Assembly (NCBI RefSeq): GCF_041227145.1
Contig: NZ_JBGFSP010000003.1
Coordinates: forward strand, 1,240,001 to 1,304,000
Origin: Bacteroides sp. AN502(2024)
GTDB taxonomy: Bacteria; Bacteroidota; Bacteroidia; Bacteroidales; Bacteroidaceae
Direction: 5' to 3'
Length of the DNA stretch: 64,000 nt
Every line of letters begins with the position of its first letter. Positions within the stretch are counted from its first letter, which is position 1. The notes under the pieces were generated by a model that was given only the letters and a program-made list of their open reading frames with translations, ran no database searches and had not been told where the DNA came from. Shown piece after piece: positions 1 to 64,000 of the stretch. The position numbers and the translations under genes are program-made.

Positions 1-1311
1 TTCAGGAATGGTCGGATCTGTATCCACAAGGATACCCTGTCCGTTGTTCAATGTGCTAAGATTCAAATTGATCAGATAACCTCCCTTACTGGCCGGAATA
101 TCAGTGGTACCGTCTGTAGCACCTTCTGTTTTCGCATATCCGGATATAACAATAAAACGTCTGTCTGCGGATACGCCCTTATCACCTGTCTTGAAAACGA
201 AAGCAAGTTTGGGAGCATTGTTCGTTTTTCCGTAACCGGTGATTCCATTTGCGAAGAAGTTGAATGCAGCTGCTTTTTTACCAGCTCCGAAATCAAATGC
301 AGTTGTTGTAAAGTAGGAAGATACGTCAGACAGGTCTGTTTTGCCATCTGGTTTGAATGTCCCATTCGTGAAATCATATCTGTCACCTGCATACGTCTTT
401 GCCCAAAACCAGTTAGCCTCTTCTTCCACTGTAAGTGCCGGGACAGAAAGCGTTCTGCTGAAACGGTTCATCAGAATACCCTGGTTGGCAGCAGTGACGT
501 CAACAACCTGTAACCATTTACTTAAGGCAGCTTTCTTCGTAAGGTCGGATTTGCCGTCCCATACTTCCTTATTGAAGCCGTTGGCATCAGCCTTGAAAGC
601 CGTCCATGCATCAGCACTGGTTTTTCCTTTGTTCTCAGCTTTACCCAGCCAAGTCTTGCACCACTGTTCCGCCTCGGCTTTTTTCCCGTCTTTCCAAGTA
701 ATTTTGATAAACTTGGTTCCTGTCACTTGGAAGCGGTTCATGCTGGAAGTTAAAGTGAGCTCCGCCTTCTTTACAACACGCTTATCCTGCTGTGGAGTAA
801 CGCCATAAGGCTCAGCACCGACAGTGGTCAGCTTTTCGGTACCGGCATAGACCACTTCATTGATTTTTGCCTTCAGCAGCTGTTTGCTAACACTAGACAC
901 AGGCTTGTTCTCCACCAACGCTCCTTGAGGGTTTGCAATAACAAGAGCTTTTGTTGCACCTTTGTCTACGTTGAGGAATTTATAACCTCCTGTCACTTCA
1001 CCAACTCCTACAGCGGTAGTTGAAGTTAGCTTGGTAAAATCATCAGAACCCTTTGTAAATTCCTTTGCCAAGACAACATTATCTCCATTTAACAAGTACA
1101 CATGCAATTTCTCAACTGTAGCCGGATCACCGTTATTGACGGTGTTCTGTAAGTCTCCTATAACGGCACGTGTTCCCGGCCCCGGCAATGCCACTGACAT
1201 CACCACATCAACAGGCTGGTTACCACTCTCCGTTACGATTGGATTCTCTTCATTGTTACATGCAGCAAACAACGCCAGCGAAGTCACTGCCAAATACTTC
1301 ATTACTTTCAT
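1..1311 (-). CDS. Fimbrillin-family (Mfa1/FimA-like) lipoprotein, C-terminus cut by window edge
   Basis: An open minus-strand frame runs from an ATG at 1311 to the first base of the window without a stop, so 437 codons are visible and the C-terminus is missing. The N-terminus is a lipoprotein signal (MKVMKYLAV, then FAACNNEE with the lipobox Cys near residue 18). The body is rich in T, G, V and K and low in Cys, typical of Bacteroidales fimbrillins, and it contains RAVIGDL followed by EKLHVYLLNGD, the usual fimbrillin N-terminal strand pattern. It is the third gene of a same-strand set after DUF3575 and DUF3868 genes, 84 bp downstream of the latter, an arrangement common in Mfa-type fimbrial operons. 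The likely role is a structural or accessory pilin processed after lipidation. Whether it is the shaft or a tip subunit cannot be told without the missing end. Confidence 0.8.
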   Translation of the reverse strand, partial: MKVMKYLAVTSLALFAACNNEENPIVTESGNQPVDVVMSVALPGPGTRAVIGDLQNTVNNGDPATVEKLHVYLLNGDNVVLAKEFTKGSDDFTKLTSTTAVGVGEVTGGYKFLNVDKGATKALVIANPQGALVENKPVSSVSKQLLKAKINEVVYAGTEKLTTVGAEPYGVTPQQDKRVVKKAELTLTSSMNRFQVTGTKFIKITWKDGKKAEAEQWCKTWLGKAENKGKTSADAWTAFKADANGFNKEVWDGKSDLTKKAALSKWLQVVDVTAANQGILMNRFSRTLSVPALTVEEEANWFWAKTYAGDRYDFTNGTFKPDGKTDLSDVSSYFTTTAFDFGAGKKAAAFNFFANGITGYGKTNNAPKLAFVFKTGDKGVSADRRFIVISGYAKTEGATDGTTDIPASKGGYLINLNLSTLNNGQGILVDTDPTIPE

Positions 1312-1395
1312 GATTTGAATGTTTTTAATTTAAAAATACTAATACTATATATCTGAGTTATGTCTGTATCCCTTGATTGTTTTTTCGTCCTTCGG

Positions 1396-2859
1396 CTATT
1401 TGGGAAGTCTTTGCCTGGAGGCTCCGCCCTCACTAGCTTTCTTCAGCAATTCTTCCGCCTTCCTCCAGTCACCTTTTATGTTATGGGCGATGGCCATGGG
1501 GAAAAGTGCACGGCTATCATTCTTTACCGATTCCAGCACTCGCAACGCACTGTCCGCGTCTTTCCTGTATTTCAACAGGGCGTTGGCGTAGTTCAGGGTT
1601 GCCACGGCATCACCCGGGAACTGTCCGTAGGCTCTCTTGTACACATGAAGAGGAGTCTTTCCTTGGGAAGCGTACAATTCGGCCAGCTGGTACATCTCGT
1701 GCTGGCTGAGACATTCTGGCTTCCTCTCAAAAATTTCAGGGAGTTCCTCTATCGTGTAAGGTCTCACGTCAAAGCTGAGACTGAAGGTGGTGCGCCGTAG
1801 AGATGGGTAGAACTCTTTCAAGAGGACGTGATAGCTCCTGCCTTCATCCAGAGCACGTATGGCCGCCTCGCGTTCCGTGTCACGTTGGTTATGCTCGATG
1901 ACAGAAAGGATTTCTCCTTTGTTGGCGAGAGTGGAGCTGCCGACCGCTGCCTTAAGGCCCTCCCAGTCCTCCCCGATACCTTCTGCACGATAAATCGGTG
2001 CTTTCTTCAGGACTGGGTACTGGCTGGAAATATAATCTGAAAGAGTTTGAGTTCGTTGTTGTGCGAGGGACTTGTTGTAGTCGAAATCTCCTTCAGGAGA
2101 GGCGTAGCCTTTTATATGTATGTCTTTGAGTTCCGCCCCTTTGATTGTCAAACTTTCAGATACAAATCTCCCGAGACTGGCAAGCTCTTGACTGTTATTT
2201 GCAAAAGTCTTGCAAAGATCATACTGTGCCACGGGAAAAACCACCTTACAGTCAAAAGAGTCTTTATAACACTTGACCAATACCCTTTCCGGTTCGATAA
2301 AATCGTAGGTATAATCTTTCTCTCCGAAGAGTGGAATGTTAGCTTGAAACGCAACACCTTTATTCTCGTTCACACCACACTCGGCACAACCGTATAACTT
2401 TTCATCCACAACAAGATAGCCGTCGGCCATCCATCTTTCAAAAGGAAAGCTACTTTTGAACGTCAGAGGTCTTTCTTTCAGCTCCTTGACGGAATACACC
2501 TCTCTGTAAAGCTGGTCACTCTTCAGATTATGCAGGGTCTTGCGACGTTTAATGATTTTATATCTCCTTTGACCGGAAATACATATAGGCTTCAACTCCG
2601 CACTTTGGGTACCATCCGCTGAAACAAAGCGAGGAGAGATGCACATCATTTGCTGGCTTTTCAACTTTTCGACAAGCGCTATCGAGAATTCTATATCCAG
2701 TTTATTCCCGTCCATACGTCTCTCCACGCGGCTTCCGGAATAATCCCAATACAGCCCTCCATCTGACGATAAAGTTTCCTGAGCAAAGGTCAGCAGAGGG
2801 AACATTCCCAAGCAACCAATAATAAAAAAATGCTTCTTGTAATATTGTAATGGTTTCAT
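1396..2859 (-). CDS. DUF3868 / OmpA-like outer-membrane-associated protein of the fimbrial operon
   Basis: The protein has 487 residues from the ATG at 2859, which puts MKPLQYYKK and a hydrophobic stretch ending in TFAQ at the N-terminus as a signal peptide. An upstream in-frame ATG at 2907 would add 16 residues of poor signal-like sequence. The first third resembles DUF3868 domains found beside Bacteroidales fimbrillins. Residues about 245-330 (HIKGYASPEGDF, then a Q-R-T-Q-T-L helix) look like an OmpA/MotB peptidoglycan-binding fold. The C-terminus (about 400-487) is helical and TPR-like. It lies between DUF3575 and fimbrillin genes, so a role in anchoring or assembling fimbriae in the outer membrane is inferred. 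The reaction or partner is not shown by the sequence. Confidence 0.8.
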   Translation of the reverse strand: MKPLQYYKKHFFIIGCLGMFPLLTFAQETLSSDGGLYWDYSGSRVERRMDGNKLDIEFSIALVEKLKSQQMMCISPRFVSADGTQSAELKPICISGQRRYKIIKRRKTLHNLKSDQLYREVYSVKELKERPLTFKSSFPFERWMADGYLVVDEKLYGCAECGVNENKGVAFQANIPLFGEKDYTYDFIEPERVLVKCYKDSFDCKVVFPVAQYDLCKTFANNSQELASLGRFVSESLTIKGAELKDIHIKGYASPEGDFDYNKSLAQQRTQTLSDYISSQYPVLKKAPIYRAEGIGEDWEGLKAAVGSSTLANKGEILSVIEHNQRDTEREAAIRALDEGRSYHVLLKEFYPSLRRTTFSLSFDVRPYTIEELPEIFERKPECLSQHEMYQLAELYASQGKTPLHVYKRAYGQFPGDAVATLNYANALLKYRKDADSALRVLESVKNDSRALFPMAIAHNIKGDWRKAEELLKKASEGGASRQRLPK

Positions 2860-2907
2860 AATATACTTTTTAGTGTAAAAGAATAAAAACTCGGGTATGT
2901 GAATCAA

Positions 2908-3519
2908 CTATTTCAACATATAAATAATGGAAATTGCCGCTCTGGTGGGACCGATATAGTCGGCATCCCCCTTCCCCTGCTTTTTCCCACAGGCCGTGCA
3001 CTTATACTTATCATAACGGGTATGCACGTAACCTATTCCCAAAGAGGCCTCTATATTGAAACGGTTGGAAAGCACCCACTGGTAACCGGCACTCAATCCG
3101 CCTCCCCAGAAATAGCCCTCGTAACGGTGGTCCTTCATTTTTCCATCCCCTTTCTGAAGGACGAAGGGTATGTCAATGCCACCGATGTTCATCTGTCCGC
3201 CGTGTACATGCAATCCGAAGAACCAACCGTTGAAAACGTCACATGTCCAGTAACGGAGCTCTGGCTGTACCAGCCAGTGGCTGAACTTTTTCGTCTTGTA
3301 CCGAGAAGAAGTCGCATCCTGCGTGTGGAAAAAGAAATTCATACCCACTTGAGTGTCAAGGGTCCATTTACGTCCCATGGAGAATTCCAAAGATAGATTG
3401 GGGGTTTTCAAGGCATCGTAAGCCAAGTTGTTCTTCAAGGCAACTTTTTGGGAGAAGGCACCTGCTGAACAAAGCAAAAACACCCAAAGAAAAAACTGTT
3501 TCATCATACTGTTATTCAT
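2908..3519 (-). CDS. DUF3575 outer-membrane beta-barrel-like protein, first gene of the fimbrial operon
   Basis: A 203-residue protein with a cleavable signal (hydrophobic core, then GAFSQ) and an alternating-strand, aromatic-rich body (KVALKNNLAYDALKTPNLSLE and later GGGLSAGYQWVLSNRFNIE) typical of DUF3575 barrels. Such genes regularly precede DUF3868 and fimbrillin genes in Bacteroidales. The start at 3519 (MNNSMMKQ) could equally be the internal Met at 3507 or 3504. The gene ends 48 bp before the DUF3868 start, consistent with an operon. The 190 bp between its start and the inverted-repeat site at 3711 contain no TAnnTTTG box on this strand, so its promoter may lie inside the neighbouring invertible segment. 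Confidence 0.8.
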   Translation of the reverse strand: MNNSMMKQFFLWVFLLCSAGAFSQKVALKNNLAYDALKTPNLSLEFSMGRKWTLDTQVGMNFFFHTQDATSSRYKTKKFSHWLVQPELRYWTCDVFNGWFFGLHVHGGQMNIGGIDIPFVLQKGDGKMKDHRYEGYFWGGGLSAGYQWVLSNRFNIEASLGIGYVHTRYDKYKCTACGKKQGKGDADYIGPTRAAISIIYMLK

Positions 3520-3710
3520 TGTTCCATTATTTTATTCTTGTTTAAAGAATGCAGAACTATTCTTATGTAATGATTATTAATAGAGTTTAATTTCCTGGAA
3601 AAACTCCAAAATCTTTCTTACACGAAAATCTTTTTTGCACGTTAGACCATTTCTTATTGAATATTTCATGACTCGTTCGCATAATATCATTGAATTAAAA
3701 TGCTTGTTAT
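3520..3710 (-). promoter_or_regulatory. Fimbrial operon leader with no recognisable promoter
   Basis: This AT-rich stretch separates the DUF3575 start from the left inversion site. On the minus strand I found no TAnnTTTG -7 box. The closest (RC of CAAAATCT near 3608) lacks the TA. The stretch probably serves as untranslated leader when transcription enters from the invertible segment. Confidence 0.4.
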
Positions 3711-3741
3711 TTTTCCACTCTCTCCCATAGAGAGTGGAAAA
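3711..3741. repeat. Left inversion site (palindromic, inverted copy of 4877-4905)
   Basis: The 12-bp arm TTTTCCACTCTC (3711-3722) and its perfect complement GAGAGTGGAAAA (3730-3741) flank a 7-bp asymmetric core TCCCATA (3723-3729). The core is the exact reverse complement of the core in the right-hand site. Two arms around a 6-8 bp core is the layout of tyrosine-recombinase crossover sites. A nearby ACAG...AAACAAG string follows the right arm, and a similar string follows the other site. Confidence 0.85.
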
Positions 3742-3877
3742 ACAGTCAAAACAAGTTGTCTAAGTGCATACATGTGTGATGAAGAATATTAGAATATGAA
3801 TAAAGCCAATAATAGATTATATAACTATCTGATATATAGAATAAAGATCTTATCTATCAGCAACAAAAACAGAAACA

Positions 3878-4723
3878 ATGGAACTATTTTATTTGAGCGA
3901 ACATACGTCATGCTATCATTATTCGAAATGTATGCAGGAAGGATTCCGGCACTATAAATTTGATAAGGGATTGAATCATGAAGAACAACTGGTAAAGGAC
4001 TGTATCCTGTTTGTTTTGAAAGGAAGTCTACAGCTCTCCTGTAATGGTTTTCAGCCTACGATATCAGAGGGTAAGATGGTATTTCTATGCCGTGATAGCC
4101 TGTTCAGCATGTGTGCGTTGGAAAACTGCGAAGTAATGACCGCCATGTTTGAGGGCGGGGTATGGTCTTGCCAAAAGGCCTCTTTCTCGGAACTATATCA
4201 TTTAAAAGGTGTCATTGAATACCGTATGGAGCCTCTTGATATAAGAGAGCGTTTATCTAAATTTCTTGAACTTTTGGCCGGTTACTTGAAAGACGGGGCA
4301 AATTGCATCCATTTTCATGAGATAAAGCTTAAAGAACTTTTTTGGAATATCCGTTTTTACTATTCCAAGCCGGAACTGGCAAATTTCTTCTACACGATAA
4401 TCGGGCAATCGCAGGATTTCAAAAATAAAGTTTTGGATAATTATAAAGGATGCAGAACGGTGAAAGAGTTGGCATCAGCCTGTGGACTTTCCATTTCCAC
4501 ATTTAAAAGGCAGTTCAATACAGAGTTTGGGGAAACACCGGCTGAATGGATGCAGAAACAATTATTGGGGGAGATTAAGTATAAACTTTCAGTCACAGAC
4601 TTACCGTTGGGGATCATTGCCAATGAATTGGATTTTTCGTCCTTGGCGAATTTCTCCAGATTTTGTAAAAGATGTCTGGGATATTCTCCCAAGGAGCTGA
4701 GGGAACAGATAAAAAGTAAGTAG
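3878..4723 (+). CDS. AraC-family transcriptional regulator inside the invertible segment
   Basis: The protein has 281 residues. Residues 1-165 form a cupin-like sensor half (FVLKGSLQLSCNG, EGKMVFLCRDSLF). Residues about 180-278 carry two helix-turn-helix units: TVKELASACGLSISTFKRQF, then LGIIANELDFSSLANFSRFC and the family-typical ending GYSPKELRE. It is transcribed away from the fimbrial operon in this orientation and would read towards it after inversion. It may control the fimbriae, its own segment, or the recombinase; the target is inferred only from position. No clear TAnnTTTG box was found in its 135-bp upstream stretch within the segment. Confidence 0.9.
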   Translation: MELFYLSEHTSCYHYSKCMQEGFRHYKFDKGLNHEEQLVKDCILFVLKGSLQLSCNGFQPTISEGKMVFLCRDSLFSMCALENCEVMTAMFEGGVWSCQKASFSELYHLKGVIEYRMEPLDIRERLSKFLELLAGYLKDGANCIHFHEIKLKELFWNIRFYYSKPELANFFYTIIGQSQDFKNKVLDNYKGCRTVKELASACGLSISTFKRQFNTEFGETPAEWMQKQLLGEIKYKLSVTDLPLGIIANELDFSSLANFSRFCKRCLGYSPKELREQIKSK

Positions 4724-4804
4724 AAAACAATGCAAAGAGGATGCAAGAGACAAATTGATAAACAATAGGACTAAATGGGAAATAGTAGAAAGTATAAGAT
4801 GTGC

Positions 4805-4813
4805 TAACTTTGC
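4805..4813 (+). promoter_or_regulatory. -7 promoter box near the right end of the invertible segment
   Basis: TAACTTTGC followed by AGCG matches the Bacteroides -7 form TAnnTTTG. No TTTG is seen at the -33 position. As drawn it points at the 3' end of the recombinase gene and drives nothing obvious. After inversion it would point at the fimbrial operon from about 65 bp inside the left site. Confidence 0.5.
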
Positions 4814-4876
4814 AGCGTAATTAAATATTAAAGGATTGATTGTCTTTTTTGTATATGTAGCACTCTATTTGGAGCG

Positions 4877-4905
4877 TTTTCCACTCTCTATGGGAGAGAG
4901 TGAAA
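4877..4905. repeat. Right inversion site (inverted copy of 3711-3741)
   Basis: The arm TTTTCCACTCTC (4877-4888) is identical to the left arm of the other site. The core TATGGGA (4889-4895) is the reverse complement of the other core. The second arm GAGAGTGAAA (4896-4905) has lost one G relative to GAGAGTGGAAAA. Confidence 0.85.
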
Positions 4906-5081
4906 CAGAAACAAGTATATACATTTTATGATGATATACCATAAAATAAAGAAAAATGCCACTTTTAAAAATCCTCTTTTTCTTTTATATAACATACACA
5001 CCGGACTAAAGTTCGCAGAAATGTCGAGAAATGGTAAAATCCCGATAGTTAGAATTTTTTGTATAATAATAAATCGCCAAT

Positions 5082-6299
5082 TCACTGTCTGGCTTGGGAC
5101 TGAATGAAATTTGCCACTTGATTATTGACCGCATCCAATGCGGAATGATCCAGCTCCTTCAGATAGATTCTGGTCGTTTTTTCCGATGTATGGCCCAGAC
5201 ATTCACCGATAATATGGATCGAAGCTCCGCTTTCCTTGGCTATCGTGGCCCATGAATGGCGCGCTGCGTGGAGTCTCAGCGGGGTCTCCAGACCGATAGA
5301 CCGGGAAATCTTTCTCAAAGAGTAACGAATCTTATGATAGGCGTTTCTGTAACCGGTGTACGGTTCCTCTTTTTCCGTGAACAACGGGAACATGTACTCC
5401 CCCGGTACATTCTTGTACCTTTCCAAGATACGATTGATCTCCCTGTTTATGCCCACCCGCATCAATTGATCGGTCTTGTGGCGTTTGTAACAGATTTCAG
5501 CAGGAAAGACATTCTTTTTTTTCAGCAATGCGATATCGACGAACGACATTCCACGCGTGTAAAAACTGAACATGAAAATGTCTCGGGCAAGGGACAGCGG
5601 ACTGTTCTTTTCCAGTTCCATGCCGGAGAGTGTTCTAATCACACCCGTATCAAGAGAACGTTTGAGTGTTTTTTCCGTCTTGATGCTTATCTCGCGAAAT
5701 GGACAGGGGAGTTCCAGGCCCATCTCCCGACATCCCTTCCTGAAAAGGGCCTTGATATTATGTAGATAAAAGCCGATGGTATTATCGCATATTCCCGAAG
5801 CGAGAAGTTTCCCGTGATAATCGGCTATGATCCGGGAAGATAGCTTGATGAAGGGGAAATCCTTTTTTCCCAGGTATCTCTGCATCGAACGCAGGCTGGA
5901 GGCGTATGCCCGGGCTGTTCCCTCGTGACCGCTTTGACGAAGCTCCAGAATTTTCCGTGAAAAGTAGGAATAAAAACCGGTTTCACGGGTTAACACGCTG
6001 TAAGTCCTGAACACGTCCTCTATTTCATATTCCCGAGATTCCTTTTCCATTATTGAAATGCTCTTCAACAGTATCCTTGAGATACTTTCGCACCTGTGGT
6101 TGATCCGTCGGACTGTTTCCGGAGTGTTCTCCCCTCCAATGATCACTCTTCCCCTTACGGGATCAAACAAGTTGTCCGGGATGCTGACTCCTGTATAAAC
6201 TACCTTTTTCCTTCGCTTGTGAAGAACTTGCACGACTAACGGAAATTTGCCGGACCGGTTGCTTCTTCCTTTTACTAATACTGTTTTAACTGTTGCCAT
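5082..6299 (-). CDS. Tyrosine recombinase / site-specific invertase
   Basis: A 405-residue phage-integrase-fold protein of the Bacteroides chromosomal type. The N-terminal arm-like domain (FPLVVQVLHKRRKK) is followed by a SAM-like core-binding region (about 105-205). The catalytic domain shows R in FYTRGMSF (about 250), K in YKRHKTDQ, H-x-x-R in LHAARHSWA (about 345), and GHTSEKTTRIYLK with the nucleophilic Tyr near 380. All key residues are present, so the enzyme is probably active. Its 3' end faces the right inversion site about 180 bp away. The natural reading is that it inverts the AraC segment, although Bacteroides recombinases can also act at distant sites. Its promoter was not identified. 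Confidence 0.9.
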   Translation of the reverse strand: MATVKTVLVKGRSNRSGKFPLVVQVLHKRRKKVVYTGVSIPDNLFDPVRGRVIIGGENTPETVRRINHRCESISRILLKSISIMEKESREYEIEDVFRTYSVLTRETGFYSYFSRKILELRQSGHEGTARAYASSLRSMQRYLGKKDFPFIKLSSRIIADYHGKLLASGICDNTIGFYLHNIKALFRKGCREMGLELPCPFREISIKTEKTLKRSLDTGVIRTLSGMELEKNSPLSLARDIFMFSFYTRGMSFVDIALLKKKNVFPAEICYKRHKTDQLMRVGINREINRILERYKNVPGEYMFPLFTEKEEPYTGYRNAYHKIRYSLRKISRSIGLETPLRLHAARHSWATIAKESGASIHIIGECLGHTSEKTTRIYLKELDHSALDAVNNQVANFIQSQARQ

Positions 6300-6690
6300 A
6301 AGTTTTTTATTCGTTAGACATTTGACACTTCCCTGTTTTTTGAGAGAGGAAGCATAAACTTATATGCATCAAATGAGAAAAGGGAGGAAAAAGTTCAGTA
6401 ACCGGGTCGGAAAATTGTGCGAAAGAAGGAAGGAGGGTTACAGACCGGTCGGCAAGGAGACGATATGTCTTGCAAAAGTGGGATTTGTACCTCTTCCGGA
6501 TAGAGAAGCAATCAATAAGTTATTTTTACGATTACTTAACGCCTTGCAGGTGCATTTGAAAGTGGAGAAAAGTACGAATGTGTACTTTTCTTAAGGGCAT
6601 TCAAACTTACCAAACGGTATGTAGAGACTATTTTTAGACGGGTGATGGCGATATTCAAACTCTCGGAACAATAAGAAAATAACTCAATGC
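6300..6690. other. Intergenic region upstream of the recombinase, with a perfect hairpin
   Basis: The main feature is an inverted repeat, GAAAAGTAC (6567-6575) and GTACTTTTC (6582-6590) with a 6-nt loop. It could be a terminator for the YczE-type gene, which reads into it from the right, or an operator. A minus-strand TAAGTTTG box (6602-6609) lies just upstream of it. No gene was accepted here; a 76-codon plus-strand frame has no recognisable features. Confidence 0.4.
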
Positions 6691-7431
6691 TCACTCTTCC
6701 CCCTTCCGATTGTAAATATACCGTGCCAGACCGTAGATATACCTGCGGAAGCCCGGGCGGTATGCCAGCAGCTGCTTGAACCATCCGAGATGCCGGCTCA
6801 CGACACGCACCACCGTCCCCACAAAGAACATGGCGAACAATGTGCCGATGCCTATGATGTGCCACTGCCAGACACCGAAGAAAACGTAGCACGACAGCAC
6901 GCCCAACGCCACCAGCGTAATATCGACTGCAATCTTTACTTTCGGGAAGTCGATGCCCGTTACCCGGCTGATAGCTACGGGAAAGCCTTCGCCGGGCATG
7001 GTCACGCTGCCGCAACACACTTCGAGCGCGATGCCTATCCCTAAGATGACGCAACCTGCCACCTGTGCCGCCGCCTGCTGCCAGAACCCGACGGGCACAA
7101 GCCACGAGGTGAGCTGCATGTTCACGTCGATAAGCGTTCCGAAAAAGAAACCTATCAGCAACTGGAACAGCTGCACCCATTCGAACTGCCGCCGCAACAC
7201 CAGTATCTGTCCCAATACCAGCACGCCATTCATGATGTAGGTGTATTGCCCGATGGTCAGTGCAGGCACCATCGCCTGCTTGCCTGCCGTTTCGAATACG
7301 TAGGGCAACACGCTGATGACACTCGACCCCAGCATGGAACGCACGCATACCGCCACGCCGACGGTCATGATGAACAATGAAAAAAGCAGCAACAAATGCT
7401 GCCAGCAAAATGAGAGGATTCGTTCTTTCAT
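6691..7431 (-). CDS. YczE/YitT-type integral membrane protein
   Basis: The 246 residues form a polytopic membrane protein with about five to six hydrophobic segments, starting at FCWQHLLLLFSLFIMTVGVAV. The pattern TVGVAVCVRSMLGSSVISVLPYV and the conserved middle CCGSVTMPGEGFPVAIS match the YczE/YyaS/YitT group of uncharacterised membrane proteins, whose substrates are not established. The C-terminus is basic and cytoplasm-like. A canonical -7 box lies 36 bp upstream and the 41/42-bp repeat array starts about 130 bp upstream. The gene is visibly GC-richer than the regulator and recombinase genes to its left. Confidence 0.75.
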   Translation of the reverse strand: MKERILSFCWQHLLLLFSLFIMTVGVAVCVRSMLGSSVISVLPYVFETAGKQAMVPALTIGQYTYIMNGVLVLGQILVLRRQFEWVQLFQLLIGFFFGTLIDVNMQLTSWLVPVGFWQQAAAQVAGCVILGIGIALEVCCGSVTMPGEGFPVAISRVTGIDFPKVKIAVDITLVALGVLSCYVFFGVWQWHIIGIGTLFAMFFVGTVVRVVSRHLGWFKQLLAYRPGFRRYIYGLARYIYNRKGEE

Positions 7432-7466
7432 ACCTTTTCTAAAACTAATACGCTAAATTCGGAGTG

Positions 7467-7474
7467 CAAAGATA
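7467..7474 (-). promoter_or_regulatory. -7 promoter box of the YczE-type gene
   Basis: On the minus strand the bases read TATCTTTGC, a full match to TAnnTTTG, about 36 bp before the ATG at 7431. No TTTG was found at the ideal -33 spacing. The tandem array begins about 90 bp further upstream. Confidence 0.5.
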
Positions 7475-7560
7475 CGGATTTCTTTCAAAAAGGGGAAAAG
7501 CAGATTCTTTGTCCTTCAAGTATAAAACTCTGCGGATTTTATCTATATTTATAGGTAAAG

Positions 7561-8309
7561 CCTGCTTTATCGTTCTTTTAAATGCCGTTGAGTCAAGAAA
7601 CGTCTGCTTTATCGTTCTTTTAAACGCCATTGCTGCAAGAAACGTCTGCTTTATCATTCTTTTAACTGCTGTTGCTGCAAGAAACGCCTGCTTTATCGTT
7701 CTTTTAAACGCCATTGCTGCAAGAAACGTCTGCTTTATCGTCTTTTAAACGCCATTGCATCAAGAAACGTCTGCTTTATCGTTCTTTTAAATGCCATTGG
7801 TGCAAGAAACGTCTACTTTATCGTCTTTTAAACGCCATTGGTGCAAGAAACGTCTACTTTATCGTCTTTTAAACGCCATTGCTGCAAGAAACGCCTGCTT
7901 TATCTTCTTTTAAACGCTATTGCATCAAGAAACGTCTGCTTTATCGTTCTTTTAAACGCCATTGCTGCAAGAAACGCCTGCTTTATCGTCTTTTAAACGC
8001 CATTGCTGCAAGAAACGTCTGCTTTATCTTCTTTTAAACGCCATTGCTGCAAGAAACGCCTGCTTTATCATTCTTTTAAATGCCATTGCTGCAAGAAACG
8101 CCTGCTTTATCTTCTTTTAAACACCATTGCTGCAAGAAACACCTGCTTTATCATTCTTTTAAACGCCATTGCTGCAAGAAACATCTGCTTTATCATTCTT
8201 TTAAACGCTGTTGGTGCAAGAAACGCTTGCTTTATCATTCTTTTAAACGCTATTGCTGCAAGAAACATCTGCTTTATCATTCTTTTAAACACCATTGCTG
8301 CAAGAAACG
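7561..8309. repeat. Tandem array of 18 units of 42 or 41 bp
   Basis: Counting by hand gives 18 contiguous units: 11 of 42 bp and 7 of 41 bp, which sum exactly to 749 bp. A 7-base start of a 19th unit follows. Each unit opens with CTGCTTTATC, has a TTCTTTTAAACGCC middle and ends in GCAAGAAACG. The 41-bp form has lost one base in the ATCGTTC step. Units differ at a few fixed positions. There are no spacers. The array lies between the end of the lipoprotein gene and the promoter of the YczE-type gene. Frames inside it (14-residue repeats rich in K, R, A, F) are broken by the 41-bp units, so it is probably not coding. Confidence 0.9.
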
Positions 8310-8336
8310 CCTGCTTAAAGCTGCTAAAGCAAAACA

Positions 8337-8361
8337 GGGCTGTGCATTTCCGACACAGCCC
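8337..8361 (-). terminator. Terminator-like hairpin after the GC-rich operon
   Basis: GGGCTGTG (8337-8344) pairs with CACAGCCC (8354-8361). On the minus strand the stem is followed by TGTTTTGC. It lies about 40 bp past the stop of the lipoprotein gene, with a second small stem (AAAGGG/CCCTTT) between. Confidence 0.6.
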
Positions 8362-8400
8362 CATAGATTGATAAAGGGAATCCCTTTATTCTTAAGATAA

Positions 8401-9429
8401 TCAAAGCCAGATGGAGCCGGTTTCCACAGCTCCCGCCTGATAAGTATAGGAGTTGAACTCTTCAAGCGCCTCCTTCCATGTAAGATGGAAAGTTTGCATG
8501 ATGGAGTGTAGCGTGCGGTTGCTGTTTTCATCCAGGCTGTCCTCCCCGATCAGGTTCACATCAGCATCCGGGTCCACATCGACGAGCTCCTCGCGGCTCC
8601 AGAACACCACCACCGGGATACTCAGGTTAATATCCCATGTCCCACGCTGTAGCAATATTCCGGAGGGCTTGTAGAACGGGTCGAAGTCGTTTGTCTGCGG
8701 GTTCTTTTTGGAGTTGTAGCCGTGATATAGGCGAAGTTTCAAGTCAAACTCCTTGCGGTCCTTCAGGAACCGGATAACCCCCTTTAACCCTACCGGGTTG
8801 CTGCCTCCCGTTATTTCCGCCTCCTTGCCATGTTTGGTCTTGTCCCAGGGGGTGGTGTCCACATAGAGATAATCCACCAGTTTTTGGGGATCGTTGTCGT
8901 CGGCTTCCGGTTTCCCGTCAAAGGTCGGTCGCACATTTTCCGGGGTGAAGAAATGCTGGTGGATATGCTCCTGCCCGTTCTCTACGAACTGTCCGTTCAT
9001 CAGCTCTCCTTGGGTGTTGTAGTAATAGATAAACATCAGGTAGACAGGAGCGGGGGTGAAGTTGTCCCCATGGGTATAATTACCGTTTTTCTGCACGTAG
9101 AACTTACGCTGGCTTCCTTCGGCAAGAGCCCATCCGCTACCGGTTTTCAGTTCGTAAGTAATCTCTTGGATACGTCTCATGTATTTGGCGGGGGATTCCG
9201 GATTCTGGTGCGGACCGCCCACCTTCTGTATCTCGTTCCAGTCTGCGTGCAGGTGACATTCCACGAGGCGGACGGTCACTTTGGCCGGGTCCTCGTGCAA
9301 CTTGTTCTTCGTTTCGTTCTCAGGGGTTACGGGCTCCTTGCTGCAAGAGTTCAGCGACAGGCCCAGTGACACTCCTACCAGAAGTGTCCACACGGTTTTA
9401 CACATCATTGTTTTCATTTTTCTTTTCAT
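8401..9429 (-). CDS. His-containing lipoprotein linked to a TonB-dependent receptor
   Basis: A 342-residue predicted lipoprotein (lipobox LSLNSC, Cys near residue 29) ending at 8401. I do not recognise a named family. Visible features are a His-rich start of the mature protein (VECHLHADWNEIQK, GGPHQNPE), a second His cluster (GQEHIHQHFF) and an acidic loop (VDVDPDADVN). Such clusters suggest metal binding. It starts 28 bp after the TonB-dependent receptor stop, so the two are very likely co-transcribed and this may be the receptor's surface partner or a periplasmic metal carrier. The coding sequence is GC-rich like the rest of this operon. Confidence 0.7.
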   Translation of the reverse strand: MKRKMKTMMCKTVWTLLVGVSLGLSLNSCSKEPVTPENETKNKLHEDPAKVTVRLVECHLHADWNEIQKVGGPHQNPESPAKYMRRIQEITYELKTGSGWALAEGSQRKFYVQKNGNYTHGDNFTPAPVYLMFIYYYNTQGELMNGQFVENGQEHIHQHFFTPENVRPTFDGKPEADDNDPQKLVDYLYVDTTPWDKTKHGKEAEITGGSNPVGLKGVIRFLKDRKEFDLKLRLYHGYNSKKNPQTNDFDPFYKPSGILLQRGTWDINLSIPVVVFWSREELVDVDPDADVNLIGEDSLDENSNRTLHSIMQTFHLTWKEALEEFNSYTYQAGAVETGSIWL

Positions 9430-9457
9430 TTACTTGTTTGATGATCGTTGTTATACA

Positions 9458-11794
9458 TTAAAAAGTCCAGTTTATTCCGCAACGCACGTCACGCCCCATG
9501 TCATGTGCATAGTAACGCGAACGGTTGGTGTATTCCTTGTACTCTCGGTTCAGGAGGTTGTCGGCCGACAGCATGAACCGGATGGGGTGTCCCCGTTTCA
9601 CGGGAAGTTCAAGACCGGCGTCGAACCCCAGGAGATGGTACGCCGGGGGAGTGTAGGGGATAAGATCCGTGTCCGGGTCGAACCGTCTCTGTTTCGCCAC
9701 GAAGCGGTGCCTGATGTTCAGACGTAGCTTCGAACGCGATTTTGTCTGGTAGCTCCACGCAAGTTCGTGGCTGAAACGGAAGGAGGGGATATAGGGAAGG
9801 TAGTTCCCCTTCGTCCGTTCGTTGGCCCGTATGAGGGAGGTGATGGCACGGTAGTCCCATGAGCCGTTCGGAGTGAAACGCAGGTCAAGGTCTATGCCGC
9901 GAAAGAAAGCCGGGGTCTGCCTGTACCGGAAGACCGGATATGCTCCCGAAATCACGGTGACGGTCTCCTTCTCCGGACCGTCATAGATGTAGCGGTCCAC
10001 CCATTGCAGATAACCGTCCAGGTGGACGCTGAACACTCCGTTGCCGTAACGGAGGGAAGATATCCATTTGTAGCTTCTTTCCGAGTGCATCGTAGAATCC
10101 CCTCTGACAAACATCCCCGACCCGAGCTCGTTTCCGTTACTGTACAGCTCGTACACGTGCGGTGCCCGCCAGGCCAGCCCGAAGTTGGAGGTGAGCCTCC
10201 AGCACCGGGAAAGTTGATAGTGCCCCCCCAGACTGTAGGAGACGTTGTTGAACGTTCTGGTCCCGCCGTAGGGACTTCCCGTCCAGTCATACCCACTGGC
10301 ACGGGTTTCCTGCATATCCAGCCGGAGCCCCGCTTCAACCCCTCCCTTGGCCTGATGATACTTCCCGATTCCGTAGATCCCTGCCTGTGTCTCCGTGTAG
10401 TTCGGGATGACAGGTACGAATCCGGTACCCGCGCGACTGTGGTTCTCGATGAACATGACCTGGCCTCCCGCCTCGATCTGCCAGGAGTGGTAATCCCGTT
10501 TCCAGCGCAGGAGATGCTGGAAGGAATTCAAGTGCAGGGAAACCGCCGGAACATTGGAGTCCAGCCGCCGGACACGGTTCTCCTGCCGGTCGTCCTTCTG
10601 CCACGTACTTTGCCAGTGAATGTTTCCTCCGTTCTTCATTCCGAACCGTATCCTGCCGACAGCGCTCTGATGGGTGACCGTCTGGCTGGGAGGCCGGATA
10701 TCTCGGGAGAAGGGATCCGTGTGCAGGGGACGACCCAGCCGGATACGTTCTGCCAGCAGCTCCTCGCTACCCATCTGAGCGCTGAGCATCACTCCTGTCC
10801 GGGTGTGGAAGCGACTGTAGAGACCTTCCACTCTCAAGCGCCCGTGGTCGTAACCCAGAGAGGCGGAGGTGTGATATTCCCTGGTCCCGGTGTTGTTCAG
10901 AAGATAGTGCGCGGTGGAACGGTCTCCGGAATTCGACCAGGTGCCCTGCACGCGCCAAGCAAGATTGCCGGAGAAAGCACCTTCAAGTTGTCCGGTCGCC
11001 ACGTAACGCCGCCCGTTGCTTCCGTAAAGCGTGGAGATGCTCCCTTGCAGCGCCCGTTGTCTGAAAGGAAGGGGGGATTGCTCCATGACGATGATGCCTC
11101 CCAGGGCATCCGAGCCGTATCTTACCGCATCGGAGCCTTTGATTACCGAAACGGAGGTGCTGCCGTTCATGTCCAACTCGGGGGCATGGTCGGCACCCCA
11201 TTGCTGCCCCGTCTGACGGGCACCGTTATGGATGATCAGTATCCGGTTCCCGTACATTCCCTGGATGACGGGTTTGGATACGGTGGTTCCCGTGCTGATG
11301 GAACTCACCCCGCTGACGCGCTCGAGCAGGGTGGTCAGCGAGGTGCCCAGCGCGTTGCTGATCTCAGGGGATGAAAGGCGCCTGCTCACGGCGTTGGGTG
11401 ACGCCTCGCTGCGTTCACCGGTAACGACCACTTCCCCGAGTTTTTGTATATCCGGTGAGAGGCGTACGGTATATGTGCTGCTTTCTTTGAATGCTTCGTC
11501 CCAAAGCACACGCCGGGAGCTGTAACCCAGGCACTGCACGAGGACCGTATCCATGAAACACGTGCCATGACCGAGAACAATCGTTCCACGAGGGGAACTG
11601 ACAAGTAATCGTTCCCCGGTCAGGATATAGGCTCCCTCAATGGGAAGCCCGCTTTCCCGGTCAATGACCAGCAAGGTATCGCGTGTACCTATCGGTGGGC
11701 GAGTCTCCTGTACCTGTGCTTCCAGGGGGGAAGAGACGATACAGAGGCAGGCAACCGGTAGGCACGCATACTGTAAATATGCATGAAATGTCAT
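9458..11794 (-). CDS. TonB-dependent outer-membrane receptor (probable metal or metal-chelate uptake)
   Basis: A 778-residue receptor. A signal peptide (about 1-26) is followed by a short carboxypeptidase-like strand domain (about 38-108), then the plug with GEVVVTGERSE, KPVIQGMYGNRILIIHNGAR and SVSVIKGSDAVRYGSDALGG, and a C-terminal barrel ending in the terminal Phe (GINWTF). The barrel end (SADNLLNREYKEYTNRSRYY) is typical of siderophore or zinc-type receptors rather than SusC, which is longer and pairs with SusD. Neighbouring His-rich proteins favour a metal substrate such as zinc or copper, but nothing in the receptor proves it. The sequence is strikingly GC-rich, and long antisense frames appear as a by-product. 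Confidence 0.85.
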   Translation of the reverse strand: MTFHAYLQYACLPVACLCIVSSPLEAQVQETRPPIGTRDTLLVIDRESGLPIEGAYILTGERLLVSSPRGTIVLGHGTCFMDTVLVQCLGYSSRRVLWDEAFKESSTYTVRLSPDIQKLGEVVVTGERSEASPNAVSRRLSSPEISNALGTSLTTLLERVSGVSSISTGTTVSKPVIQGMYGNRILIIHNGARQTGQQWGADHAPELDMNGSTSVSVIKGSDAVRYGSDALGGIIVMEQSPLPFRQRALQGSISTLYGSNGRRYVATGQLEGAFSGNLAWRVQGTWSNSGDRSTAHYLLNNTGTREYHTSASLGYDHGRLRVEGLYSRFHTRTGVMLSAQMGSEELLAERIRLGRPLHTDPFSRDIRPPSQTVTHQSAVGRIRFGMKNGGNIHWQSTWQKDDRQENRVRRLDSNVPAVSLHLNSFQHLLRWKRDYHSWQIEAGGQVMFIENHSRAGTGFVPVIPNYTETQAGIYGIGKYHQAKGGVEAGLRLDMQETRASGYDWTGSPYGGTRTFNNVSYSLGGHYQLSRCWRLTSNFGLAWRAPHVYELYSNGNELGSGMFVRGDSTMHSERSYKWISSLRYGNGVFSVHLDGYLQWVDRYIYDGPEKETVTVISGAYPVFRYRQTPAFFRGIDLDLRFTPNGSWDYRAITSLIRANERTKGNYLPYIPSFRFSHELAWSYQTKSRSKLRLNIRHRFVAKQRRFDPDTDLIPYTPPAYHLLGFDAGLELPVKRGHPIRFMLSADNLLNREYKEYTNRSRYYAHDMGRDVRCGINWTF

Positions 11795-11892
11795 ACTCTA
11801 AAAATTATAAACGGATGATAACGGGTTAAGATAGGGGCATAAAAAGCCCTGGCATGCCATCACTGCGATGGTATGCGAACCCTTCAAGGGAT

Positions 11893-12225
11893 TTATGACA
11901 GATGCATGGGAGGTGCACGGAGGAAATGCGGGAAAAGAGTGACGATGACATCTTTTTCCCCGGGGATAAGATAGTCGACAGCGTTTCCGGTCGGAACATA
12001 ATCGTATTCCAAAGCCTCCGCCTCGATAAACGGGGAGAGGGTAAAGAGACAGATGGGACAATCTCCCGAAGAATCATGATGGGAGTGTCCCTGTTCGTCA
12101 TAGGGTACATACGAATGTTCCTCGTGAACATGAAAGGCTTTCACGAGGAAAAAGGGCATCAATGTTAGCAACAACATGCATGCTATGACACCCCGCTGTC
12201 TTTGTCTTTTTTTCGTATGATCCAT
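11893..12225 (-). CDS. Small His-rich secreted or membrane-anchored protein
   Basis: A 110-residue protein with a basic N-terminus (KKRQRQRG), one hydrophobic segment (VIACMLLLTLMPFFLVKAF) and a His-rich mature start (HVHEEHSYVP, then GHSHHD) followed by a CPICLF motif. His clusters plus a CxxC pair suggest metal binding in the periplasm. It is the first gene of the GC-rich operon, about 100 bp before the TonB-dependent receptor. I know similar His/Cys small proteins beside Bacteroidetes TonB receptors but no assigned function. An internal start at 12177 is possible but would remove the basic region. Confidence 0.65.
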   Translation of the reverse strand: MDHTKKRQRQRGVIACMLLLTLMPFFLVKAFHVHEEHSYVPYDEQGHSHHDSSGDCPICLFTLSPFIEAEALEYDYVPTGNAVDYLIPGEKDVIVTLFPHFLRAPPMHLS

Positions 12226-12232
12226 TAATCGG

Positions 12233-12263
12233 CAAAATTAGCACTTTAATTTATGACTCGCAA
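12233..12263 (-). promoter_or_regulatory. Candidate promoter of the GC-rich operon
   Basis: On the minus strand TTG (12263-12261) is separated by 20 bp from TAATTTTG (12240-12233). Transcription from it would begin within a few bases of the ATG at 12225, implying an almost leaderless mRNA. The start codon or this promoter call may therefore be wrong. Confidence 0.4.
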
Positions 12264-12294
12264 TACCTACAAATGGTGATTTGTAAGGCGAATA

Positions 12295-12399
12295 TCCTGA
12301 GGTCGTCTAACAGGTCTCAGTAATTAGAAGTCACCCCTGAAAAGCATATTCTGGCAGGGCTGAAATCGTTAAAATAGGACTTGTTAGACAGCCTCAGGA
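12295..12399. repeat. Small palindromic repeat, copy 1 (MITE-like)
   Basis: The ends TCCTGAGG..GTCTAACA and TGTTAGACAGCCTCAGGA are inverted repeats, with one small indel. The inside reads AGTAATTAGAAGTCACCCCTG, then an imperfect hairpin, then TGAAATCGTTAAAATAGGAC. The same element occurs in opposite orientation at 31293-31400, so this is a dispersed element rather than a unique terminator. Confidence 0.8.
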
Positions 12400-12477
12400 C
12401 AAAACTGAAAATCAAAAGTAAACCGTCCGTCAGCCGAATATTCGGCAACGGCGGTTCACTCCGGTCTGAACAAACCC

Positions 12478-14082
12478 TTATCTCGTCAGATTCGGATTTC
12501 TCTGGGAGTCCATATCAGGATATGGAAGATACATCAGATTGTCATTCCATACTTTGTTCGTATATTCTACTGATTCCCTTACCTTAATCCCTTCGGCGAC
12601 TTCAACATCCATATTCTTGGCTCTTTCCTCAAAGGTGTCTTTCAGCCTGTTCATTCGGAACTGATCTGCACGTCGTGTTACAAGGGCTACCCAATAGCCT
12701 GCCACTTCCCACCCATGTTCTTTATAAGCCGCTTCGGCAAGATCATCTGCTGAAAGTCCGTTCAGCGGTTCCAATCCGGCACGTTGGCGGACATCATTCA
12801 GACACTTGAATGCCAGCTCATCGGTTTGCCCGGTCCTGGCCTTAGCCTCCGCATACCACAACAAAACTTCCGAATAACGTATGATTCTATGCCGATGATC
12901 ATTGCACAAGTTCTGGCTGGCCGGTAGTTTATAATCATATGGAGCATTGACATTCACTTTGGAAACAGGGTCCCAGTTGACAGAGAATATACTGAACATC
13001 GGGTGGCGTTCCGGAACGACAGGTGTACCGTCCTCTTTTAACTTCCACCAGTCAACCAAGGTTCCGTTTTTCAGGCGAATCTTGGGATCATAAGTCGCAT
13101 CCTTTCTCGGACCGTCAGGAAACTCTTTCCAGAAACGAATTTCCCCCCAAGCGTCTCCCCAGCCACCTAACGATTCAAATTGGTTACAAGAAGTAAGCTC
13201 AGAATCCTGAGCCCAATCCACGAATGGTGAATAGTTTATGCCGAGCACCGTTTCATTATTATAGTTATTACTCATCGCATACACATTTTTATACTCTTCA
13301 TCGAGTTCGTATTCGTATTCACCCTTGTTTACACCCTCAATGACCTCCTTCGCCTTTTCGGCCGCCTTTGCATAATATTCCGTTTTATTCATCGGCCAAC
13401 CGGCCATAGCCATATACACTGCCGCCAAAGTAGATTTTACCGCCTGACGGGTTACGTATACATTCACTCCGTTCAGAAAGCGGGGGCTACCGCTGTATCT
13501 CGTAGGTAATACGGCCTCAGCTTCGGTCAGGTCCTGTACAATATAACCGTATACTTCCTCTACCGGGGTTAGGGGTTTGGTATAATCATCGTTGACATTG
13601 TCCAGATTCATCGGCAGCGGTCCCCAAAGTCGCACCAGAGTAAAATAAGCGTATGCTCTCCAGAATTTAGCCTGCCCGAGGGCGATATTTATCTCATCCT
13701 GAGTGGTCGGTGTTTTAGACGCTCCCAGTATGATCAAATTGGCTGCCTTTACAATGGCATAATGCATGTTCCACGCATCTTTCACTCCCTTGTTATTGTT
13801 AACAGCGGCAAACTTGTCCATTTCTGCTGCAGGCTGCTTGTTACTGCCAGGATTGGTCGTAATATCATCTCCCTGCCATTGGGGTAATTGCATATTTGTA
13901 TATATCTGGGAAGCATTAACCTTCTGATAAAGTGCATATACACTCATGTTTAGCTCATCCTGAGTGGAGAAGAAGGTTTCCGGGGTGAGTTTGCCTCTGG
14001 GATCTTCTGTTAAAAAATCATTGCATGATATCAGTGAGAATGACAGAGCAACCACAGTACTTGCTATTGTTTTTATTTTCAT
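12478..14082 (-). CDS. SusD/RagB-family nutrient-binding lipoprotein
   Basis: A 534-residue SusD homologue. The lipobox SLISC gives Cys20, followed by NDFLTEDPRGKLTPETFF, the standard SusD start. The helical TPR-like body includes FWRAYAYFTLVRLWG and the C-terminal lobe RYSEVLLWYAEAKARTGQ, both conserved in the family. It begins 18 bp after the SusC gene and should form the lid of that transporter at the outer membrane. No enzyme gene accompanies the pair on either side, so the substrate cannot be predicted. Confidence 0.93.
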   Translation of the reverse strand: MKIKTIASTVVALSFSLISCNDFLTEDPRGKLTPETFFSTQDELNMSVYALYQKVNASQIYTNMQLPQWQGDDITTNPGSNKQPAAEMDKFAAVNNNKGVKDAWNMHYAIVKAANLIILGASKTPTTQDEINIALGQAKFWRAYAYFTLVRLWGPLPMNLDNVNDDYTKPLTPVEEVYGYIVQDLTEAEAVLPTRYSGSPRFLNGVNVYVTRQAVKSTLAAVYMAMAGWPMNKTEYYAKAAEKAKEVIEGVNKGEYEYELDEEYKNVYAMSNNYNNETVLGINYSPFVDWAQDSELTSCNQFESLGGWGDAWGEIRFWKEFPDGPRKDATYDPKIRLKNGTLVDWWKLKEDGTPVVPERHPMFSIFSVNWDPVSKVNVNAPYDYKLPASQNLCNDHRHRIIRYSEVLLWYAEAKARTGQTDELAFKCLNDVRQRAGLEPLNGLSADDLAEAAYKEHGWEVAGYWVALVTRRADQFRMNRLKDTFEERAKNMDVEVAEGIKVRESVEYTNKVWNDNLMYLPYPDMDSQRNPNLTR

Positions 14083-14100
14083 AAGTTTTTCTTTTTAGAT

Positions 14101-17097
14101 TTAAAAATTCATTCGGAGACCGAATGTGAATGTTCTCGGGGAGGGATAGGCACCCATGTCAATACCCGCGTCCACGTCTACGCTGCTGTTCGAGAAGGTA
14201 CTGCCGGTTGGATCCATTCCCTTATACCCGCTTATTGTAAAAAGGTTCTGACAGCCGAAAGTAAGCCGTAAATCAGCGAATCCCGTTGTCTTTTTGGGGA
14301 AAGTGTATGAAAGACTGATATTCTCCAGACGAAGGAAATTTGCGTTCTCCAACCATTTGGTTGAAACCGGCTGTAGATTATTCCCACCTTTAGTCAGACT
14401 CGGATATATTGCCGAAGAACCTATCTTGTCAAATCCATTCAGATAAGCATCTGCTAGAGTTACGAAACGGGAATTCCCTTCGGCCGAAGCCATCGTGTAC
14501 CTTACAAGATTCAAACGTTTGGCTCCAAAAGAACCGCTGAAGAACAGGTTCAGATCCCAGTTTTTATAAGACAGGGAGTTATTCCATCCCAAGGTGAAAT
14601 CAGGATTAGCCTTTCCGATAACTTTCCGGTCGCCACCGTCTATTATACTATTGTTGTCTACGTCCTTGTAGGTATCATGTCCTTTTTCATCCAGACCGGT
14701 CCATTCATAGCCCCAAAAAGTACCAATAGCCTCACCCGGCTTGATAATGGTGGCATAATCAACCATACCGGCAGCCGGACTGGAGCCGTTGATGAAGTCA
14801 TTCTCACCACCGGAAAGGCGTTCCACACGGTTCTTCAAATAAGTACCGTTCAAGGTGGAGGTCCATTGGAATCGGTCATTCTGAATTATCCGGGCGGTCA
14901 CACTCAAATCGACACCACGATTACTGATCTCACCGTCATTCACCCAAAAAGAGTTACCGCCGACATATCCGGGAATACTTCTTTTAAGCAGCGCGTCAGT
15001 AGTGAGCTTGTAGAAATAGTCCACGCTGAAATTCAGTCTCCTGTCGAATAGGGAGAACTCCAGACCTAGGTCGAATTGTTTGGTCTTCTCCCACGTGAGA
15101 TCAGGAGTCGCTATGTCATTTGCCCAATAACCGGTAAAATTACTGTTAGTCCCAAAATTGTATGCAGTAGCACTCATAAGGCCCATGGTTGCGTAGGGAC
15201 TGATGGCCTGACTACCCACAATACCATAACTGGCGCGAAGTTTAATGTCCTGAATCGTGGAAATATCCTTCATGAAATCCTCATTGCTCAACGTCCAGGC
15301 TGCGGCAATGGAGGGGAAATATCCCCATTTTTTCTTGGCGAAGCGAGAAGAACCATCGGCACGGAAAGTGCCGGTAAGCATATAACGCTCCTTGTAATTG
15401 TACATGATACGGGCAACTCCCGACATCAGCGCCCATTGGCTGTAACTGTTGCTTCCATCACGGGAGGAGGCCATGCCTATATTCCACCAGCCCACACCTT
15501 CGGTCAGTAGATTGTTCCCCGTTATACCGATTGTTCTGGTTTCAGAAGAAGCCACCTCATATACAGCTGTGGCTGTCAGATGGTGGTCATTCCAAGAATC
15601 TGTATATGTCAGATTGTTGGAGCTTTGCAGCATCAGGCGGTAAGTGTCATTATTACCCATGCCACTCTTGGTTCCTACTCTTTTGGAACTGAAACTATAA
15701 CTTTTCCCGTCATAATAGTCCACCCCATTGGTTGTGGTGAATGTCAGGCCTTTTATTATATTGAAGCGTAAATCCACACGCCCATTGAAAACGTTGGTCA
15801 TTGTCTCTCCCGACTGCAATTTTAGGATGCCGACCGGGTTGGAGGCTATGGAATTATAAATATCAGTATTATAATTCCCATTCTCGGATCTCATCGTCAT
15901 TGTCGGTGAATAGTTTAAAGCGATCCATATTGGATTATCCTTATTCGATGCGAAGGAACTGCCATGACGGATACCGTGAGAGGCATTGATGTCCGCCGTG
16001 ATATGCAGCCAGTCGGCAAGCTGTGAGGAGAGATTCATCTTTGCTGAGTAACGCTCGTTCTTCGATTCAATGACCACCCCCTCCTGACTCATATAGTTGG
16101 CAGAAATATAATATTGCGTCTTCTCACTACCATTCGATACGGCCAATTTGTAATTCTGGGTAACCCCCGTGCGGAAGATCTCATCCTGCCAGTCGATACC
16201 GGCTGAGCCATTCTGGTAAGAACGCAATTCATCATCTGAAAAATCAATGCCCTTGACCTCCTTCAATGCCAGGGCGTAATCGTATGCCTCAAGGATATCG
16301 TATCTTTTGTATACATTGGAAATCCCCACTGATGCATCAAACATGATTTCACGCACACCGGCCTTGCCACTCTTAGTCGTGATCAGAACAACTCCATTCG
16401 ATCCTCTGGAACCATATATGGCAGTAGAAGAAGCATCCTTGAGAACCTGCATCGAACGGATGTCCTCAGGATTGATACCATCCAAACCACTTTCCCGGAC
16501 AATGCCATCTACCACATACAAAGGGTCGTTACTTTTGCTGATAGAGTTGGCACCGCGTACGCGGATTTTCACACTTCCTCCCGGAACACCGCTATTCTCA
16601 ACATGGACGCCACTGACACGTCCCTGAAGGGCATCGGTAACCCGAGTTATCGGCTGGTCCTTGAAATTTTTGTTGTCTAGTACAGCCACCGATCCCGCCA
16701 TATCTGCCTTTTTTACAGTACCATAACCAATTACAACCACTTCATCAAGTATTTCGGCATCTTCCTTTAATACTACATTCAAAGGACCTCCTGTCCAAGG
16801 AATTTCACGAGTCTGGTAGCCGACATAAGAGACAATAATGATATCGCCCTTTTTTACATTCTTCAGGGAAAAATCGCCGTCAAGTCCTGTGATACTGCCG
16901 TTCGTCGTCCCTTTGACGAGCACCGATGCACCGATAATGCTTTCACCATTGGCATCTTTGACAACTCCTTGACAAATATCACTCTGTTGTATTATTTCCT
17001 CCTTTAGAGAAGGATAATCATGGAACGCATGAGCCTGTATTCCACATAAAAGCGAAAGTGATAGAATTACCCTCGCTGTTTTTTGACGTGTATTCAT
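14101..17097 (-). CDS. SusC/RagA-family TonB-linked outer-membrane transporter
   Basis: A 998-residue SusC homologue. The signal peptide is followed by a carboxypeptidase-regulatory-like domain (VVKDANGESIIGASVLVKGT), a TonB-box/plug region (EVVVIGYGTVKKADMAGSV, PLYVVDGIVRESGL, LKDASSTAIYGSRGSNGVV) and a C-terminal barrel ending in FGLRMNF. The length is normal for the family. It pairs with the SusD gene downstream. No sigma/anti-sigma or hybrid sensor gene is adjacent, so its regulation is not apparent. Confidence 0.95.
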   Translation of the reverse strand: MNTRQKTARVILSLSLLCGIQAHAFHDYPSLKEEIIQQSDICQGVVKDANGESIIGASVLVKGTTNGSITGLDGDFSLKNVKKGDIIIVSYVGYQTREIPWTGGPLNVVLKEDAEILDEVVVIGYGTVKKADMAGSVAVLDNKNFKDQPITRVTDALQGRVSGVHVENSGVPGGSVKIRVRGANSISKSNDPLYVVDGIVRESGLDGINPEDIRSMQVLKDASSTAIYGSRGSNGVVLITTKSGKAGVREIMFDASVGISNVYKRYDILEAYDYALALKEVKGIDFSDDELRSYQNGSAGIDWQDEIFRTGVTQNYKLAVSNGSEKTQYYISANYMSQEGVVIESKNERYSAKMNLSSQLADWLHITADINASHGIRHGSSFASNKDNPIWIALNYSPTMTMRSENGNYNTDIYNSIASNPVGILKLQSGETMTNVFNGRVDLRFNIIKGLTFTTTNGVDYYDGKSYSFSSKRVGTKSGMGNNDTYRLMLQSSNNLTYTDSWNDHHLTATAVYEVASSETRTIGITGNNLLTEGVGWWNIGMASSRDGSNSYSQWALMSGVARIMYNYKERYMLTGTFRADGSSRFAKKKWGYFPSIAAAWTLSNEDFMKDISTIQDIKLRASYGIVGSQAISPYATMGLMSATAYNFGTNSNFTGYWANDIATPDLTWEKTKQFDLGLEFSLFDRRLNFSVDYFYKLTTDALLKRSIPGYVGGNSFWVNDGEISNRGVDLSVTARIIQNDRFQWTSTLNGTYLKNRVERLSGGENDFINGSSPAAGMVDYATIIKPGEAIGTFWGYEWTGLDEKGHDTYKDVDNNSIIDGGDRKVIGKANPDFTLGWNNSLSYKNWDLNLFFSGSFGAKRLNLVRYTMASAEGNSRFVTLADAYLNGFDKIGSSAIYPSLTKGGNNLQPVSTKWLENANFLRLENISLSYTFPKKTTGFADLRLTFGCQNLFTISGYKGMDPTGSTFSNSSVDVDAGIDMGAYPSPRTFTFGLRMNF

Positions 17098-17393
17098 AAA
17101 TTATTTAGTTTGAATTAAAAAATTCGATAAAAAAGAATGTAAGTCGATAATAGTAAACGAGTTGTATATGGTAAATACAATATGCTTATTGAATGAGATT
17201 TACAGTCTATTACATTTTTTTTTGCAAAGTAAAAACATGATAAAAGATAATCTGTTATCATTTAGATTCTATTATTTGTCAATGTAGTCCAAATATTTGG
17301 GCTGCACAATGATATGATTGTACATGTCCGATACGCTCTCAGAACTCCTGTTTGATAATCGGAAAGGCAGACACCCATCTGGTGAAATATCAT
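17098..17393. other. Intergenic region upstream of the SusC gene
   Basis: AT-rich, with a poly-T run near 17216-17223 and a minus-strand TTACTTTGC (17224-17232) that differs from the -7 consensus at one base. This may be the promoter of the SusC-SusD pair. No gene is seen. Confidence 0.3.
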
Positions 17394-17437
17394 AAAAAAA
17401 GGGCGAGCATACCGAATTTTACTTGGTACCCTCGCCC
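17394..17437 (-). terminator. Rho-independent terminator of the cytolysin-like gene
   Basis: GGGCGAG (17401-17407) pairs with CTCGCCC (17431-17437), extended inwards by TACC/GGTA. On the minus strand the stem is followed directly by a run of seven T. It separates the cytolysin-like gene from the SusC-SusD pair transcriptionally. Confidence 0.85.
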
Positions 17438-17501
17438 ATCTATTGAATAGTTACAAGAATTTAGAGAGCTGTCCACGCTATGCAGGTGGTACGAATCTGT
17501 T

Positions 17502-19046
17502 TTATTTGGTCAGCTTTAAGTTCTCTAACCCCAAATCAATGACAAAGTTTCCGGAACGATCACGCAGTTTCAACGGGTCTTTATCTTTGTCGAATATTTT
17601 GGCAACACCGGGTGTAGCCTTGTATTTTCTTGCCAGCATTTCAAACATCGGAAGTTCAAATATACATTTGCGACCGCTTACTCCGGAGTCGTCGAAAACA
17701 ATAAAAATCTGTTCTTGACTTTTGTAGCTGGGGATGGTATACTTGGCTTCTCCATAATAGAAGAAGAATTCGTTTTTGTTTTCCTCATTAAGCCCCACCT
17801 GAATATATCCTCTACCTGTATCAACTTTCTTTCCGGACAGCGTCTTCAGGTTATCCGGAATCACCAGATCGAAACTCATCTGTGTAAACTCACCGGCATA
17901 AGGATCGTGCTTTGTGTATTTGGAGTAAATCACCGTCTTGAATGTTCTGTTCGTACCCAGTTCTTTGAGCTTGTAAGCAATCGGGGCACCCGGATTGGCT
18001 GCATCAAACTTCGCTCCCTCTTCCACAAACTTCTTCACATGCTCTAAGTCGATGGAAGCGATGGCGCCTAACTGCGAATTACCGCCAAGCACCCGGCCTC
18101 TGATGGTAGACTCCTTCAACAGATCGCTGTAAGCAGCCTCGGCATTCAGGCCCACTTTTCCGCTCAACACGGAAGCTTGCAGTTTTGCTTCGGCCTCTTT
18201 CTTCGTCATATTGGTTTCGATACCCAGCAACAGGATACGACCGTATTTTACAGAAGATACATACAGCGGCTTCTCATTGCCGAACTCTTTTTTATAATCA
18301 AACTCTTTCGCGAAGAAGCTGGCTGCATTTTGGGGTTCATCCACACTCAATTCATAAAACACCTGTTGTACCTTTACCAAAAAACGGTTTTTCTCTCTGT
18401 CGAAACTGAAACCGGCACTGGATTCTACCGTGTTGAATGCTCCTTTATAGTTGCCTCCCATGGCCAATTTCAGGTGGGCCTTGTCATGCACCTCCTCGAT
18501 GGAGTAAGTCAGATTCGCTGCCGGGGGGTTGAACTCACGACCAAGCAGTTCATTGATACCTTTACGCACATTAGAGAGTGAAGGACTGGAAACAGTAACT
18601 GTCGGGTCTCCCTTTCCTTGCAGGTCTGTTGAGATCACAATCGGCTGTCGATCGGCAATAATGGATGTATAATCACCGTCGATTACACTTTGGGCCTGAA
18701 GCAATGCACCGGGATAGAACACACTTCGGTCGTCGGAAAACAAGAGTTGCTCTTCAAACTCTTTAGCCTGCTCATAAAACTCTTTGAGGGATGCTGTCGC
18801 TCTGGTCTCCGGTATGTTATGCGCAAAAGGCGTAGAAACCGCTCTGCTATTGGCTGCTCTCCGCTCGCTAAAAGGAGCCATTTGCTGCACAGAGGGCAAT
18901 TGGCTGACATACATATTGATTTCTGTAGAGAAACTTCTGGCCTCACTTTTCCCCTCTTCCTCTACCGTCTCTTCTTTGCTGCAAGCATACACAGCAAGAG
19001 AAAATAATAACAGAAAACAACCTTTACTTAAAAAAACTTTCTTCAT
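17502..19046 (-). CDS. Cholesterol-dependent-cytolysin-like (CDCL / thiol-activated cytolysin family) lipoprotein
   Basis: A 514-residue protein from the ATG at 19046 (MKKVFLSKG). An upstream ATG at 19124 would add 26 residues and bury the signal. A lipobox (VYAC, Cys near 22) predicts a lipoprotein. The body follows the thiol-activated cytolysin fold: FYPGALLQAQ, GAFNTVESSAGFSF, KVQQVFYELSVDEP, KPLYVSSVKYGRILLLGIET and KHDPYAGEFTQMSFDL all align by eye with conserved CDC segments. The C-terminal domain lacks the Trp-rich undecapeptide that CDCs use at cholesterol membranes, and I find no tryptophan in the whole protein. Bacteroidota CDC-like proteins of this kind are known as interbacterial pore formers. 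It has its own promoter and terminator, so it is a single-gene unit. Confidence 0.85.
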   Translation of the reverse strand: MKKVFLSKGCFLLLFSLAVYACSKEETVEEEGKSEARSFSTEINMYVSQLPSVQQMAPFSERRAANSRAVSTPFAHNIPETRATASLKEFYEQAKEFEEQLLFSDDRSVFYPGALLQAQSVIDGDYTSIIADRQPIVISTDLQGKGDPTVTVSSPSLSNVRKGINELLGREFNPPAANLTYSIEEVHDKAHLKLAMGGNYKGAFNTVESSAGFSFDREKNRFLVKVQQVFYELSVDEPQNAASFFAKEFDYKKEFGNEKPLYVSSVKYGRILLLGIETNMTKKEAEAKLQASVLSGKVGLNAEAAYSDLLKESTIRGRVLGGNSQLGAIASIDLEHVKKFVEEGAKFDAANPGAPIAYKLKELGTNRTFKTVIYSKYTKHDPYAGEFTQMSFDLVIPDNLKTLSGKKVDTGRGYIQVGLNEENKNEFFFYYGEAKYTIPSYKSQEQIFIVFDDSGVSGRKCIFELPMFEMLARKYKATPGVAKIFDKDKDPLKLRDRSGNFVIDLGLENLKLTK

Positions 19047-19079
19047 TTCATTTATTAATTTGATTATATAAAACGGCGG

Positions 19080-19111
19080 CAAACATAGTGGAATGAGTCT
19101 GATCTCACAAA
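19080..19111 (-). promoter_or_regulatory. Canonical Bacteroides promoter of the cytolysin-like gene
   Basis: On the minus strand TTTG (19111-19108) is followed by a 20-bp spacer and TATGTTTG (19087-19080), a full match to the -33/-7 consensus. The predicted leader before the ATG at 19046 is about 28 nt, which supports that start codon. Confidence 0.75.
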
Positions 19112-19243
19112 TCTGACAGCTCATTATTTTGTATAATATGTTTGTTTTTGGGTATATTTACATTTGTACGAACTAGCGAAAGAATGATTAAAATGTTTGT
19201 TTACAATAGATTCAAATCAGTTTAGCTAAGTAACTAATCAAAA

Positions 19244-19790
19244 TCAAGCAGCATAATGGCTAATGTAATATTCAGTTGGTTTCTTATAGCCGCTAACGCC
19301 CTGTCCGTGGCATAAAAAGCGATTCCATAGGGCATACTCCTGTGGTTTGAGCCATTTCCTTTCATAATAGCCATGCGGAGTTTCTACAATGTTCAGATGA
19401 GGAGAATAGGGGAGGACGTAAAACAGAAAGAGTCCTCGTTTTCCCCAATAGGACGCATTCGCTTTATTTTCTCATTACGGTCTATATTTGCATTGTCAAG
19501 CACGATATATTCTATTGAGTTTAAACGAGAATCTGTCGAGAAAATCAACAACTTTCTCTGTATCGGCAGATTCGCTAGTGCAAAACCCGTGAAAATGGTT
19601 ATTCCATTCCAACTCATGTAGAGAACAAGCTGTAAAAGATATGTAATCCTTATTGGTTTGAGCCTATCCAACTCATAGTAGAGAATAAAAAGAAACTTGT
19701 AAACTGCTTGATTTCGTGCAATTAACGCTTTATCTTTTTGTGGACCAGCCTGAACTTGAACCAGAAACCTCCAGATTATGAGAACGGCAA
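19244..19790 (-). pseudogene. Decayed IS630-family transposase
   Basis: Minus-strand fragments in more than one frame match the C-terminal half of an IS630 DDE transposase. One frame has IEYIVLDNANIDRNEK, which carries the second acidic residue. A shifted frame has LFYVLPYSPHLNIVET, then KWLKPQEYALW, and ends at a stop at 19244-19246. The part beyond about 19650 (PQKDKALIARNQAVYK) belongs to another, unrecognised coding fragment joined to it. No intact frame or terminal repeats were found, so this is a relic. Confidence 0.75.
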
Positions 19791-19897
19791 AGTGATATTC
19801 TACGATAGTCTATTATTACAATTCTTGCTGATTATCAATTATTTACGATAATAGTCGTTTCTAATGAAACTCACTAAATACCCCTAACTGAAACTGT

Positions 19898-19919
19898 TTG
19901 TTTACGCATTGTTTACGCA
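19898..19919. repeat. Perfect 11-bp tandem repeat
   Basis: TTGTTTACGCA occurs twice without a gap (19898-19908 and 19909-19919), in a 390-bp gene-free AT-rich stretch between the IS630 relic and the broken helicase gene. It could mark an old element end. Nothing else recognisable was seen in 19791-20179. Confidence 0.5.
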
Positions 19920-20206
19920 GAATCAAGGGGAATGAAGACTGTTATTAAGCCCATTTAACAAATGCAAAGTACCTACTCCTGTTTTGCATAAACCATCTGT
20001 CGCAAATAATTTAAGTTGTTGCGACAAAAATCAAGTTCTCTAACTTTAGAACCTCTTACTTACAAATCAGAAATGAAGTTGTCTGTTGGTGATATGGTCA
20101 ATTATTTATTATAAAAAGCTCTTTTTTGACGTATTCTATCGCGGTTCTCATAATTTATTTGTATTTTTACATCGAAAGGATGTCTTTTATGGAAAAAATC
20201 AATATT

Positions 20207-21527
20207 GTCCTAAATAAATTGGGGGAACAAATAAAAAGGAAGTAGAACTAAGGTAAAATGACTACCTTAGTAGCAAGCTACCAACTCATCTACTTCCTAT
20301 GGCAAATATAACACTTTTCGCACAGGTAATATCACATCTCCCGAAAGAAAATATCAGGAAAATCATAAAATCTTCGGGGTCAGACAAGCATTGTAAGGGC
20401 TACAATACATGGAGTCAGTTTGTTAGCATGATTTTCAGCCAATTCTCAGGATGTGATTCAGTCAGAGATATCTCAAACGGGCTGAAATCAGCCACCGGCA
20501 ACCTCAATCATTTGGGAATCAACCGTGCACCATCCAAGTCAACGGTAGCATATCAGAACGCCAACCGAGACAGTTCGGTTTTTCGCGGCATATTCTACTC
20601 GTTGTTTCAGTATTTCGGACAGCAAGCCCTATGGCAACGAAGAAAGTTCCGTTTCAAGATGCCGATAAAACTGCTCGACTCCACATTGGTGTCATTGACT
20701 CTGTCAATATATGACTGGGCACATTACACTACCACCAAGGGGGCGGTCAAGATGCACACGCTATTGGACTATGACAGTCTTTTGCCGGAGTTCGTGAATA
20801 TCACCGATGGCAAAACCACCGACAACAAAGCTGCTTTTGATATTGAGTTACATCCGTATAGTATTGTAGTAGCCGACCGAGGCTACTGTGACTACTCATT
20901 GCTGAATAATTGGGACAGCAGCAACGTGTTCTTTGTAGTGCGTCATAAAGACAATATCCGGTACAAAGCCATAGAGGAGTTGCCTTTGCCTGAAAAACAC
21001 GCTCAGAATGTACTTATTGACGAAATAATCGAGTTCGAACTCTCGGCGGCCAAATCCAAATATCCCAAACGTTTACGTCGCATCGCAGTATGGAACGATG
21101 AACACGGTTTTGAAATTGAGTTACTCACAAACAACTTCACATTGGCAGCATCAAGCATAGCGGCTCTGTACAAGGCTCGGTGGAACATAGAAATCTTCTT
21201 TCGCAACCTCAAGCAACTGCTACGCATCAAGAGCTTTATCGGCACATCCCGCAATGCCGTAGAGACCCAAATATGGACTGCTATGACTACAATGCTGATT
21301 CTGACATGGCTAAAGCACATCGCAAGATACAAATGGGCATTGGCTAACCTTGTGGTCACGCTCCGGCTGAACACATTTACCAAAATCGACCTCCAAAAAT
21401 GGCTTGATCAACCATTTACACCACCTCCCGAAACCATCGAAAACGATTAGGGGGGATTGATTTTGAACTCTCGAGGCTATACTTAACAGTATAGTCAGTT
21501 AGCTCATGCTCAAAATTTATTTAGGAC
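20207..21527 (+). mobile_element. IS4-family insertion sequence, apparently intact
   Basis: The ends GTCCTAAATAAAT and ATTTATTTAGGAC are perfect inverted repeats. Both sides carry AATATT (20201-20206 and 21528-21533), and deleting the IS with one copy rejoins the helicase frame, so AATATT is the likely target duplication. Because AATATT is itself palindromic the repeats can also be drawn as 22 bp (20198-20219 and 21515-21536). Confidence 0.85.
20299..21450 (+). CDS. IS4-family transposase
   Basis: A 383-residue DDE transposase. The catalytic positions are visible: the first Asp in LLDSTLVSL, the second in VVADRGYCDY, and the Glu within the IS4 signature YKARWNIEIFFRNLK (Y-2-R-3-E-6-K). The N-terminal helical domain (SHLPKENIRKIIKSSGSDK, then the WSQFVSMIFSQFSGCDSVRDI region) is the usual DNA-binding start of this subgroup. 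The frame is full length with no lesion, so the element may still be mobile. It reads in the same direction as the gene it interrupts. Confidence 0.95.
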   Translation: MANITLFAQVISHLPKENIRKIIKSSGSDKHCKGYNTWSQFVSMIFSQFSGCDSVRDISNGLKSATGNLNHLGINRAPSKSTVAYQNANRDSSVFRGIFYSLFQYFGQQALWQRRKFRFKMPIKLLDSTLVSLTLSIYDWAHYTTTKGAVKMHTLLDYDSLLPEFVNITDGKTTDNKAAFDIELHPYSIVVADRGYCDYSLLNNWDSSNVFFVVRHKDNIRYKAIEELPLPEKHAQNVLIDEIIEFELSAAKSKYPKRLRRIAVWNDEHGFEIELLTNNFTLAASSIAALYKARWNIEIFFRNLKQLLRIKSFIGTSRNAVETQIWTAMTTMLILTWLKHIARYKWALANLVVTLRLNTFTKIDLQKWLDQPFTPPPETIEND

Positions 21528-23676
21528 AATATTGATGTCATCCATGTTTTTTCTAATATCTTAGATGTAACTGCTATCGATTTGGGAGTAGTCGCAAGGA
21601 TGGTGGCATCTGCACACGGAAAACACTTCGTTCTATGTATTGGTCCACAAAATGGTGCTGCGTATAGAATTGAGAAGTTTTGTTCTGTTTTTGGAGAACA
21701 GAATTATTTCAGTCAGATAAATAGTGTACGTTATGCACGCACAAGGAGAACAGCACATCCCTATACATGCATGACAAGATGCTTTGAATACAATGGTGCA
21801 ACAATTGACCTTAACAGATTAGCTTTGGTCGGTGAGAGCCATGAGGCAATATATAATGAATATGATTTACGATTACAGATACAGAATCATGTGCTATCAT
21901 CTCAAAAAGCAAGAGTCGCATGGAGACTCGAAAATATTTTGTCTGTGGATGACATAATGTATATTGATGCAGTAGTAAATGAAGTGGCTGTAGACTTTAT
22001 TATCGTTAGACCTAATAAGGGGATTCTTCTACTGAACGTGTTCGAGGAGAACCTTAATGAGTGTACATTATCAGAAGATAAAAAGGAAATAAATGTACAT
22101 GGGCAACTATATCAATCTCCTATTGACTTTATAAACCTATGTCAATTGAGTATCAAGGATGGTATAGAAGAACTTTTGATGAGTACTATTGAAGATAATC
22201 GGAATTTTGGTCTTATCAAAAAGGCGATTGTGTTCCCAGAAAACTCTATTGACGAGATAAAAAATTTCTTTGAATATGAGAATAACTTCTTTAATTTCAC
22301 CTTTATCTTCGGTAGGGAGATTATTGAAAATGGAGATATATCACAAAATTTGTATACTACCATAGGTTTCCTATACAACAACAATGCTTTTGACGATGTT
22401 GTAAGAAGGAAATTGGCTAGGATGATATCTCCATCCTGGCATTCTTATCAGGAAGGACGTATTGATATGCAACCTGTTGGCGCACAGAGGCGGCTATCGG
22501 AAAGCAGTATAACACAACAGAAAATAAGTGGCGTCGCTGGTTCTGGAAAAACTCAAGTACTTGCTTTTAGAGCAGTAAATGCCATGAAACGCACTGGAAG
22601 TGATGTCTTAGTATTGACCTATAACATTACATTAGCAAATTACCTGAAGTTTAGGCTTTCCGAGATTCGGGAGGATTTCTCTTGGGAAAAAATAGACGTA
22701 TATCCTTATCATCAATTCTTTAGAATACGTGCTGCAGAATGTCAGTTACATGTTGAATTTGGCTCATATCAAAACGAAGCCTTCTTTGATAATTCCAAAA
22801 GTCATAAGAAATATTCTGCGATCTTCATTGACGAGGTTTAAGACTATACTACGGAATGGCTTCGCATCGTTATGCAAAATTTTCTCTTAGAGCCTAATGG
22901 TGAACTGGTAGTATTTGGAGATCCAAAACAAAATGTATATCAACGACCTTTAGATACAAATGGTGACATCCGGTTAGGTGTTATTGGAGGACAATGGAAT
23001 CGGCAATTAACAACCAGCCGAAGATTTACTAATCCGCGCCTTGCTAATCTTGCCACAGCATTTCAAACACAATTTATGGCAAATTTACCTGTTGATAATA
23101 TAGCTGCGGGAAATGCCATGTCAAATACATTCAATTTTCAAATTTTAACTTATATTGAACTGAGAAAAAATAATTCCTTTGAATCCATAATAACTAATAT
23201 AATCAATATCATTTCCAATGACAATAACGAAGCAAGAGATTTTGTTGTACTTGCTTCGTCAACAAAATTGCTTCGCAATATTGACATCCTTTATCGACAA
23301 AGAACAAACGAACAAACAGAAATAACATTTATTTCAAACGAAACTCTTGAACGGTTAAAGCAAATACATCAGGTTCTGATGAAAAGGCTGCCAATTGGAA
23401 ATTTAATAGGGATTTTGAAGCTCTTGAACGAACAAGAAAGTAATTGTTTACGACAGACAAACGTTGTTTGAAAATATCTACCATACAAAGTTTCAAGGGC
23501 TGGGAATCTCCTTCCGTTATAGTTATTCTAGAGAATGACCTTGTTTTACACAATACGACATTTCGTCCAATGTCACCACAAACGATATATACGGCGATAA
23601 CACGTGCAAGGGAAAACATGTATATAATTAATATTGATAATGATACCTATCACAACTTCTTCTATAATCAAACATT

Positions 23677-23960
23677 ATGAATAGTTTCACAACAATAGAA
23701 AAATACGCCATCATAAAAGTTCTTTCATACATTATGAAAGCAGATCGTATCATTTATCCTAAAGAGGAGAAATACAATAACTAAATATATAGTGATTTTT
23801 CCATAACAATCAGTGATATAGAAGATATTTTAAATATTGATGACATACAAACTAACCATATAAACCAGGCAGCATGAAAGTTCTCACGTACCCCTAAAAA
23901 TAATAATATGATAGAAGAGTACCTTAACAACTTGATGCAAGGGGTTGAGCATAGGATGAG
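23677..23960 (+). pseudogene. TerB-like protein relic coupled to the helicase gene
   Basis: The ATG at 23677 overlaps the helicase stop as ATGA, a sign of translational coupling. The frame reads MNSFTTIEKYAIIKVLSYI, then MKADRIIYPKEEKYNN and a stop, and continues in the same frame with FSITISDIEDILNIDD before another stop. A helix, then an acidic D-x-x-I-x-P-x-E step and a second helix, is the TerB-like pattern. At least two in-frame stops make it a relic. The end is approximate. Confidence 0.55.
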
Positions 23961-23992
23961 GCCTGAGTCCTTCCGGAGCGATTCCTTTTGTC

Positions 23993-24757
23993 TCAAACTT
24001 GCGTCTCGCCTTCTACATATTCTTCAAGAAAAAGATTCTCGCCGTCAAATACGGCATAGGAGAAATAGTGAATCCAGTCCCCCAAAATCAGCACGCGCGA
24101 AGTGGTGCTTAGCATCAGATCCAGTTCGATGTGACGATGCCCGTAAATAAAGAAGTTGATATTCGGATGACTCCTCAAATACTCTTTAGTGTACAGAACC
24201 AAGTGCTCTTGGTTCTCACCCATATAGTCGGGTTCCCTTCCGTCAACCCGTTTCTGCCGGCTACGCTTCGCCCATGACAAACCGAGCTCCACGCTCCAAC
24301 GGGGATGAATCGCGGAAAATAATGCCTGCAATGTTTTGCTGTGAAACATGGCACGGAGCAGTTTGAACTTCTTGTCCGGATCGCCCAGTCCGTCGCCATG
24401 AGCCAGATAAAATTCTTTCCCATAGATTTCGGTAGTCAACGGTTCACGATGCAGGATAACCCCACACTCCTTCGTGAGGTAATCTCCGCACCAGATATCA
24501 TGATTGCCGATAAAGTAATGAACCTCTACTCCCATATCCGTGAGTTCGGAAAGCTTTCCTAAGAAACGGGTATAGCCTTTGGGAACCACCAACCGGAATT
24601 CATACCAGAAATCGAACATATCTCCCAACAGGTACACGGCAGAAGCCTTGTGCTTTATGCTGTCGAGAAAGTTCACCAGGCGTCTTTCTTGAGTACGCCC
24701 GTGTTCAATGGCACGGGAACCAAGATGCGCGTCGGAAAGGAAATAAACGTTCTTCAT
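23993..24757 (-). CDS. lpxH: UDP-2,3-diacylglucosamine diphosphatase
   Basis: A 254-residue calcineurin-like phosphoesterase. The metal-binding motifs are all present: DAHLG (start), GDMFDFW, GNHDIW, and GHRH near the end. It matches LpxH, which cleaves UDP-2,3-diacylglucosamine to lipid X in lipid A synthesis at the cytoplasmic face of the inner membrane. The start at 24757 (MKNVYFLSDAHLG) is conserved in the family. It is followed upstream by the MIP18-type gene on the same strand, with a gap of about 80 bp. It marks the return to core genes after the degraded island. Confidence 0.9.
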   Translation of the reverse strand: MKNVYFLSDAHLGSRAIEHGRTQERRLVNFLDSIKHKASAVYLLGDMFDFWYEFRLVVPKGYTRFLGKLSELTDMGVEVHYFIGNHDIWCGDYLTKECGVILHREPLTTEIYGKEFYLAHGDGLGDPDKKFKLLRAMFHSKTLQALFSAIHPRWSVELGLSWAKRSRQKRVDGREPDYMGENQEHLVLYTKEYLRSHPNINFFIYGHRHIELDLMLSTTSRVLILGDWIHYFSYAVFDGENLFLEEYVEGETQV

Positions 24758-24840
24758 AAGTGTTCTAATTATTTGGTTATAAGCGATAAGTCATGAGCAG
24801 GCAAGCCTGAGCTGTCGGTATGACTCCTGTCCGCTCATCA

Positions 24841-25152
24841 CTAAAGGAAGCCCAATTCGAGTTTCGCCTCTTCACTCATCATATCCTTGTCCCATTCCGG
24901 TTCGAAGACCAAGTTGACAACAGCCGAAGTCACCCCTTCCACCGATTCCACCTTCTGACGGATATCCTCCATGATAAAATCAGCTGCCGGACAGTTAGGA
25001 GCAGTCAGCGTCATATCCAGTACCACTTCCCCATCCTCTGCGACATCGATCTTATAAATCAGTCCAAGATCGTACACATTCACCGGAATCTCCGGGTCAT
25101 ACACCGTTTTCAGCATGCCTACAATCTTTTCTTCTATTTCAATCTTTTCCAT
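24841..25152 (-). CDS. MIP18/DUF59-family Fe-S cluster assembly factor
   Basis: The protein has 103 residues from the ATG at 25152 (MEKIEIEEKIV). An ATG at 25203 would add a hydrophobic, unconserved 17-residue extension. The family signature DPEIPVNVYDLGLIYKI and the conserved Cys in LTAPNCPAADF are present. This group (SufT/PaaD-like) takes part in Fe-S protein maturation, alone or with the SUF system. It sits between lpxH and radC, with no SUF genes nearby, as is common for the stand-alone form. Confidence 0.85.
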   Translation of the reverse strand: MEKIEIEEKIVGMLKTVYDPEIPVNVYDLGLIYKIDVAEDGEVVLDMTLTAPNCPAADFIMEDIRQKVESVEGVTSAVVNLVFEPEWDKDMMSEEAKLELGFL

Positions 25153-25319
25153 ACATCCTTTCATTTTTATGTATCGCAAAGATAGAGATAAAAAATGAAA
25201 CATAAAAAACTAGAAACAGAATGTATGTCGCCTGCCTGAATAACACACCGTCTGTTCCTTGTCTCCGGTTGATTAAGATCACATTTCGGGACGACAAATG
25301 ACTGTAGAAAGCCAATCAT

Positions 25320-26015
25320 TCAAAGTAATCCTTCATCTGCAAAACTAAAAAATCCCTCTTCACAAACGACTACGTGATCGATCAGGCGGATGTTCATCGT
25401 ACCGGCTGCTTTGCGAATGTGTTCCGTCAAGGTTTTATCTGGCTGACTGGGACGGGTATTCCCCGAAGGATGATTATGGACCACAGCTATTTGTGTGGCT
25501 CTTTGCAACAGTGCTTCTCGAAGAATCATACGTACATCGGTGTATGTTCCGTCTATCCCGCCGGTACTGATACGCACCTTATCAATCAGTTTCATAGCCT
25601 GGTTCAACAAAAGAACCCAGAATTCTTCTTGTTCCAGATCGCACATCAAAGGTTGAAAGATTTCATAGATATCTTTTGAACAACTGATTCGAGGCCTTTC
25701 TCTTATACCCTGCAGCTTTCGTCGTTTTCCGAGTTCCAATGCAGCCATTACCGTGACACTCTTCGCCGGCCCCATGCCTTTAAAACGGGAATAGTCGCAA
25801 ACGTCCCATTTTGCCAAGGAATTAAGATTATTATCACAAGACAGAAGCAGGCGTCGCATCAGTTCGACAGCACTCTCTTCGGTATTTCCGGAGCCGATTA
25901 ATATAGCGAGTAGTTCGGCATCACTCAATGCGGCTGCTCCCTTCTCCATCATTTTCTCCCTCGGGCGGTCCTCCAGTGCCCATTGGTTGATGGACAGTTT
26001 GTTTTTACTTTCCAT
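25320..26015 (-). CDS. radC: RadC/JAB-domain protein
   Basis: The 231 residues match the RadC family: an N-terminal helix-hairpin-helix region (WALEDRPREKMMEKGAAALSD, RFKGMGPAKSVTVMAALELG) and a C-terminal JAB/MPN metalloprotease-like domain with HNHPSG and the paired S-x-x-D (PSQPD). The zinc-binding set is complete. The true function of RadC is unsettled; the old link to DNA repair is doubtful. The length is normal for the family and the gene stands alone with short intergenic gaps. Confidence 0.93.
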   Translation of the reverse strand: MESKNKLSINQWALEDRPREKMMEKGAAALSDAELLAILIGSGNTEESAVELMRRLLLSCDNNLNSLAKWDVCDYSRFKGMGPAKSVTVMAALELGKRRKLQGIRERPRISCSKDIYEIFQPLMCDLEQEEFWVLLLNQAMKLIDKVRISTGGIDGTYTDVRMILREALLQRATQIAVVHNHPSGNTRPSQPDKTLTEHIRKAAGTMNIRLIDHVVVCEEGFFSFADEGLL

Positions 26016-26124
26016 TTACTTTAGTTTGAGGACATAAAGATAGTTCTTTAAAAGAGAGTCTATGCTATAAAAGAAGTATTTAACAACCTATATCTTCTTT
26101 TTCTGTGCTCCAACAAGAGATTGA

Positions 26125-27114
26125 TTACTTATAAAAATTCTTCTGAAAAGCTTCGAACTCATCCTTCCCTCTGACGCAACGCTGCCACCATGCACGCCAG
26201 AATCCTGTTCCGTAGCCGATAAGCTGTATAAATGCGGCGGCAATGGAATAAATTCCAATGGTCAGGCTCTTATTCCGAATGGCAGAATCGATGCACACCA
26301 GCACTGCATAAAGAAGAATCGGCGTAAGGCTGAAAAGAGAAAACGAAGTGCCCAACAGCAGAAGCGTCACCCCCAATGTAAAAACGGCAGGCAATCCATG
26401 CACCAGTTTTAAAGAATCCGGATACTTCTTATAAAGGTTGATACGAGCAATGCCGGAGTTATGAACCTGCTTGAAGAACTTCTTCAAATCGGTCCGCCGT
26501 TTATGATACACCCAGGCATCCGGAAAAAGACGACAAGCATAACCCTTCTTAAAGATACGGATGCTGAAATCAATATCTTCGCCGAAACGCATCTTGGAGA
26601 ATCCTCCCAAAGCCTCGTACACTCCCCTGCGCACTCCCATATTGAAACTGCGGGGATAGAATGTATCCATTTTCTTTTTCCCCCCGCGGATACCGCCTGT
26701 GGTGAAGAAGGAGGTCATGGAATAATTAATTGCTTTTTGAATGTCGGTAAAGGAAGCATGGGCACGGTCGGGACCCCCAAAGGCATCAGCCAAAGAGGTG
26801 AGAAGTTCTTTCTCTACAGCATCGAAATACCCTTCGGGCAGAATCACATCAGAATCCAATATAATAAGGTAATCCCCTTCACTGCGTTCGGCTCCGTAAT
26901 TTCGGGTTTGCCCCGGACCGGAGTTGGGTTTGGAGAAATACTTGATATTCAACCGACCTGCATACCGGTCTACGACCTCCTTACAGGGGAAGGAGGAACC
27001 ATCTTCTACCACGACAACTTCAAAATCTTTAAAGTGTTGCACCGTAAGACTGTGCAATAATTCGTCCACTTCATCAGGACGATTGTAAACGGGGATGATG
27101 ACCGAGTAACGCAT
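26125..27114 (-). CDS. Family 2 glycosyltransferase with C-terminal membrane segments
   Basis: A 329-residue GT-A enzyme. It starts with YSVIIPVYNRPDEVDELL, has the DSD metal/nucleotide motif in ILDSDVILPEG and a catalytic-type FGEDIDFS. Two or three hydrophobic stretches (about 240-300) at the C-terminus suggest membrane attachment at the cytoplasmic face. The acceptor cannot be deduced; cell-envelope glycans are likely. It is a single gene between radC and the divergent hydrolase operon. Confidence 0.9.
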   Translation of the reverse strand: MRYSVIIPVYNRPDEVDELLHSLTVQHFKDFEVVVVEDGSSFPCKEVVDRYAGRLNIKYFSKPNSGPGQTRNYGAERSEGDYLIILDSDVILPEGYFDAVEKELLTSLADAFGGPDRAHASFTDIQKAINYSMTSFFTTGGIRGGKKKMDTFYPRSFNMGVRRGVYEALGGFSKMRFGEDIDFSIRIFKKGYACRLFPDAWVYHKRRTDLKKFFKQVHNSGIARINLYKKYPDSLKLVHGLPAVFTLGVTLLLLGTSFSLFSLTPILLYAVLVCIDSAIRNKSLTIGIYSIAAAFIQLIGYGTGFWRAWWQRCVRGKDEFEAFQKNFYK

Positions 27115-27215
27115 GAATATCCTATTTTATACTGCGCAAAAATACAACAAGAATGTGAAAGCAGAAACTGATTATAAAAAATAATAAGGAACTCTCTTAT
27201 TATATAGACAATATG

Positions 27216-27275
27216 CTAATTCAACGAACGCCTGTATTCATCAGGCGAAATGCCCGTAATTTTCTTAATTTCTCC
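27216..27275 (-). pseudogene. C-terminal stub of an AraC-family regulator
   Basis: The minus-strand frame ends KKITGISPDEYRRSLN-stop at 27216. This matches the last residues of AraC proteins. No HTH sequence precedes it in any frame, so only the tail remains. It may be what is left of the regulator of the divergent operon at 27461. Confidence 0.5.
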
Positions 27276-27286
27276 GGATCTTACAA

Positions 27287-27362
27287 TAACCCCAATTACT
27301 GATCATATAACCTCGGCCACAGATTTATACCATTCTTTCCGGAAATTATGTAATCGGGGTTA
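27287..27362. repeat. Inverted repeat upstream of the hydrolase operon
   Basis: TAACCCCAATTAC (27287-27299) and GTAATCGGGGTTA (27350-27362) are complementary over 13 bp with one mismatch, 50 bp apart. They lie between the AraC stub and the promoter at 27406, which suits an operator pair for a dimeric regulator. Confidence 0.5.
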
Positions 27363-27405
27363 TAATATCTGTAATTCATCTACCAAGTCTCTCTGTAATC
27401 TCCTG

Positions 27406-27413
27406 TAACTTTG
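27406..27413 (+). promoter_or_regulatory. -7 promoter box of the hydrolase operon
   Basis: TAACTTTGC matches the TAnnTTTG form about 50 bp before the ATG at 27461. No clear TTTG at -33 was found, consistent with an activator-dependent promoter. Confidence 0.5.
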
Positions 27414-27460
27414 CGATGTGAAAAGAAAAAAAAGTAGTTATCCATAAAAGCATATCAGTT

Positions 27461-28522
27461 ATGAAACGATTCATCTTTTTGACCGCTGCGATCCTCACCC
27501 TCTCCGGACTGACGGAAAGCCCGGCACAAACCCTTCAATGCAACCTGAATATGGAAGAGCTGAAACTTACGAAAGAGTGGGACAAAACGTTCCCGAAAAG
27601 CGACAAGGTAAATCATAGCAAAATAACCTTTGTCAATCGGTACGGCATCACGCTCGCTGCCGATTTATATGTACCCCAAACGACCGCCGAGAGTAAACTG
27701 CCGGCTATCGCCGTCAGCGGTCCGTTCGGTGCAGTGAAAGAACAGGCATCGGGATTGTATGCCCAGACGCTTGCCGAGCGAGGTTTCCTGACCATTGCTT
27801 TTGATCCCTCGTTTACCGGTGAGAGTGGCGGACAACCTCGCGGTGTGGCCTCACCGGATATCAATACTGAAGATTTCTCGGCAGCAGTGGATTACCTTGC
27901 GGCACGTCCGGATGTGGATGCCGGGCGCATCGGCATCATCGGTATTTGCGGTTGGGGAGGTTTTGCCATCAATGCGGCAGCCAACGACACCCGCATCAAG
28001 GCAACAGTAGCTTCCACCATGTACGACATGAGTCGTGTCACGGCAAACGGTTATTCCGATGCCGCAGATAACGCGGATGCACGCTATAAAATGCGTCAGG
28101 AACTCAATGCACAGCGCACGGAGGATTATCGTACCGGCACTTATCCCCGCACTGTCATGAACCCGAAACCAGCCGATGACGCACCGCAGTTCATGAAGGA
28201 TTACTACGATTATTACAAGACTGAACGAGGCTATCATCCGCGTTCGATCAACTCCGGTCTGGGCTGGAACAAGACCTCGGCGCTCGCGTTTGTCAATGCT
28301 CCCATACTTGCCTATGCCGATGAGATCCGTAATGCCGTGCTGCTCATTCATGGAGAAAAAGCCCACTCCCGTTATTTCAGTGAGGATGTCTTCAAGAGGT
28401 TGAAAGGTGACAACAAGGAACTGGTGATTATTCCCAAGGCCGTGCATACGGATTTGTACGACCGGACAGACATGATTCCGTTTGACAAACTGGAGGATTT
28501 TTTCAACGAATACTTAAAATAA
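27461..28522 (+). CDS. Exported alpha/beta hydrolase with Cys-type nucleophile elbow
   Basis: A 353-residue protein with a cleavable signal peptide (ending ESPAQ). The alpha/beta-hydrolase fold shows the nucleophile elbow as GICGWGG, so Cys stands where most esterases have Ser, as in dienelactone-hydrolase-like and YcjY-type enzymes. The partner acid is probably in LIHGEKAHSR and the His in IPKAVHTDLYD. The substrate is unknown. It is the first gene of a four-gene set with a cyclophilin-like lipoprotein, a DUF3737 protein and a PatB-type lyase. Confidence 0.85.
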   Translation: MKRFIFLTAAILTLSGLTESPAQTLQCNLNMEELKLTKEWDKTFPKSDKVNHSKITFVNRYGITLAADLYVPQTTAESKLPAIAVSGPFGAVKEQASGLYAQTLAERGFLTIAFDPSFTGESGGQPRGVASPDINTEDFSAAVDYLAARPDVDAGRIGIIGICGWGGFAINAAANDTRIKATVASTMYDMSRVTANGYSDAADNADARYKMRQELNAQRTEDYRTGTYPRTVMNPKPADDAPQFMKDYYDYYKTERGYHPRSINSGLGWNKTSALAFVNAPILAYADEIRNAVLLIHGEKAHSRYFSEDVFKRLKGDNKELVIIPKAVHTDLYDRTDMIPFDKLEDFFNEYLK

Positions 28523-28629
28523 CGTGAGGTCGATATGATACGACCGACATACGCACAACGGATAGAAAACAAGTGTAGAAAACAGGACTAGTAAAAGATG
28601 GGAAACAGAATCTTAAAATAGAACAAGAT

Positions 28630-29196
28630 ATGAACAAATGTATGATAGTTCTGGGCTTGCTGCTTATGACAATCGCATCCGTACAGACTGCATGCGGTAC
28701 TGACGATGACCCCATAACGGAGAAGCCTGCTACGCCCGTCCCGAATCCCGAAGGGACGGGAGAGAACGACAATTCAGAGAGCGGAAATGACAATAAGGAG
28801 AATAATGACAACGAAAACAATGAAGGAGAAAATAAAATGAATAGAAACATTATAATCCATGTGGGCAACCGTGGCTTCGCAGCCACACTTGAGGATAATG
28901 CCACGGCACGTGCTTTTTCCGCTTTGCTGCCTATGACGATAACGATGAACGAAATGAACAGCAACGAAAAATACCATTATCTGTCGGAGAGTCTGCCCAC
29001 AGACAGTTACCGCCCGGGAACAATCCGGAACGGGGATCTGATGCTATATGGTTCCAGTTGTGTCGTCCTCTTCTATGAAACCTTCGCGTCGCCTTACAGC
29101 TATACCCGTATAGGACAGCTCAATGATCCGTCAGGACTGGCTTCGGCCCTTGGAAGAGGCAACGTGCCTGTAACTTTTGAAATCAATAATGACTGA
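28630..29196 (+). CDS. Lipoprotein with cyclophilin-like domain
   Basis: The 188 residues begin with a lipoprotein signal (Cys near 22, SVQTACGTDD), then a low-complexity N/E/G-rich linker (about 28-70) and a compact C-terminal domain. That domain (MNRNIIIHVGNRGFAATLE, then LPMTITMNEMN and RPGTIRNGDLMLYGSSCVVLFYE) matches the cyclophilin-like family found beside hydrolases and reductases in gut bacteria. Prolyl isomerase activity is not implied. It is in the same operon as the hydrolase, about 107 bp downstream. Confidence 0.8.
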   Translation: MNKCMIVLGLLLMTIASVQTACGTDDDPITEKPATPVPNPEGTGENDNSESGNDNKENNDNENNEGENKMNRNIIIHVGNRGFAATLEDNATARAFSALLPMTITMNEMNSNEKYHYLSESLPTDSYRPGTIRNGDLMLYGSSCVVLFYETFASPYSYTRIGQLNDPSGLASALGRGNVPVTFEINND

Positions 29197-29216
29197 CAAC
29201 TAAAACAATACTTCAA

Positions 29217-30083
29217 ATGAAACTGATTAAAGATAGTGAATTCGGGGGCGAACGTCCCTTGTTCAATTCCCAAGACCTCCGCCTGGAGAATGTGATTATC
29301 CGTGCTGGAGAATCGGCCATCAAAGAGTGCAAGAATATCGAAGCTGTAGATTGTCGCTTCGAAGGCAACTATCCTTTTTGGCACGTACATGGCTTTAAGA
29401 TTGAACGTTGCTTTTTCGATGTCGGGGGGCGTTCTGCCTTGTGGTACTCCGACCACCTGAAGATGACCGACACAATTATCGACGCACCCAAAATGTTCCG
29501 TGAGATGAGTGAAATCGACATCGAGAACGTAACAATGAACAATGCTGATGAAGTGTTTTGGCGCTGTAACAATATTCGCATCAAGAATCTCAAATTGCAC
29601 GACGGTACCTACCCTTTCATGTACAGCAACGACATTTATGTAGACGGATTGGAGAGCGACAGCAAGTATGTGTTCCAGTACGTAAGAAATGCAGAGATTC
29701 ATAACGCCAGAATTACGACAAAGGATGCGTTTTGGGAAGTAGAGAACGTAACGATTTACGATTCCGAACTCAACGGCGAGTATCTTGGCTGGCACTCGAA
29801 AAATCTACGTCTGGTGAACTGCCACATTACGGGCGAACAGCCACTCTGTTATGCGCACAATCTCGTGCTGGAAAACTGTACATTCTCCCCCGACTGCGAC
29901 CGGGCATTCGAGTACAGCACAGTGCAGGCCGATATTCGCGGAGCCATCACGAACATCAAGAATCCGATGTCGGGACGCATCGTAGCCGATGAGTTCGGTT
30001 CCATAACCATAGACGAGAACATCAAGGCGCCCGCTGATTGTGAAATCCGTCTCAGGGATGAGTATACCTGTTTCACCGACTAA
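29217..30083 (+). CDS. DUF3737 right-handed beta-helix-like protein
   Basis: The 288 residues are made of short repeated strands (VDCRFEGNYPFWHVHGFKIE, LRLVNCHITGEQPLCYAHN) separated by about 20 residues, the pattern of a parallel beta-helix. It matches DUF3737. There is no signal peptide, so it is probably cytoplasmic. Family function is unknown. It begins 20 bp after the lipoprotein gene and ends 9 bp before the PatB-type gene, so tight co-expression is likely. Confidence 0.85.
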   Translation: MKLIKDSEFGGERPLFNSQDLRLENVIIRAGESAIKECKNIEAVDCRFEGNYPFWHVHGFKIERCFFDVGGRSALWYSDHLKMTDTIIDAPKMFREMSEIDIENVTMNNADEVFWRCNNIRIKNLKLHDGTYPFMYSNDIYVDGLESDSKYVFQYVRNAEIHNARITTKDAFWEVENVTIYDSELNGEYLGWHSKNLRLVNCHITGEQPLCYAHNLVLENCTFSPDCDRAFEYSTVQADIRGAITNIKNPMSGRIVADEFGSITIDENIKAPADCEIRLRDEYTCFTD

Positions 30084-30092
30084 AACGAAGAG

Positions 30093-31256
30093 ATGAAATA
30101 CGATTTCAACAAACAGATTTCACGCCGGGGAACCGATTCCTATAAATGGGACAGTGCCCCAAACGAAAATGTATTGCCGATGTGGGTGGCTGATATGGAT
30201 TTCCATACGGCCCCCGCAATTGTGGATGCTTTGCACCAACGAGTGGAACACGGCATTTTCGGCTATACCCATGTACCCGACAGCTATTACAATACTGTTA
30301 CAGATTGGTTTGCACGCCGTCACGATTGGTTGATCAACCGTCAATGGATAATTTATACATCAGGTGTAGTACCCGCCATCTCAGCGATTATCAAAGCTTT
30401 GACACAACCGAAAGATAAGATACTGGTGCAGACACCCGTCTATAACTGTTTCTTTTCATCTATCCGTAACAACGGCTGCAAGGCTGTCTGCTCACCGTTG
30501 TTGTATGCCAACGGCACCTATACGATGGATTTTGATGACCTGGAACGTAAGGCTGCTGATCCGAAAGTGAAGGTAATGCTGCTGTGCAATCCCCATAATC
30601 CTGTCGGAAGGGTCTGGAAACAAGAAGAATTGGTACGCATCGGTGAGATTTGTATCCGTCATGGCGTTACAGTCGTTTCGGACGAGATTCACTGCGAGCT
30701 GGTGTTTCCGGGACACCGTTACACGCCGTTTGCCTCCATTTCGGAAGATTTCCTACGACATTCCGTCACCTGCATATCCCCCAGCAAAGCGTTCAATATC
30801 GCCGGACTGCAGATTGCGAACATAATCTGCGCCGATGCTGACCATCGGGCGAAAATCGACCGAGCCATCAACGATAACGAGGTATGCGATGTCAATCCAT
30901 TCGGCATAATCGCTACACAAGCGGCTTACAACGAAGGAGAAGAATGGCTAAACCAACTTATCGAATATCTGCAAGCAAATTATCTCCACATGCAGAAATT
31001 CTGCCGTGAGCATCTGCCGGAATTTCCCGTTACGGTATTGGAGGGAACCTATCTCGTTTGGATGGACTGCCGCAAACTCAACATGCACTCGGAGGAACTC
31101 GAACAGCGATTGGTTACCGAAGCCGGGTTGTGGCTCAATGCCGGAACAATGTACGGAGCAGAGGGAGAAGGGTTCATGCGCTGGAACATCGCATGCCCGC
31201 GTGCTACGCTGACAGAGGGATTGAAACGCTTTGTGGATTTCGTGAGCTTGGTATAA
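30093..31256 (+). CDS. PatB/MalY-type PLP-dependent C-S lyase (aminotransferase class I/II fold)
   Basis: A 387-residue fold-type I PLP enzyme starting MKYDFNKQISRRGTDSYKWD, the characteristic PatB opening, with MWVADMDFHTAPAI after it. The PLP Lys lies in SPSKAFNIAGLQ, with NPHNPVGRVW and VVSDEIHCELVF before it. Such enzymes cleave cystathionine or cysteine conjugates, releasing thiols, and some double as regulators. The start at 30093 is 9 bp from the preceding stop. The last gene of the operon, it converges on ackA. Confidence 0.9.
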   Translation: MKYDFNKQISRRGTDSYKWDSAPNENVLPMWVADMDFHTAPAIVDALHQRVEHGIFGYTHVPDSYYNTVTDWFARRHDWLINRQWIIYTSGVVPAISAIIKALTQPKDKILVQTPVYNCFFSSIRNNGCKAVCSPLLYANGTYTMDFDDLERKAADPKVKVMLLCNPHNPVGRVWKQEELVRIGEICIRHGVTVVSDEIHCELVFPGHRYTPFASISEDFLRHSVTCISPSKAFNIAGLQIANIICADADHRAKIDRAINDNEVCDVNPFGIIATQAAYNEGEEWLNQLIEYLQANYLHMQKFCREHLPEFPVTVLEGTYLVWMDCRKLNMHSEELEQRLVTEAGLWLNAGTMYGAEGEGFMRWNIACPRATLTEGLKRFVDFVSLV

Positions 31257-31292
31257 GGAAGGTAGGGAGTAGAAACGGATACAAAGCAAAGA

Positions 31293-31400
31293 AGAGTGAG
31301 GCTGTTTAACAAGTCCTATCTTAACGATTTCACCCCTGCCAAAATATACTTTGGCAGGGGTGACTTCTAATTACTGAGACCTGTTAGACAGCCTCACTCT
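31293..31400. repeat. Small palindromic repeat, copy 2 (MITE-like, possible bidirectional terminator)
   Basis: The ends AGAGTGAGGCTGT and ACAGCCTCACTCT are perfect inverted repeats, and CACCCCTGCCAAA and TTTGGCAGGGGTG make an inner hairpin. The element is the opposite-strand copy of 12295-12399. Lying between the convergent PatB-type and ackA genes, it could end transcription from both sides. Confidence 0.85.
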
Positions 31401-31426
31401 CCTCAATTAAACTTCTATCAGTTCGA

Positions 31427-32626
31427 TTATTTCTTCAGAATATCCATTGTATCCGAAGCGATCAACAGTTCTTCGTCTGTCGGAATCACTACCACTTTCA
31501 CTTTAGAAGCCGGAGTAGAAATGATTGCTTCTTCACCGTGAATCTTGGCATTTACTTCATTATCAAGTTCGATACCCATGAATTCCATGTCCTTACAAAC
31601 TTCACGACGACATTCCATCTGATTTTCACCGACACCACCTGTAAACAGGATAATATCCACACCGCCCAATGCAGCAGCATAAGCACCGATGTATTTCTTG
31701 ATACGATAGTAATACATCTTCTCAGCCAGAATTGCTTTCTCATTACCGGCAGCACAAGCAGCCAACAGCTCACGCATATCGCTTGATACACCGGAGATAC
31801 CCAGTACACCACTCTTCTTATTCAACAAATTTGAAACTCCAGTGGTATTCAAACCTTCTTTTTCCATGATGAATGTTACCGCGCCGGCATCAATATCACC
31901 GCTACGTGTACCCATCATCAAGCCCTCCAACGGAGTCAAGCCCATAGTCGTATCTATACACTTACCATCTTTGATAGCTGCAATAGAGCCACCGTTACCG
32001 ATATGACAAGTGATAATTTTCTTTCCTATCGGACTTATCCCCAAGAATTCACATACACGCTTTGAGACATAACGATGAGAAGTTCCGTGGAAGCCATAGC
32101 GACGCACACCGTATTTCTCGTACAATTCATAAGGAATAGCATACATATATGCGTAATCCGGCATGGTCTGATGGAAAGCCGTATCAAAGACACCTACCTG
32201 CGGAATATGAGGAAGAATGGCAGAAACGGCATTCACACCTTTCAGATTGGCAGGATTATGGAGCGGAGCCAAATCATTACATGCAGCGAAAGCTTCCAGC
32301 ACTTCCTTAGTCAGCAATACAGATTTGCTGAAACGTTCACCGCCGTGTACCATACGGTGACCTACCGCATTGATTTCATCCAAAGACTTGATAGCACCAT
32401 ATTCAGGACTAATCAATGTATTTAAAATAAATTCCACGCCCACTGTATGTTCGGGAATATCTTTCTCCAATATTTTCTTTTCGCCATTTGGCAAAGTAAG
32501 TTTCAAGAATGATCCTTTCAGACCGATTTTTTCGATACCACCTTGTGCAATCACCTCCTTGGTGGTCATATCGAACAATTTATATTTAATAGATGAACTT
32601 CCGCAGTTCAATACCAGAATCTTCAT
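31427..32626 (-). CDS. ackA: Acetate kinase
   Basis: A 399-residue acetate kinase with the family signatures VLNCGSSSIKYKLF at the start, MGLTPLEGLMMGTRSGDIDAG in the middle and FTGGVGEN near the C-terminus. It converts acetyl-phosphate and ADP to acetate and ATP in the cytoplasm. Together with pta it makes the acetate pathway central to Bacteroides energy metabolism. It begins 39 bp after the pta stop on the same strand and almost certainly shares its transcript. Confidence 0.97.
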   Translation of the reverse strand: MKILVLNCGSSSIKYKLFDMTTKEVIAQGGIEKIGLKGSFLKLTLPNGEKKILEKDIPEHTVGVEFILNTLISPEYGAIKSLDEINAVGHRMVHGGERFSKSVLLTKEVLEAFAACNDLAPLHNPANLKGVNAVSAILPHIPQVGVFDTAFHQTMPDYAYMYAIPYELYEKYGVRRYGFHGTSHRYVSKRVCEFLGISPIGKKIITCHIGNGGSIAAIKDGKCIDTTMGLTPLEGLMMGTRSGDIDAGAVTFIMEKEGLNTTGVSNLLNKKSGVLGISGVSSDMRELLAACAAGNEKAILAEKMYYYRIKKYIGAYAAALGGVDIILFTGGVGENQMECRREVCKDMEFMGIELDNEVNAKIHGEEAIISTPASKVKVVVIPTDEELLIASDTMDILKK

Positions 32627-32665
32627 GTCGCTGTCGATTTATACTTAATATTTTATATCTAATAC

Positions 32666-33685
32666 TTATTTATTCGCTTTTGCTGCAATGGCCTGATTAG
32701 CTGTGATAGCAATCATACGATATACATCTTCGATAGAACAACCACGAGACAAGTCGTTTACCGGACAGGCAATACCTTGCAGAATCGGACCGATAGCGTC
32801 GGCGTGACCCAGACGTTGAACTAGTTTATAAGAGATATTACCAACCTCCAGACTCGGAACAATCAGAACGTTCGCCTGTCCAGCAACAAGAGATCCCGGA
32901 GCCTTGCTTGCACCTACTTCAGGAACAAGGGCAGCATCTGCTTGCAATTCACCGTCCAAATCAAGAGTCGGAGCCATTTCTTTGGCAATCTTAGTTGCTT
33001 CCACCACTTTATCTACCACTTCGTGTTTTGCAGAGCCCTTGGTAGAGAAGCTCAACATGGCGACCTTCGGATTTTCAATACCGGTAACAGCTTTCGCAGT
33101 TTGAGCGGTACAAACAGCAATCTGTGCCAGCTGGTTAGCATCCGGAACCGGAGTTACAGCAACATCACCCATAACCACAATGCCATTCTTTCCGTATTCA
33201 GGAGCATGAGTCAAAAGCAACATAGCACCAGACACGCAAGTGATTCCCGGTGCAGTCTTGATAATCTGCAAAGCAGGACGCAGTACGTTACCGGTCGTGT
33301 TGCGCGCACCGGCCAACTGACCGTCAGCATCACCGCTCTTAATCATTAAACAACCATAGAACAAAGGATCGCTCGTCAATTTACGGGCTTCTTCAATAGT
33401 CATCCCCTTCTTTTTACGAAGCTCACACAACAACTGTGCGTATTCTTCGTGTTTCGGAGAAGTTTCAGGATCAATGATAGTAGCTTTACTGATGTTTCCC
33501 AATCCCCATTTTGTAGCAAGTTCATTAATTTCAGCCGGTTTACCCAGTAAAATCAGATCGGCTACTTCGTCTGTCAAAATCATATTGGCAGCTTTCAATG
33601 TGCGTTCTTCAGTTCCTTCCGGAAGAACAATACGTTGGCGATTTGCTTTCGCACGCGCCACGATTTGGTTGATTAAATTGAGCAT
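32666..33685 (-). CDS. pta: Phosphate acetyltransferase
   Basis: A 339-residue short-form phosphotransacetylase: IVLPEGTEERTLKAA near the start, SGDADGQLAGARNTTGNVLRP, and the ending NDLSRGCSIEDVYRMIAITA. It interconverts acetyl-CoA and acetyl-phosphate. The start at 33685 has a canonical -7 box about 50 bp upstream. The short form without the regulatory N-terminal domain is usual in Bacteroides. Confidence 0.97.
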   Translation of the reverse strand: MLNLINQIVARAKANRQRIVLPEGTEERTLKAANMILTDEVADLILLGKPAEINELATKWGLGNISKATIIDPETSPKHEEYAQLLCELRKKKGMTIEEARKLTSDPLFYGCLMIKSGDADGQLAGARNTTGNVLRPALQIIKTAPGITCVSGAMLLLTHAPEYGKNGIVVMGDVAVTPVPDANQLAQIAVCTAQTAKAVTGIENPKVAMLSFSTKGSAKHEVVDKVVEATKIAKEMAPTLDLDGELQADAALVPEVGASKAPGSLVAGQANVLIVPSLEVGNISYKLVQRLGHADAIGPILQGIACPVNDLSRGCSIEDVYRMIAITANQAIAAKANK

Positions 33686-33737
33686 AGATATATTGAATAT
33701 TATTATAAAACCTCATTACAAGTTGTAATTTACGGTG

Positions 33738-33745
33738 CAAAAGTA
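33738..33745 (-). promoter_or_regulatory. -7 promoter box of pta-ackA
   Basis: On the minus strand TACTTTTGC matches TAnnTTTG, with a TTGT about 22 bp further upstream (33772-33768). The predicted leader is close to 47 nt. Confidence 0.6.
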
Positions 33746-33838
33746 CTCAATTTTGCAACATCCACATTACAATTCCGTCTATTTTTCTCTTTCAAGTCTA
33801 AAATATTATAATATTTAACACTGTACTCCTATTTTTCA

Positions 33839-33846
33839 TACCTTTG
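33839..33846 (+). promoter_or_regulatory. -7 promoter box of the lrgAB-type operon
   Basis: TACCTTTGC is a full TAnnTTTG match 35 bp before the ATG at 33881. No clear TTTG is seen at -33. The pta promoter diverges from it across about 90 bp. Confidence 0.55.
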
Positions 33847-33880
33847 CAGCGTTTTCAAACAAAATCAATAGGTTATTAGT

Positions 33881-34252
33881 ATGATACGTCAGTGCGCCAT
33901 TTTATTTGGCTGTTTGGCTTTGGGTGAATTAATTGTTTATCTCACGGGGATCAAGCTCCCCTCCAGCATCATTGGTATGCTGCTGCTCACCCTCTTTCTA
34001 AAATTAGGTTGGATTAAATTACACTGGGTACAGGGGTTGTCCGACTTTCTGGTTGCTAACTTGGGATTCTTTTTCATTCCGCCCGGTGTGGCTCTTATGC
34101 TGTACTTTGATGTTATTGCGGCTGAATTTTGGCCGATAGTGATAGCTACCATTGTCAGTACCGCGCTTGTTCTTGTCGTTACAGGATGGGTACATCAGAT
34201 TGTTCGCAAAATCAACTTAACAAATAAAAAAAATGAACTTCTTAGAAAATAA
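33881..34252 (+). CDS. lrgA: CidA/LrgA-family holin-like membrane protein
   Basis: A 123-residue protein with four hydrophobic segments and the family pattern ELIVYLTGIKLPSSIIGMLLL, ending in a basic tail (VRKINLTNKKNE). CidA/LrgA proteins are small holin-like membrane proteins tied to cell lysis control and, in other bacteria, to pyruvate or by-product transport. Its last 20 bases overlap the LrgB-type start. Whether it is Cid- or Lrg-like cannot be decided. Divergence from pta-ackA fits the known link between these genes and overflow metabolism. Confidence 0.88.
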   Translation: MIRQCAILFGCLALGELIVYLTGIKLPSSIIGMLLLTLFLKLGWIKLHWVQGLSDFLVANLGFFFIPPGVALMLYFDVIAAEFWPIVIATIVSTALVLVVTGWVHQIVRKINLTNKKNELLRK

Positions 34253-34928
34253 TTTCTTCCTGTTGGCCATTACCTTCGGGATTTTCTTCTTTGCCAAACT
34301 GCTCCAGAAAAAAACAGGGCTGGTATTATTAAATCCTATATTGCTGACCATCGCACTATTAATCATCTTCCTTAAAATGAACCACATCTCTTATGAGACC
34401 TATAATAAAGGAGGACATCTGATCGAATTCTGGTTACGCCCGGCCGTTGTGGCTTTAGGCGTACCTTTATATCTACAACTGGAAATGATAAAAAAACAGT
34501 TGTTGCCTATTCTACTGTCTCAACTGGCAGGCTGCATCGTCGGAGTTATTTCAGTAGTGTTGATTGCAAAGTTCATGGGAGCTTCACAAGAGGTAATCCT
34601 GTCGCTGGCTCCAAAATCGGTTACGACTCCGATTGCGATGGAAGTAACCAAAGCCATCGGCGGTATTCCGTCACTGACAGCAGCGGTTGTTGTAGTAGTA
34701 GGTTTATTAGGGGCTATTTGCGGATTTAAAACCATGAAAATTATGCACGTGGGCAGTCCGATTGCCCAAGGGCTTTCCATGGGAACAGCCGCGCATGCTG
34801 TGGGTACCTCTACCGCTATGGATATCAGTAGCAAATATGGAGCATACGCCAGTCTGGGACTGACATTGAATGGAATATTCACTGCACTGCTAACGCCTAC
34901 CATCCTTCGATCATTAGGTGTTTTATAA
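34233..34928 (+). CDS. lrgB: LrgB/CidB-family membrane protein
   Basis: The 231 residues hold about six membrane segments and the LrgB signature LALAPKSVTTPIAMEVTKAIGG (split across 34600-34665) plus GTAAHAVGTSTAMD. It partners LrgA in the same operon, with a 20-bp overlap of the coding frames. The function parallels the preceding gene: control of murein hydrolase activity or small-acid export, as reported for the family, unproven here. Confidence 0.92.
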   Translation: MNFLENNFFLLAITFGIFFFAKLLQKKTGLVLLNPILLTIALLIIFLKMNHISYETYNKGGHLIEFWLRPAVVALGVPLYLQLEMIKKQLLPILLSQLAGCIVGVISVVLIAKFMGASQEVILSLAPKSVTTPIAMEVTKAIGGIPSLTAAVVVVVGLLGAICGFKTMKIMHVGSPIAQGLSMGTAAHAVGTSTAMDISSKYGAYASLGLTLNGIFTALLTPTILRSLGVL

Positions 34929-34984
34929 AAACAAAATCTCTTGATCTTCCGTTATATAAAGAGTGAAACGCAAAAAGCAATCTT

Positions 34985-35902
34985 ATGATTCCATTTAAAG
35001 AAATCACATTAGCAGATAAAGACATAATCACCTCATTCACGATGAAAAGTGATCGCCGCAACTGCGATCTTTCGTTCTCCAATCTCTGTAGTTGGAGATT
35101 CTTATACGACACACAATTTGCTGTAGTAGATAATTTTCTGCTATTCAAGTTCTGGGCAGGAGATCAACTTGCCTATATGATGCCTGTAGGCACGGGAGAT
35201 TTGAAAGCAGTATTGTGGGAACTGATAGAAGATGCCCGCAAAGAGAGCCAATATTTCTGTATGCTGGGCGTATGTAGTAATATGCGCACCGAACTTGAAG
35301 CCATCCTTCCAGAGCAATTCACTTTCACAGAAGACCGCGACTATGCCGATTATATCTATTTGAAAAGTGATCTTTCGACATTGAAGGGTAAGAAATTCCA
35401 AGCGAAAAGAAATCATATCAACCGGTTCCGCAACACTTATCCGGATTATGAGTATACACAGATTACCCCAGACCGCATTCAGGAATGTTTGGATCTGGAA
35501 GCAGAATGGTGTAAAGTGAATAATTGTGACCAACAGGAAGGAACAGGCAATGAACGCCGTGCTCTTATCTATGCCCTTCACAACTTCGAAGCGCTCGGAC
35601 TGACGGGAGGTATCCTTCACGTAAACGGTAAAATCGTTGCATTCACTTTCGGTATGCCTATCAACCATGAAACGTTCGGCGTGCATGTAGAAAAAGCGGA
35701 TACCAGCATTGAGGGTGCGTATGCTATGATCAATTATGAATTTGCCAACCGGATTCCCGAACAATATATCTATATCAATCGGGAAGAAGATTTAGGTATT
35801 GAAGGTTTGCGCAAAGCCAAACTGTCTTACCAGCCGGTGATAATTCTGGAAAAACATATGGCTTGCCTTAAAAAGCATCCCATGAATATGATTAAATGGT
35901 GA
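34985..35902 (+). CDS. DUF2156 (phosphatidylglycerol-lysyltransferase-C-like) protein
   Basis: A 305-residue soluble protein, with start MIPFKEITLADKDIITSF. It matches the DUF2156 group: double GNAT-like fold, with KKFQAKRNHINRFRN in the middle and FGMPINHETFGVHVEKAD, then YINREEDLGIEGLRKAKLSY. Related domains in MprF transfer aminoacyl groups, but this short form lacks the membrane part. The substrate is unknown. It starts 56 bp after LrgB and 13 bp before the GNAT gene, so it is probably in the same operon. Confidence 0.85.
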   Translation: MIPFKEITLADKDIITSFTMKSDRRNCDLSFSNLCSWRFLYDTQFAVVDNFLLFKFWAGDQLAYMMPVGTGDLKAVLWELIEDARKESQYFCMLGVCSNMRTELEAILPEQFTFTEDRDYADYIYLKSDLSTLKGKKFQAKRNHINRFRNTYPDYEYTQITPDRIQECLDLEAEWCKVNNCDQQEGTGNERRALIYALHNFEALGLTGGILHVNGKIVAFTFGMPINHETFGVHVEKADTSIEGAYAMINYEFANRIPEQYIYINREEDLGIEGLRKAKLSYQPVIILEKHMACLKKHPMNMIKW

Positions 35903-35915
35903 TTCCTAAGTAAAT

Positions 35916-36932
35916 ATGAGGATAAAGGAGCAAGTAAAAGCATTGTGGAGAATCTGTTTTGACGATAGTGAGGAATTCATTGAAATGTATTTCAAACTGC
36001 GCTATAAAACAGAGGTGAATGTCACCATCCAAAGTGGTGATGAGGTAATCTCCGCACTTCAGATGCTTCCTTATCCGATGACTTTCTGTAGAGAAAGTGT
36101 ACAGACCTCATATATTTCAGGAGCTTGCACGCATCCCGATTTCCGAAACAAAGGGGCTATGCGCGAGCTTTTATCACAGTCTTTCGCCCGGATGTTACGG
36201 AATGGGGTACACTTCAGCGCATTGATACCGGCGGAACCCTGGTTGTTTGATTACTATGCCCGTATGGGATATGCTTCGGTATTCAAGTATTCAACCAAAG
36301 AGCTCGTTTTGCCCGAGTTTATTCCTTCTAAAGAGATAGTGGTCAGTGTCGTTCCAGAGTTTCAGAAGGAGGTCTATTCCTATTTGAATAGGAAGCTTTC
36401 CGAACGGGCTTGCTGTATTCAGCACACACCGGAAGACTTTCAGGTTATTATGACCGATCTTGCCATTAGCGGAGGTTATTTATTTGTAGCCAGCCAGGTA
36501 AACGAAATCAAGGGAATAACCATTATATATAAAAGAGACAAACAGATCATTATCAATGAACTTTGCGCAGATGATAAGGATGTAGAATATGGTTTATTGT
36601 ATGCCATCAGGCAACAGACCGGATGCAAGCGCATGATTCAACTACTGCCTCCAGAAGATGAACAGCCTCAACATCCGCTAGGTATGGCACGTATCATCAA
36701 TGTCAAAGAGGTGCTGCAAATCTATGCCGCAGCTTTTCCCGAAGATGAAATGCAGCTGGAATTATCAGATAAACAACTGTCCGTAAATAACGGCTTTTAT
36801 TACCTGTGTAAAGGAAAGTGCATGTACAGTGCCGAGAGGCTGCCTGGTGCTCATATACAGATGAACATTAGTGAATTAACCAATAGAATACTTCAGCCGT
36901 TAAATCCATATATGAGCTTGATGCTGAATTAG
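35916..36932 (+). CDS. GNAT-family N-acetyltransferase (Eis-like layout)
   Basis: A 338-residue protein. The acetyl-CoA-binding segment lies near residues 70-95 (SGACTHPDFRNKGAMRELL), followed by YYARMGYASVF. The long C-terminal part (about 190-338) has no catalytic signature and recalls the sterol-carrier-like end of Eis proteins. It is preceded by the DUF2156 gene 13 bp upstream. It ends 10 bp before the stop of the convergent GH105 fusion gene. Confidence 0.85.
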   Translation: MRIKEQVKALWRICFDDSEEFIEMYFKLRYKTEVNVTIQSGDEVISALQMLPYPMTFCRESVQTSYISGACTHPDFRNKGAMRELLSQSFARMLRNGVHFSALIPAEPWLFDYYARMGYASVFKYSTKELVLPEFIPSKEIVVSVVPEFQKEVYSYLNRKLSERACCIQHTPEDFQVIMTDLAISGGYLFVASQVNEIKGITIIYKRDKQIIINELCADDKDVEYGLLYAIRQQTGCKRMIQLLPPEDEQPQHPLGMARIINVKEVLQIYAAAFPEDEMQLELSDKQLSVNNGFYYLCKGKCMYSAERLPGAHIQMNISELTNRILQPLNPYMSLMLN

Positions 36933-36942
36933 AATTATGAAA

Positions 36943-39309
36943 TTATTTATTCAAATAACGAACCCGTTCGCAGGCTGCCAATAGAAATGCACCTACTCCA
37001 AAATTCGAAGTTGAGTTTGCGTCTACTACCTGACCGGGTATCGCTTTCTCACCAATCGGTTGCACATATCCGATTTTACCATCAGGCTGCAAAGCAACTG
37101 TCGAGAGATATTTCCATGCTTTTTCAACCACCGGCTGATATTCTGTAGCATCCAGGAAACCGTTATTGATTCCCCATTGCAAACCATAAGTAAAGAAAGC
37201 CGTTCCACTGGTTTCCGGTCCCGGTGCATGTTGCGGATCAAGCATACTGCGCGTCCAGTAGCCTTCCGGCTGTTGACAAGCAGCAACCGACTTAGCCAAG
37301 GTACGGAAACGACCTATATATTCCGGACGATACTTATCTGTTTCAGGAAGTTCTTTCAAGACTTTTGCCAATCCGGCCAATACCCAGCCATCTCCACGTG
37401 CCCAGAAATCCTTTTTGCCGTTCATGCTCTTATGTTTAGGATACACGTATTTCCCATCCCGGTAATAAAGTCCGGCCTCTTCATCATACATAATACTATC
37501 AGCATAGGAGAGGTATTCATGTAGTTTCTCCAAATAGAGCGGATTCTTAGTAATGTTATACATCTTAGTCATGACTGGCATGACCATATACAAGCCATCC
37601 GCCCACCACCAATAATCATGATTGGGGGTACTCATCTGATATTCCATCACTTCGCGGGCACGGGCTATTTTTTGCGTATCCGGTTCCAGATTATAGAGAT
37701 CGGCATACATCTGGAAACAAATCTGATAGTCACCGAAAAGCACATAATCATCACTTTCACCGTAACTGTACTTCCAGTTTTCCTTATGATCTGATTTTGC
37801 ACCTTTCCATTCATTATGTTCCGCCCAAGCTTTCGAGTATTCCAGATATTCCGGCTGTTTAGTCAGAAAATAAGCTTCCATATTTCCGGTGTGATAGGCT
37901 GCATTATCCCAAAAAGAACGTCCGTGTTCCGGATGATTCGTCTGCCAATAATTATTCACTTTATGAATGATGTTTATCACTTCTTCAGAGGAAGCATCCT
38001 TCTTATCCGTGCAACTTACACAGGTATCCATATTCGTTTCCAATACATATATCATTTGAGGCTCAATTTCCGCTGTTCGTTCACCGTCTCCCTGACGGGT
38101 GTGTTGTACAAAGAGATGCAGTTTCCGTTGCTTTTTCCAAAGTTCCGTATCATGAGAAGGTTCCCAGGCATCTACGGAAAAATCTGTCAGATCCCTTATC
38201 GTCCACTTACTCGTACCCACATTAGTCGCATGTGCCATCGACACACGGCTTCCTCGTTCTTCGTCACGGAAAATATAAAAGACTTCCCCACCTTCTACCA
38301 CAATACGCGGACGAGCAATAGGGATCATTTTCGTACCTCCACCCTTCAAGGTAAAAGGTGTCTGACGATCGGTTATTTGCCGTTGATGCCACACCTTCCC
38401 GTCATTCCAGACGATGCGGTATTGAGGAACATCACTATCGGGTTCCCGCCAATAAGTAGCGATATACGGATTTCCTCCAGCATCAGCACTCATACTCGTC
38501 TGATTAATCAACTCACAGTTTTGAGACAAACGGCAGGCATACTCCGCATTGGACAATTTGATCGGGAGTTTATATTGTTCTCCACTCGTCTTATACCAAG
38601 TTACCCCATTATCAAAAGAACGGGCATAACAAATATCATGGTTTGTTTCCACACGCCAGGTCTCGCGCCATACCCATGAAAGATGAATCGTCCCTTTCTC
38701 ATCAACATATAATTGCCAATAGGCATTCCGTTTATTTTCCCCATCAATCAGTATATCCTGCACACGAGTCCATTTATGTTCTTTCATCGAATAACGATTC
38801 ATGACCAAATTTCCACGACCCGAAGAACCGGAACGATAAACAAACAATAAATCTCCTCCGGATAAAGGATAAAACTCCGGATAGGTGACATTTCCTTCGT
38901 CAACTCCGGTCATGGGCATTTTATTCCCCAGTTCCAAAGAACCGGGAGCAATGCTCCGGCAGTAATTCAATGGATGTCCGTGATGGTCAAAAGATACGTG
39001 TATATATCCTTCCCCGTCTACCATCATGCTAATTATATTATGAGCATCCTTCACATTTCCCTGATATTGGGTGCGATGTAGAGTCCATTGTTCCGAATCC
39101 AGTTTCCGCTTTCCAAGTACCAGATAGCCGTCAGCATCATAATAGCTGATATACTGTTCATCTCTATGAGTAATCAAGGAATTATTGCGGAACACGGCAG
39201 TGTTGACAGAAGTACAACTATATCCTTTTCCCACCTCAACCAAATGTTGGGAATAACAGAACACAGAAAACAACATAATTCCGCAAAATAATAGCAATAT
39301 CCGTTTCAT
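36943..39309 (-). CDS. BNR_4 beta-propeller fused to GH105 unsaturated glycuronyl hydrolase
   Basis: A 788-residue protein with a signal peptide (FSVFCYSQ). Residues about 20-425 are a BNR_4 propeller: DAHNIISMMVDGEGYIHVSF, HHGHPLNYCRS and LSNAEYACRLSQNCELINQT are conserved across the BNR_4 lyases and GH145-type enzymes. Residues about 440-788 are a GH105 (alpha/alpha)6 barrel with the catalytic Asp in WWWADGLYMV, then FWARGDGWVLAGL. A propeller lyase acting on rhamnose-glucuronate or glucuronate caps would leave an unsaturated sugar that the GH105 half removes. The lyase activity is an inference from the fold. It is the last gene of the PUL operon, 12 bp after the DUF2264 gene. Confidence 0.88.
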   Translation of the reverse strand: MKRILLLFCGIMLFSVFCYSQHLVEVGKGYSCTSVNTAVFRNNSLITHRDEQYISYYDADGYLVLGKRKLDSEQWTLHRTQYQGNVKDAHNIISMMVDGEGYIHVSFDHHGHPLNYCRSIAPGSLELGNKMPMTGVDEGNVTYPEFYPLSGGDLLFVYRSGSSGRGNLVMNRYSMKEHKWTRVQDILIDGENKRNAYWQLYVDEKGTIHLSWVWRETWRVETNHDICYARSFDNGVTWYKTSGEQYKLPIKLSNAEYACRLSQNCELINQTSMSADAGGNPYIATYWREPDSDVPQYRIVWNDGKVWHQRQITDRQTPFTLKGGGTKMIPIARPRIVVEGGEVFYIFRDEERGSRVSMAHATNVGTSKWTIRDLTDFSVDAWEPSHDTELWKKQRKLHLFVQHTRQGDGERTAEIEPQMIYVLETNMDTCVSCTDKKDASSEEVINIIHKVNNYWQTNHPEHGRSFWDNAAYHTGNMEAYFLTKQPEYLEYSKAWAEHNEWKGAKSDHKENWKYSYGESDDYVLFGDYQICFQMYADLYNLEPDTQKIARAREVMEYQMSTPNHDYWWWADGLYMVMPVMTKMYNITKNPLYLEKLHEYLSYADSIMYDEEAGLYYRDGKYVYPKHKSMNGKKDFWARGDGWVLAGLAKVLKELPETDKYRPEYIGRFRTLAKSVAACQQPEGYWTRSMLDPQHAPGPETSGTAFFTYGLQWGINNGFLDATEYQPVVEKAWKYLSTVALQPDGKIGYVQPIGEKAIPGQVVDANSTSNFGVGAFLLAACERVRYLNK

Positions 39310-39321
39310 ATTTCCTCTTTA

Positions 39322-40578
39322 TTAATGAAAAGCATGATCCTTCGGAAAATCATTCCCCTCCCACGCTTTTTTACTTGTCCAGTCTTCAGCTGGAGATGTC
39401 CAAAATGGATGGTCTGCCGGGAGTCCGAGCGGAAGGAAAGCTAGCGATGCCATATATAAGCTACCATTATTTGTATACCAATCAGATATATTCGGTTGTT
39501 TGCCATTAAACCCCAACGTCAAAAATCCCTTTTCATTAAAATTACGATCATCACCAAACATTCGTTTAATAACCGCTGTCATGGCCGCACGCACTTGTCC
39601 GTTTGGCAATTCCTTGGGTAACCATCCTCTCCATGCCAGCAATGCCAAAGGTTGCAAAGTTCCTGTACGATAGGTAATAGAACGACCGAAAACAGGGAGT
39701 GTTCCTTCAGGAGAAATGAACCGTTCCAAAATCATCCCGAAACGTTGCATCCGTTTTACTGCACGATTATAATCACAGTCCGGCATATTCCATATTTTAT
39801 TCTTTCCACCGTTAGTCATTATTTCCAATGGTTCTATATACATGGGGTGCAGTACAAAACTATTGTAATAATCGAAAGCAAAGTCTTTCCCATCCGAATA
39901 CCAGCCATCACCGACATACCACTCTTCTACCTTACGCAAAGCCGAAGCGATGCGGTAAGTATCACTCGGTGCACCCACTTTACGCAAAAACGCCTCTACA
40001 GTAGCTGAGAACAACAACCAATTCGTATAAGGAGGATCTACTCGACGGAGCTGGGTAAACTCGGCAATATAACGTTTCTTTGTCACACTATCCAACGGCA
40101 ACCACAAGGAGTCATAACCTCTTAGAAAACTTTCCGCAATATATGCGGCATCGACCAAGGTTTGCCCTTCTTTCTTCCATAATAAATAATCGGGACTTTC
40201 CGGATCGACAGCCTGCGCATAACTCTTAAGCGCCCATTCACGCAGTTGCTTACGTTGCGCACTTTCCATAGTGTCATCATCCGGCAATGAAATCCAAGGA
40301 GCCAATCCTGCCATCAAACGCCCGAAACATTCCATATAAGTGACTTTTTTGTTTCTTCCGTCCCACGTTGGACTCAACTCAACCAACATATTTTGCTGCA
40401 ATTTTCCCTCACTCATATTACTGAGCACCGGAACAGCCATACGATACAACACCTCCACCCATAATTCACGGTCAGTCGGTTCTTTTACTTGTTTCCTTTT
40501 TTTCGCCGATACATCCTGCGATGGAATCAGCAAGATTGCGACCAACAATAGTAATACACAATGCCTATTCAAATTCAT
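39322..40578 (-). CDS. DUF2264 protein (GH154-type, probable beta-glucuronidase)
   Basis: A 418-residue protein with a signal peptide (IPSQDVSA). Residues 35-400 match DUF2264: GRNKKVTYMECFGRLMAGLAPW, RVDPPYTNWLLFSATVEAFL, FDYYNSFVLHPMYIEPL and ISPEGTLPVFGRSITYRTG. DUF2264 proteins form GH154, in which beta-glucuronidase activity on arabinogalactan fragments has been described. It lies between the GH16-GH43 and GH105 genes, consistent with removing glucuronate from imported oligosaccharides in the periplasm. The catalytic residues are not assignable by eye. Confidence 0.82.
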   Translation of the reverse strand: MNLNRHCVLLLLVAILLIPSQDVSAKKRKQVKEPTDRELWVEVLYRMAVPVLSNMSEGKLQQNMLVELSPTWDGRNKKVTYMECFGRLMAGLAPWISLPDDDTMESAQRKQLREWALKSYAQAVDPESPDYLLWKKEGQTLVDAAYIAESFLRGYDSLWLPLDSVTKKRYIAEFTQLRRVDPPYTNWLLFSATVEAFLRKVGAPSDTYRIASALRKVEEWYVGDGWYSDGKDFAFDYYNSFVLHPMYIEPLEIMTNGGKNKIWNMPDCDYNRAVKRMQRFGMILERFISPEGTLPVFGRSITYRTGTLQPLALLAWRGWLPKELPNGQVRAAMTAVIKRMFGDDRNFNEKGFLTLGFNGKQPNISDWYTNNGSLYMASLAFLPLGLPADHPFWTSPAEDWTSKKAWEGNDFPKDHAFH

Positions 40579-40624
40579 GATATTATTATAAATTTTTCAT
40601 TTACAATCCGTAATACATACAACA

Positions 40625-42532
40625 CTAATAAGGTTTCCACCTATATACCCACTCGATAAAAGGTATTCCTTTTTCATTAAATCGGATTGGCAGCCAAATA
40701 TAGCGAGAATCCGCCAAACTTTTCGGACACCAACTATCTGCCATAAAAATAAATTGTTCCTTTTCCGGTAAAGATAAGATAAAAGTACCCTGTCCACCAA
40801 AAGTTTGATCCGCATTTTCACCCACACATGGATTCATCGCCAACTGTCTCCATTCCCCCATTATTGCAGTAGCAGTAAGCAAACGGGCTTTATTAGGTTT
40901 CCACCCCGTACATCCGGAAGTTATCATCCAATAAACTCCATCTTTTTTAAATATAACCGGCGCCTCATTATGTCCTCCGGGAAAAATGCGAATATATGCA
41001 CCCGTATGGCTGAGATAATCATCTGTTAATTCCGCAATCTGTAATGTCAAATTATCTTCCGAAGAATAAATATGATAAGCTTTCCCATCATCATCCACAA
41101 ACAAAGTCATATCACGAGACATTTGCCCTCCTTCCAAATCTCTTTTCACAAACATTCCCTTTTCAACCGCATCATACCATTTCGGAGTCCACCACTCTTT
41201 ATATTCAGAAGGATTCCATTTGATTCGCTTTTGTTTTTTCGTCATATTCAATGGATAAATACCCGAATTCACACGATCAGAACGTATAAAACAATAGGGG
41301 CCGGCAGGAGAATCACTGACAGCAACAGCAGCACGGGACGATTCATATCCTCTCCCCTTCAATTCTAAATGAAACCACATTACGAACTTTCCAGTCTTTT
41401 TGTTATAAATCACTTTCGGTCGTTCCATGATACACCCTTTTTCAATATCGCTCCCTTCTGTTGAGGATACAGGTAATACTACCCCTTCATAGTTCCAGTT
41501 CAATAAATCGATGGACGAATAACAATTTATTCCTTTTTCGGTCACAAATCCCGATTCCGGGCGATGCTCGCCGAACCAATAATATTTTCCTCCATGATAC
41601 AGAACACCCCCACCATGGGCATTAATCACGTTTCCTTCTGTGTCTCTCCATACCCTTCCAGAAACTACTTCTTTTTCCCTCTGATAAACCCGCACATAAT
41701 CGATTTCATATTTCATCGGTAAGGCAGCCTCATCAATCGGTCCTCCATTGATACCACCAACGGCCAGATTCAATAAAAGATATTGTGGCTTTGTAAAAGG
41801 ATTCGTCCTCTTGCCGATAGTTCCGTTTAAAGTGTTCTTTATAGAAATCTCATTCAACAACTCGTCATCCAAATAAAGCTTGATGGCTTCTTCATCCCAA
41901 TCCATCCGCCAGATATGAAACTTAAAAGCCCACTCAGGATCTCTCTCCGTAAAATGAATATAGGGTGTGGCTTTACTATCCCATCGGGCACTCCATCGTT
42001 TGTCTGTACCCCATGCAGCATTGGCCAAAATATGGGGAAGACCTTTGATGTGATAATATTCCATGATGTCTATCTCACCGCACGAAGGCCATTCCATACC
42101 ATTACCTAACGTCCAAATAGCCGGCCATGCACCTTTCGCCACAGGAATACGGGCACGTACTTCAAAACGTCCATAAAGAAACTCCTTCTTTCCGGCAGTC
42201 GTCACTGATGAAGAGGTATATTCTACAAATTCCCTTTTCTGGCGCCAATCGCTACTACCAGACATAAAAAGAGGATTCTTACGGTCTCGTTCTTTCCGAG
42301 CTTCGATAACAAGAAAACCTCCTTTACAAATGGCATTATCCGGCTGATACCATTGTTCTTCTTCATTACGGACATACCCTTGTTCATAGTTCCATACGGA
42401 AGGGGATAATCGCCCCTCCGTATCAAACTCATCACTCCATACCAATCGCCAACCGTCACTTTGCGCGGCAATGGGCAACGACAAGATCGTTAGTAACAGC
42501 AATATGACTGAATCATTCTTCCAATATGCCAT
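40625..42532 (-). CDS. GH16-GH43 fusion, likely endo/exo galactanase
   Basis: A 635-residue protein with a signal peptide (LSLPIAAQ) and no lipobox, so probably periplasmic. Residues about 25-285 are a GH16 jelly roll with the E-x-D-x-x-E catalytic motif in GEIDIMEYYH. Residues about 295-635 are a GH43 five-bladed propeller of the type that begins VINAHGGGVLYHGGKYYWFGE, seen in exo-beta-1,3-galactanase-like subfamilies 24/34. The combination suggests an endo cut and exo trimming of a beta-galactan, though GH16 beta-glucanase activity cannot be excluded. It lies 46 bp upstream of the DUF2264 gene in the operon. Confidence 0.85.
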   Translation of the reverse strand: MAYWKNDSVILLLLTILSLPIAAQSDGWRLVWSDEFDTEGRLSPSVWNYEQGYVRNEEEQWYQPDNAICKGGFLVIEARKERDRKNPLFMSGSSDWRQKREFVEYTSSSVTTAGKKEFLYGRFEVRARIPVAKGAWPAIWTLGNGMEWPSCGEIDIMEYYHIKGLPHILANAAWGTDKRWSARWDSKATPYIHFTERDPEWAFKFHIWRMDWDEEAIKLYLDDELLNEISIKNTLNGTIGKRTNPFTKPQYLLLNLAVGGINGGPIDEAALPMKYEIDYVRVYQREKEVVSGRVWRDTEGNVINAHGGGVLYHGGKYYWFGEHRPESGFVTEKGINCYSSIDLLNWNYEGVVLPVSSTEGSDIEKGCIMERPKVIYNKKTGKFVMWFHLELKGRGYESSRAAVAVSDSPAGPYCFIRSDRVNSGIYPLNMTKKQKRIKWNPSEYKEWWTPKWYDAVEKGMFVKRDLEGGQMSRDMTLFVDDDGKAYHIYSSEDNLTLQIAELTDDYLSHTGAYIRIFPGGHNEAPVIFKKDGVYWMITSGCTGWKPNKARLLTATAIMGEWRQLAMNPCVGENADQTFGGQGTFILSLPEKEQFIFMADSWCPKSLADSRYIWLPIRFNEKGIPFIEWVYRWKPY

Positions 42533-42549
42533 TGCTTCAATCTTATTGT

Positions 42550-44082
42550 TTATTCAAACTGGTAAACACGAACATAATCCACATGATATTCAAGCGGGAA
42601 TTTGGATAAATCAGGTTCACCTCCATTAGATCCCAAAGCCAGATTCAACCAGATACACTGTCCGAATCCTTCCTTATCATTACCACTATCAAGATAGGGA
42701 TTACGCCATGATCCTCTCCACCAATCATCTAATCCCCCACCACCATTGACAGTCGTCTTCTTCAAATCCGTAATCTCATTCATCAGTTCATCATCCAAAT
42801 AAAGCTTCAAGGTATTCTCTTCTTCATCCAAGCACCAATCCATGCGCCAAATATGATATTTCTTTCCCCAATTCTTATCTTTCTCTATAAATTCAGCAAT
42901 CGGTCTGTTATAAGACTGCCATTTACCGCTCCAACGTTTATCCGATCCCCAACAAACATTGGCGTGCACACTCTGTTTTCCATTCACTACATAATATTCG
43001 AGCAAATCAACCTCACCGCCCAATGGCCATTCCCAACACCAGCTGTCAGAACTTCCACCGGTCGTCCAAATAGCTGGCCACGCTCCCATTGCCGTAGGAA
43101 TCTTAGCTCTGACAAGCATTCTTCCCTTCCGGAATCTATATTCTTTTGTAATCAGGCAACTTGATGTATAATAGGCATATTCACGATTCTTTTTCCAATC
43201 GCCGCTTCCCGCTTCATAGTTCTTATTCTTCACCCGTTCTTCTTTTCCTGTAATTATCAATACCCCATCTTTACAAATAGCATTTTCTTTCTGATACCAT
43301 TGCAATTCCTGATTACGTTGGAAGCCCTCCTCCCAACGCCATACATTCCAATCTGGCTCTCCATCCTCGTTAAACTCATCATGAAATTTCAAAACGAGTC
43401 CATTTTCCATCTTTTCCGGTGCATCGTTGGGATCGGGCACATATTCCGGTCCATTTTCATCCTCTTTCGGTTCTACATAAGTCACATTAAAATGCAACAT
43501 TAGCGTACTTGTTTTAGGATTGATTCCATAAGACGATAAAGATTCAATCGTTAACGGAAGTACGTACAACAAATCCCGCCTGGCATCCTGACAAGCGGCA
43601 ATCAGCTCATTGGAATAGACAGTCACCGATACAGCATCCGACTTTGTTTTACCAGTCTGCAACATTAATGTCTGAGAGGAAAAATGATAATATGACTCCG
43701 GAAGTAACTCCGCACCGTCATATTTTGCATAAATACCCCCTTCATTCACCTTGGCTACTAGTTTGTTTAATGTATCCTTGTTCACCTCCAAATTAACCTG
43801 AGCATCCTGCGCTGCCGTACGATCCTGATAGAGAGACAGATTCAGCTTATAAGTAAAGTTTTTGACAGGCATTTCATCCTCACTTTGCCGTAAAGCCGTA
43901 AACACATTACACTCCGCCCCATCCCACAACTCACGGGCTTGAGTCAGGTTCAACAAGTTAAGATCTAATCGACCTTCATAACTAAAATCCTTATCATCAT
44001 CGCAACCGTAAATTCCACCGATGACAGCGGTCACCATACAGGCGACTATCCATATTTTATTCGTTTTCATCATACGTTTCAT
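42550..44082 (-). CDS. Surface GH16 lipoprotein with N-terminal DUF1735 domain
   Basis: A 510-residue lipoprotein (IGGIYGC, Cys near 27). Residues about 40-205 form a DUF1735 (BT_3987-like) domain. Residues about 225-510 are a GH16 domain with ExDxxE in GEVDLLEYYV and the conserved WRMDWCLDEEENTLKLYLDDEL. DUF1735 enzymes are usually displayed at the cell surface, so this is the likely endo-acting enzyme that opens the polymer before SusCD import. Target is inferred as beta-1,3-galactan or beta-glucan. It follows the discoidin-like lipoprotein gene by 6 bp. Confidence 0.87.
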   Translation of the reverse strand: MKRMMKTNKIWIVACMVTAVIGGIYGCDDDKDFSYEGRLDLNLLNLTQARELWDGAECNVFTALRQSEDEMPVKNFTYKLNLSLYQDRTAAQDAQVNLEVNKDTLNKLVAKVNEGGIYAKYDGAELLPESYYHFSSQTLMLQTGKTKSDAVSVTVYSNELIAACQDARRDLLYVLPLTIESLSSYGINPKTSTLMLHFNVTYVEPKEDENGPEYVPDPNDAPEKMENGLVLKFHDEFNEDGEPDWNVWRWEEGFQRNQELQWYQKENAICKDGVLIITGKEERVKNKNYEAGSGDWKKNREYAYYTSSCLITKEYRFRKGRMLVRAKIPTAMGAWPAIWTTGGSSDSWCWEWPLGGEVDLLEYYVVNGKQSVHANVCWGSDKRWSGKWQSYNRPIAEFIEKDKNWGKKYHIWRMDWCLDEEENTLKLYLDDELMNEITDLKKTTVNGGGGLDDWWRGSWRNPYLDSGNDKEGFGQCIWLNLALGSNGGEPDLSKFPLEYHVDYVRVYQFE

Positions 44083-44088
44083 GTTAAG

Positions 44089-45003
44089 TTAATCCAAAGG
44101 TACTGTTTCCGGATCATACGTCTCAATATCCACATCTAAAAAAGCAATCTCCCCTATATGAAAATATTTTTTATTCTGTGAGCTTGTCAACACATTGAAA
44201 CGAAAGAATTTAAATTTCTTTCCCGGCATGACAAAATCAGACGCATATTTTGTCTGACGTTTTGCTGGCAATCCATTCAAAGTGGCAACCGTTTCCCAGT
44301 GTTCACCATCCGTACTAATTTGCAATTCTGCGGAAGTAGGAAACCCGTCTGAATTGCCAGTATCCCGCGTATAATATTCAAATGCAAAGTTTTCATGTTC
44401 TTCCTTCAAGTCGATCTGAATATAATGCGGCAGATCAACCAGCGGATTATGCCAATTGGTGTGGAAGAAAGAAGGATCCGCCGTTTTTCCATCTATCAAA
44501 CGATCAAAATATCCCTCGTTCGCATCCGGATAATTACAAGACAATTGGTCTACCGTCAACGTAACCTGTGTACGAGATTTCTCCGTATATGATGCAGGCA
44601 TCCTTCCCGACTTTGCTTTCAATTCCTGAATCGTTCCGCCCTCATGAACCGCATTAAAAGTCTGCAAATAAAAAGTATAGTCTCCGAAACGGGCACGCGT
44701 ATTCTCTATCAACATTTCCGTTGTTCCTTTAGAAGCAATCTTACAAATATTCTTCTTTTGCAAAGGATCATAATAGCGAATCTGCATATAAGCATAATCA
44801 CCTTCCGGTGCTTTCCAATTCAGTTTAATCTGTCCCGGCAAAGCCTCTGACCGGACAGTCGAAAGCTCAACAGCGGCAGGAGCTCCCCCTCCTGCAACCG
44901 TTTCAAATTCTTCAAAGTTCTTGTCACAGCCAACCATTCCCAGCAAAGCAAAGGCTGTAATCATATAGCTAACATTCAACTTCATAATCTTTATCTTTTT
45001 CAT
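44089..45003 (-). CDS. Discoidin-like (F5/8 type C) surface glycan-binding lipoprotein
   Basis: A 304-residue lipoprotein (ALLGMVGC, Cys near 26; an internal start at 44985 is possible). Residues about 40-150 form an Fn3/DUF4998-like domain (PGQIKLNWKAPEGDYAYMQI). Residues about 170-295 form an F5/8 type C, CBM32-like jelly roll (LVDLPHYIQIDLKEE, SAELQISTDGEHWETVATL). It comes directly after SusD in the operon, the position of surface glycan-binding proteins. No catalytic residues are expected; it probably holds polymer for the neighbouring GH16. Confidence 0.82.
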   Translation of the reverse strand: MKKIKIMKLNVSYMITAFALLGMVGCDKNFEEFETVAGGGAPAAVELSTVRSEALPGQIKLNWKAPEGDYAYMQIRYYDPLQKKNICKIASKGTTEMLIENTRARFGDYTFYLQTFNAVHEGGTIQELKAKSGRMPASYTEKSRTQVTLTVDQLSCNYPDANEGYFDRLIDGKTADPSFFHTNWHNPLVDLPHYIQIDLKEEHENFAFEYYTRDTGNSDGFPTSAELQISTDGEHWETVATLNGLPAKRQTKYASDFVMPGKKFKFFRFNVLTSSQNKKYFHIGEIAFLDVDIETYDPETVPLD

Positions 45004-45012
45004 TAATTAAAC

Positions 45013-46650
45013 TTACCATCCCGGATTCTGGGTCAGATTCGAATTCTTACGCATTTCCGAAGCCGGAATCGGGAAGAGATACATTTTATCATCCCAAACC
45101 AATGTTTTATTTTTCTTTTCATAACGAAAACTTCCATCCGCATTTTGGGTAATCTCCATACGCACGATATTAGTGAAACCACCTTCTTTCCAACGGCGGA
45201 CATCCCAAAAACGATGCTGTTCAAAAGCCAGTTCTACCATTCTTTCTTTTTTATAACGTTCCCAGAAATCAGCATTAGAAATATTATCCGGGAAATCCGG
45301 CATTTGTACATCCGAACGCTGCCGTACCTTATTGACCGCAGCGCAAGCCGACATTCTAAATTCATTATCCGTACCGCCAGCTGTTCCCAAATAGCGGTAA
45401 ACCGCTTCTGCATAGTTCAGATAAAATTCTCCCAAACGGAATATAACCCAGTTATGCCGTTTGCCTCCACTACCACTCTCCGCACTGATATCAGTAGAGG
45501 CATCCAAATACTTTTTCAAATAATAACCGGTAGGTGTGGCATACGGAAGAGGTAGCCCGTTCTTACCGCCAATAAACGTTTCCAACGGGTCAGGATTCGT
45601 ATTCGGCCATTTATCACCATTACAAGCGATAGTCATACCGAAACGCGGATCTTTATCTCCATTATCCTTAGATTCATAAGCATCCACCAATGTCTGCGTC
45701 GGACAGTTTCCAGAACTGGCATTTTCCATTCCCACCGGAAAGTTTATATATTCAGGACCATTTGTATCTCCAATACGACGGACAAAAATCATTTCAGAAG
45801 CTTGATGATTATTAGTGCCCCAAATATCCGTATATTTTCCGAGCCGAATGCCATTAGCCATACAATAATCGATGACAGCTTTATTGGCTGCAGCAGCTTC
45901 GTGCCATAATTCTTTGTTTTCTCCGCCACTAAACAACTTGCTTGCTCTATACAATGCGGCACGGGCTTTCAAAGCCAAAGCTGTTCCTCGCGTCACACGA
46001 CCGGCTTCCGGATTGGAACCGCCCGCAGCATCATTGTCCAAAGCAGAATAAGAAACAGGCAATTCCGGTGCTACTACATCGCATTCGCTAATGATAAAAT
46101 CAAATATTTCCGATGCCGGAGTACGTGAAAGAGAGTTAGCTTCATCCTCTGTCAACACATTCACCGTGAAAGGCACATCACCATACGCACGAACCAGTAA
46201 GAAATAGTAATACGCCCGTAGCAAACGAACTTCGTATTGATAACGGTTAAACCTGTTCATTTGAGCTTCATAATCTTGTGCATAGCGTAAATCATAAAAA
46301 TCAAGGTCTTTACTTTCTTTCAGATAATAATTGGCTGCACGAATACCGGAATAATACCCCCATAAAGATTTAGGATTCAATGCACTCCAAGCACCGTTCG
46401 TATAGTCAAGAACAGATGAATAAGTGACAGCCATTTCCGCTTCATCACAAGCGGAAGCATATGAAGTAAGGCTCGGCAAATCAGAGTCCAAATAACTGTA
46501 GACATTATTCACAAATCCTGCCGTACGGGAGAAGTCCGAGAAAACATAATTTTTGTCATATGATGTGTACTCATGATAATCCATCTTATCGTTGCAAGCC
46601 GACATCACCGCTATACAAGCTATTCCTAAGTATATATTTTTCAATTTCAT
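45013..46650 (-). CDS. SusD/RagB-family lipoprotein, second pair of the PUL
   Basis: A 545-residue SusD homologue. The lipobox (IAVMSAC) gives Cys19, followed by NDKMDYHEYTSYDK. The TPR-type body has LLRAYYYFLLVRAYGDVPF and the C-terminal lobe has FRLGEFYLNYAEAVYRYLG and FEQHRFWDVRRWKEG. It starts 27 bp after its SusC partner's stop and forms that transporter's binding lid. The ligand should be an oligosaccharide produced by the surface GH16. Confidence 0.95.
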   Translation of the reverse strand: MKLKNIYLGIACIAVMSACNDKMDYHEYTSYDKNYVFSDFSRTAGFVNNVYSYLDSDLPSLTSYASACDEAEMAVTYSSVLDYTNGAWSALNPKSLWGYYSGIRAANYYLKESKDLDFYDLRYAQDYEAQMNRFNRYQYEVRLLRAYYYFLLVRAYGDVPFTVNVLTEDEANSLSRTPASEIFDFIISECDVVAPELPVSYSALDNDAAGGSNPEAGRVTRGTALALKARAALYRASKLFSGGENKELWHEAAAANKAVIDYCMANGIRLGKYTDIWGTNNHQASEMIFVRRIGDTNGPEYINFPVGMENASSGNCPTQTLVDAYESKDNGDKDPRFGMTIACNGDKWPNTNPDPLETFIGGKNGLPLPYATPTGYYLKKYLDASTDISAESGSGGKRHNWVIFRLGEFYLNYAEAVYRYLGTAGGTDNEFRMSACAAVNKVRQRSDVQMPDFPDNISNADFWERYKKERMVELAFEQHRFWDVRRWKEGGFTNIVRMEITQNADGSFRYEKKNKTLVWDDKMYLFPIPASEMRKNSNLTQNPGW

Positions 46651-46677
46651 AGTTTCATTCTTTTTATAACGTAAACG

Positions 46678-49600
46678 TTAAAATCCAACCGACAAACCTA
46701 CATGAACAGAACGCGTAGCAGGATAAGAGCCACTCATCGCTTCCGGATCCAGTTGCTCAATGCTATCGAAACAAAGTAAATCAACTCCTCTTACATATAC
46801 TTTTGCATTCTTCATCCAAAATTTACTCAACCAAGATGCAGGAAGTTTGTAGTACACTTCACAATTACGCAACTTCAAAAAAGAACGGTCGGCCAGCCAC
46901 AAAGAACTCGTTTGTTGGTTGTTTTCGATAGTTTCCGTTGTCAGTCTCGGGAAACGGGCACTCGGTGATTCCGGTGTCCAGTGATTCTGATAAACATAAT
47001 TAGAAATCGTTGAATTACCTACCAGTGGGTGATAGTAGGTTCCAGACAAAATTGCCGTATAATTCCCTACTCCCTGGAATTGTGCGCTAAAGCCTAACCC
47101 TCTCCATTCCAGACCGAAATTAAACGAATAATACGTTTCCGGACATGTGCTGTTATACCCCATCGCTACTCTATCATCCGAATTAATTACGTTATCACCG
47201 TTCATATCCTTGTATTTGATATCTCCGGCCTTGACTGGTCCGAATTGCTGCGGCAAACTATTGTTTATATCTGCCTGATCTACAAAATACCCACTAGCCT
47301 GCAATCCGAAAATTTGTCCAACCGGATGTCCCGTAGAGCGCGTATAATCATAAGCAGCAGGTTCTTCCAGCATCTCTATGATTTTGCTCCGGTTGTAAGT
47401 GAACGTTCCTCCTAAATTTAATTTCACGTCACCAATTTTTTTATTATAATTGGCACCGATTTCCATCCCCTTGCTATCTACAATACCCGCATTTACATAA
47501 GGACTCGTTGCACCGAGCACTGCCGAATTCTGTCCGGCTGAACTGACCCAAATATCCGAACGTCTTTCATAAAAACCATCCACAGTCAAAATCAACCCCT
47601 TAAACAAAGTAGCATCCACACCTACGTTGTATTTATAAGCCTTCTCTGTTGTTCCGTTAACAGAAGCCAGACGACCTTCCTGCCAACCACTGTCACCACC
47701 GAAATTATTATTGATAGGATAGCCGCTTCCTCCTCCTACCGTCTCATTCCAATAACCATTAGTCGGTATATTATCCGTATTCAACATACCGAATGAAGCT
47801 CGTAATTTCAGGAAATCGACTACACTCTGATTCTGCATGAACTTTTCATTAGAAAGGACCCATGCCAACCCAACTGTAGGAGACACATTCCAACGATGAT
47901 CCGGTGCCAGTAAATTAGAAGCGGAAGCCATCAATGTGAAATCTGCGAAATAACGATTTTTAAAACCATAATGGGTATACCATCCGGCATTCTGATGATA
48001 GAACGTGTTGTTAATGCCTTTAGCATTATCATATTTATACGCATAAAGCAGCATGGAATACAAGCTGTGCGCACCAAACTGACGTTGCCAATCTACATTC
48101 AACTGAAAGTTAAAGGCGCGGTATTGCCAGTCTAGTTTGCTATCACCGGACATTTCCGTATCTTTTCCTCCCGTTGTTTCCTCTCCTGCCACCGGCAGTC
48201 CGTTGTTCCAAGAAGCGACAGATGCCATACCATATTTATATCCCTTTGTATGATTCTCCCAATAAGAAGCGAGATTATCATATCCCATACGGACAGAAAC
48301 TCCTAATCCCTTGGTCAGAGAAGACAAATCCTGCCGCAAAGACATATCAGCGTATAATCCCCGGGTATGTCCTTTGGAGTATGCACGTCCTTCGGTCAAT
48401 GCTACCGGGTTCCAATTCTCACCCCAAGTGGTATTTCCACCCCACAAACCACTTTCTGTACGGATAGGAAAAGCTGCAGAAGGCAATGAATACAACTTGC
48501 TTATCAGATTGTCACTTCCCATTCCCGGACGACTGAATTCATTCAATATCCCTACAATATTAGCCTGCATCTTTGTTCTCGGAGACAAATCAATATCCAA
48601 ATTGGTCCGGAAGTTAGCTTTAGAATACTTTTCCTGAGTGGAATAATCGTCATTAGCATCAAAGTTCTTGATAAATCCACGGTTATTCTGCAAATTCATC
48701 ATCGTATAATAACGCATCTTGGTAGATCCACCACGGAAACTCAATGTAGCAATATCCGAAGCTCCCCGATCACGAAAAACTTCTTTCCACCAATCCACAT
48801 TCGGATAAAGATAAGGAGAAGTGCCATTCTTGAATACATTCAGCTCATCCTGTGAATAACGAACCTGCTTGCCATCATTCATCAAAGCCTCATTCAGAGC
48901 AGAAGCATAGGTATAAGCATCTGCCATTTCAGGCTTACGTATCATATAATTGAAAGCATGATCATAAGAGAAGTTAATCTCACGCGTGTTGTATTTACCT
49001 CGTTTGGTAACGATATTAACGACACCGTTCACTCCCTTATAACCGTAGAGAGCCACAGCTGCCGCATCACGAAGAACACTGACAGATTCCACCTCTTCCG
49101 GTGTGATATATTTCAACACTTGCCAGTTATTATCGCGTTCCAGCCCATCGACCACCAATAAAATGCCATTATTATTCAAGGTTTTCAAACCGCGGATATA
49201 CATTGACGGCATCTGTTCCCATACGACACCGGAACTTTGCATGGTAGTCAGTCCTAATACATTTCCATATAAGGAGTTCCCAATCGAAAAAGCCGAGCTT
49301 TTTTCAATATCCTCCGCATATACGGTAGAGACGGCACCGGTAGACTCTACATGGGTTTGCTGTAAGCCAAATCCATAATTCACTTTTTCTGAAGAGTAAT
49401 CCACAACAATGGTCAAATTCAAATTGTTTTCCACGTTCACCTTTTTTATCGCATCATTGCCGGTTTGTACGATCAAGCGATTTCCTTTCACTGCAATGAT
49501 ATCAAAAAGCCCATTTTTATCTGTTGTAGCCTTCACTAAGGGATTCCCTTCAATCGAAACCAAAGCTCCCGCTATCGGTCTTCCTTTCTTGTCAAGTACC

Positions 49601-49689
49601 CTCCCGGTCACACTTTCCTCACTTTGTGCCCATCCGCTCAGGGTGACACAAGCGAATATCGCTAAAGCTAATATCTTATATTTCTTCAT
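46678..49689 (-). CDS. SusC/RagA-family transporter, second pair of the PUL
   Basis: A 1003-residue protein. After the signal peptide there is a carboxypeptidase-like domain (VTGRVLDKKGRPIAGALVS). The plug is less typical than in the other SusC genes: it starts with VESTGAVSTVYAEDIEKSSA and has LLVVDGLERDNNW and SVLRDAAAVALYGYKGVNGV. The barrel follows and ends in VGLSVGF. It is preceded by the first SusD gene (32 bp gap) and followed by its own SusD. Confidence 0.95.
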   Translation of the reverse strand: MKKYKILALAIFACVTLSGWAQSEESVTGRVLDKKGRPIAGALVSIEGNPLVKATTDKNGLFDIIAVKGNRLIVQTGNDAIKKVNVENNLNLTIVVDYSSEKVNYGFGLQQTHVESTGAVSTVYAEDIEKSSAFSIGNSLYGNVLGLTTMQSSGVVWEQMPSMYIRGLKTLNNNGILLVVDGLERDNNWQVLKYITPEEVESVSVLRDAAAVALYGYKGVNGVVNIVTKRGKYNTREINFSYDHAFNYMIRKPEMADAYTYASALNEALMNDGKQVRYSQDELNVFKNGTSPYLYPNVDWWKEVFRDRGASDIATLSFRGGSTKMRYYTMMNLQNNRGFIKNFDANDDYSTQEKYSKANFRTNLDIDLSPRTKMQANIVGILNEFSRPGMGSDNLISKLYSLPSAAFPIRTESGLWGGNTTWGENWNPVALTEGRAYSKGHTRGLYADMSLRQDLSSLTKGLGVSVRMGYDNLASYWENHTKGYKYGMASVASWNNGLPVAGEETTGGKDTEMSGDSKLDWQYRAFNFQLNVDWQRQFGAHSLYSMLLYAYKYDNAKGINNTFYHQNAGWYTHYGFKNRYFADFTLMASASNLLAPDHRWNVSPTVGLAWVLSNEKFMQNQSVVDFLKLRASFGMLNTDNIPTNGYWNETVGGGSGYPINNNFGGDSGWQEGRLASVNGTTEKAYKYNVGVDATLFKGLILTVDGFYERRSDIWVSSAGQNSAVLGATSPYVNAGIVDSKGMEIGANYNKKIGDVKLNLGGTFTYNRSKIIEMLEEPAAYDYTRSTGHPVGQIFGLQASGYFVDQADINNSLPQQFGPVKAGDIKYKDMNGDNVINSDDRVAMGYNSTCPETYYSFNFGLEWRGLGFSAQFQGVGNYTAILSGTYYHPLVGNSTISNYVYQNHWTPESPSARFPRLTTETIENNQQTSSLWLADRSFLKLRNCEVYYKLPASWLSKFWMKNAKVYVRGVDLLCFDSIEQLDPEAMSGSYPATRSVHVGLSVGF

Positions 49690-49721
49690 TTTATTCTATG
49701 ATTAATCGTAGTTATTCCACA

Positions 49722-51662
49722 TTAATTCCATCCAGGATTTTGAGTCAATCCGTATTTTTTGTTCACTTCTGATGGTGGGAATGCAGATAAATACCATTTC
49801 GGGCTGAAATTACTCCACCACGCACGAGCAGGATTCACCAACGGGAATGCCTCATAAGTGAATTTCGTCGGTTTAGGATAAATACTGCTGTTTCCCGTAC
49901 TTCCGGACCAAGGCGTATTTCCTCCCCCGTCATTTCTATAAATCTTCAATCCATGCAGCTGTTTTCTGAAAAGATCTTCCCTCTTATATCGTATCATGTC
50001 AAACAGACGAACATCTTCCAGTCCCAATTCACAAGCGCGTTCCCGAAGAATTTCTTCCAATAAAGCATCGGCATCAGTCGTCAGATTCTTATCCGGATTA
50101 CAAGCAACCAAGTCACCTAAACCGACACGGGCACGTACTTTATTAACCTGCTCGATAGCTCCTGTCAAGTCATTTTTAGATTTAAGCAACGCCTCTGCAT
50201 AAATCAGATACATTTCCGCCAAACGCAAATATGGCCATTGCAGATACTTATCTTTCAACGAATTGATGCCTTCTTTGTAAAATTTGTAACATCCGAAGCC
50301 AGTTGCATATTTGCCTGTTTCTTTTTCCGTATCATTGATATTATCACGCCCCCCAATCCATAACTCGGCAGCATGATCGCCAAACTGCGTTCCATTCACT
50401 AGCATTGTTTCATACAAGCGCGGGTCACGAATCGGTTGGTTATAATCATTATCCGTATAGAAAGGATTGGTATCCGCATCTAACTGAAAAGGCTTTCCAT
50501 CCTTCATCGGGAACATTTCCATAAATTCCAGTGTAGGAGTTAACCCACCTGTATCAACCGTTCCGTTACCACTCTTAACAAAAAGATACTGCCAGTCATC
50601 CCATGAATTAAATTTGCCAAAACGAGAGATGTGTGTAGAAATCAACAGCTCCTTATTATTCTCGCGGGTAAAATAAGCCTTATTATACGCATTTCTATAA
50701 CCTTTAGGCGTAGCCTCTGTTGCCTGTGTCAATTCATAATATCCTTTTGTCTTAAGTTCCGTAAAGAAATCAACACAAGCCTGCCAGCACTGCTCCCACA
50801 ATTCAGGTTTGTAAGCGCCATACCACACCTGATGGTTTGTTACGGCATCTTGCGGTGCTTCCGTACAATAAGGAACGCTGCTATTAAACAACGGGCTGGC
50901 TGCAAACAAAAGAATCTTACACTTCAATCCCATAGCCGATGCTCTGGTAAAACGTCCTTGCCAGTTCGTATCATCTGCATCCAGACTCCACGGAAGCTGA
51001 GGGGTGTCAGCAGCCTCATCCAAAAGTCTGACCATATATTCCACTGTTTCTGCCACCGTAGCACGAGGCAATTCATAGGAAGGCTGTATATCATAAGTTT
51101 CCTTAATTAAAGGAAGTCCTCCGAAATGGCGAAACAAATCAAAATAACGAGATGCTACAATCACTTTAGCTTCCGCCGTCAATCGTTTTTTCTCCTCATC
51201 CTCCATATCCGGCACTTTATCGACGTTCTCTATAAACAACCATGCAGCACGAATTGCCTCCCAGCAATTTTCTTTGGTATATCCGAAACGTGTATCATCG
51301 CTACTATCTTCGTCACCGGCTTTATAAGAGCCGGAATAATACTTACGGTTCACTCCGTTCCAGTCCGTATGACTATGCCAGCAATCGGACATCATTTCAA
51401 AAATTCCGGTATTCATTTTCCCGTCCACCGTATTCCAATATACAGGAAGTGCGTAATACAGTTTGGCATAAGTATCCCACAAGAAAGCACGGGCATACGT
51501 AGCTTTTCCGAAAATTGTATCTTGCGTTACCGCTACTCCCGGAGCTTTCTCCAGGAAGCTATCTCCAAATTTTACCTGATCAACACAAGAAGAAGCAAAC
51601 AAAGCTACTCCTGCAAATGCCGCTACAAACCATTTATTAAGATGTTTCATCATATTATTCAT
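49722..51662 (-). CDS. SusD/RagB-family lipoprotein, first pair of the PUL
   Basis: A 646-residue SusD homologue, longer than the second one. The lipobox LFASSC gives Cys near 26. The helical region has VIVASRYFDLFRHFGGLP and the C-terminal lobe has LQWPYLRLAEMYLIYAEALL and ERACELGLEDVRLFDMIRYK. It begins 6 bp after its SusC partner. The extra length lies in loops that probably shape the glycan site. Confidence 0.95.
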   Translation of the reverse strand: MNNMMKHLNKWFVAAFAGVALFASSCVDQVKFGDSFLEKAPGVAVTQDTIFGKATYARAFLWDTYAKLYYALPVYWNTVDGKMNTGIFEMMSDCWHSHTDWNGVNRKYYSGSYKAGDEDSSDDTRFGYTKENCWEAIRAAWLFIENVDKVPDMEDEEKKRLTAEAKVIVASRYFDLFRHFGGLPLIKETYDIQPSYELPRATVAETVEYMVRLLDEAADTPQLPWSLDADDTNWQGRFTRASAMGLKCKILLFAASPLFNSSVPYCTEAPQDAVTNHQVWYGAYKPELWEQCWQACVDFFTELKTKGYYELTQATEATPKGYRNAYNKAYFTRENNKELLISTHISRFGKFNSWDDWQYLFVKSGNGTVDTGGLTPTLEFMEMFPMKDGKPFQLDADTNPFYTDNDYNQPIRDPRLYETMLVNGTQFGDHAAELWIGGRDNINDTEKETGKYATGFGCYKFYKEGINSLKDKYLQWPYLRLAEMYLIYAEALLKSKNDLTGAIEQVNKVRARVGLGDLVACNPDKNLTTDADALLEEILRERACELGLEDVRLFDMIRYKREDLFRKQLHGLKIYRNDGGGNTPWSGSTGNSSIYPKPTKFTYEAFPLVNPARAWWSNFSPKWYLSAFPPSEVNKKYGLTQNPGWN

Positions 51663-51668
51663 AAAGCA

Positions 51669-54600
51669 TTAGAATCCAAATTTCAATCCAATATTAAACA
51701 CACGTGTCAAAGGATAATTGGGGCGGGAACTCTGACGTGATTCCGGATCTCCATATTTGAATCCGGTAAAAGTGAGCAAATTATATCCGTTTACGTACAA
51801 CCGGCAGTTATCCATCTTCAGCTTCTTCATGAAAGGGAAATTAAAATTGTAACCGATCTCCACACTTTTCAAACGTAAATAACTGGCATTAATCAAATAC
51901 AGATCGGATGTTAGCAAATAGTTATTACTAGCATGCAGACTGGATGCACGCGGGAACTTAGCCGTGAATGTATCCGCGGATGAACGCCACGTCGTTTCAT
52001 ACTGATAAAGCAACAATCCTTTTTCACTCGTATCCCCCAATGGATGTCTGAACTCATCCAACATACGGTCCACATTCCACGCACCCGTCCATTGCATGGA
52101 AAAATCAAAATTCTTCCAACTAAACCCGGCATTCAATCCAGCAGTGTATTCCGGCATATCCGTATATCCTATATCGCGCGTCGCATCATTGGAGTTTATT
52201 TCACCATCGGAATTCAGGTCTACATAAACACAATCCCCCGGTACCAATGTAATGCCATGATTGGCAATCGGACGTCCAAACTCTTCTTGATAACGTATAT
52301 CCGCTGTTTCATCATAGAAGCCCCAGAACTTATACATTGAACGGGAACCGATTCTACGTCCGGTCTCATACATCCAAGGTTCGTTATGATCCACCTCATT
52401 CTTGTAAACAATTTTATTCCTTGAGAAAGAAACATTAAAGTTTGCCCAATATCTAAAATCATTCTTCAACGTCTCATTCCACTTCAACTGCACTTCAAAT
52501 CCCCGGTTCAATGTTTCTCCAACGTTCACAGAAGGAAGCGACATTCCTAAAATGCTAGGTAAATAATCAGGTTTAGACAAGATATCGCTACGGTCTTCCC
52601 TGAAATAGTCTAAAGAGACCGTCAAACGTTCAGATAAGAAAGTAGCATCCAATCCATAATTCTGTTTCACAGCTGTTTCCCACTTGGCATCCGGATTAGA
52701 ACGGCTGACCTCACTGGCACCGGGCATTTTATTTCCTACGTTCTGTCCGAAATAATATCCACCACTACCATATTGATAAGAGTCAGGCAAGTATAAGAAT
52801 CGTTGTGACACGTCATTACCCACCATTCCTACAGAAGCACGCAGCTTCAAATAATTCACTACATTTTTAATCGGCTGAAAGAACGATTCCTCGCTTACAA
52901 CCCAGCCCAACGAACCTGCCGGAAAGAAACCATACCGATTTCCCGGACGAAAGTTTTCCGAGCCATTGTAACCCGCATTAAATTCCGCCATATAGCGAGT
53001 TTTCCAGTCATAAGTCACACGTCCCACCAAACCTACATATCCGGTAGGGATATCAGAGTACTCTGATGGATAATACTTCTTCGACTGATTATAGAGCAAC
53101 AATGCCGTCACATTGTGATCACCAAACTTACGAGCATAATTCAATGCCAATTCCATATACCAATTGCGCGCTTTGGAAAAGCCGTTGTCAGGTTCCTCAT
53201 AACTCAATTGAGAATCGGTTCCATACTTACGAAGAGAAATAGAACCATCGGCATTTGCAACAGGGGTATAATAAGCCTTAGATGAACTTGCTTTTTTTGT
53301 ATTGGCATATTCCGAATTATAAGCTCCTTTCAGTTTTACGGATAATCCTTTGGTAATGAAATCCAGCTTTTGATTCAACGCAAGGTCCACATTCAGCACA
53401 TTGGTGGTCCTTGTCTGAAAGCCCTTTCCATAATAAGAATTCAATCCGTCTGCCCCCGTAAAAGGGAGAATTTCCGAATTGGACACAATCCGCTCACCGT
53501 TTACAATACCTGCACCTGCAAAAGGAACTGCCCAATAAAGCTCACGGAACAATTGATTCTGGTCTTGACCAGATTCCGGAGTGCGTTTGGTATCTATACG
53601 ACCGCCAATATTAACCGAAAGCAAGGTTGTTTTCGTTACATCAAAGTCCAGATTGGCACGATAATTATACCGCTTATAATCAAAATTAAAATCATCTGTC
53701 GCATTAAACTGTTTGAACATACCTCCCTGTGTAAACAAACCAGCTGAAACAAAATACTTCATATTGCTGGTTCCACCGGATATATTCACATTATGTTGAG
53801 ACTGAAAAGCAGCTTTATTCATACAATAATCAATCCAATTGATATCTGGATACAGCAACGGATTAGAATGATTTCGGAACGTTTCCAATTGTTCATCGCT
53901 GAAAGTAGCCACTCCGCCATCATTCACTTTCATCATATTATAATAGGAAGCGTACTGATAAGAATTAGCAAACTCCAGCTCTTTCGTCCGCACATTAACA
54001 CCCGCTGACGTGGAGAAAGAAACTTTCGCCTTTCCTTCCACGCCACGTTTGGTTGTAATCAGAATAACACCATTGGCACCACGCACACCGAATACAGCCG
54101 TAGCCGAAGCATCTTTCAACACAGTCACGCTTTCAATTTCATTCGGGTCAATTTGTGAGAAGTCACGCTCTACTCCATCTACCTGAATCAACGGCTTCGC
54201 ATTGTTCCATGTAGCAACACCACGTACATAAATATCCGCCGCATCCGCTCCCGGCTCACCAGAATACTGTACGGAAGAAATACCAGTGATCTGTCCGGAT
54301 AGCACATTGGATAAAGACCCTGCTGGGGTTTTCAGCAAATCATCCCCTTTCATCGAGGAGATAGCTCCCGTGATAGACACCTTTTTCTGTACCCCATAAG
54401 CCACTACCTGAACCTCTCCTAAGGTCTGTGCGTCTTCTTCTAAAACTATATTCAAACTAATACCTTGTTTAACGATTACCGTTTTTTCTTTATAACCAAT
54501 AAAACTGACTTTCACTTTCGCACCTGAACTTGCAGAAAGAGAAAAATGCCCGTCTATATCAGTAATGGTTCCCATCGTAGTTCCTACGACCGTCACATTA

Positions 54601-54800
54601 GCACCAATCACAGGCTCCCCATTGGTATCGACCACCGTACCCGTTACTTTTAAATTTTGTTGAGTCACCTCGGGCATAGGAATCTCATCTCCATACCCTT
54701 TCAGAGGAATCAAAAGAAACAAAAACAACGAGAATGCTATTGGAAACAACCGGCATTTCTTTCTCGCTTGTCTTTCATGGAATTGCTTTTGTCTTTCCAT
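51669..54800 (-). CDS. SusC/RagA-family transporter, first gene of the PUL operon
   Basis: The 1043-residue protein has a signal peptide after an unusually basic start (RQKQFHERQARKKCR), a carboxypeptidase-regulatory-like domain (VTGTVVDTNGEPVIGANVTV), the plug (QVVAYGVQKKVSITGAIS, PLIQVDGVERDFSQ, LKDASATAVFGVRGANGV) and a barrel ending in IGLKFGF. It is the first of nine same-strand genes spaced by 6 to 46 bp. A -7 box lies about 75 bp upstream, after the hybrid-sensor gene. Confidence 0.95.
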   Translation of the reverse strand: MERQKQFHERQARKKCRLFPIAFSLFLFLLIPLKGYGDEIPMPEVTQQNLKVTGTVVDTNGEPVIGANVTVVGTTMGTITDIDGHFSLSASSGAKVKVSFIGYKEKTVIVKQGISLNIVLEEDAQTLGEVQVVAYGVQKKVSITGAISSMKGDDLLKTPAGSLSNVLSGQITGISSVQYSGEPGADAADIYVRGVATWNNAKPLIQVDGVERDFSQIDPNEIESVTVLKDASATAVFGVRGANGVILITTKRGVEGKAKVSFSTSAGVNVRTKELEFANSYQYASYYNMMKVNDGGVATFSDEQLETFRNHSNPLLYPDINWIDYCMNKAAFQSQHNVNISGGTSNMKYFVSAGLFTQGGMFKQFNATDDFNFDYKRYNYRANLDFDVTKTTLLSVNIGGRIDTKRTPESGQDQNQLFRELYWAVPFAGAGIVNGERIVSNSEILPFTGADGLNSYYGKGFQTRTTNVLNVDLALNQKLDFITKGLSVKLKGAYNSEYANTKKASSSKAYYTPVANADGSISLRKYGTDSQLSYEEPDNGFSKARNWYMELALNYARKFGDHNVTALLLYNQSKKYYPSEYSDIPTGYVGLVGRVTYDWKTRYMAEFNAGYNGSENFRPGNRYGFFPAGSLGWVVSEESFFQPIKNVVNYLKLRASVGMVGNDVSQRFLYLPDSYQYGSGGYYFGQNVGNKMPGASEVSRSNPDAKWETAVKQNYGLDATFLSERLTVSLDYFREDRSDILSKPDYLPSILGMSLPSVNVGETLNRGFEVQLKWNETLKNDFRYWANFNVSFSRNKIVYKNEVDHNEPWMYETGRRIGSRSMYKFWGFYDETADIRYQEEFGRPIANHGITLVPGDCVYVDLNSDGEINSNDATRDIGYTDMPEYTAGLNAGFSWKNFDFSMQWTGAWNVDRMLDEFRHPLGDTSEKGLLLYQYETTWRSSADTFTAKFPRASSLHASNNYLLTSDLYLINASYLRLKSVEIGYNFNFPFMKKLKMDNCRLYVNGYNLLTFTGFKYGDPESRQSSRPNYPLTRVFNIGLKFGF

Positions 54801-54872
54801 CTAGTATAAATATTAAGATTAAACATTAAGTGAACTATCGATCCTTCTGCGATCTCAGCAGAAAAATCAATG

Positions 54873-54880
54873 CAAATGTA
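54873..54880 (-). promoter_or_regulatory. -7 promoter box of the PUL operon
   Basis: On the minus strand TACATTTGC matches TAnnTTTG. A CTTG lies 16 bp further upstream as a weak -33. The short, imperfect -33 suits a promoter that needs an activator, here most simply the adjacent hybrid sensor. Confidence 0.55.
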
Positions 54881-54992
54881 AAAAGCCCCCTGTCTACAAG
54901 GCTCCAATAATACTTATCTTAGGATGAATTTTAATTACTCCACCAAATTGAATGATAATTCGACCTATATAAAAAGCAACTATTTCCCTCTT

Positions 54993-57900
54993 TTATTTGG
55001 CAGTATCTGTCAAAAAGCGTTCAATATACTCAGAAGGCAACATCCCGAACTCCTTCTTAAAACAAGAACTGAAATATTTCGGATCGTTAAACCCGACCGC
55101 ATAAGCCAATTCGGAAATACGGATATTACTACCTTTTTCCTCCATGATCCGACAAGCGGATTTCAAACGGACATTGCGAATAAAAGCAGAAGTGTTCAAT
55201 CCGGTCAAAGATTTGAGCTTCTTATACAAGGTAGACTTACTTGTTTTCATTTCATCGGCAAACTGCGGCTGATCGAATTCGGCATCTTCCAGATGTCCAT
55301 TCACACAATCAATAGCTCGTTGCAGGAAATCCTCATCCAAACTTGTATAATTTAAATCTTTCAATTCAAAAACCAACTGATGTTTGAAATCACGCCCCAC
55401 TCCTTCCTTATGTTTCAACAAATTACGGATACGTGCATAAAATACAGACAAACTAAATGGTTTACTGATAAAAGCATCCGCTCCCACTTCATAAGCCTCC
55501 GCCCGATCTTCTTCCTTATTCTTAGCAGTCAACAATATCACAGGAATATGACTAATCTCCAGATTACTCTTCACATATTTACAAAATTCTATTCCGTCCA
55601 TTTCAGGCATCATCACATCAGACACAATCAAATCTATATCCTCATTTTCCAGTACTATAATTCCTTCCTTCCCGTTTTCTGCAGTAAATACATTATATTC
55701 ACGCTTCAACAGTCTCATCATAAGTTGCAGTAACTCTTCATTATCTTCTATCACCAGCACCGAATGTTTCTTTTTCTCTATTGCCGGCTCCTCAATTGTC
55801 TGCTCATCTTCCTCATCAACGAAAATTGACATCTTCCGTACCGATACAATAGTTTCTTCATCAATCTGATCCTCCCTGAAATAAGAACGATCAATAGGAA
55901 TACAAACGATAAACTCCGCTCCTTGTCCGGTTTCACTCTGTACCGAAATTGTTCCTTCGTGCAATTCAACCAGATCTTTTGTCAACGACAGTCCGATTCC
56001 TGTTCCAATTGTGTTGAACTTACGATAATCTCCTTCATAAAAACGCTGGAAAAGAGTTTTTTGTTTCTCCTCCGATATGCCTTTTCCGTTATCTTTCACT
56101 TTCAGTAATACATGGTCCCTGTCTTCCGCATACGACAAAGTAACCTGTATGAAACCACCTTCTTCCGTATATTTAGCCGCATTAGACAACAAATTATACA
56201 GAATCTTATCCAACTTATCCGTATCAAAATAGCCCATGATTGAATCCGGATTGCATAATACCGAAAAATGTATCTTCGATTTCTTTATCAAAGGCTGAAA
56301 ACCTTCCGCTTCCTTCCTCACAAATGCAGCTATATCTCCAAAAGAAACCCGAAGTTTTAAATTCCCAGTTTCCGCTTTACGAAATTCCAAAATCTGTTGC
56401 AACAAGCGTATCAACCGATGGACATTAGTGTACATCACTGTATACAGTTCAGTATACCGAGGAACCTGCGCTTTCAGTTCGTCCACCGTAGCAGAAATTA
56501 TAGTAAGCGGTGTTAACAATTCATGAGTTATATTGGTAAAGAATTGCAATTTGGCATGATTCAATTCTTCCGCTTTCATTTTTTCCATTTCGCGCACCCG
56601 AAGTTCATTTTGCAACAAAATGCGATTCCGCGTAATCCGGAACAGCCAGAAAACCATTCCGGCTACAAACAATACATATAAGACATACGCCCACCAAGTA
56701 GCCCAAAATGGAGGAAGCACCACCACAGTCAGTTCGCGGACATAGCCGCTCCAAATTCCATTTTCATTGGTTGCCTTCAAACGGAATGTATAAGTACCGC
56801 TTTTCAAATTATTATAATATGCGAAACGTCGGTCAGCATTTGTATACACCCAATCTTCATCAAATCCGTCTAATCGATAGGCATATCGATTCTGTTCTGG
56901 ATTTTTATACGTAAGTGTAGCAAACTCGATACTAAAATTATTATATGGATAAGGTAATTCTATTTTCTGTGTAAAAGACGGAGTAAACTGTGATATCCTC
57001 CGCTGTATGTCCAATGGCAACAAAGTTATGGAACGGTTAAATATCTTAATATCAGTAATAGCAACCGACACCTCTCTCGGCTTTTCTTCCATATCTTCCG
57101 GTCTGAAGCTGTTATATCCTCTATAACCTCCAAAAAATAATTCCCCATCACGACTGCAGGCAGAACGGGAAATAAAGAAATTTCCTTGTAATCCATCCAC
57201 TTCAGTATATACACGAACCACCGCATCCTGTCCCATCGATTGTACACCGAGCTTCACTAATCCTGCATTGGTCCCTAACCACAAGTTGCCACTCTTATCT
57301 TCTTCAATACTGCCCACCATATCACCGGGAATATTATATTCCTTGTTTTTTGCATCAAAGCAATCATTCTTACAGTCATAAAGATAAAGACCTCCTCCAT
57401 CTGTTCCAACCCACAGACGTTCGCTCTTGTCTTTATAAAGACATAATGCATTGTTTGTCACTAATAACCCGTTGTAAAAACTATAATTGACATATTTTAA
57501 AGTGGAGGGCTGATGAATATCTCCCAAAATATGAATCAATCCGTAGTTTGAGGTAGCTATCCACACACTGTTTTCACCATCAGCGATGATATCACGCACA
57601 TAAACCCAATCCAGCTGTTTCTTGTCTGCAAACGTCATGGGACCGAACAAAAAACTCTTCCCGTTAGCCAACAATACTCCCAGACTGCCACGGGTTCCTA
57701 CCCAACAGTTACCATGCTTGTCTTCATAAAGTGCAGAAACACAAGAATTGCCCAAAAATGTGCAATTGTCTACCTTCAGATTTTTAACTTTCTGACCCTT
57801 TCGATAAATAAAAATTCCCCCATCATAAGTACCAAACCAAATCTCTCCTCCATTCCGTCGTTGCATCACAGAATACACAGTAGGGATAGTCATTCCTGCG

Positions 57901-59144
57901 AATTCCGGTATTTGTGAATGAGACTTCAGTTTATCGGTCTCCGCTTCAAGGCAAGCCAATCCATACGTACCTATTCCCATCCAAATATTGCGTTCGGAAT
58001 CAGTAAACAATGCACGTACAGAAGTAACAGGTATGTCATTATCCGCGAAATCCAAGCAATGAGAAGCAAACATGGGTTGACTGGTATCAGCTGCCAGCAC
58101 ACCCCCACCTATAGAACCAAGCCACATCATTCCTGTCTTATCGCGCAGAACAGTATTGATTTCATCGCAAAAAATGTAATGGGAAGAACCGCTGGATTTG
58201 TAATTAATGAAGCGACCGGAAGCATCTTTATCCATAATACTCAATCCACTACGTGTTCCGATCCACAATGTTCCGGTATTCAGATCTTCACTTATATCAT
58301 ATACAATATCATCAGACAAACTTGTATCATCTCCTGCCTTATGCCGATAATTCACGTAAGATACCATCTTTAGATTTTTCGGGTTATCAAGTCTAAAAAG
58401 CCCGCAACTCCAACTACCTACCCAAATATTTTTATTCGTATCTTCGTAAATAACATGTGCGGAATTACGTTCATTAATGGCAGGGTAAGCATAAAATTTT
58501 CCAGTAGAGGGAACGTATCTATACAAACCTGAGGACCAAGTACCTATCCACAAATCTCCCTCTGAATCTTCCAACAACGATTTAATAGCGGTATTATCCA
58601 ACACCCCTCCGGTCAGTTCCCGATTATAAACCACAAACGAATCTTCTTTAGCATCATATTTACACAATCCGGAATCCGTACCCAACCAAACAGAGTGGTC
58701 ACGCATCACCAACAAACAAGATATTACATTGTTGGGAATAGTAGGGGATAGTATTTTCTTTATTGCACCGGTTTTCTTATTCAATATGTTCAAGCCTTCC
58801 TGCGTACCTATCCACAAATTATGCTCATAATCATCTGCCAAACAAAGGATATTGTTATTAGTCAACAATCCAGGAGTATAGAGATTTGACTTATACAAGA
58901 CCGTTTCATAACCGTCATATTGATAAAAGCCATAACGGCTTGCCAGCCAAATAAATCCATCTTTATCCTGATATATTTTTTGTATTTCGTCCGATTGCAA
59001 GTTATTTAAGGCTGGGAATTGCCTGAATTTCAGATTAGTAACAAGATAATCTTCTGATGCAAAAAGTGAAGCAGAAAATTGTATAGAAAATACGAGTAAA
59101 ATTAAATTTTTAATTATAAGCTCTACGTATCGTTTATTCTTCAT
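54993..59144 (-). CDS. Hybrid two-component system sensor/regulator (HTCS)
   Basis: A 1383-residue one-protein signalling system. After a signal/anchor region (about 1-30) come two reg_prop beta-propellers (about 30-730, with many DKDGFIWLAS-type repeats), a Y_Y_Y domain (about 735-800) and one membrane segment (WATWWAYVLYVLFVAGMVFW). The kinase follows with the phospho-His in THELLTPL, NAAKYTEEGG, DNGKGI and GTGIGLSL. The receiver has the phospho-Asp in VSDVMMPEMDG. An AraC-type HTH ends the protein (KYFSSCFKKEFGMLPSEY). Such proteins bind a specific oligosaccharide in the periplasm and switch on their PUL. A minus-strand TATTTTTG (59169-59176) may be its promoter. Confidence 0.96.
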   Translation of the reverse strand: MKNKRYVELIIKNLILLVFSIQFSASLFASEDYLVTNLKFRQFPALNNLQSDEIQKIYQDKDGFIWLASRYGFYQYDGYETVLYKSNLYTPGLLTNNNILCLADDYEHNLWIGTQEGLNILNKKTGAIKKILSPTIPNNVISCLLVMRDHSVWLGTDSGLCKYDAKEDSFVVYNRELTGGVLDNTAIKSLLEDSEGDLWIGTWSSGLYRYVPSTGKFYAYPAINERNSAHVIYEDTNKNIWVGSWSCGLFRLDNPKNLKMVSYVNYRHKAGDDTSLSDDIVYDISEDLNTGTLWIGTRSGLSIMDKDASGRFINYKSSGSSHYIFCDEINTVLRDKTGMMWLGSIGGGVLAADTSQPMFASHCLDFADNDIPVTSVRALFTDSERNIWMGIGTYGLACLEAETDKLKSHSQIPEFAGMTIPTVYSVMQRRNGGEIWFGTYDGGIFIYRKGQKVKNLKVDNCTFLGNSCVSALYEDKHGNCWVGTRGSLGVLLANGKSFLFGPMTFADKKQLDWVYVRDIIADGENSVWIATSNYGLIHILGDIHQPSTLKYVNYSFYNGLLVTNNALCLYKDKSERLWVGTDGGGLYLYDCKNDCFDAKNKEYNIPGDMVGSIEEDKSGNLWLGTNAGLVKLGVQSMGQDAVVRVYTEVDGLQGNFFISRSACSRDGELFFGGYRGYNSFRPEDMEEKPREVSVAITDIKIFNRSITLLPLDIQRRISQFTPSFTQKIELPYPYNNFSIEFATLTYKNPEQNRYAYRLDGFDEDWVYTNADRRFAYYNNLKSGTYTFRLKATNENGIWSGYVRELTVVVLPPFWATWWAYVLYVLFVAGMVFWLFRITRNRILLQNELRVREMEKMKAEELNHAKLQFFTNITHELLTPLTIISATVDELKAQVPRYTELYTVMYTNVHRLIRLLQQILEFRKAETGNLKLRVSFGDIAAFVRKEAEGFQPLIKKSKIHFSVLCNPDSIMGYFDTDKLDKILYNLLSNAAKYTEEGGFIQVTLSYAEDRDHVLLKVKDNGKGISEEKQKTLFQRFYEGDYRKFNTIGTGIGLSLTKDLVELHEGTISVQSETGQGAEFIVCIPIDRSYFREDQIDEETIVSVRKMSIFVDEEDEQTIEEPAIEKKKHSVLVIEDNEELLQLMMRLLKREYNVFTAENGKEGIIVLENEDIDLIVSDVMMPEMDGIEFCKYVKSNLEISHIPVILLTAKNKEEDRAEAYEVGADAFISKPFSLSVFYARIRNLLKHKEGVGRDFKHQLVFELKDLNYTSLDEDFLQRAIDCVNGHLEDAEFDQPQFADEMKTSKSTLYKKLKSLTGLNTSAFIRNVRLKSACRIMEEKGSNIRISELAYAVGFNDPKYFSSCFKKEFGMLPSEYIERFLTDTAK

Positions 59145-59388
59145 AAAATATCATAATTTTAAGGGTTACAAAAATAAGCACTTTTGCTCACTTAATGAGA
59201 GAATTATGATTTTTTATCTGTTTTCAAGCCATCACCTATCAGAAGACTCGAAATACAGGGAATGGAACACATCTTTTTCAATTTTACCAATACAGACTTC
59301 ACCTTTCATAATCCCCTGCTTATCAGCATTAGAAGATGAAGGATAGCTGCAACAGATTGCTCTCAGGCGATAACCGCAACAAAGCAGA
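59145..59388. other. Gap between the hybrid-sensor gene and the GH97 gene
   Basis: About 240 bp with a possible -7 box for the sensor gene (TATTTTTG, 59169-59176 on the minus strand). No convincing hairpin terminator after GH97 and no small gene were seen. Confidence 0.3.
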
Positions 59389-61335
59389 CTACTTGTTTAC
59401 TAATACAGCACCTCCCTGCGGAAGAATTTCCAGCTGCATTTTTCCCTTTTCTTTTATTTTCAAAGGTGCAAGCTGTGGTTCTCCTTTCTTATCATCCTTA
59501 TACAAGGAGATTGTCTTTCCGGCAAACATATCCAAATCAAGTTTCAATTTCAGCGGTTCTTTCCCGGCATTTATGGCCACCACATACCAGGTGTCACCGT
59601 GACGACGTGCCAAGACCACATATTTCCCCGGATATCCGTCAATGAAACGCGTCTCATCCCACGTGGTAGGAACCGTTTTCATATAGTCCATACAAACAGG
59701 AGAAACATCTTTCAGATTGTTGGGAGCAAGTGCAAAATTCTGAACCGGATTCTGGAATAATACTGCAGTAGCTAATTGAAATATATCAGTCGTACGGCGG
59801 GTAGTCCCTCCGTCATTGTTGCGATTCAGTCGTTTGTTCAGAAAACAACCGCCGAATTCCATGCAGCCCACCGTATTGCGAATAAACGGATGCAGACAGG
59901 CATTGAACGCCTCTTCATCACAGAAGTGCTGGCCGAAAACCATATTTTCGGAGGCCAGCACAGCCTCGCTGCCTACATAGTTCGGGTACATACGTTCCCA
60001 TCCGCGAGGGATGGTACAACCGTGAAAGATGACCATCAGACCATGATCATCGGCATCACTCAAAATTTCTTCATACAGGCGCATCGTTTCTTGCTTATCG
60101 CCACCAAAGAAATCGACTTTGATTCCTTTCACTCCAAGGCTCTGCAACCATTTCATTTCACGTTTGCGGATAATGGCATTGTCCATGTGATTCACCGGTC
60201 CCTGCTCAATATCATTCCAATAGCCGGAAGAGCTATACCATAAGAAAAGTTCCACTCCTTTACTTCGTGCATATTCTATCAAAGATTTCATGCGGTCACG
60301 ACCGATATTCGTATTCCACCAGTTATCGATCAAGGCATACTCATACCCCATTGCAGCTGCAAAATCAATATAGCGCACCTGATCGTCATAGTTGATACTA
60401 CCATCCTGCCAGAGAATCCAGCTCCATGTGCCACGTCCGAAACGATAGTCATGCTTCGTTTCATAAAGAGGACGTACGACATCCCAGATAACGGTTGTCT
60501 CCACAATCGGTTTCAAGGTTTCGCCCACAGTTATAGTACGCCAGGGAGTAGCACCGGGAAGGGCAAACGCCGGAGCAGAAGTTCCGTTACCGTTATTTTC
60601 TTCTGCCATCGGGAAAGCAACCGTATACAGATTGCCTTCGCTTACATCACTCAGACGAGAACCGCAATAACGGCTGTCCACACCCGTTTCGCTGACTAAC
60701 ACCCAACCCTCATCACCGATACGGAACAGACAAGGGAACGTATAGCCATTCCCGTACTGGGAACGGTCACTCATAGGAGCGTCTACCTTATACTCTTCCT
60801 CATAACTGGGCTTTGTACGTTTCCAACCTATCATGGCATCGCTTTGCGGACATAAGAAAGTGGTTGTTTGTTGCGGAAAGCGAAAGCCGGTTTCTTCGAT
60901 AGTTACCGTAACACTTCCTTTTCCATCCTGACGCGGAAGAATATATCGGAAAGCGACATCATTGTTACTTACACGAAAAACAACGTCCATCTTCTGCCCT
61001 TCCGGATTCTCAAAATTACAAATCAGTTCATTTGCCTGATAGTGTACTTTGGAGGTTTTAATACGGTCTTGATGATAGACAGTATCAATAGGAATAACAG
61101 CGTGTCCTGCCAGTTTCATCCCTTTTGCGAAGTCACCGATATTCGTGTTCATACCCAAAGGAGATTTCTCCAACATTGTCTTTCCATTGTAGGTAATCGA
61201 ATAACTCGGTTTTTCGGCTGGAGAAGCTGATACAACCAATTGCAGTTTTTCATCCGGCCCTTTCACTGCTACCTCCTGTGCCATCAGAGAAGTCAGACAG
61301 CAACCAGCCAGCAGGGTACTTATTATCTTCTTCAT
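59389..61335 (-). CDS. GH97 glycosidase, retaining alpha-galactosidase-like subgroup
   Basis: The protein has 648 residues from the ATG at 61335 (MKKIISTLLAGCC, signal peptide ending LMAQ). An ATG at 61374 overlaps the upstream stop but adds 13 charged residues before the signal. It has the N-terminal beta-sandwich, a central (beta/alpha)8 barrel and a C-terminal sandwich. The barrel shows IKVDFFGGDKQETM, an Asp nucleophile position, and FHGCTIPRGWERMYPNYVG, with HG where inverting SusB-type enzymes have HE. This points to the retaining subgroup (alpha-galactosidase or beta-L-arabinopyranosidase). It probably acts in the periplasm on side chains. Confidence 0.87.
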   Translation of the reverse strand: MKKIISTLLAGCCLTSLMAQEVAVKGPDEKLQLVVSASPAEKPSYSITYNGKTMLEKSPLGMNTNIGDFAKGMKLAGHAVIPIDTVYHQDRIKTSKVHYQANELICNFENPEGQKMDVVFRVSNNDVAFRYILPRQDGKGSVTVTIEETGFRFPQQTTTFLCPQSDAMIGWKRTKPSYEEEYKVDAPMSDRSQYGNGYTFPCLFRIGDEGWVLVSETGVDSRYCGSRLSDVSEGNLYTVAFPMAEENNGNGTSAPAFALPGATPWRTITVGETLKPIVETTVIWDVVRPLYETKHDYRFGRGTWSWILWQDGSINYDDQVRYIDFAAAMGYEYALIDNWWNTNIGRDRMKSLIEYARSKGVELFLWYSSSGYWNDIEQGPVNHMDNAIIRKREMKWLQSLGVKGIKVDFFGGDKQETMRLYEEILSDADDHGLMVIFHGCTIPRGWERMYPNYVGSEAVLASENMVFGQHFCDEEAFNACLHPFIRNTVGCMEFGGCFLNKRLNRNNDGGTTRRTTDIFQLATAVLFQNPVQNFALAPNNLKDVSPVCMDYMKTVPTTWDETRFIDGYPGKYVVLARRHGDTWYVVAINAGKEPLKLKLDLDMFAGKTISLYKDDKKGEPQLAPLKIKEKGKMQLEILPQGGAVLVNK

Positions 61336-61370
61336 ATTATCTATGTCGTTATTATCTTCACCTTTTTCTT

Positions 61371-63836
61371 TCATTTCTCATTTGCCTTCTTTATGCGGAT
61401 CACCGTAAAAGAATAGGCAGGTAATTGGTAGTCAAACTTTTCTGCTACTTCCATCGTGTCTTCAACAGGTAGCGGAGTATCTGCCGGTTTACCAGTCAGT
61501 ACAGTTCTTTTTGCAAAAGACTGTATAGCACCGATTCCTGAAAGATTGACATTCGTATTCACCTCTACAGGAAGTAAATTGACCAGCTTCACAATCACAT
61601 CGCCACTTGCAGAGTCACGGACAATAGAAGAAGCTATGCGTTTCCGCACTTGATCATCTCTATTATCAAGAGTGATCTGCGACGGCAAATATTCGTTACC
61701 GGCATTCTGCCCGTAGAGTTTCTGAACATAATATCCGGTGGTAGGTTTTACTTCCCGGTTATTGAAGTAAATCAAATCCGGATTCCACTGGGTATGTCCT
61801 TCTTTAGCGAAAAGAGGGGCATAGGAAGCCATGTGCACAACATCGCCATTACGTTCCAAGGCAGCAAGATAAAGAGCTTCTGTCAATGCTGTTTCGATAT
61901 TCGCCTTTCGCCCCGGTATGTGAGTTGCATATTCCCCCAGATATACTTTTGTCTTTTTCGAACGATCGTATTTGTCGTAGAAATCCTGGTTATTCAAGAA
62001 CCATCCCGGGGTTTGGTAATAATGTTCGTCGACCATCGGAACACCCAGTTTGTCCGCCAACTTCCACCCTTCCACGTAGTCTGTACCCTCATTGAACGGT
62101 CCCACTGTTCCGACAACAATCATTTCTGGATATTTTTCTTTGATGGCATTGAAGATCATCGTGAAACGTTCTTCGAAAATATCAGTGATAAGATCTTCAT
62201 TTCCGATACCTATGTATTTCAGGTTGAATGGTTTCGGATGACCCGCTTCGGCACGTACCTTTCCCCACTTAGTTTTCTTAGCGTCACCGTTTGCCCATTC
62301 TATCAGATCAAGAATATCCTGAATATAAGCTCCCATTTCGCTCATCGGGATACCACCTTGCTGTCCTCCTCTCAAGTCACCATGACAGGCAGAGTTCTGA
62401 CAAGGAACACCGGCCGCCAGCACTGGAAGCGGTTCCGCACCAATATCTTCGCAAAACTGGAAATATTCAAAATAACCCAGTCCCATACTTTGATGATACC
62501 CCCAAAGGTTACGCTGTGCTTTTCTTGCTTCCAACGGGCCTATTGTATTTTTCCATTGATAAATGTTCTTCAAGCCATCACCGTGAGCCACACAGCCACC
62601 AGGAAAACGGATAAAACGGGGATGAATGTCAGCCAACACTTGAGCCAAATCTTTGCGAACCCCATTCTTACGTCCTTTAAATGTATTTTGTGGGAATAGA
62701 GAAATCATATCCAGATTCAATTCACCAACAGATTGAGGAATGATTTCGAGATGAGTGTCTGCAGTAGCTTTAGCAATTATCACTGCTTTATATGTTTTCC
62801 ATTGGCGGGAAGATACTGTTAGAGAAGTTTCTCCACACACATTTCCTTTTCCATCTACCAAACGAACCTGCAATTTATTCGATTTACCTTGCGAAACCCG
62901 GGCGAAGATGGAAAAATCATATTTCTCTCCGGTGTTCAGCGCGATGCCATCAAAACCTGTATTTTCTAATGCAGCTCCCGGTTGTTCTACATTCAACACG
63001 GCATAATGTGGGTTATTGAAATGAATAGGATCGCTAGTATCAATAGTGAAAGTGGTTTTCTCTCCTTTCAGTGTCCAGGAATGAGTACAGTTCCAGTTCT
63101 TATCTCCTTCCCTGTCCGAAGGGTCGTACTCGAAGGCACGGTTTTGGATAAGCTCCGCATAGAGCCCTCCGTCTGCCGAATAATTGATGTCTTCAAAAAA
63201 AGCGCCCAGCAGTACATCACTAATAGCTTTTGAGCCTTCCGGTTGTACAGTGACCGTTGCGTTTACAGGTTTCAAACCGGCAAAACGTTCTCCATCCTGT
63301 ACCGGACGCTCCCCGTGTAATGAGTTCCGATATTGATTCCAGCCATAATTTTTATCCAATCCATCCACTAAGGCCCAAGCTACCCGGTTGATATTCCCTT
63401 TCTGCTCTTCTCCGGTAACAATAGCTTTCACTCTTACTCCGTCAAAATCCTGTGTAGTACGGGGATATTTCTGACTGGTCCAATGGATTAAATCCTTGGA
63501 AGTAGCCTGGCCGTATCCATCACGGTCATTCAGTTTCCAGGTGCAAATCCATTCGCCATCAGGCGATTGTTTCAAATAAGGATCGAGCATTTTCTTCTGT
63601 GATCCCCAACGGCTATAATCGCACCGGAGATATCCGTAGTTCCTGCCAATTTCAAACCAGTTTTCTTTATCCGTACTCCAGGCAAAACGGAGTCCGCTGC
63701 GTCCGTCATCTCCGGAAGTTGCAAAAGAAAACAGATAAACCGAATCAGGTATACTCGTCATTTCTTTGATTGCAGCTAAAGTAATTTGTTGAAACGAGAA
63801 AAACAAGACAATTAAAAAGAGGGATAATTTTCTCAT
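61371..63836 (-). CDS. GH51 alpha-L-arabinofuranosidase with GH43-like N-terminus and CBM
   Basis: An 821-residue protein with a signal peptide (QQITLAA). Residues about 30-190 resemble part of a GH43-like propeller (VYLFSFATSGDDGRSGLRFAWS, TSKDLIHWTSQKYP), too short to be a full one. Residues about 245-390 look like a CBM4/9-type jelly roll. Residues about 395-815 are GH51: RFIRFPGGCVAHGD, acid/base Glu in YIGIGNEDL and nucleophile Glu in VYLGEYATH. It should release arabinofuranose. The stop overlaps the alternative GH97 start, and the gene lies 36 bp after the partial gene at the right edge, so all three are probably one transcript. Confidence 0.88.
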   Translation of the reverse strand: MRKLSLFLIVLFFSFQQITLAAIKEMTSIPDSVYLFSFATSGDDGRSGLRFAWSTDKENWFEIGRNYGYLRCDYSRWGSQKKMLDPYLKQSPDGEWICTWKLNDRDGYGQATSKDLIHWTSQKYPRTTQDFDGVRVKAIVTGEEQKGNINRVAWALVDGLDKNYGWNQYRNSLHGERPVQDGERFAGLKPVNATVTVQPEGSKAISDVLLGAFFEDINYSADGGLYAELIQNRAFEYDPSDREGDKNWNCTHSWTLKGEKTTFTIDTSDPIHFNNPHYAVLNVEQPGAALENTGFDGIALNTGEKYDFSIFARVSQGKSNKLQVRLVDGKGNVCGETSLTVSSRQWKTYKAVIIAKATADTHLEIIPQSVGELNLDMISLFPQNTFKGRKNGVRKDLAQVLADIHPRFIRFPGGCVAHGDGLKNIYQWKNTIGPLEARKAQRNLWGYHQSMGLGYFEYFQFCEDIGAEPLPVLAAGVPCQNSACHGDLRGGQQGGIPMSEMGAYIQDILDLIEWANGDAKKTKWGKVRAEAGHPKPFNLKYIGIGNEDLITDIFEERFTMIFNAIKEKYPEMIVVGTVGPFNEGTDYVEGWKLADKLGVPMVDEHYYQTPGWFLNNQDFYDKYDRSKKTKVYLGEYATHIPGRKANIETALTEALYLAALERNGDVVHMASYAPLFAKEGHTQWNPDLIYFNNREVKPTTGYYVQKLYGQNAGNEYLPSQITLDNRDDQVRKRIASSIVRDSASGDVIVKLVNLLPVEVNTNVNLSGIGAIQSFAKRTVLTGKPADTPLPVEDTMEVAEKFDYQLPAYSFTVIRIKKANEK

Positions 63837-63872
63837 GATATATATAGCATTAAGATTATCAATCGCAAAGTT

Positions 63873-64000
63873 TTATAAACTTTCCGGTTTACCATATGCC
63901 TTGAAAAGACGTCGCAATTCTTTTTGAGTAATCGGAATAACAGTACCGTGACGTGGATGGAAATCCATGCTGACAGCATGATCAATCACTTTAAAGTGTT
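63873..64000 (-). CDS. C-terminal fragment of an unrecognised PUL gene
   Basis: The frame enters from the right edge and ends at a stop at 63873-63875. The 42 visible residues include VIDHAVSMDFHPRHGTVIP and ITQKELRRLFKAYG. I do not recognise the family with confidence; a glycoside hydrolase is likely from the position 36 bp upstream of the GH51 gene. The rest lies outside the window. Confidence 0.6.
   Translation of the reverse strand, partial: HFKVIDHAVSMDFHPRHGTVIPITQKELRRLFKAYGKPESL

Follow-up and report, generated by a model that had tools for sequence, protein, structure and literature searches.

Tyrosine-recombinase inversions at surface-protein and fimbria-like loci of Bacteroides fragilis were reportedly described by Weinacht and colleagues in 2004 (Tsr15) and are the nearest precedent. 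According to a review, B. fragilis possesses a tyrosine recombinase beside an invertible region in a phase-variable locus linked to an aggregative phenotype and a fimbria-like subunit (PMC12632263); the locus described here is similar in that a tyrosine recombinase adjoins an invertible region. The invertible promoters of Bacteroides (the capsule loci with Mpi, and IVp-I/IVp-II with BF2766/Tsr19) share with our locus a TAnnTTTG box between inverted repeats. This is the Bacteroides -7 consensus, and expression is set by the orientation of the promoter (PMC4747536). In those systems the segment is described as a promoter, whereas here it also includes a whole regulator gene and an operator-like signature. 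In Escherichia coli fimS and other short fimbrial switches it is likewise a promoter that is flipped before a fimbrial operon (PMC5903667), and the recombinase is of the tyrosine type (abstract of PMC9993118); however, these are promoter-only segments of ~300 bp serving chaperone-usher fimbriae, in contrast to the 1.2 kb, the regulator gene and the type V pili of our locus. Complete genes are enclosed by the inverting segments of Salmonella hin and of Providencia stuartii, the latter 844 bp long and beside fimbriae (PMC5903667), but what they enclose is the recombinase gene; at our locus a transcription regulator takes that place, with the recombinase outside the segment.

Promoters, gene pieces and segments that enclose a recombinase gene are already known to invert (PMC5903667, PMC12632263), and a large inversion survey mentions regulatory genes among inverting regions (PMC10939037). 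A search of the open-access literature, which excludes most subscription journals, found no invertible segment enclosing an AraC regulator upstream of fimbriae; within these limits the regulator-carrying form of the switch may be the new element.

Here we report on a segment of 1.2 kb in a window of 64 kb (C3:1240001-1304000) from the 4.8-Mb, 15-contig assembly of Bacteroides sp. AN502(2024). The order across it is fimbrial operon, site 1, araC, site 2 and tyrosine recombinase, with the following features (window coordinates):

1-1311, minus strand: Mfa1-like gene for a fimbrial subunit, truncated at the edge of the window (NCBIfam fim_Mfa1_fam 43.4 bits, under the cut-off of 130)
1396-2907, minus strand: DUF3868/OmpA-like/TPR protein of the fimbrial operon (Pfam DUF3868 25.2 bits, cut-off 27; TPR_19 25.2 bits, cut-off 25)
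2908-3519, minus strand: DUF3575 protein, first gene of the operon (Pfam DUF3575 221.8 bits, cut-off 21.1)
3520-3710, minus strand: leader of the fimbrial operon, outside the segment, between the DUF3575 gene and site 1
3711-3741, no strand: fimbria-side inversion site (site 1), TTTTCCACTCTC-TCCCATA-GAGAGTGGAAAA, 12-7-12 with perfectly palindromic arms
3742-4876, no strand: interior of the invertible segment, found in opposite orientations in the related loci L013 and L014
3878-4723, plus strand: AraC-family regulator, 281 aa (Pfam HTH_18 65.9 bits, cut-off 33.6; HTH_AraC 53.2 bits, above cut-off)
4745-4786, plus strand: candidate AraC operator, with a 21-bp direct-repeat signature in aggregate (window copy: 9/21 at lag 21 and, at best, 13/22 at lag 20)
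4805-4817, plus strand: promoter-like -7 box, TAACTTTGCAGCG, directed outward and, as the segment now lies, away from the fimbriae
4877-4907, no strand: recombinase-side inversion site (site 2), TTTTCCACTCTC-TATGGGA-GAGAGTGAAACA, 12-7-12, outer arm with two mismatches
5082-6299, minus strand: tyrosine recombinase, 405 aa, 3' end towards the segment (Pfam Phage_integrase 46.5 bits, cut-off 27.1; Phage_int_SAM_5 and Arm-DNA-bind_5 above cut-off)

We consider it highly probable that this segment switches a type V fimbrial operon by site-specific DNA inversion, flipping an activator-operator-promoter cassette. The neighbouring tyrosine recombinase would exchange strands at the two sites and thereby flip the segment, in which the araC activator gene would be followed on its 3' side by the operator and a fimbrial promoter directed out of the segment. 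The ON order would be colinear (recombinase, araC, operator, promoter, site, leader and fimbrial genes), and the AraC-activated promoter would drive the fimbrial operon. In the OFF state araC and the promoter would aim away from the fimbriae, at the 3' end of the recombinase gene, leaving no consensus box towards the operon; the window is predicted to be in this state. We infer three steps: flipping of the segment by this particular recombinase, activation of this promoter by this AraC, and dependence of fimbrial expression on segment orientation.

Judged by its gene content, the operon beside the segment is a type V (Mfa/Fim) pilus operon. Past the left edge of the window it goes on with an Mfa2-type anchor, DUF5042 and a large FimA-domain gene (Pfam), so that the combination of an Mfa2-type anchor (134.7 bits) and fimbrillin genes (P_gingi_FimA 26.2 bits, cut-off 21.4) by which such operons are recognised is present; the Mfa1-like gene in full encodes 475 aa (L011:14884-16311).

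The initial annotation had described two 12-7-12 palindromic sites in inverted copies with complementary cores, and this description stands: the two spacers are exact reverse complements, and the sites form a 39-nt inverted pair with an ungapped score of 27, compared to a maximum of 12 in 15 shuffles. It had placed site 2 at 4877-4905, correctly as to the start; the real end is 4907. The distances that it gave to the genes on either side are also close, a DUF3575 gene lying 191 bp from site 1 (~190 bp claimed for fimbrial genes) and the end of a complete recombinase gene 174 bp from site 2 (~180 bp claimed). A 29-mer of the site, allowing up to three mismatches, matched only sites 1 and 2 in its own 4.8-Mb assembly, each once, and the same 29-mer read backwards matched nowhere. 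Amongst 399 genomes of the family CACTCTCTNNNNNAGAGAGTG is present in three, namely the source genome (at both sites), G219 (at two araC/recombinase loci) and G335, where its surroundings (L102) hold no match to the araC, recombinase or fimbrial proteins of the window.

A contig scan for relatives of the AraC protein returned three loci, L013 of B. xylanisolvens XB1A, L014 of the metagenome-assembled genome (MAG) SUG2176 and L015 of B. fragilis. On the recombinase side, the flanks of L013 and L014 are 98.7% identical over 3,074 bp in one relative orientation, whereas their 1.2-kb segments are 97.7% identical in the opposite one, the outer flanks being swapped exactly at the sites. Because flank and segment match in opposite relative orientations, the alignment indicates that the segment is inverted between two near-identical loci and so inverts in nature, as had been proposed for a segment with a whole AraC regulator; the two orientations occur in two genomes, not within one strain. 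In L014 the recombinase, araC and fimbrial genes all read the same way (ON), and L013 has the araC-recombinase geometry of the window. The fimbrial side of L013 is interrupted by 3.3 kb of N, with DUF3575 beyond it on an unexpected strand, so that the argument rests on the recombinase side and a short fimbrial flank. The araC gene of L015 lies 4.2 kb from the fimbrial operon, and its stretch contains neither a relative of the recombinase nor strong repeats.

The recombinase residues R347, H370 and Y379 are invariant in all 13 aligned relatives; the first catalytic arginine is not plainly identifiable in the alignment. To place the locus in a wider context we collected AraC homologs. A search of the genus with an AraC alignment gave 77 matches in 46 of 158 genomes (E <= 1e-55, best 15 first-look candidates per genome scored), which together with four from outside the genus (399 genomes), L014 and two neighbours in the stretches made 84 hits; a cut-off of 190 bits dropped three and kept 81, and L098, which is the L013 locus again, and L102, which has no araC, had been set aside before the count. 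Of the 25 araC homologs that have a recombinase no more than 2.5 kb away, 22 are flanked by long inverted repeats (score at least 16), versus none of the 56 without (Fisher 6e-17), by thresholds that were set after the first 23 araC genes, themselves included in the 81, and in counts that are not fully independent since they hold the near-identical pairs L083/L084, L108/L110 and L013/L014. Shuffled controls gave 0/81 with a top score of 15. The link between sites and recombinase made in the initial annotation is thereby extended to a recurrent module. In the three exceptions (L103-L105) the gene is a second araC, located beyond the recombinase. Against the association stands L152, just under the cut-off at 189.9 bits, which adjoins a recombinase and has only a degenerate pair scoring 12. 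The recombinase points its 3' end towards the segment in 22/22 invertible loci, and across these loci AraC and recombinase distances correlate at 0.97 (0/5000 permutations as high); counting against a switch, the recombinases of L131 and L132 match only from profile positions 104 and 80, respectively. Several families of inversion site can be told apart, among them CACTCTC-7-GAGAGTG, TCTATTCCGTAATAGAGA and TTCATCTGT-type, and the two sites within a locus are alike.

Orientation relative to DUF3575 differs sharply between the two groups. The recombinase-linked loci include 16 OFF, one ON (L014) and one unclear (L013), whereas those without a recombinase comprise 19 ON, three OFF, one other and 33 with no DUF3575 nearby; the ratios of 16:1 (OFF:ON) and 3:19 give a Fisher value of 4e-7. 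The remaining four recombinase-linked loci, which have no nearby DUF3575, were judged OFF from recombinase geometry, bringing the total to 20 of 22; one of them, L104 of B. fragilis Q1F2, is an araC-carrying form whose FimA and Mfa2 genes point away from araC. The 19 ON loci include L085, with a recombinase remnant and a 12-nt repeat pair, and L015 with its distant DUF3575. The three recombinase-less OFF loci count against the switch; in them DUF3575 is ~2.8 kb away, and in L116 other genes lie between. The only clear ON case amongst recombinase-linked loci, L014, is a MAG, and this too counts against the switch. Since recombinase-less loci are mostly ON and recombinase-linked ones mostly OFF, the colinear order looks like the fixed form, with recombinase-bearing loci mostly found flipped.

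The preponderance of OFF amongst recombinase-linked loci might be read as a fixed rearrangement with no live switch, in which lineages that have the recombinase simply retain an araC divergent from the fimbriae. We regard this as very improbable, given that L013 and L014 differ by an exact inversion between the sites at ~98% identity and that the two sites of each locus have remained alike. Nor can the sites plausibly be the attachment sites of a small mobile element: the integrase-type and arm-binding domains of the recombinase would fit one, but the sites are in inverted, not direct, orientation, they do not enclose the recombinase and relatives differ by inversion, and we reject this reading as almost certainly wrong. 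A third reading grants that the segment flips and controls the fimbriae and makes araC a passenger on a plain invertible promoter, on which AraC does not act. The weakness of the operator signature in the window speaks for it; the gene and its surroundings, discussed below, render it unlikely, though clearly less so than the other two.

The structure model of the AraC protein has a mean pLDDT of 85.7, and by Foldseek E-value its closest solved folds are ToxT, Rns and CsvR, but with low TM-scores of ~0.3 over the whole model and 12-15% identity. ToxT and Rns activate pilus operons, and to our knowledge none of the three is known to lie in invertible DNA. The gene is conserved at the protein level (pN 0.10, pS 0.84, window versus L013), a constraint that argues against a passenger, as does its place immediately before the box and DUF3575 in most recombinase-less loci as well (19 ON). 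In the invertible loci 140-320 bp upstream of araC lie inside the segment and move with it, and in two site families this region has a conserved TGAAACA-N4-TGAAACA repeat, perhaps the control region of araC itself. Because its upstream region travels with the segment, araC is probably expressed in both the ON and OFF states. The earlier idea that direction and control could change together is borne out insofar as the outward promoter-like box and the AraC-operator-like repeats travel with the gene; araC's own expression is less likely to change.

Downstream of araC, boxes were sought from its stop codon to the 3' site or, where the locus is fixed, to the point at which the DUF3575 match begins. 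Reading in the same direction as araC, T[AT]NNTTTGCA is present in 18/22 invertible and 14/18 fixed loci and, in reverse, in 0/40, against a background of 261 occurrences in 2,201,996 strand-bases across these loci; relaxing the box to TTTGC raises the counts to 20/22 and 17/18. The two invertible loci devoid of even a relaxed box, L105 and L132, count against the switch. Towards the fimbrial operon the minus strand of 3396-4419 has no TAnnTTTG, so that at the sequence level an outward box lies inside the segment and none faces the operon in the OFF state, as expected of an invertible promoter. A scan for E. coli-type promoters revealed no clear excess (8 versus a shuffled mean of 6.7, sd 2.6), and Rfam found no match in L014.

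Two direct half-sites 21 bp apart beside a promoter are the classical AraC arrangement. From 60 to 19 nt ahead of the box, identity at lag 21 reaches 0.49 in the invertible group (17 loci) and 0.52 in the fixed group (17 loci), compared to maxima of 0.392 and 0.356, respectively, in 300 shuffles, and no other lag from 10 to 30 exceeds 0.39; the near-copies L014, L084 and L110 and the boxless L105 and L132 (invertible) and L086 (fixed) were left out. These 21-bp direct repeats resemble AraC operators, clearly in aggregate and weakly in the window, and their presence in both the invertible and the fixed group again speaks against araC as a passenger.

If the cassette operates as an activator with its own operator and promoter, it would set the module apart from the promoter flips as which Bacteroides inversion switches are mostly described, since a recurrent unit would then be flipped before adhesive pili. 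The 22 loci pair recombinases with several site families, their recombinase-less relatives serve as natural controls, and orientation alone would predict ON or OFF for many gut species.

The module also offers a testable idea of a switch that sets its own flipping rate. A simple scan from the site to the recombinase gene found no intrinsic terminator in 19 of the 20 loci covered (out of 22 invertible ones), so antisense transcription over the recombinase is possible in the OFF state; speculatively, it would favour OFF, as the counts show. In such a self-locking circuit, which we advance as a rather doubtful extension, the AraC-driven promoter would, in the OFF state, fire antisense into the 3' end of the recombinase gene, lower the recombinase and hold that state, while in the ON state it would make fimbriae, the antisense would stop and the recombinase would restore OFF. 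The uniform direction of the recombinase 3' ends, the 20 OFF loci and one ON and the scarcity of terminators are consistent with it. If true, the regulator travelling with the promoter would govern adhesion in one state and, in the other, how often the segment flips.

Outside the genus, 20 AraC places were found in 393 genomes of the order, of which 18 loci were examined and two of G533 left out. L163 is the sole one with repeats scoring at least 16 and thus one further candidate; its recombinase is 3.1 kb distant and its DUF3575 divergent. None of the other 17 has such repeats, and in five of them DUF3575 lies downstream and reads the same way. Around the second AraC homolog of the source genome (C12, L012), 19 kb of sequence yielded nothing matching the fimbrial or recombinase proteins of the window, and the surroundings lack a repeat pair over 29 nt at 72%. 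Finally, araC shows a higher synonymous divergence (pS 0.68-0.84) than the genes flanking it (0.32-0.62). Transfer replacing the cassette was considered as a cause and rejected: the higher value recurs in each comparison among the window, L014/L013 and L015, and it therefore looks like a property of the gene and not of one event.

Synonymous divergence of the araC gene carried by the invertible segment (3878-4723) exceeds that of its neighbours in every comparison among the window, the near-identical loci of B. xylanisolvens XB1A (L013) and MAG SUG2176 (L014), and the B. fragilis locus L015, with pS values of 0.68-0.84 as opposed to 0.32-0.62 for the flanking genes. In the alignment of 17 AraC sequences (A1), C12, C98 and a C143-x-H145-x-H147 motif residing outside the DNA-binding domain are invariant, and might serve in metal binding or redox sensing. 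Three further Bacteroides loci (L103, L104 and L105) encode an additional AraC homologue upstream of the recombinase and in the same direction, and this second homologue might control the recombinase.

In genome G427 the araC gene lies in the ON orientation, colinear with the fimbrial genes, and is adjoined by a remnant of the recombinase (L085:8366-9815); the repeat pair of this locus is short (12 nt). The locus is possibly a switch that has been locked ON through decay. A lone palindrome belonging to another site family, of the CATCTGT-7-ACAGATG type, is located between the recombinase and the recombinase-side site in both L013 (9134-9154) and L014 (7703-7723), and is perhaps a relic. Genome G219 contains the module twice, as the near-identical copies L083 and L084, and additionally a partial araC together with a site-like sequence at L084:4805-4825.

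In L014 and L015 the leader of DUF3575, the gene that heads the fimbrial operon, includes a conserved block that is absent from the window; an Rfam search of L014 returned no match. In XB1A, the stretch L013:3059-7480 holds a DUF3575 relative on an unexpected strand, adjoining a 3.3-kb run of Ns, denoting either a misassembly or an additional rearrangement.

A second tyrosine recombinase, distant in sequence (26% identical), is encoded approximately 6 kb to the left of the window on the same contig (L011:7486-8766), immediately beyond the fimbrial operon's distal end. Within the window, a 42-bp unit is repeated in 18 tandem copies (7562-8316) in the interval that separates a DUF6198 gene from the operon that follows.
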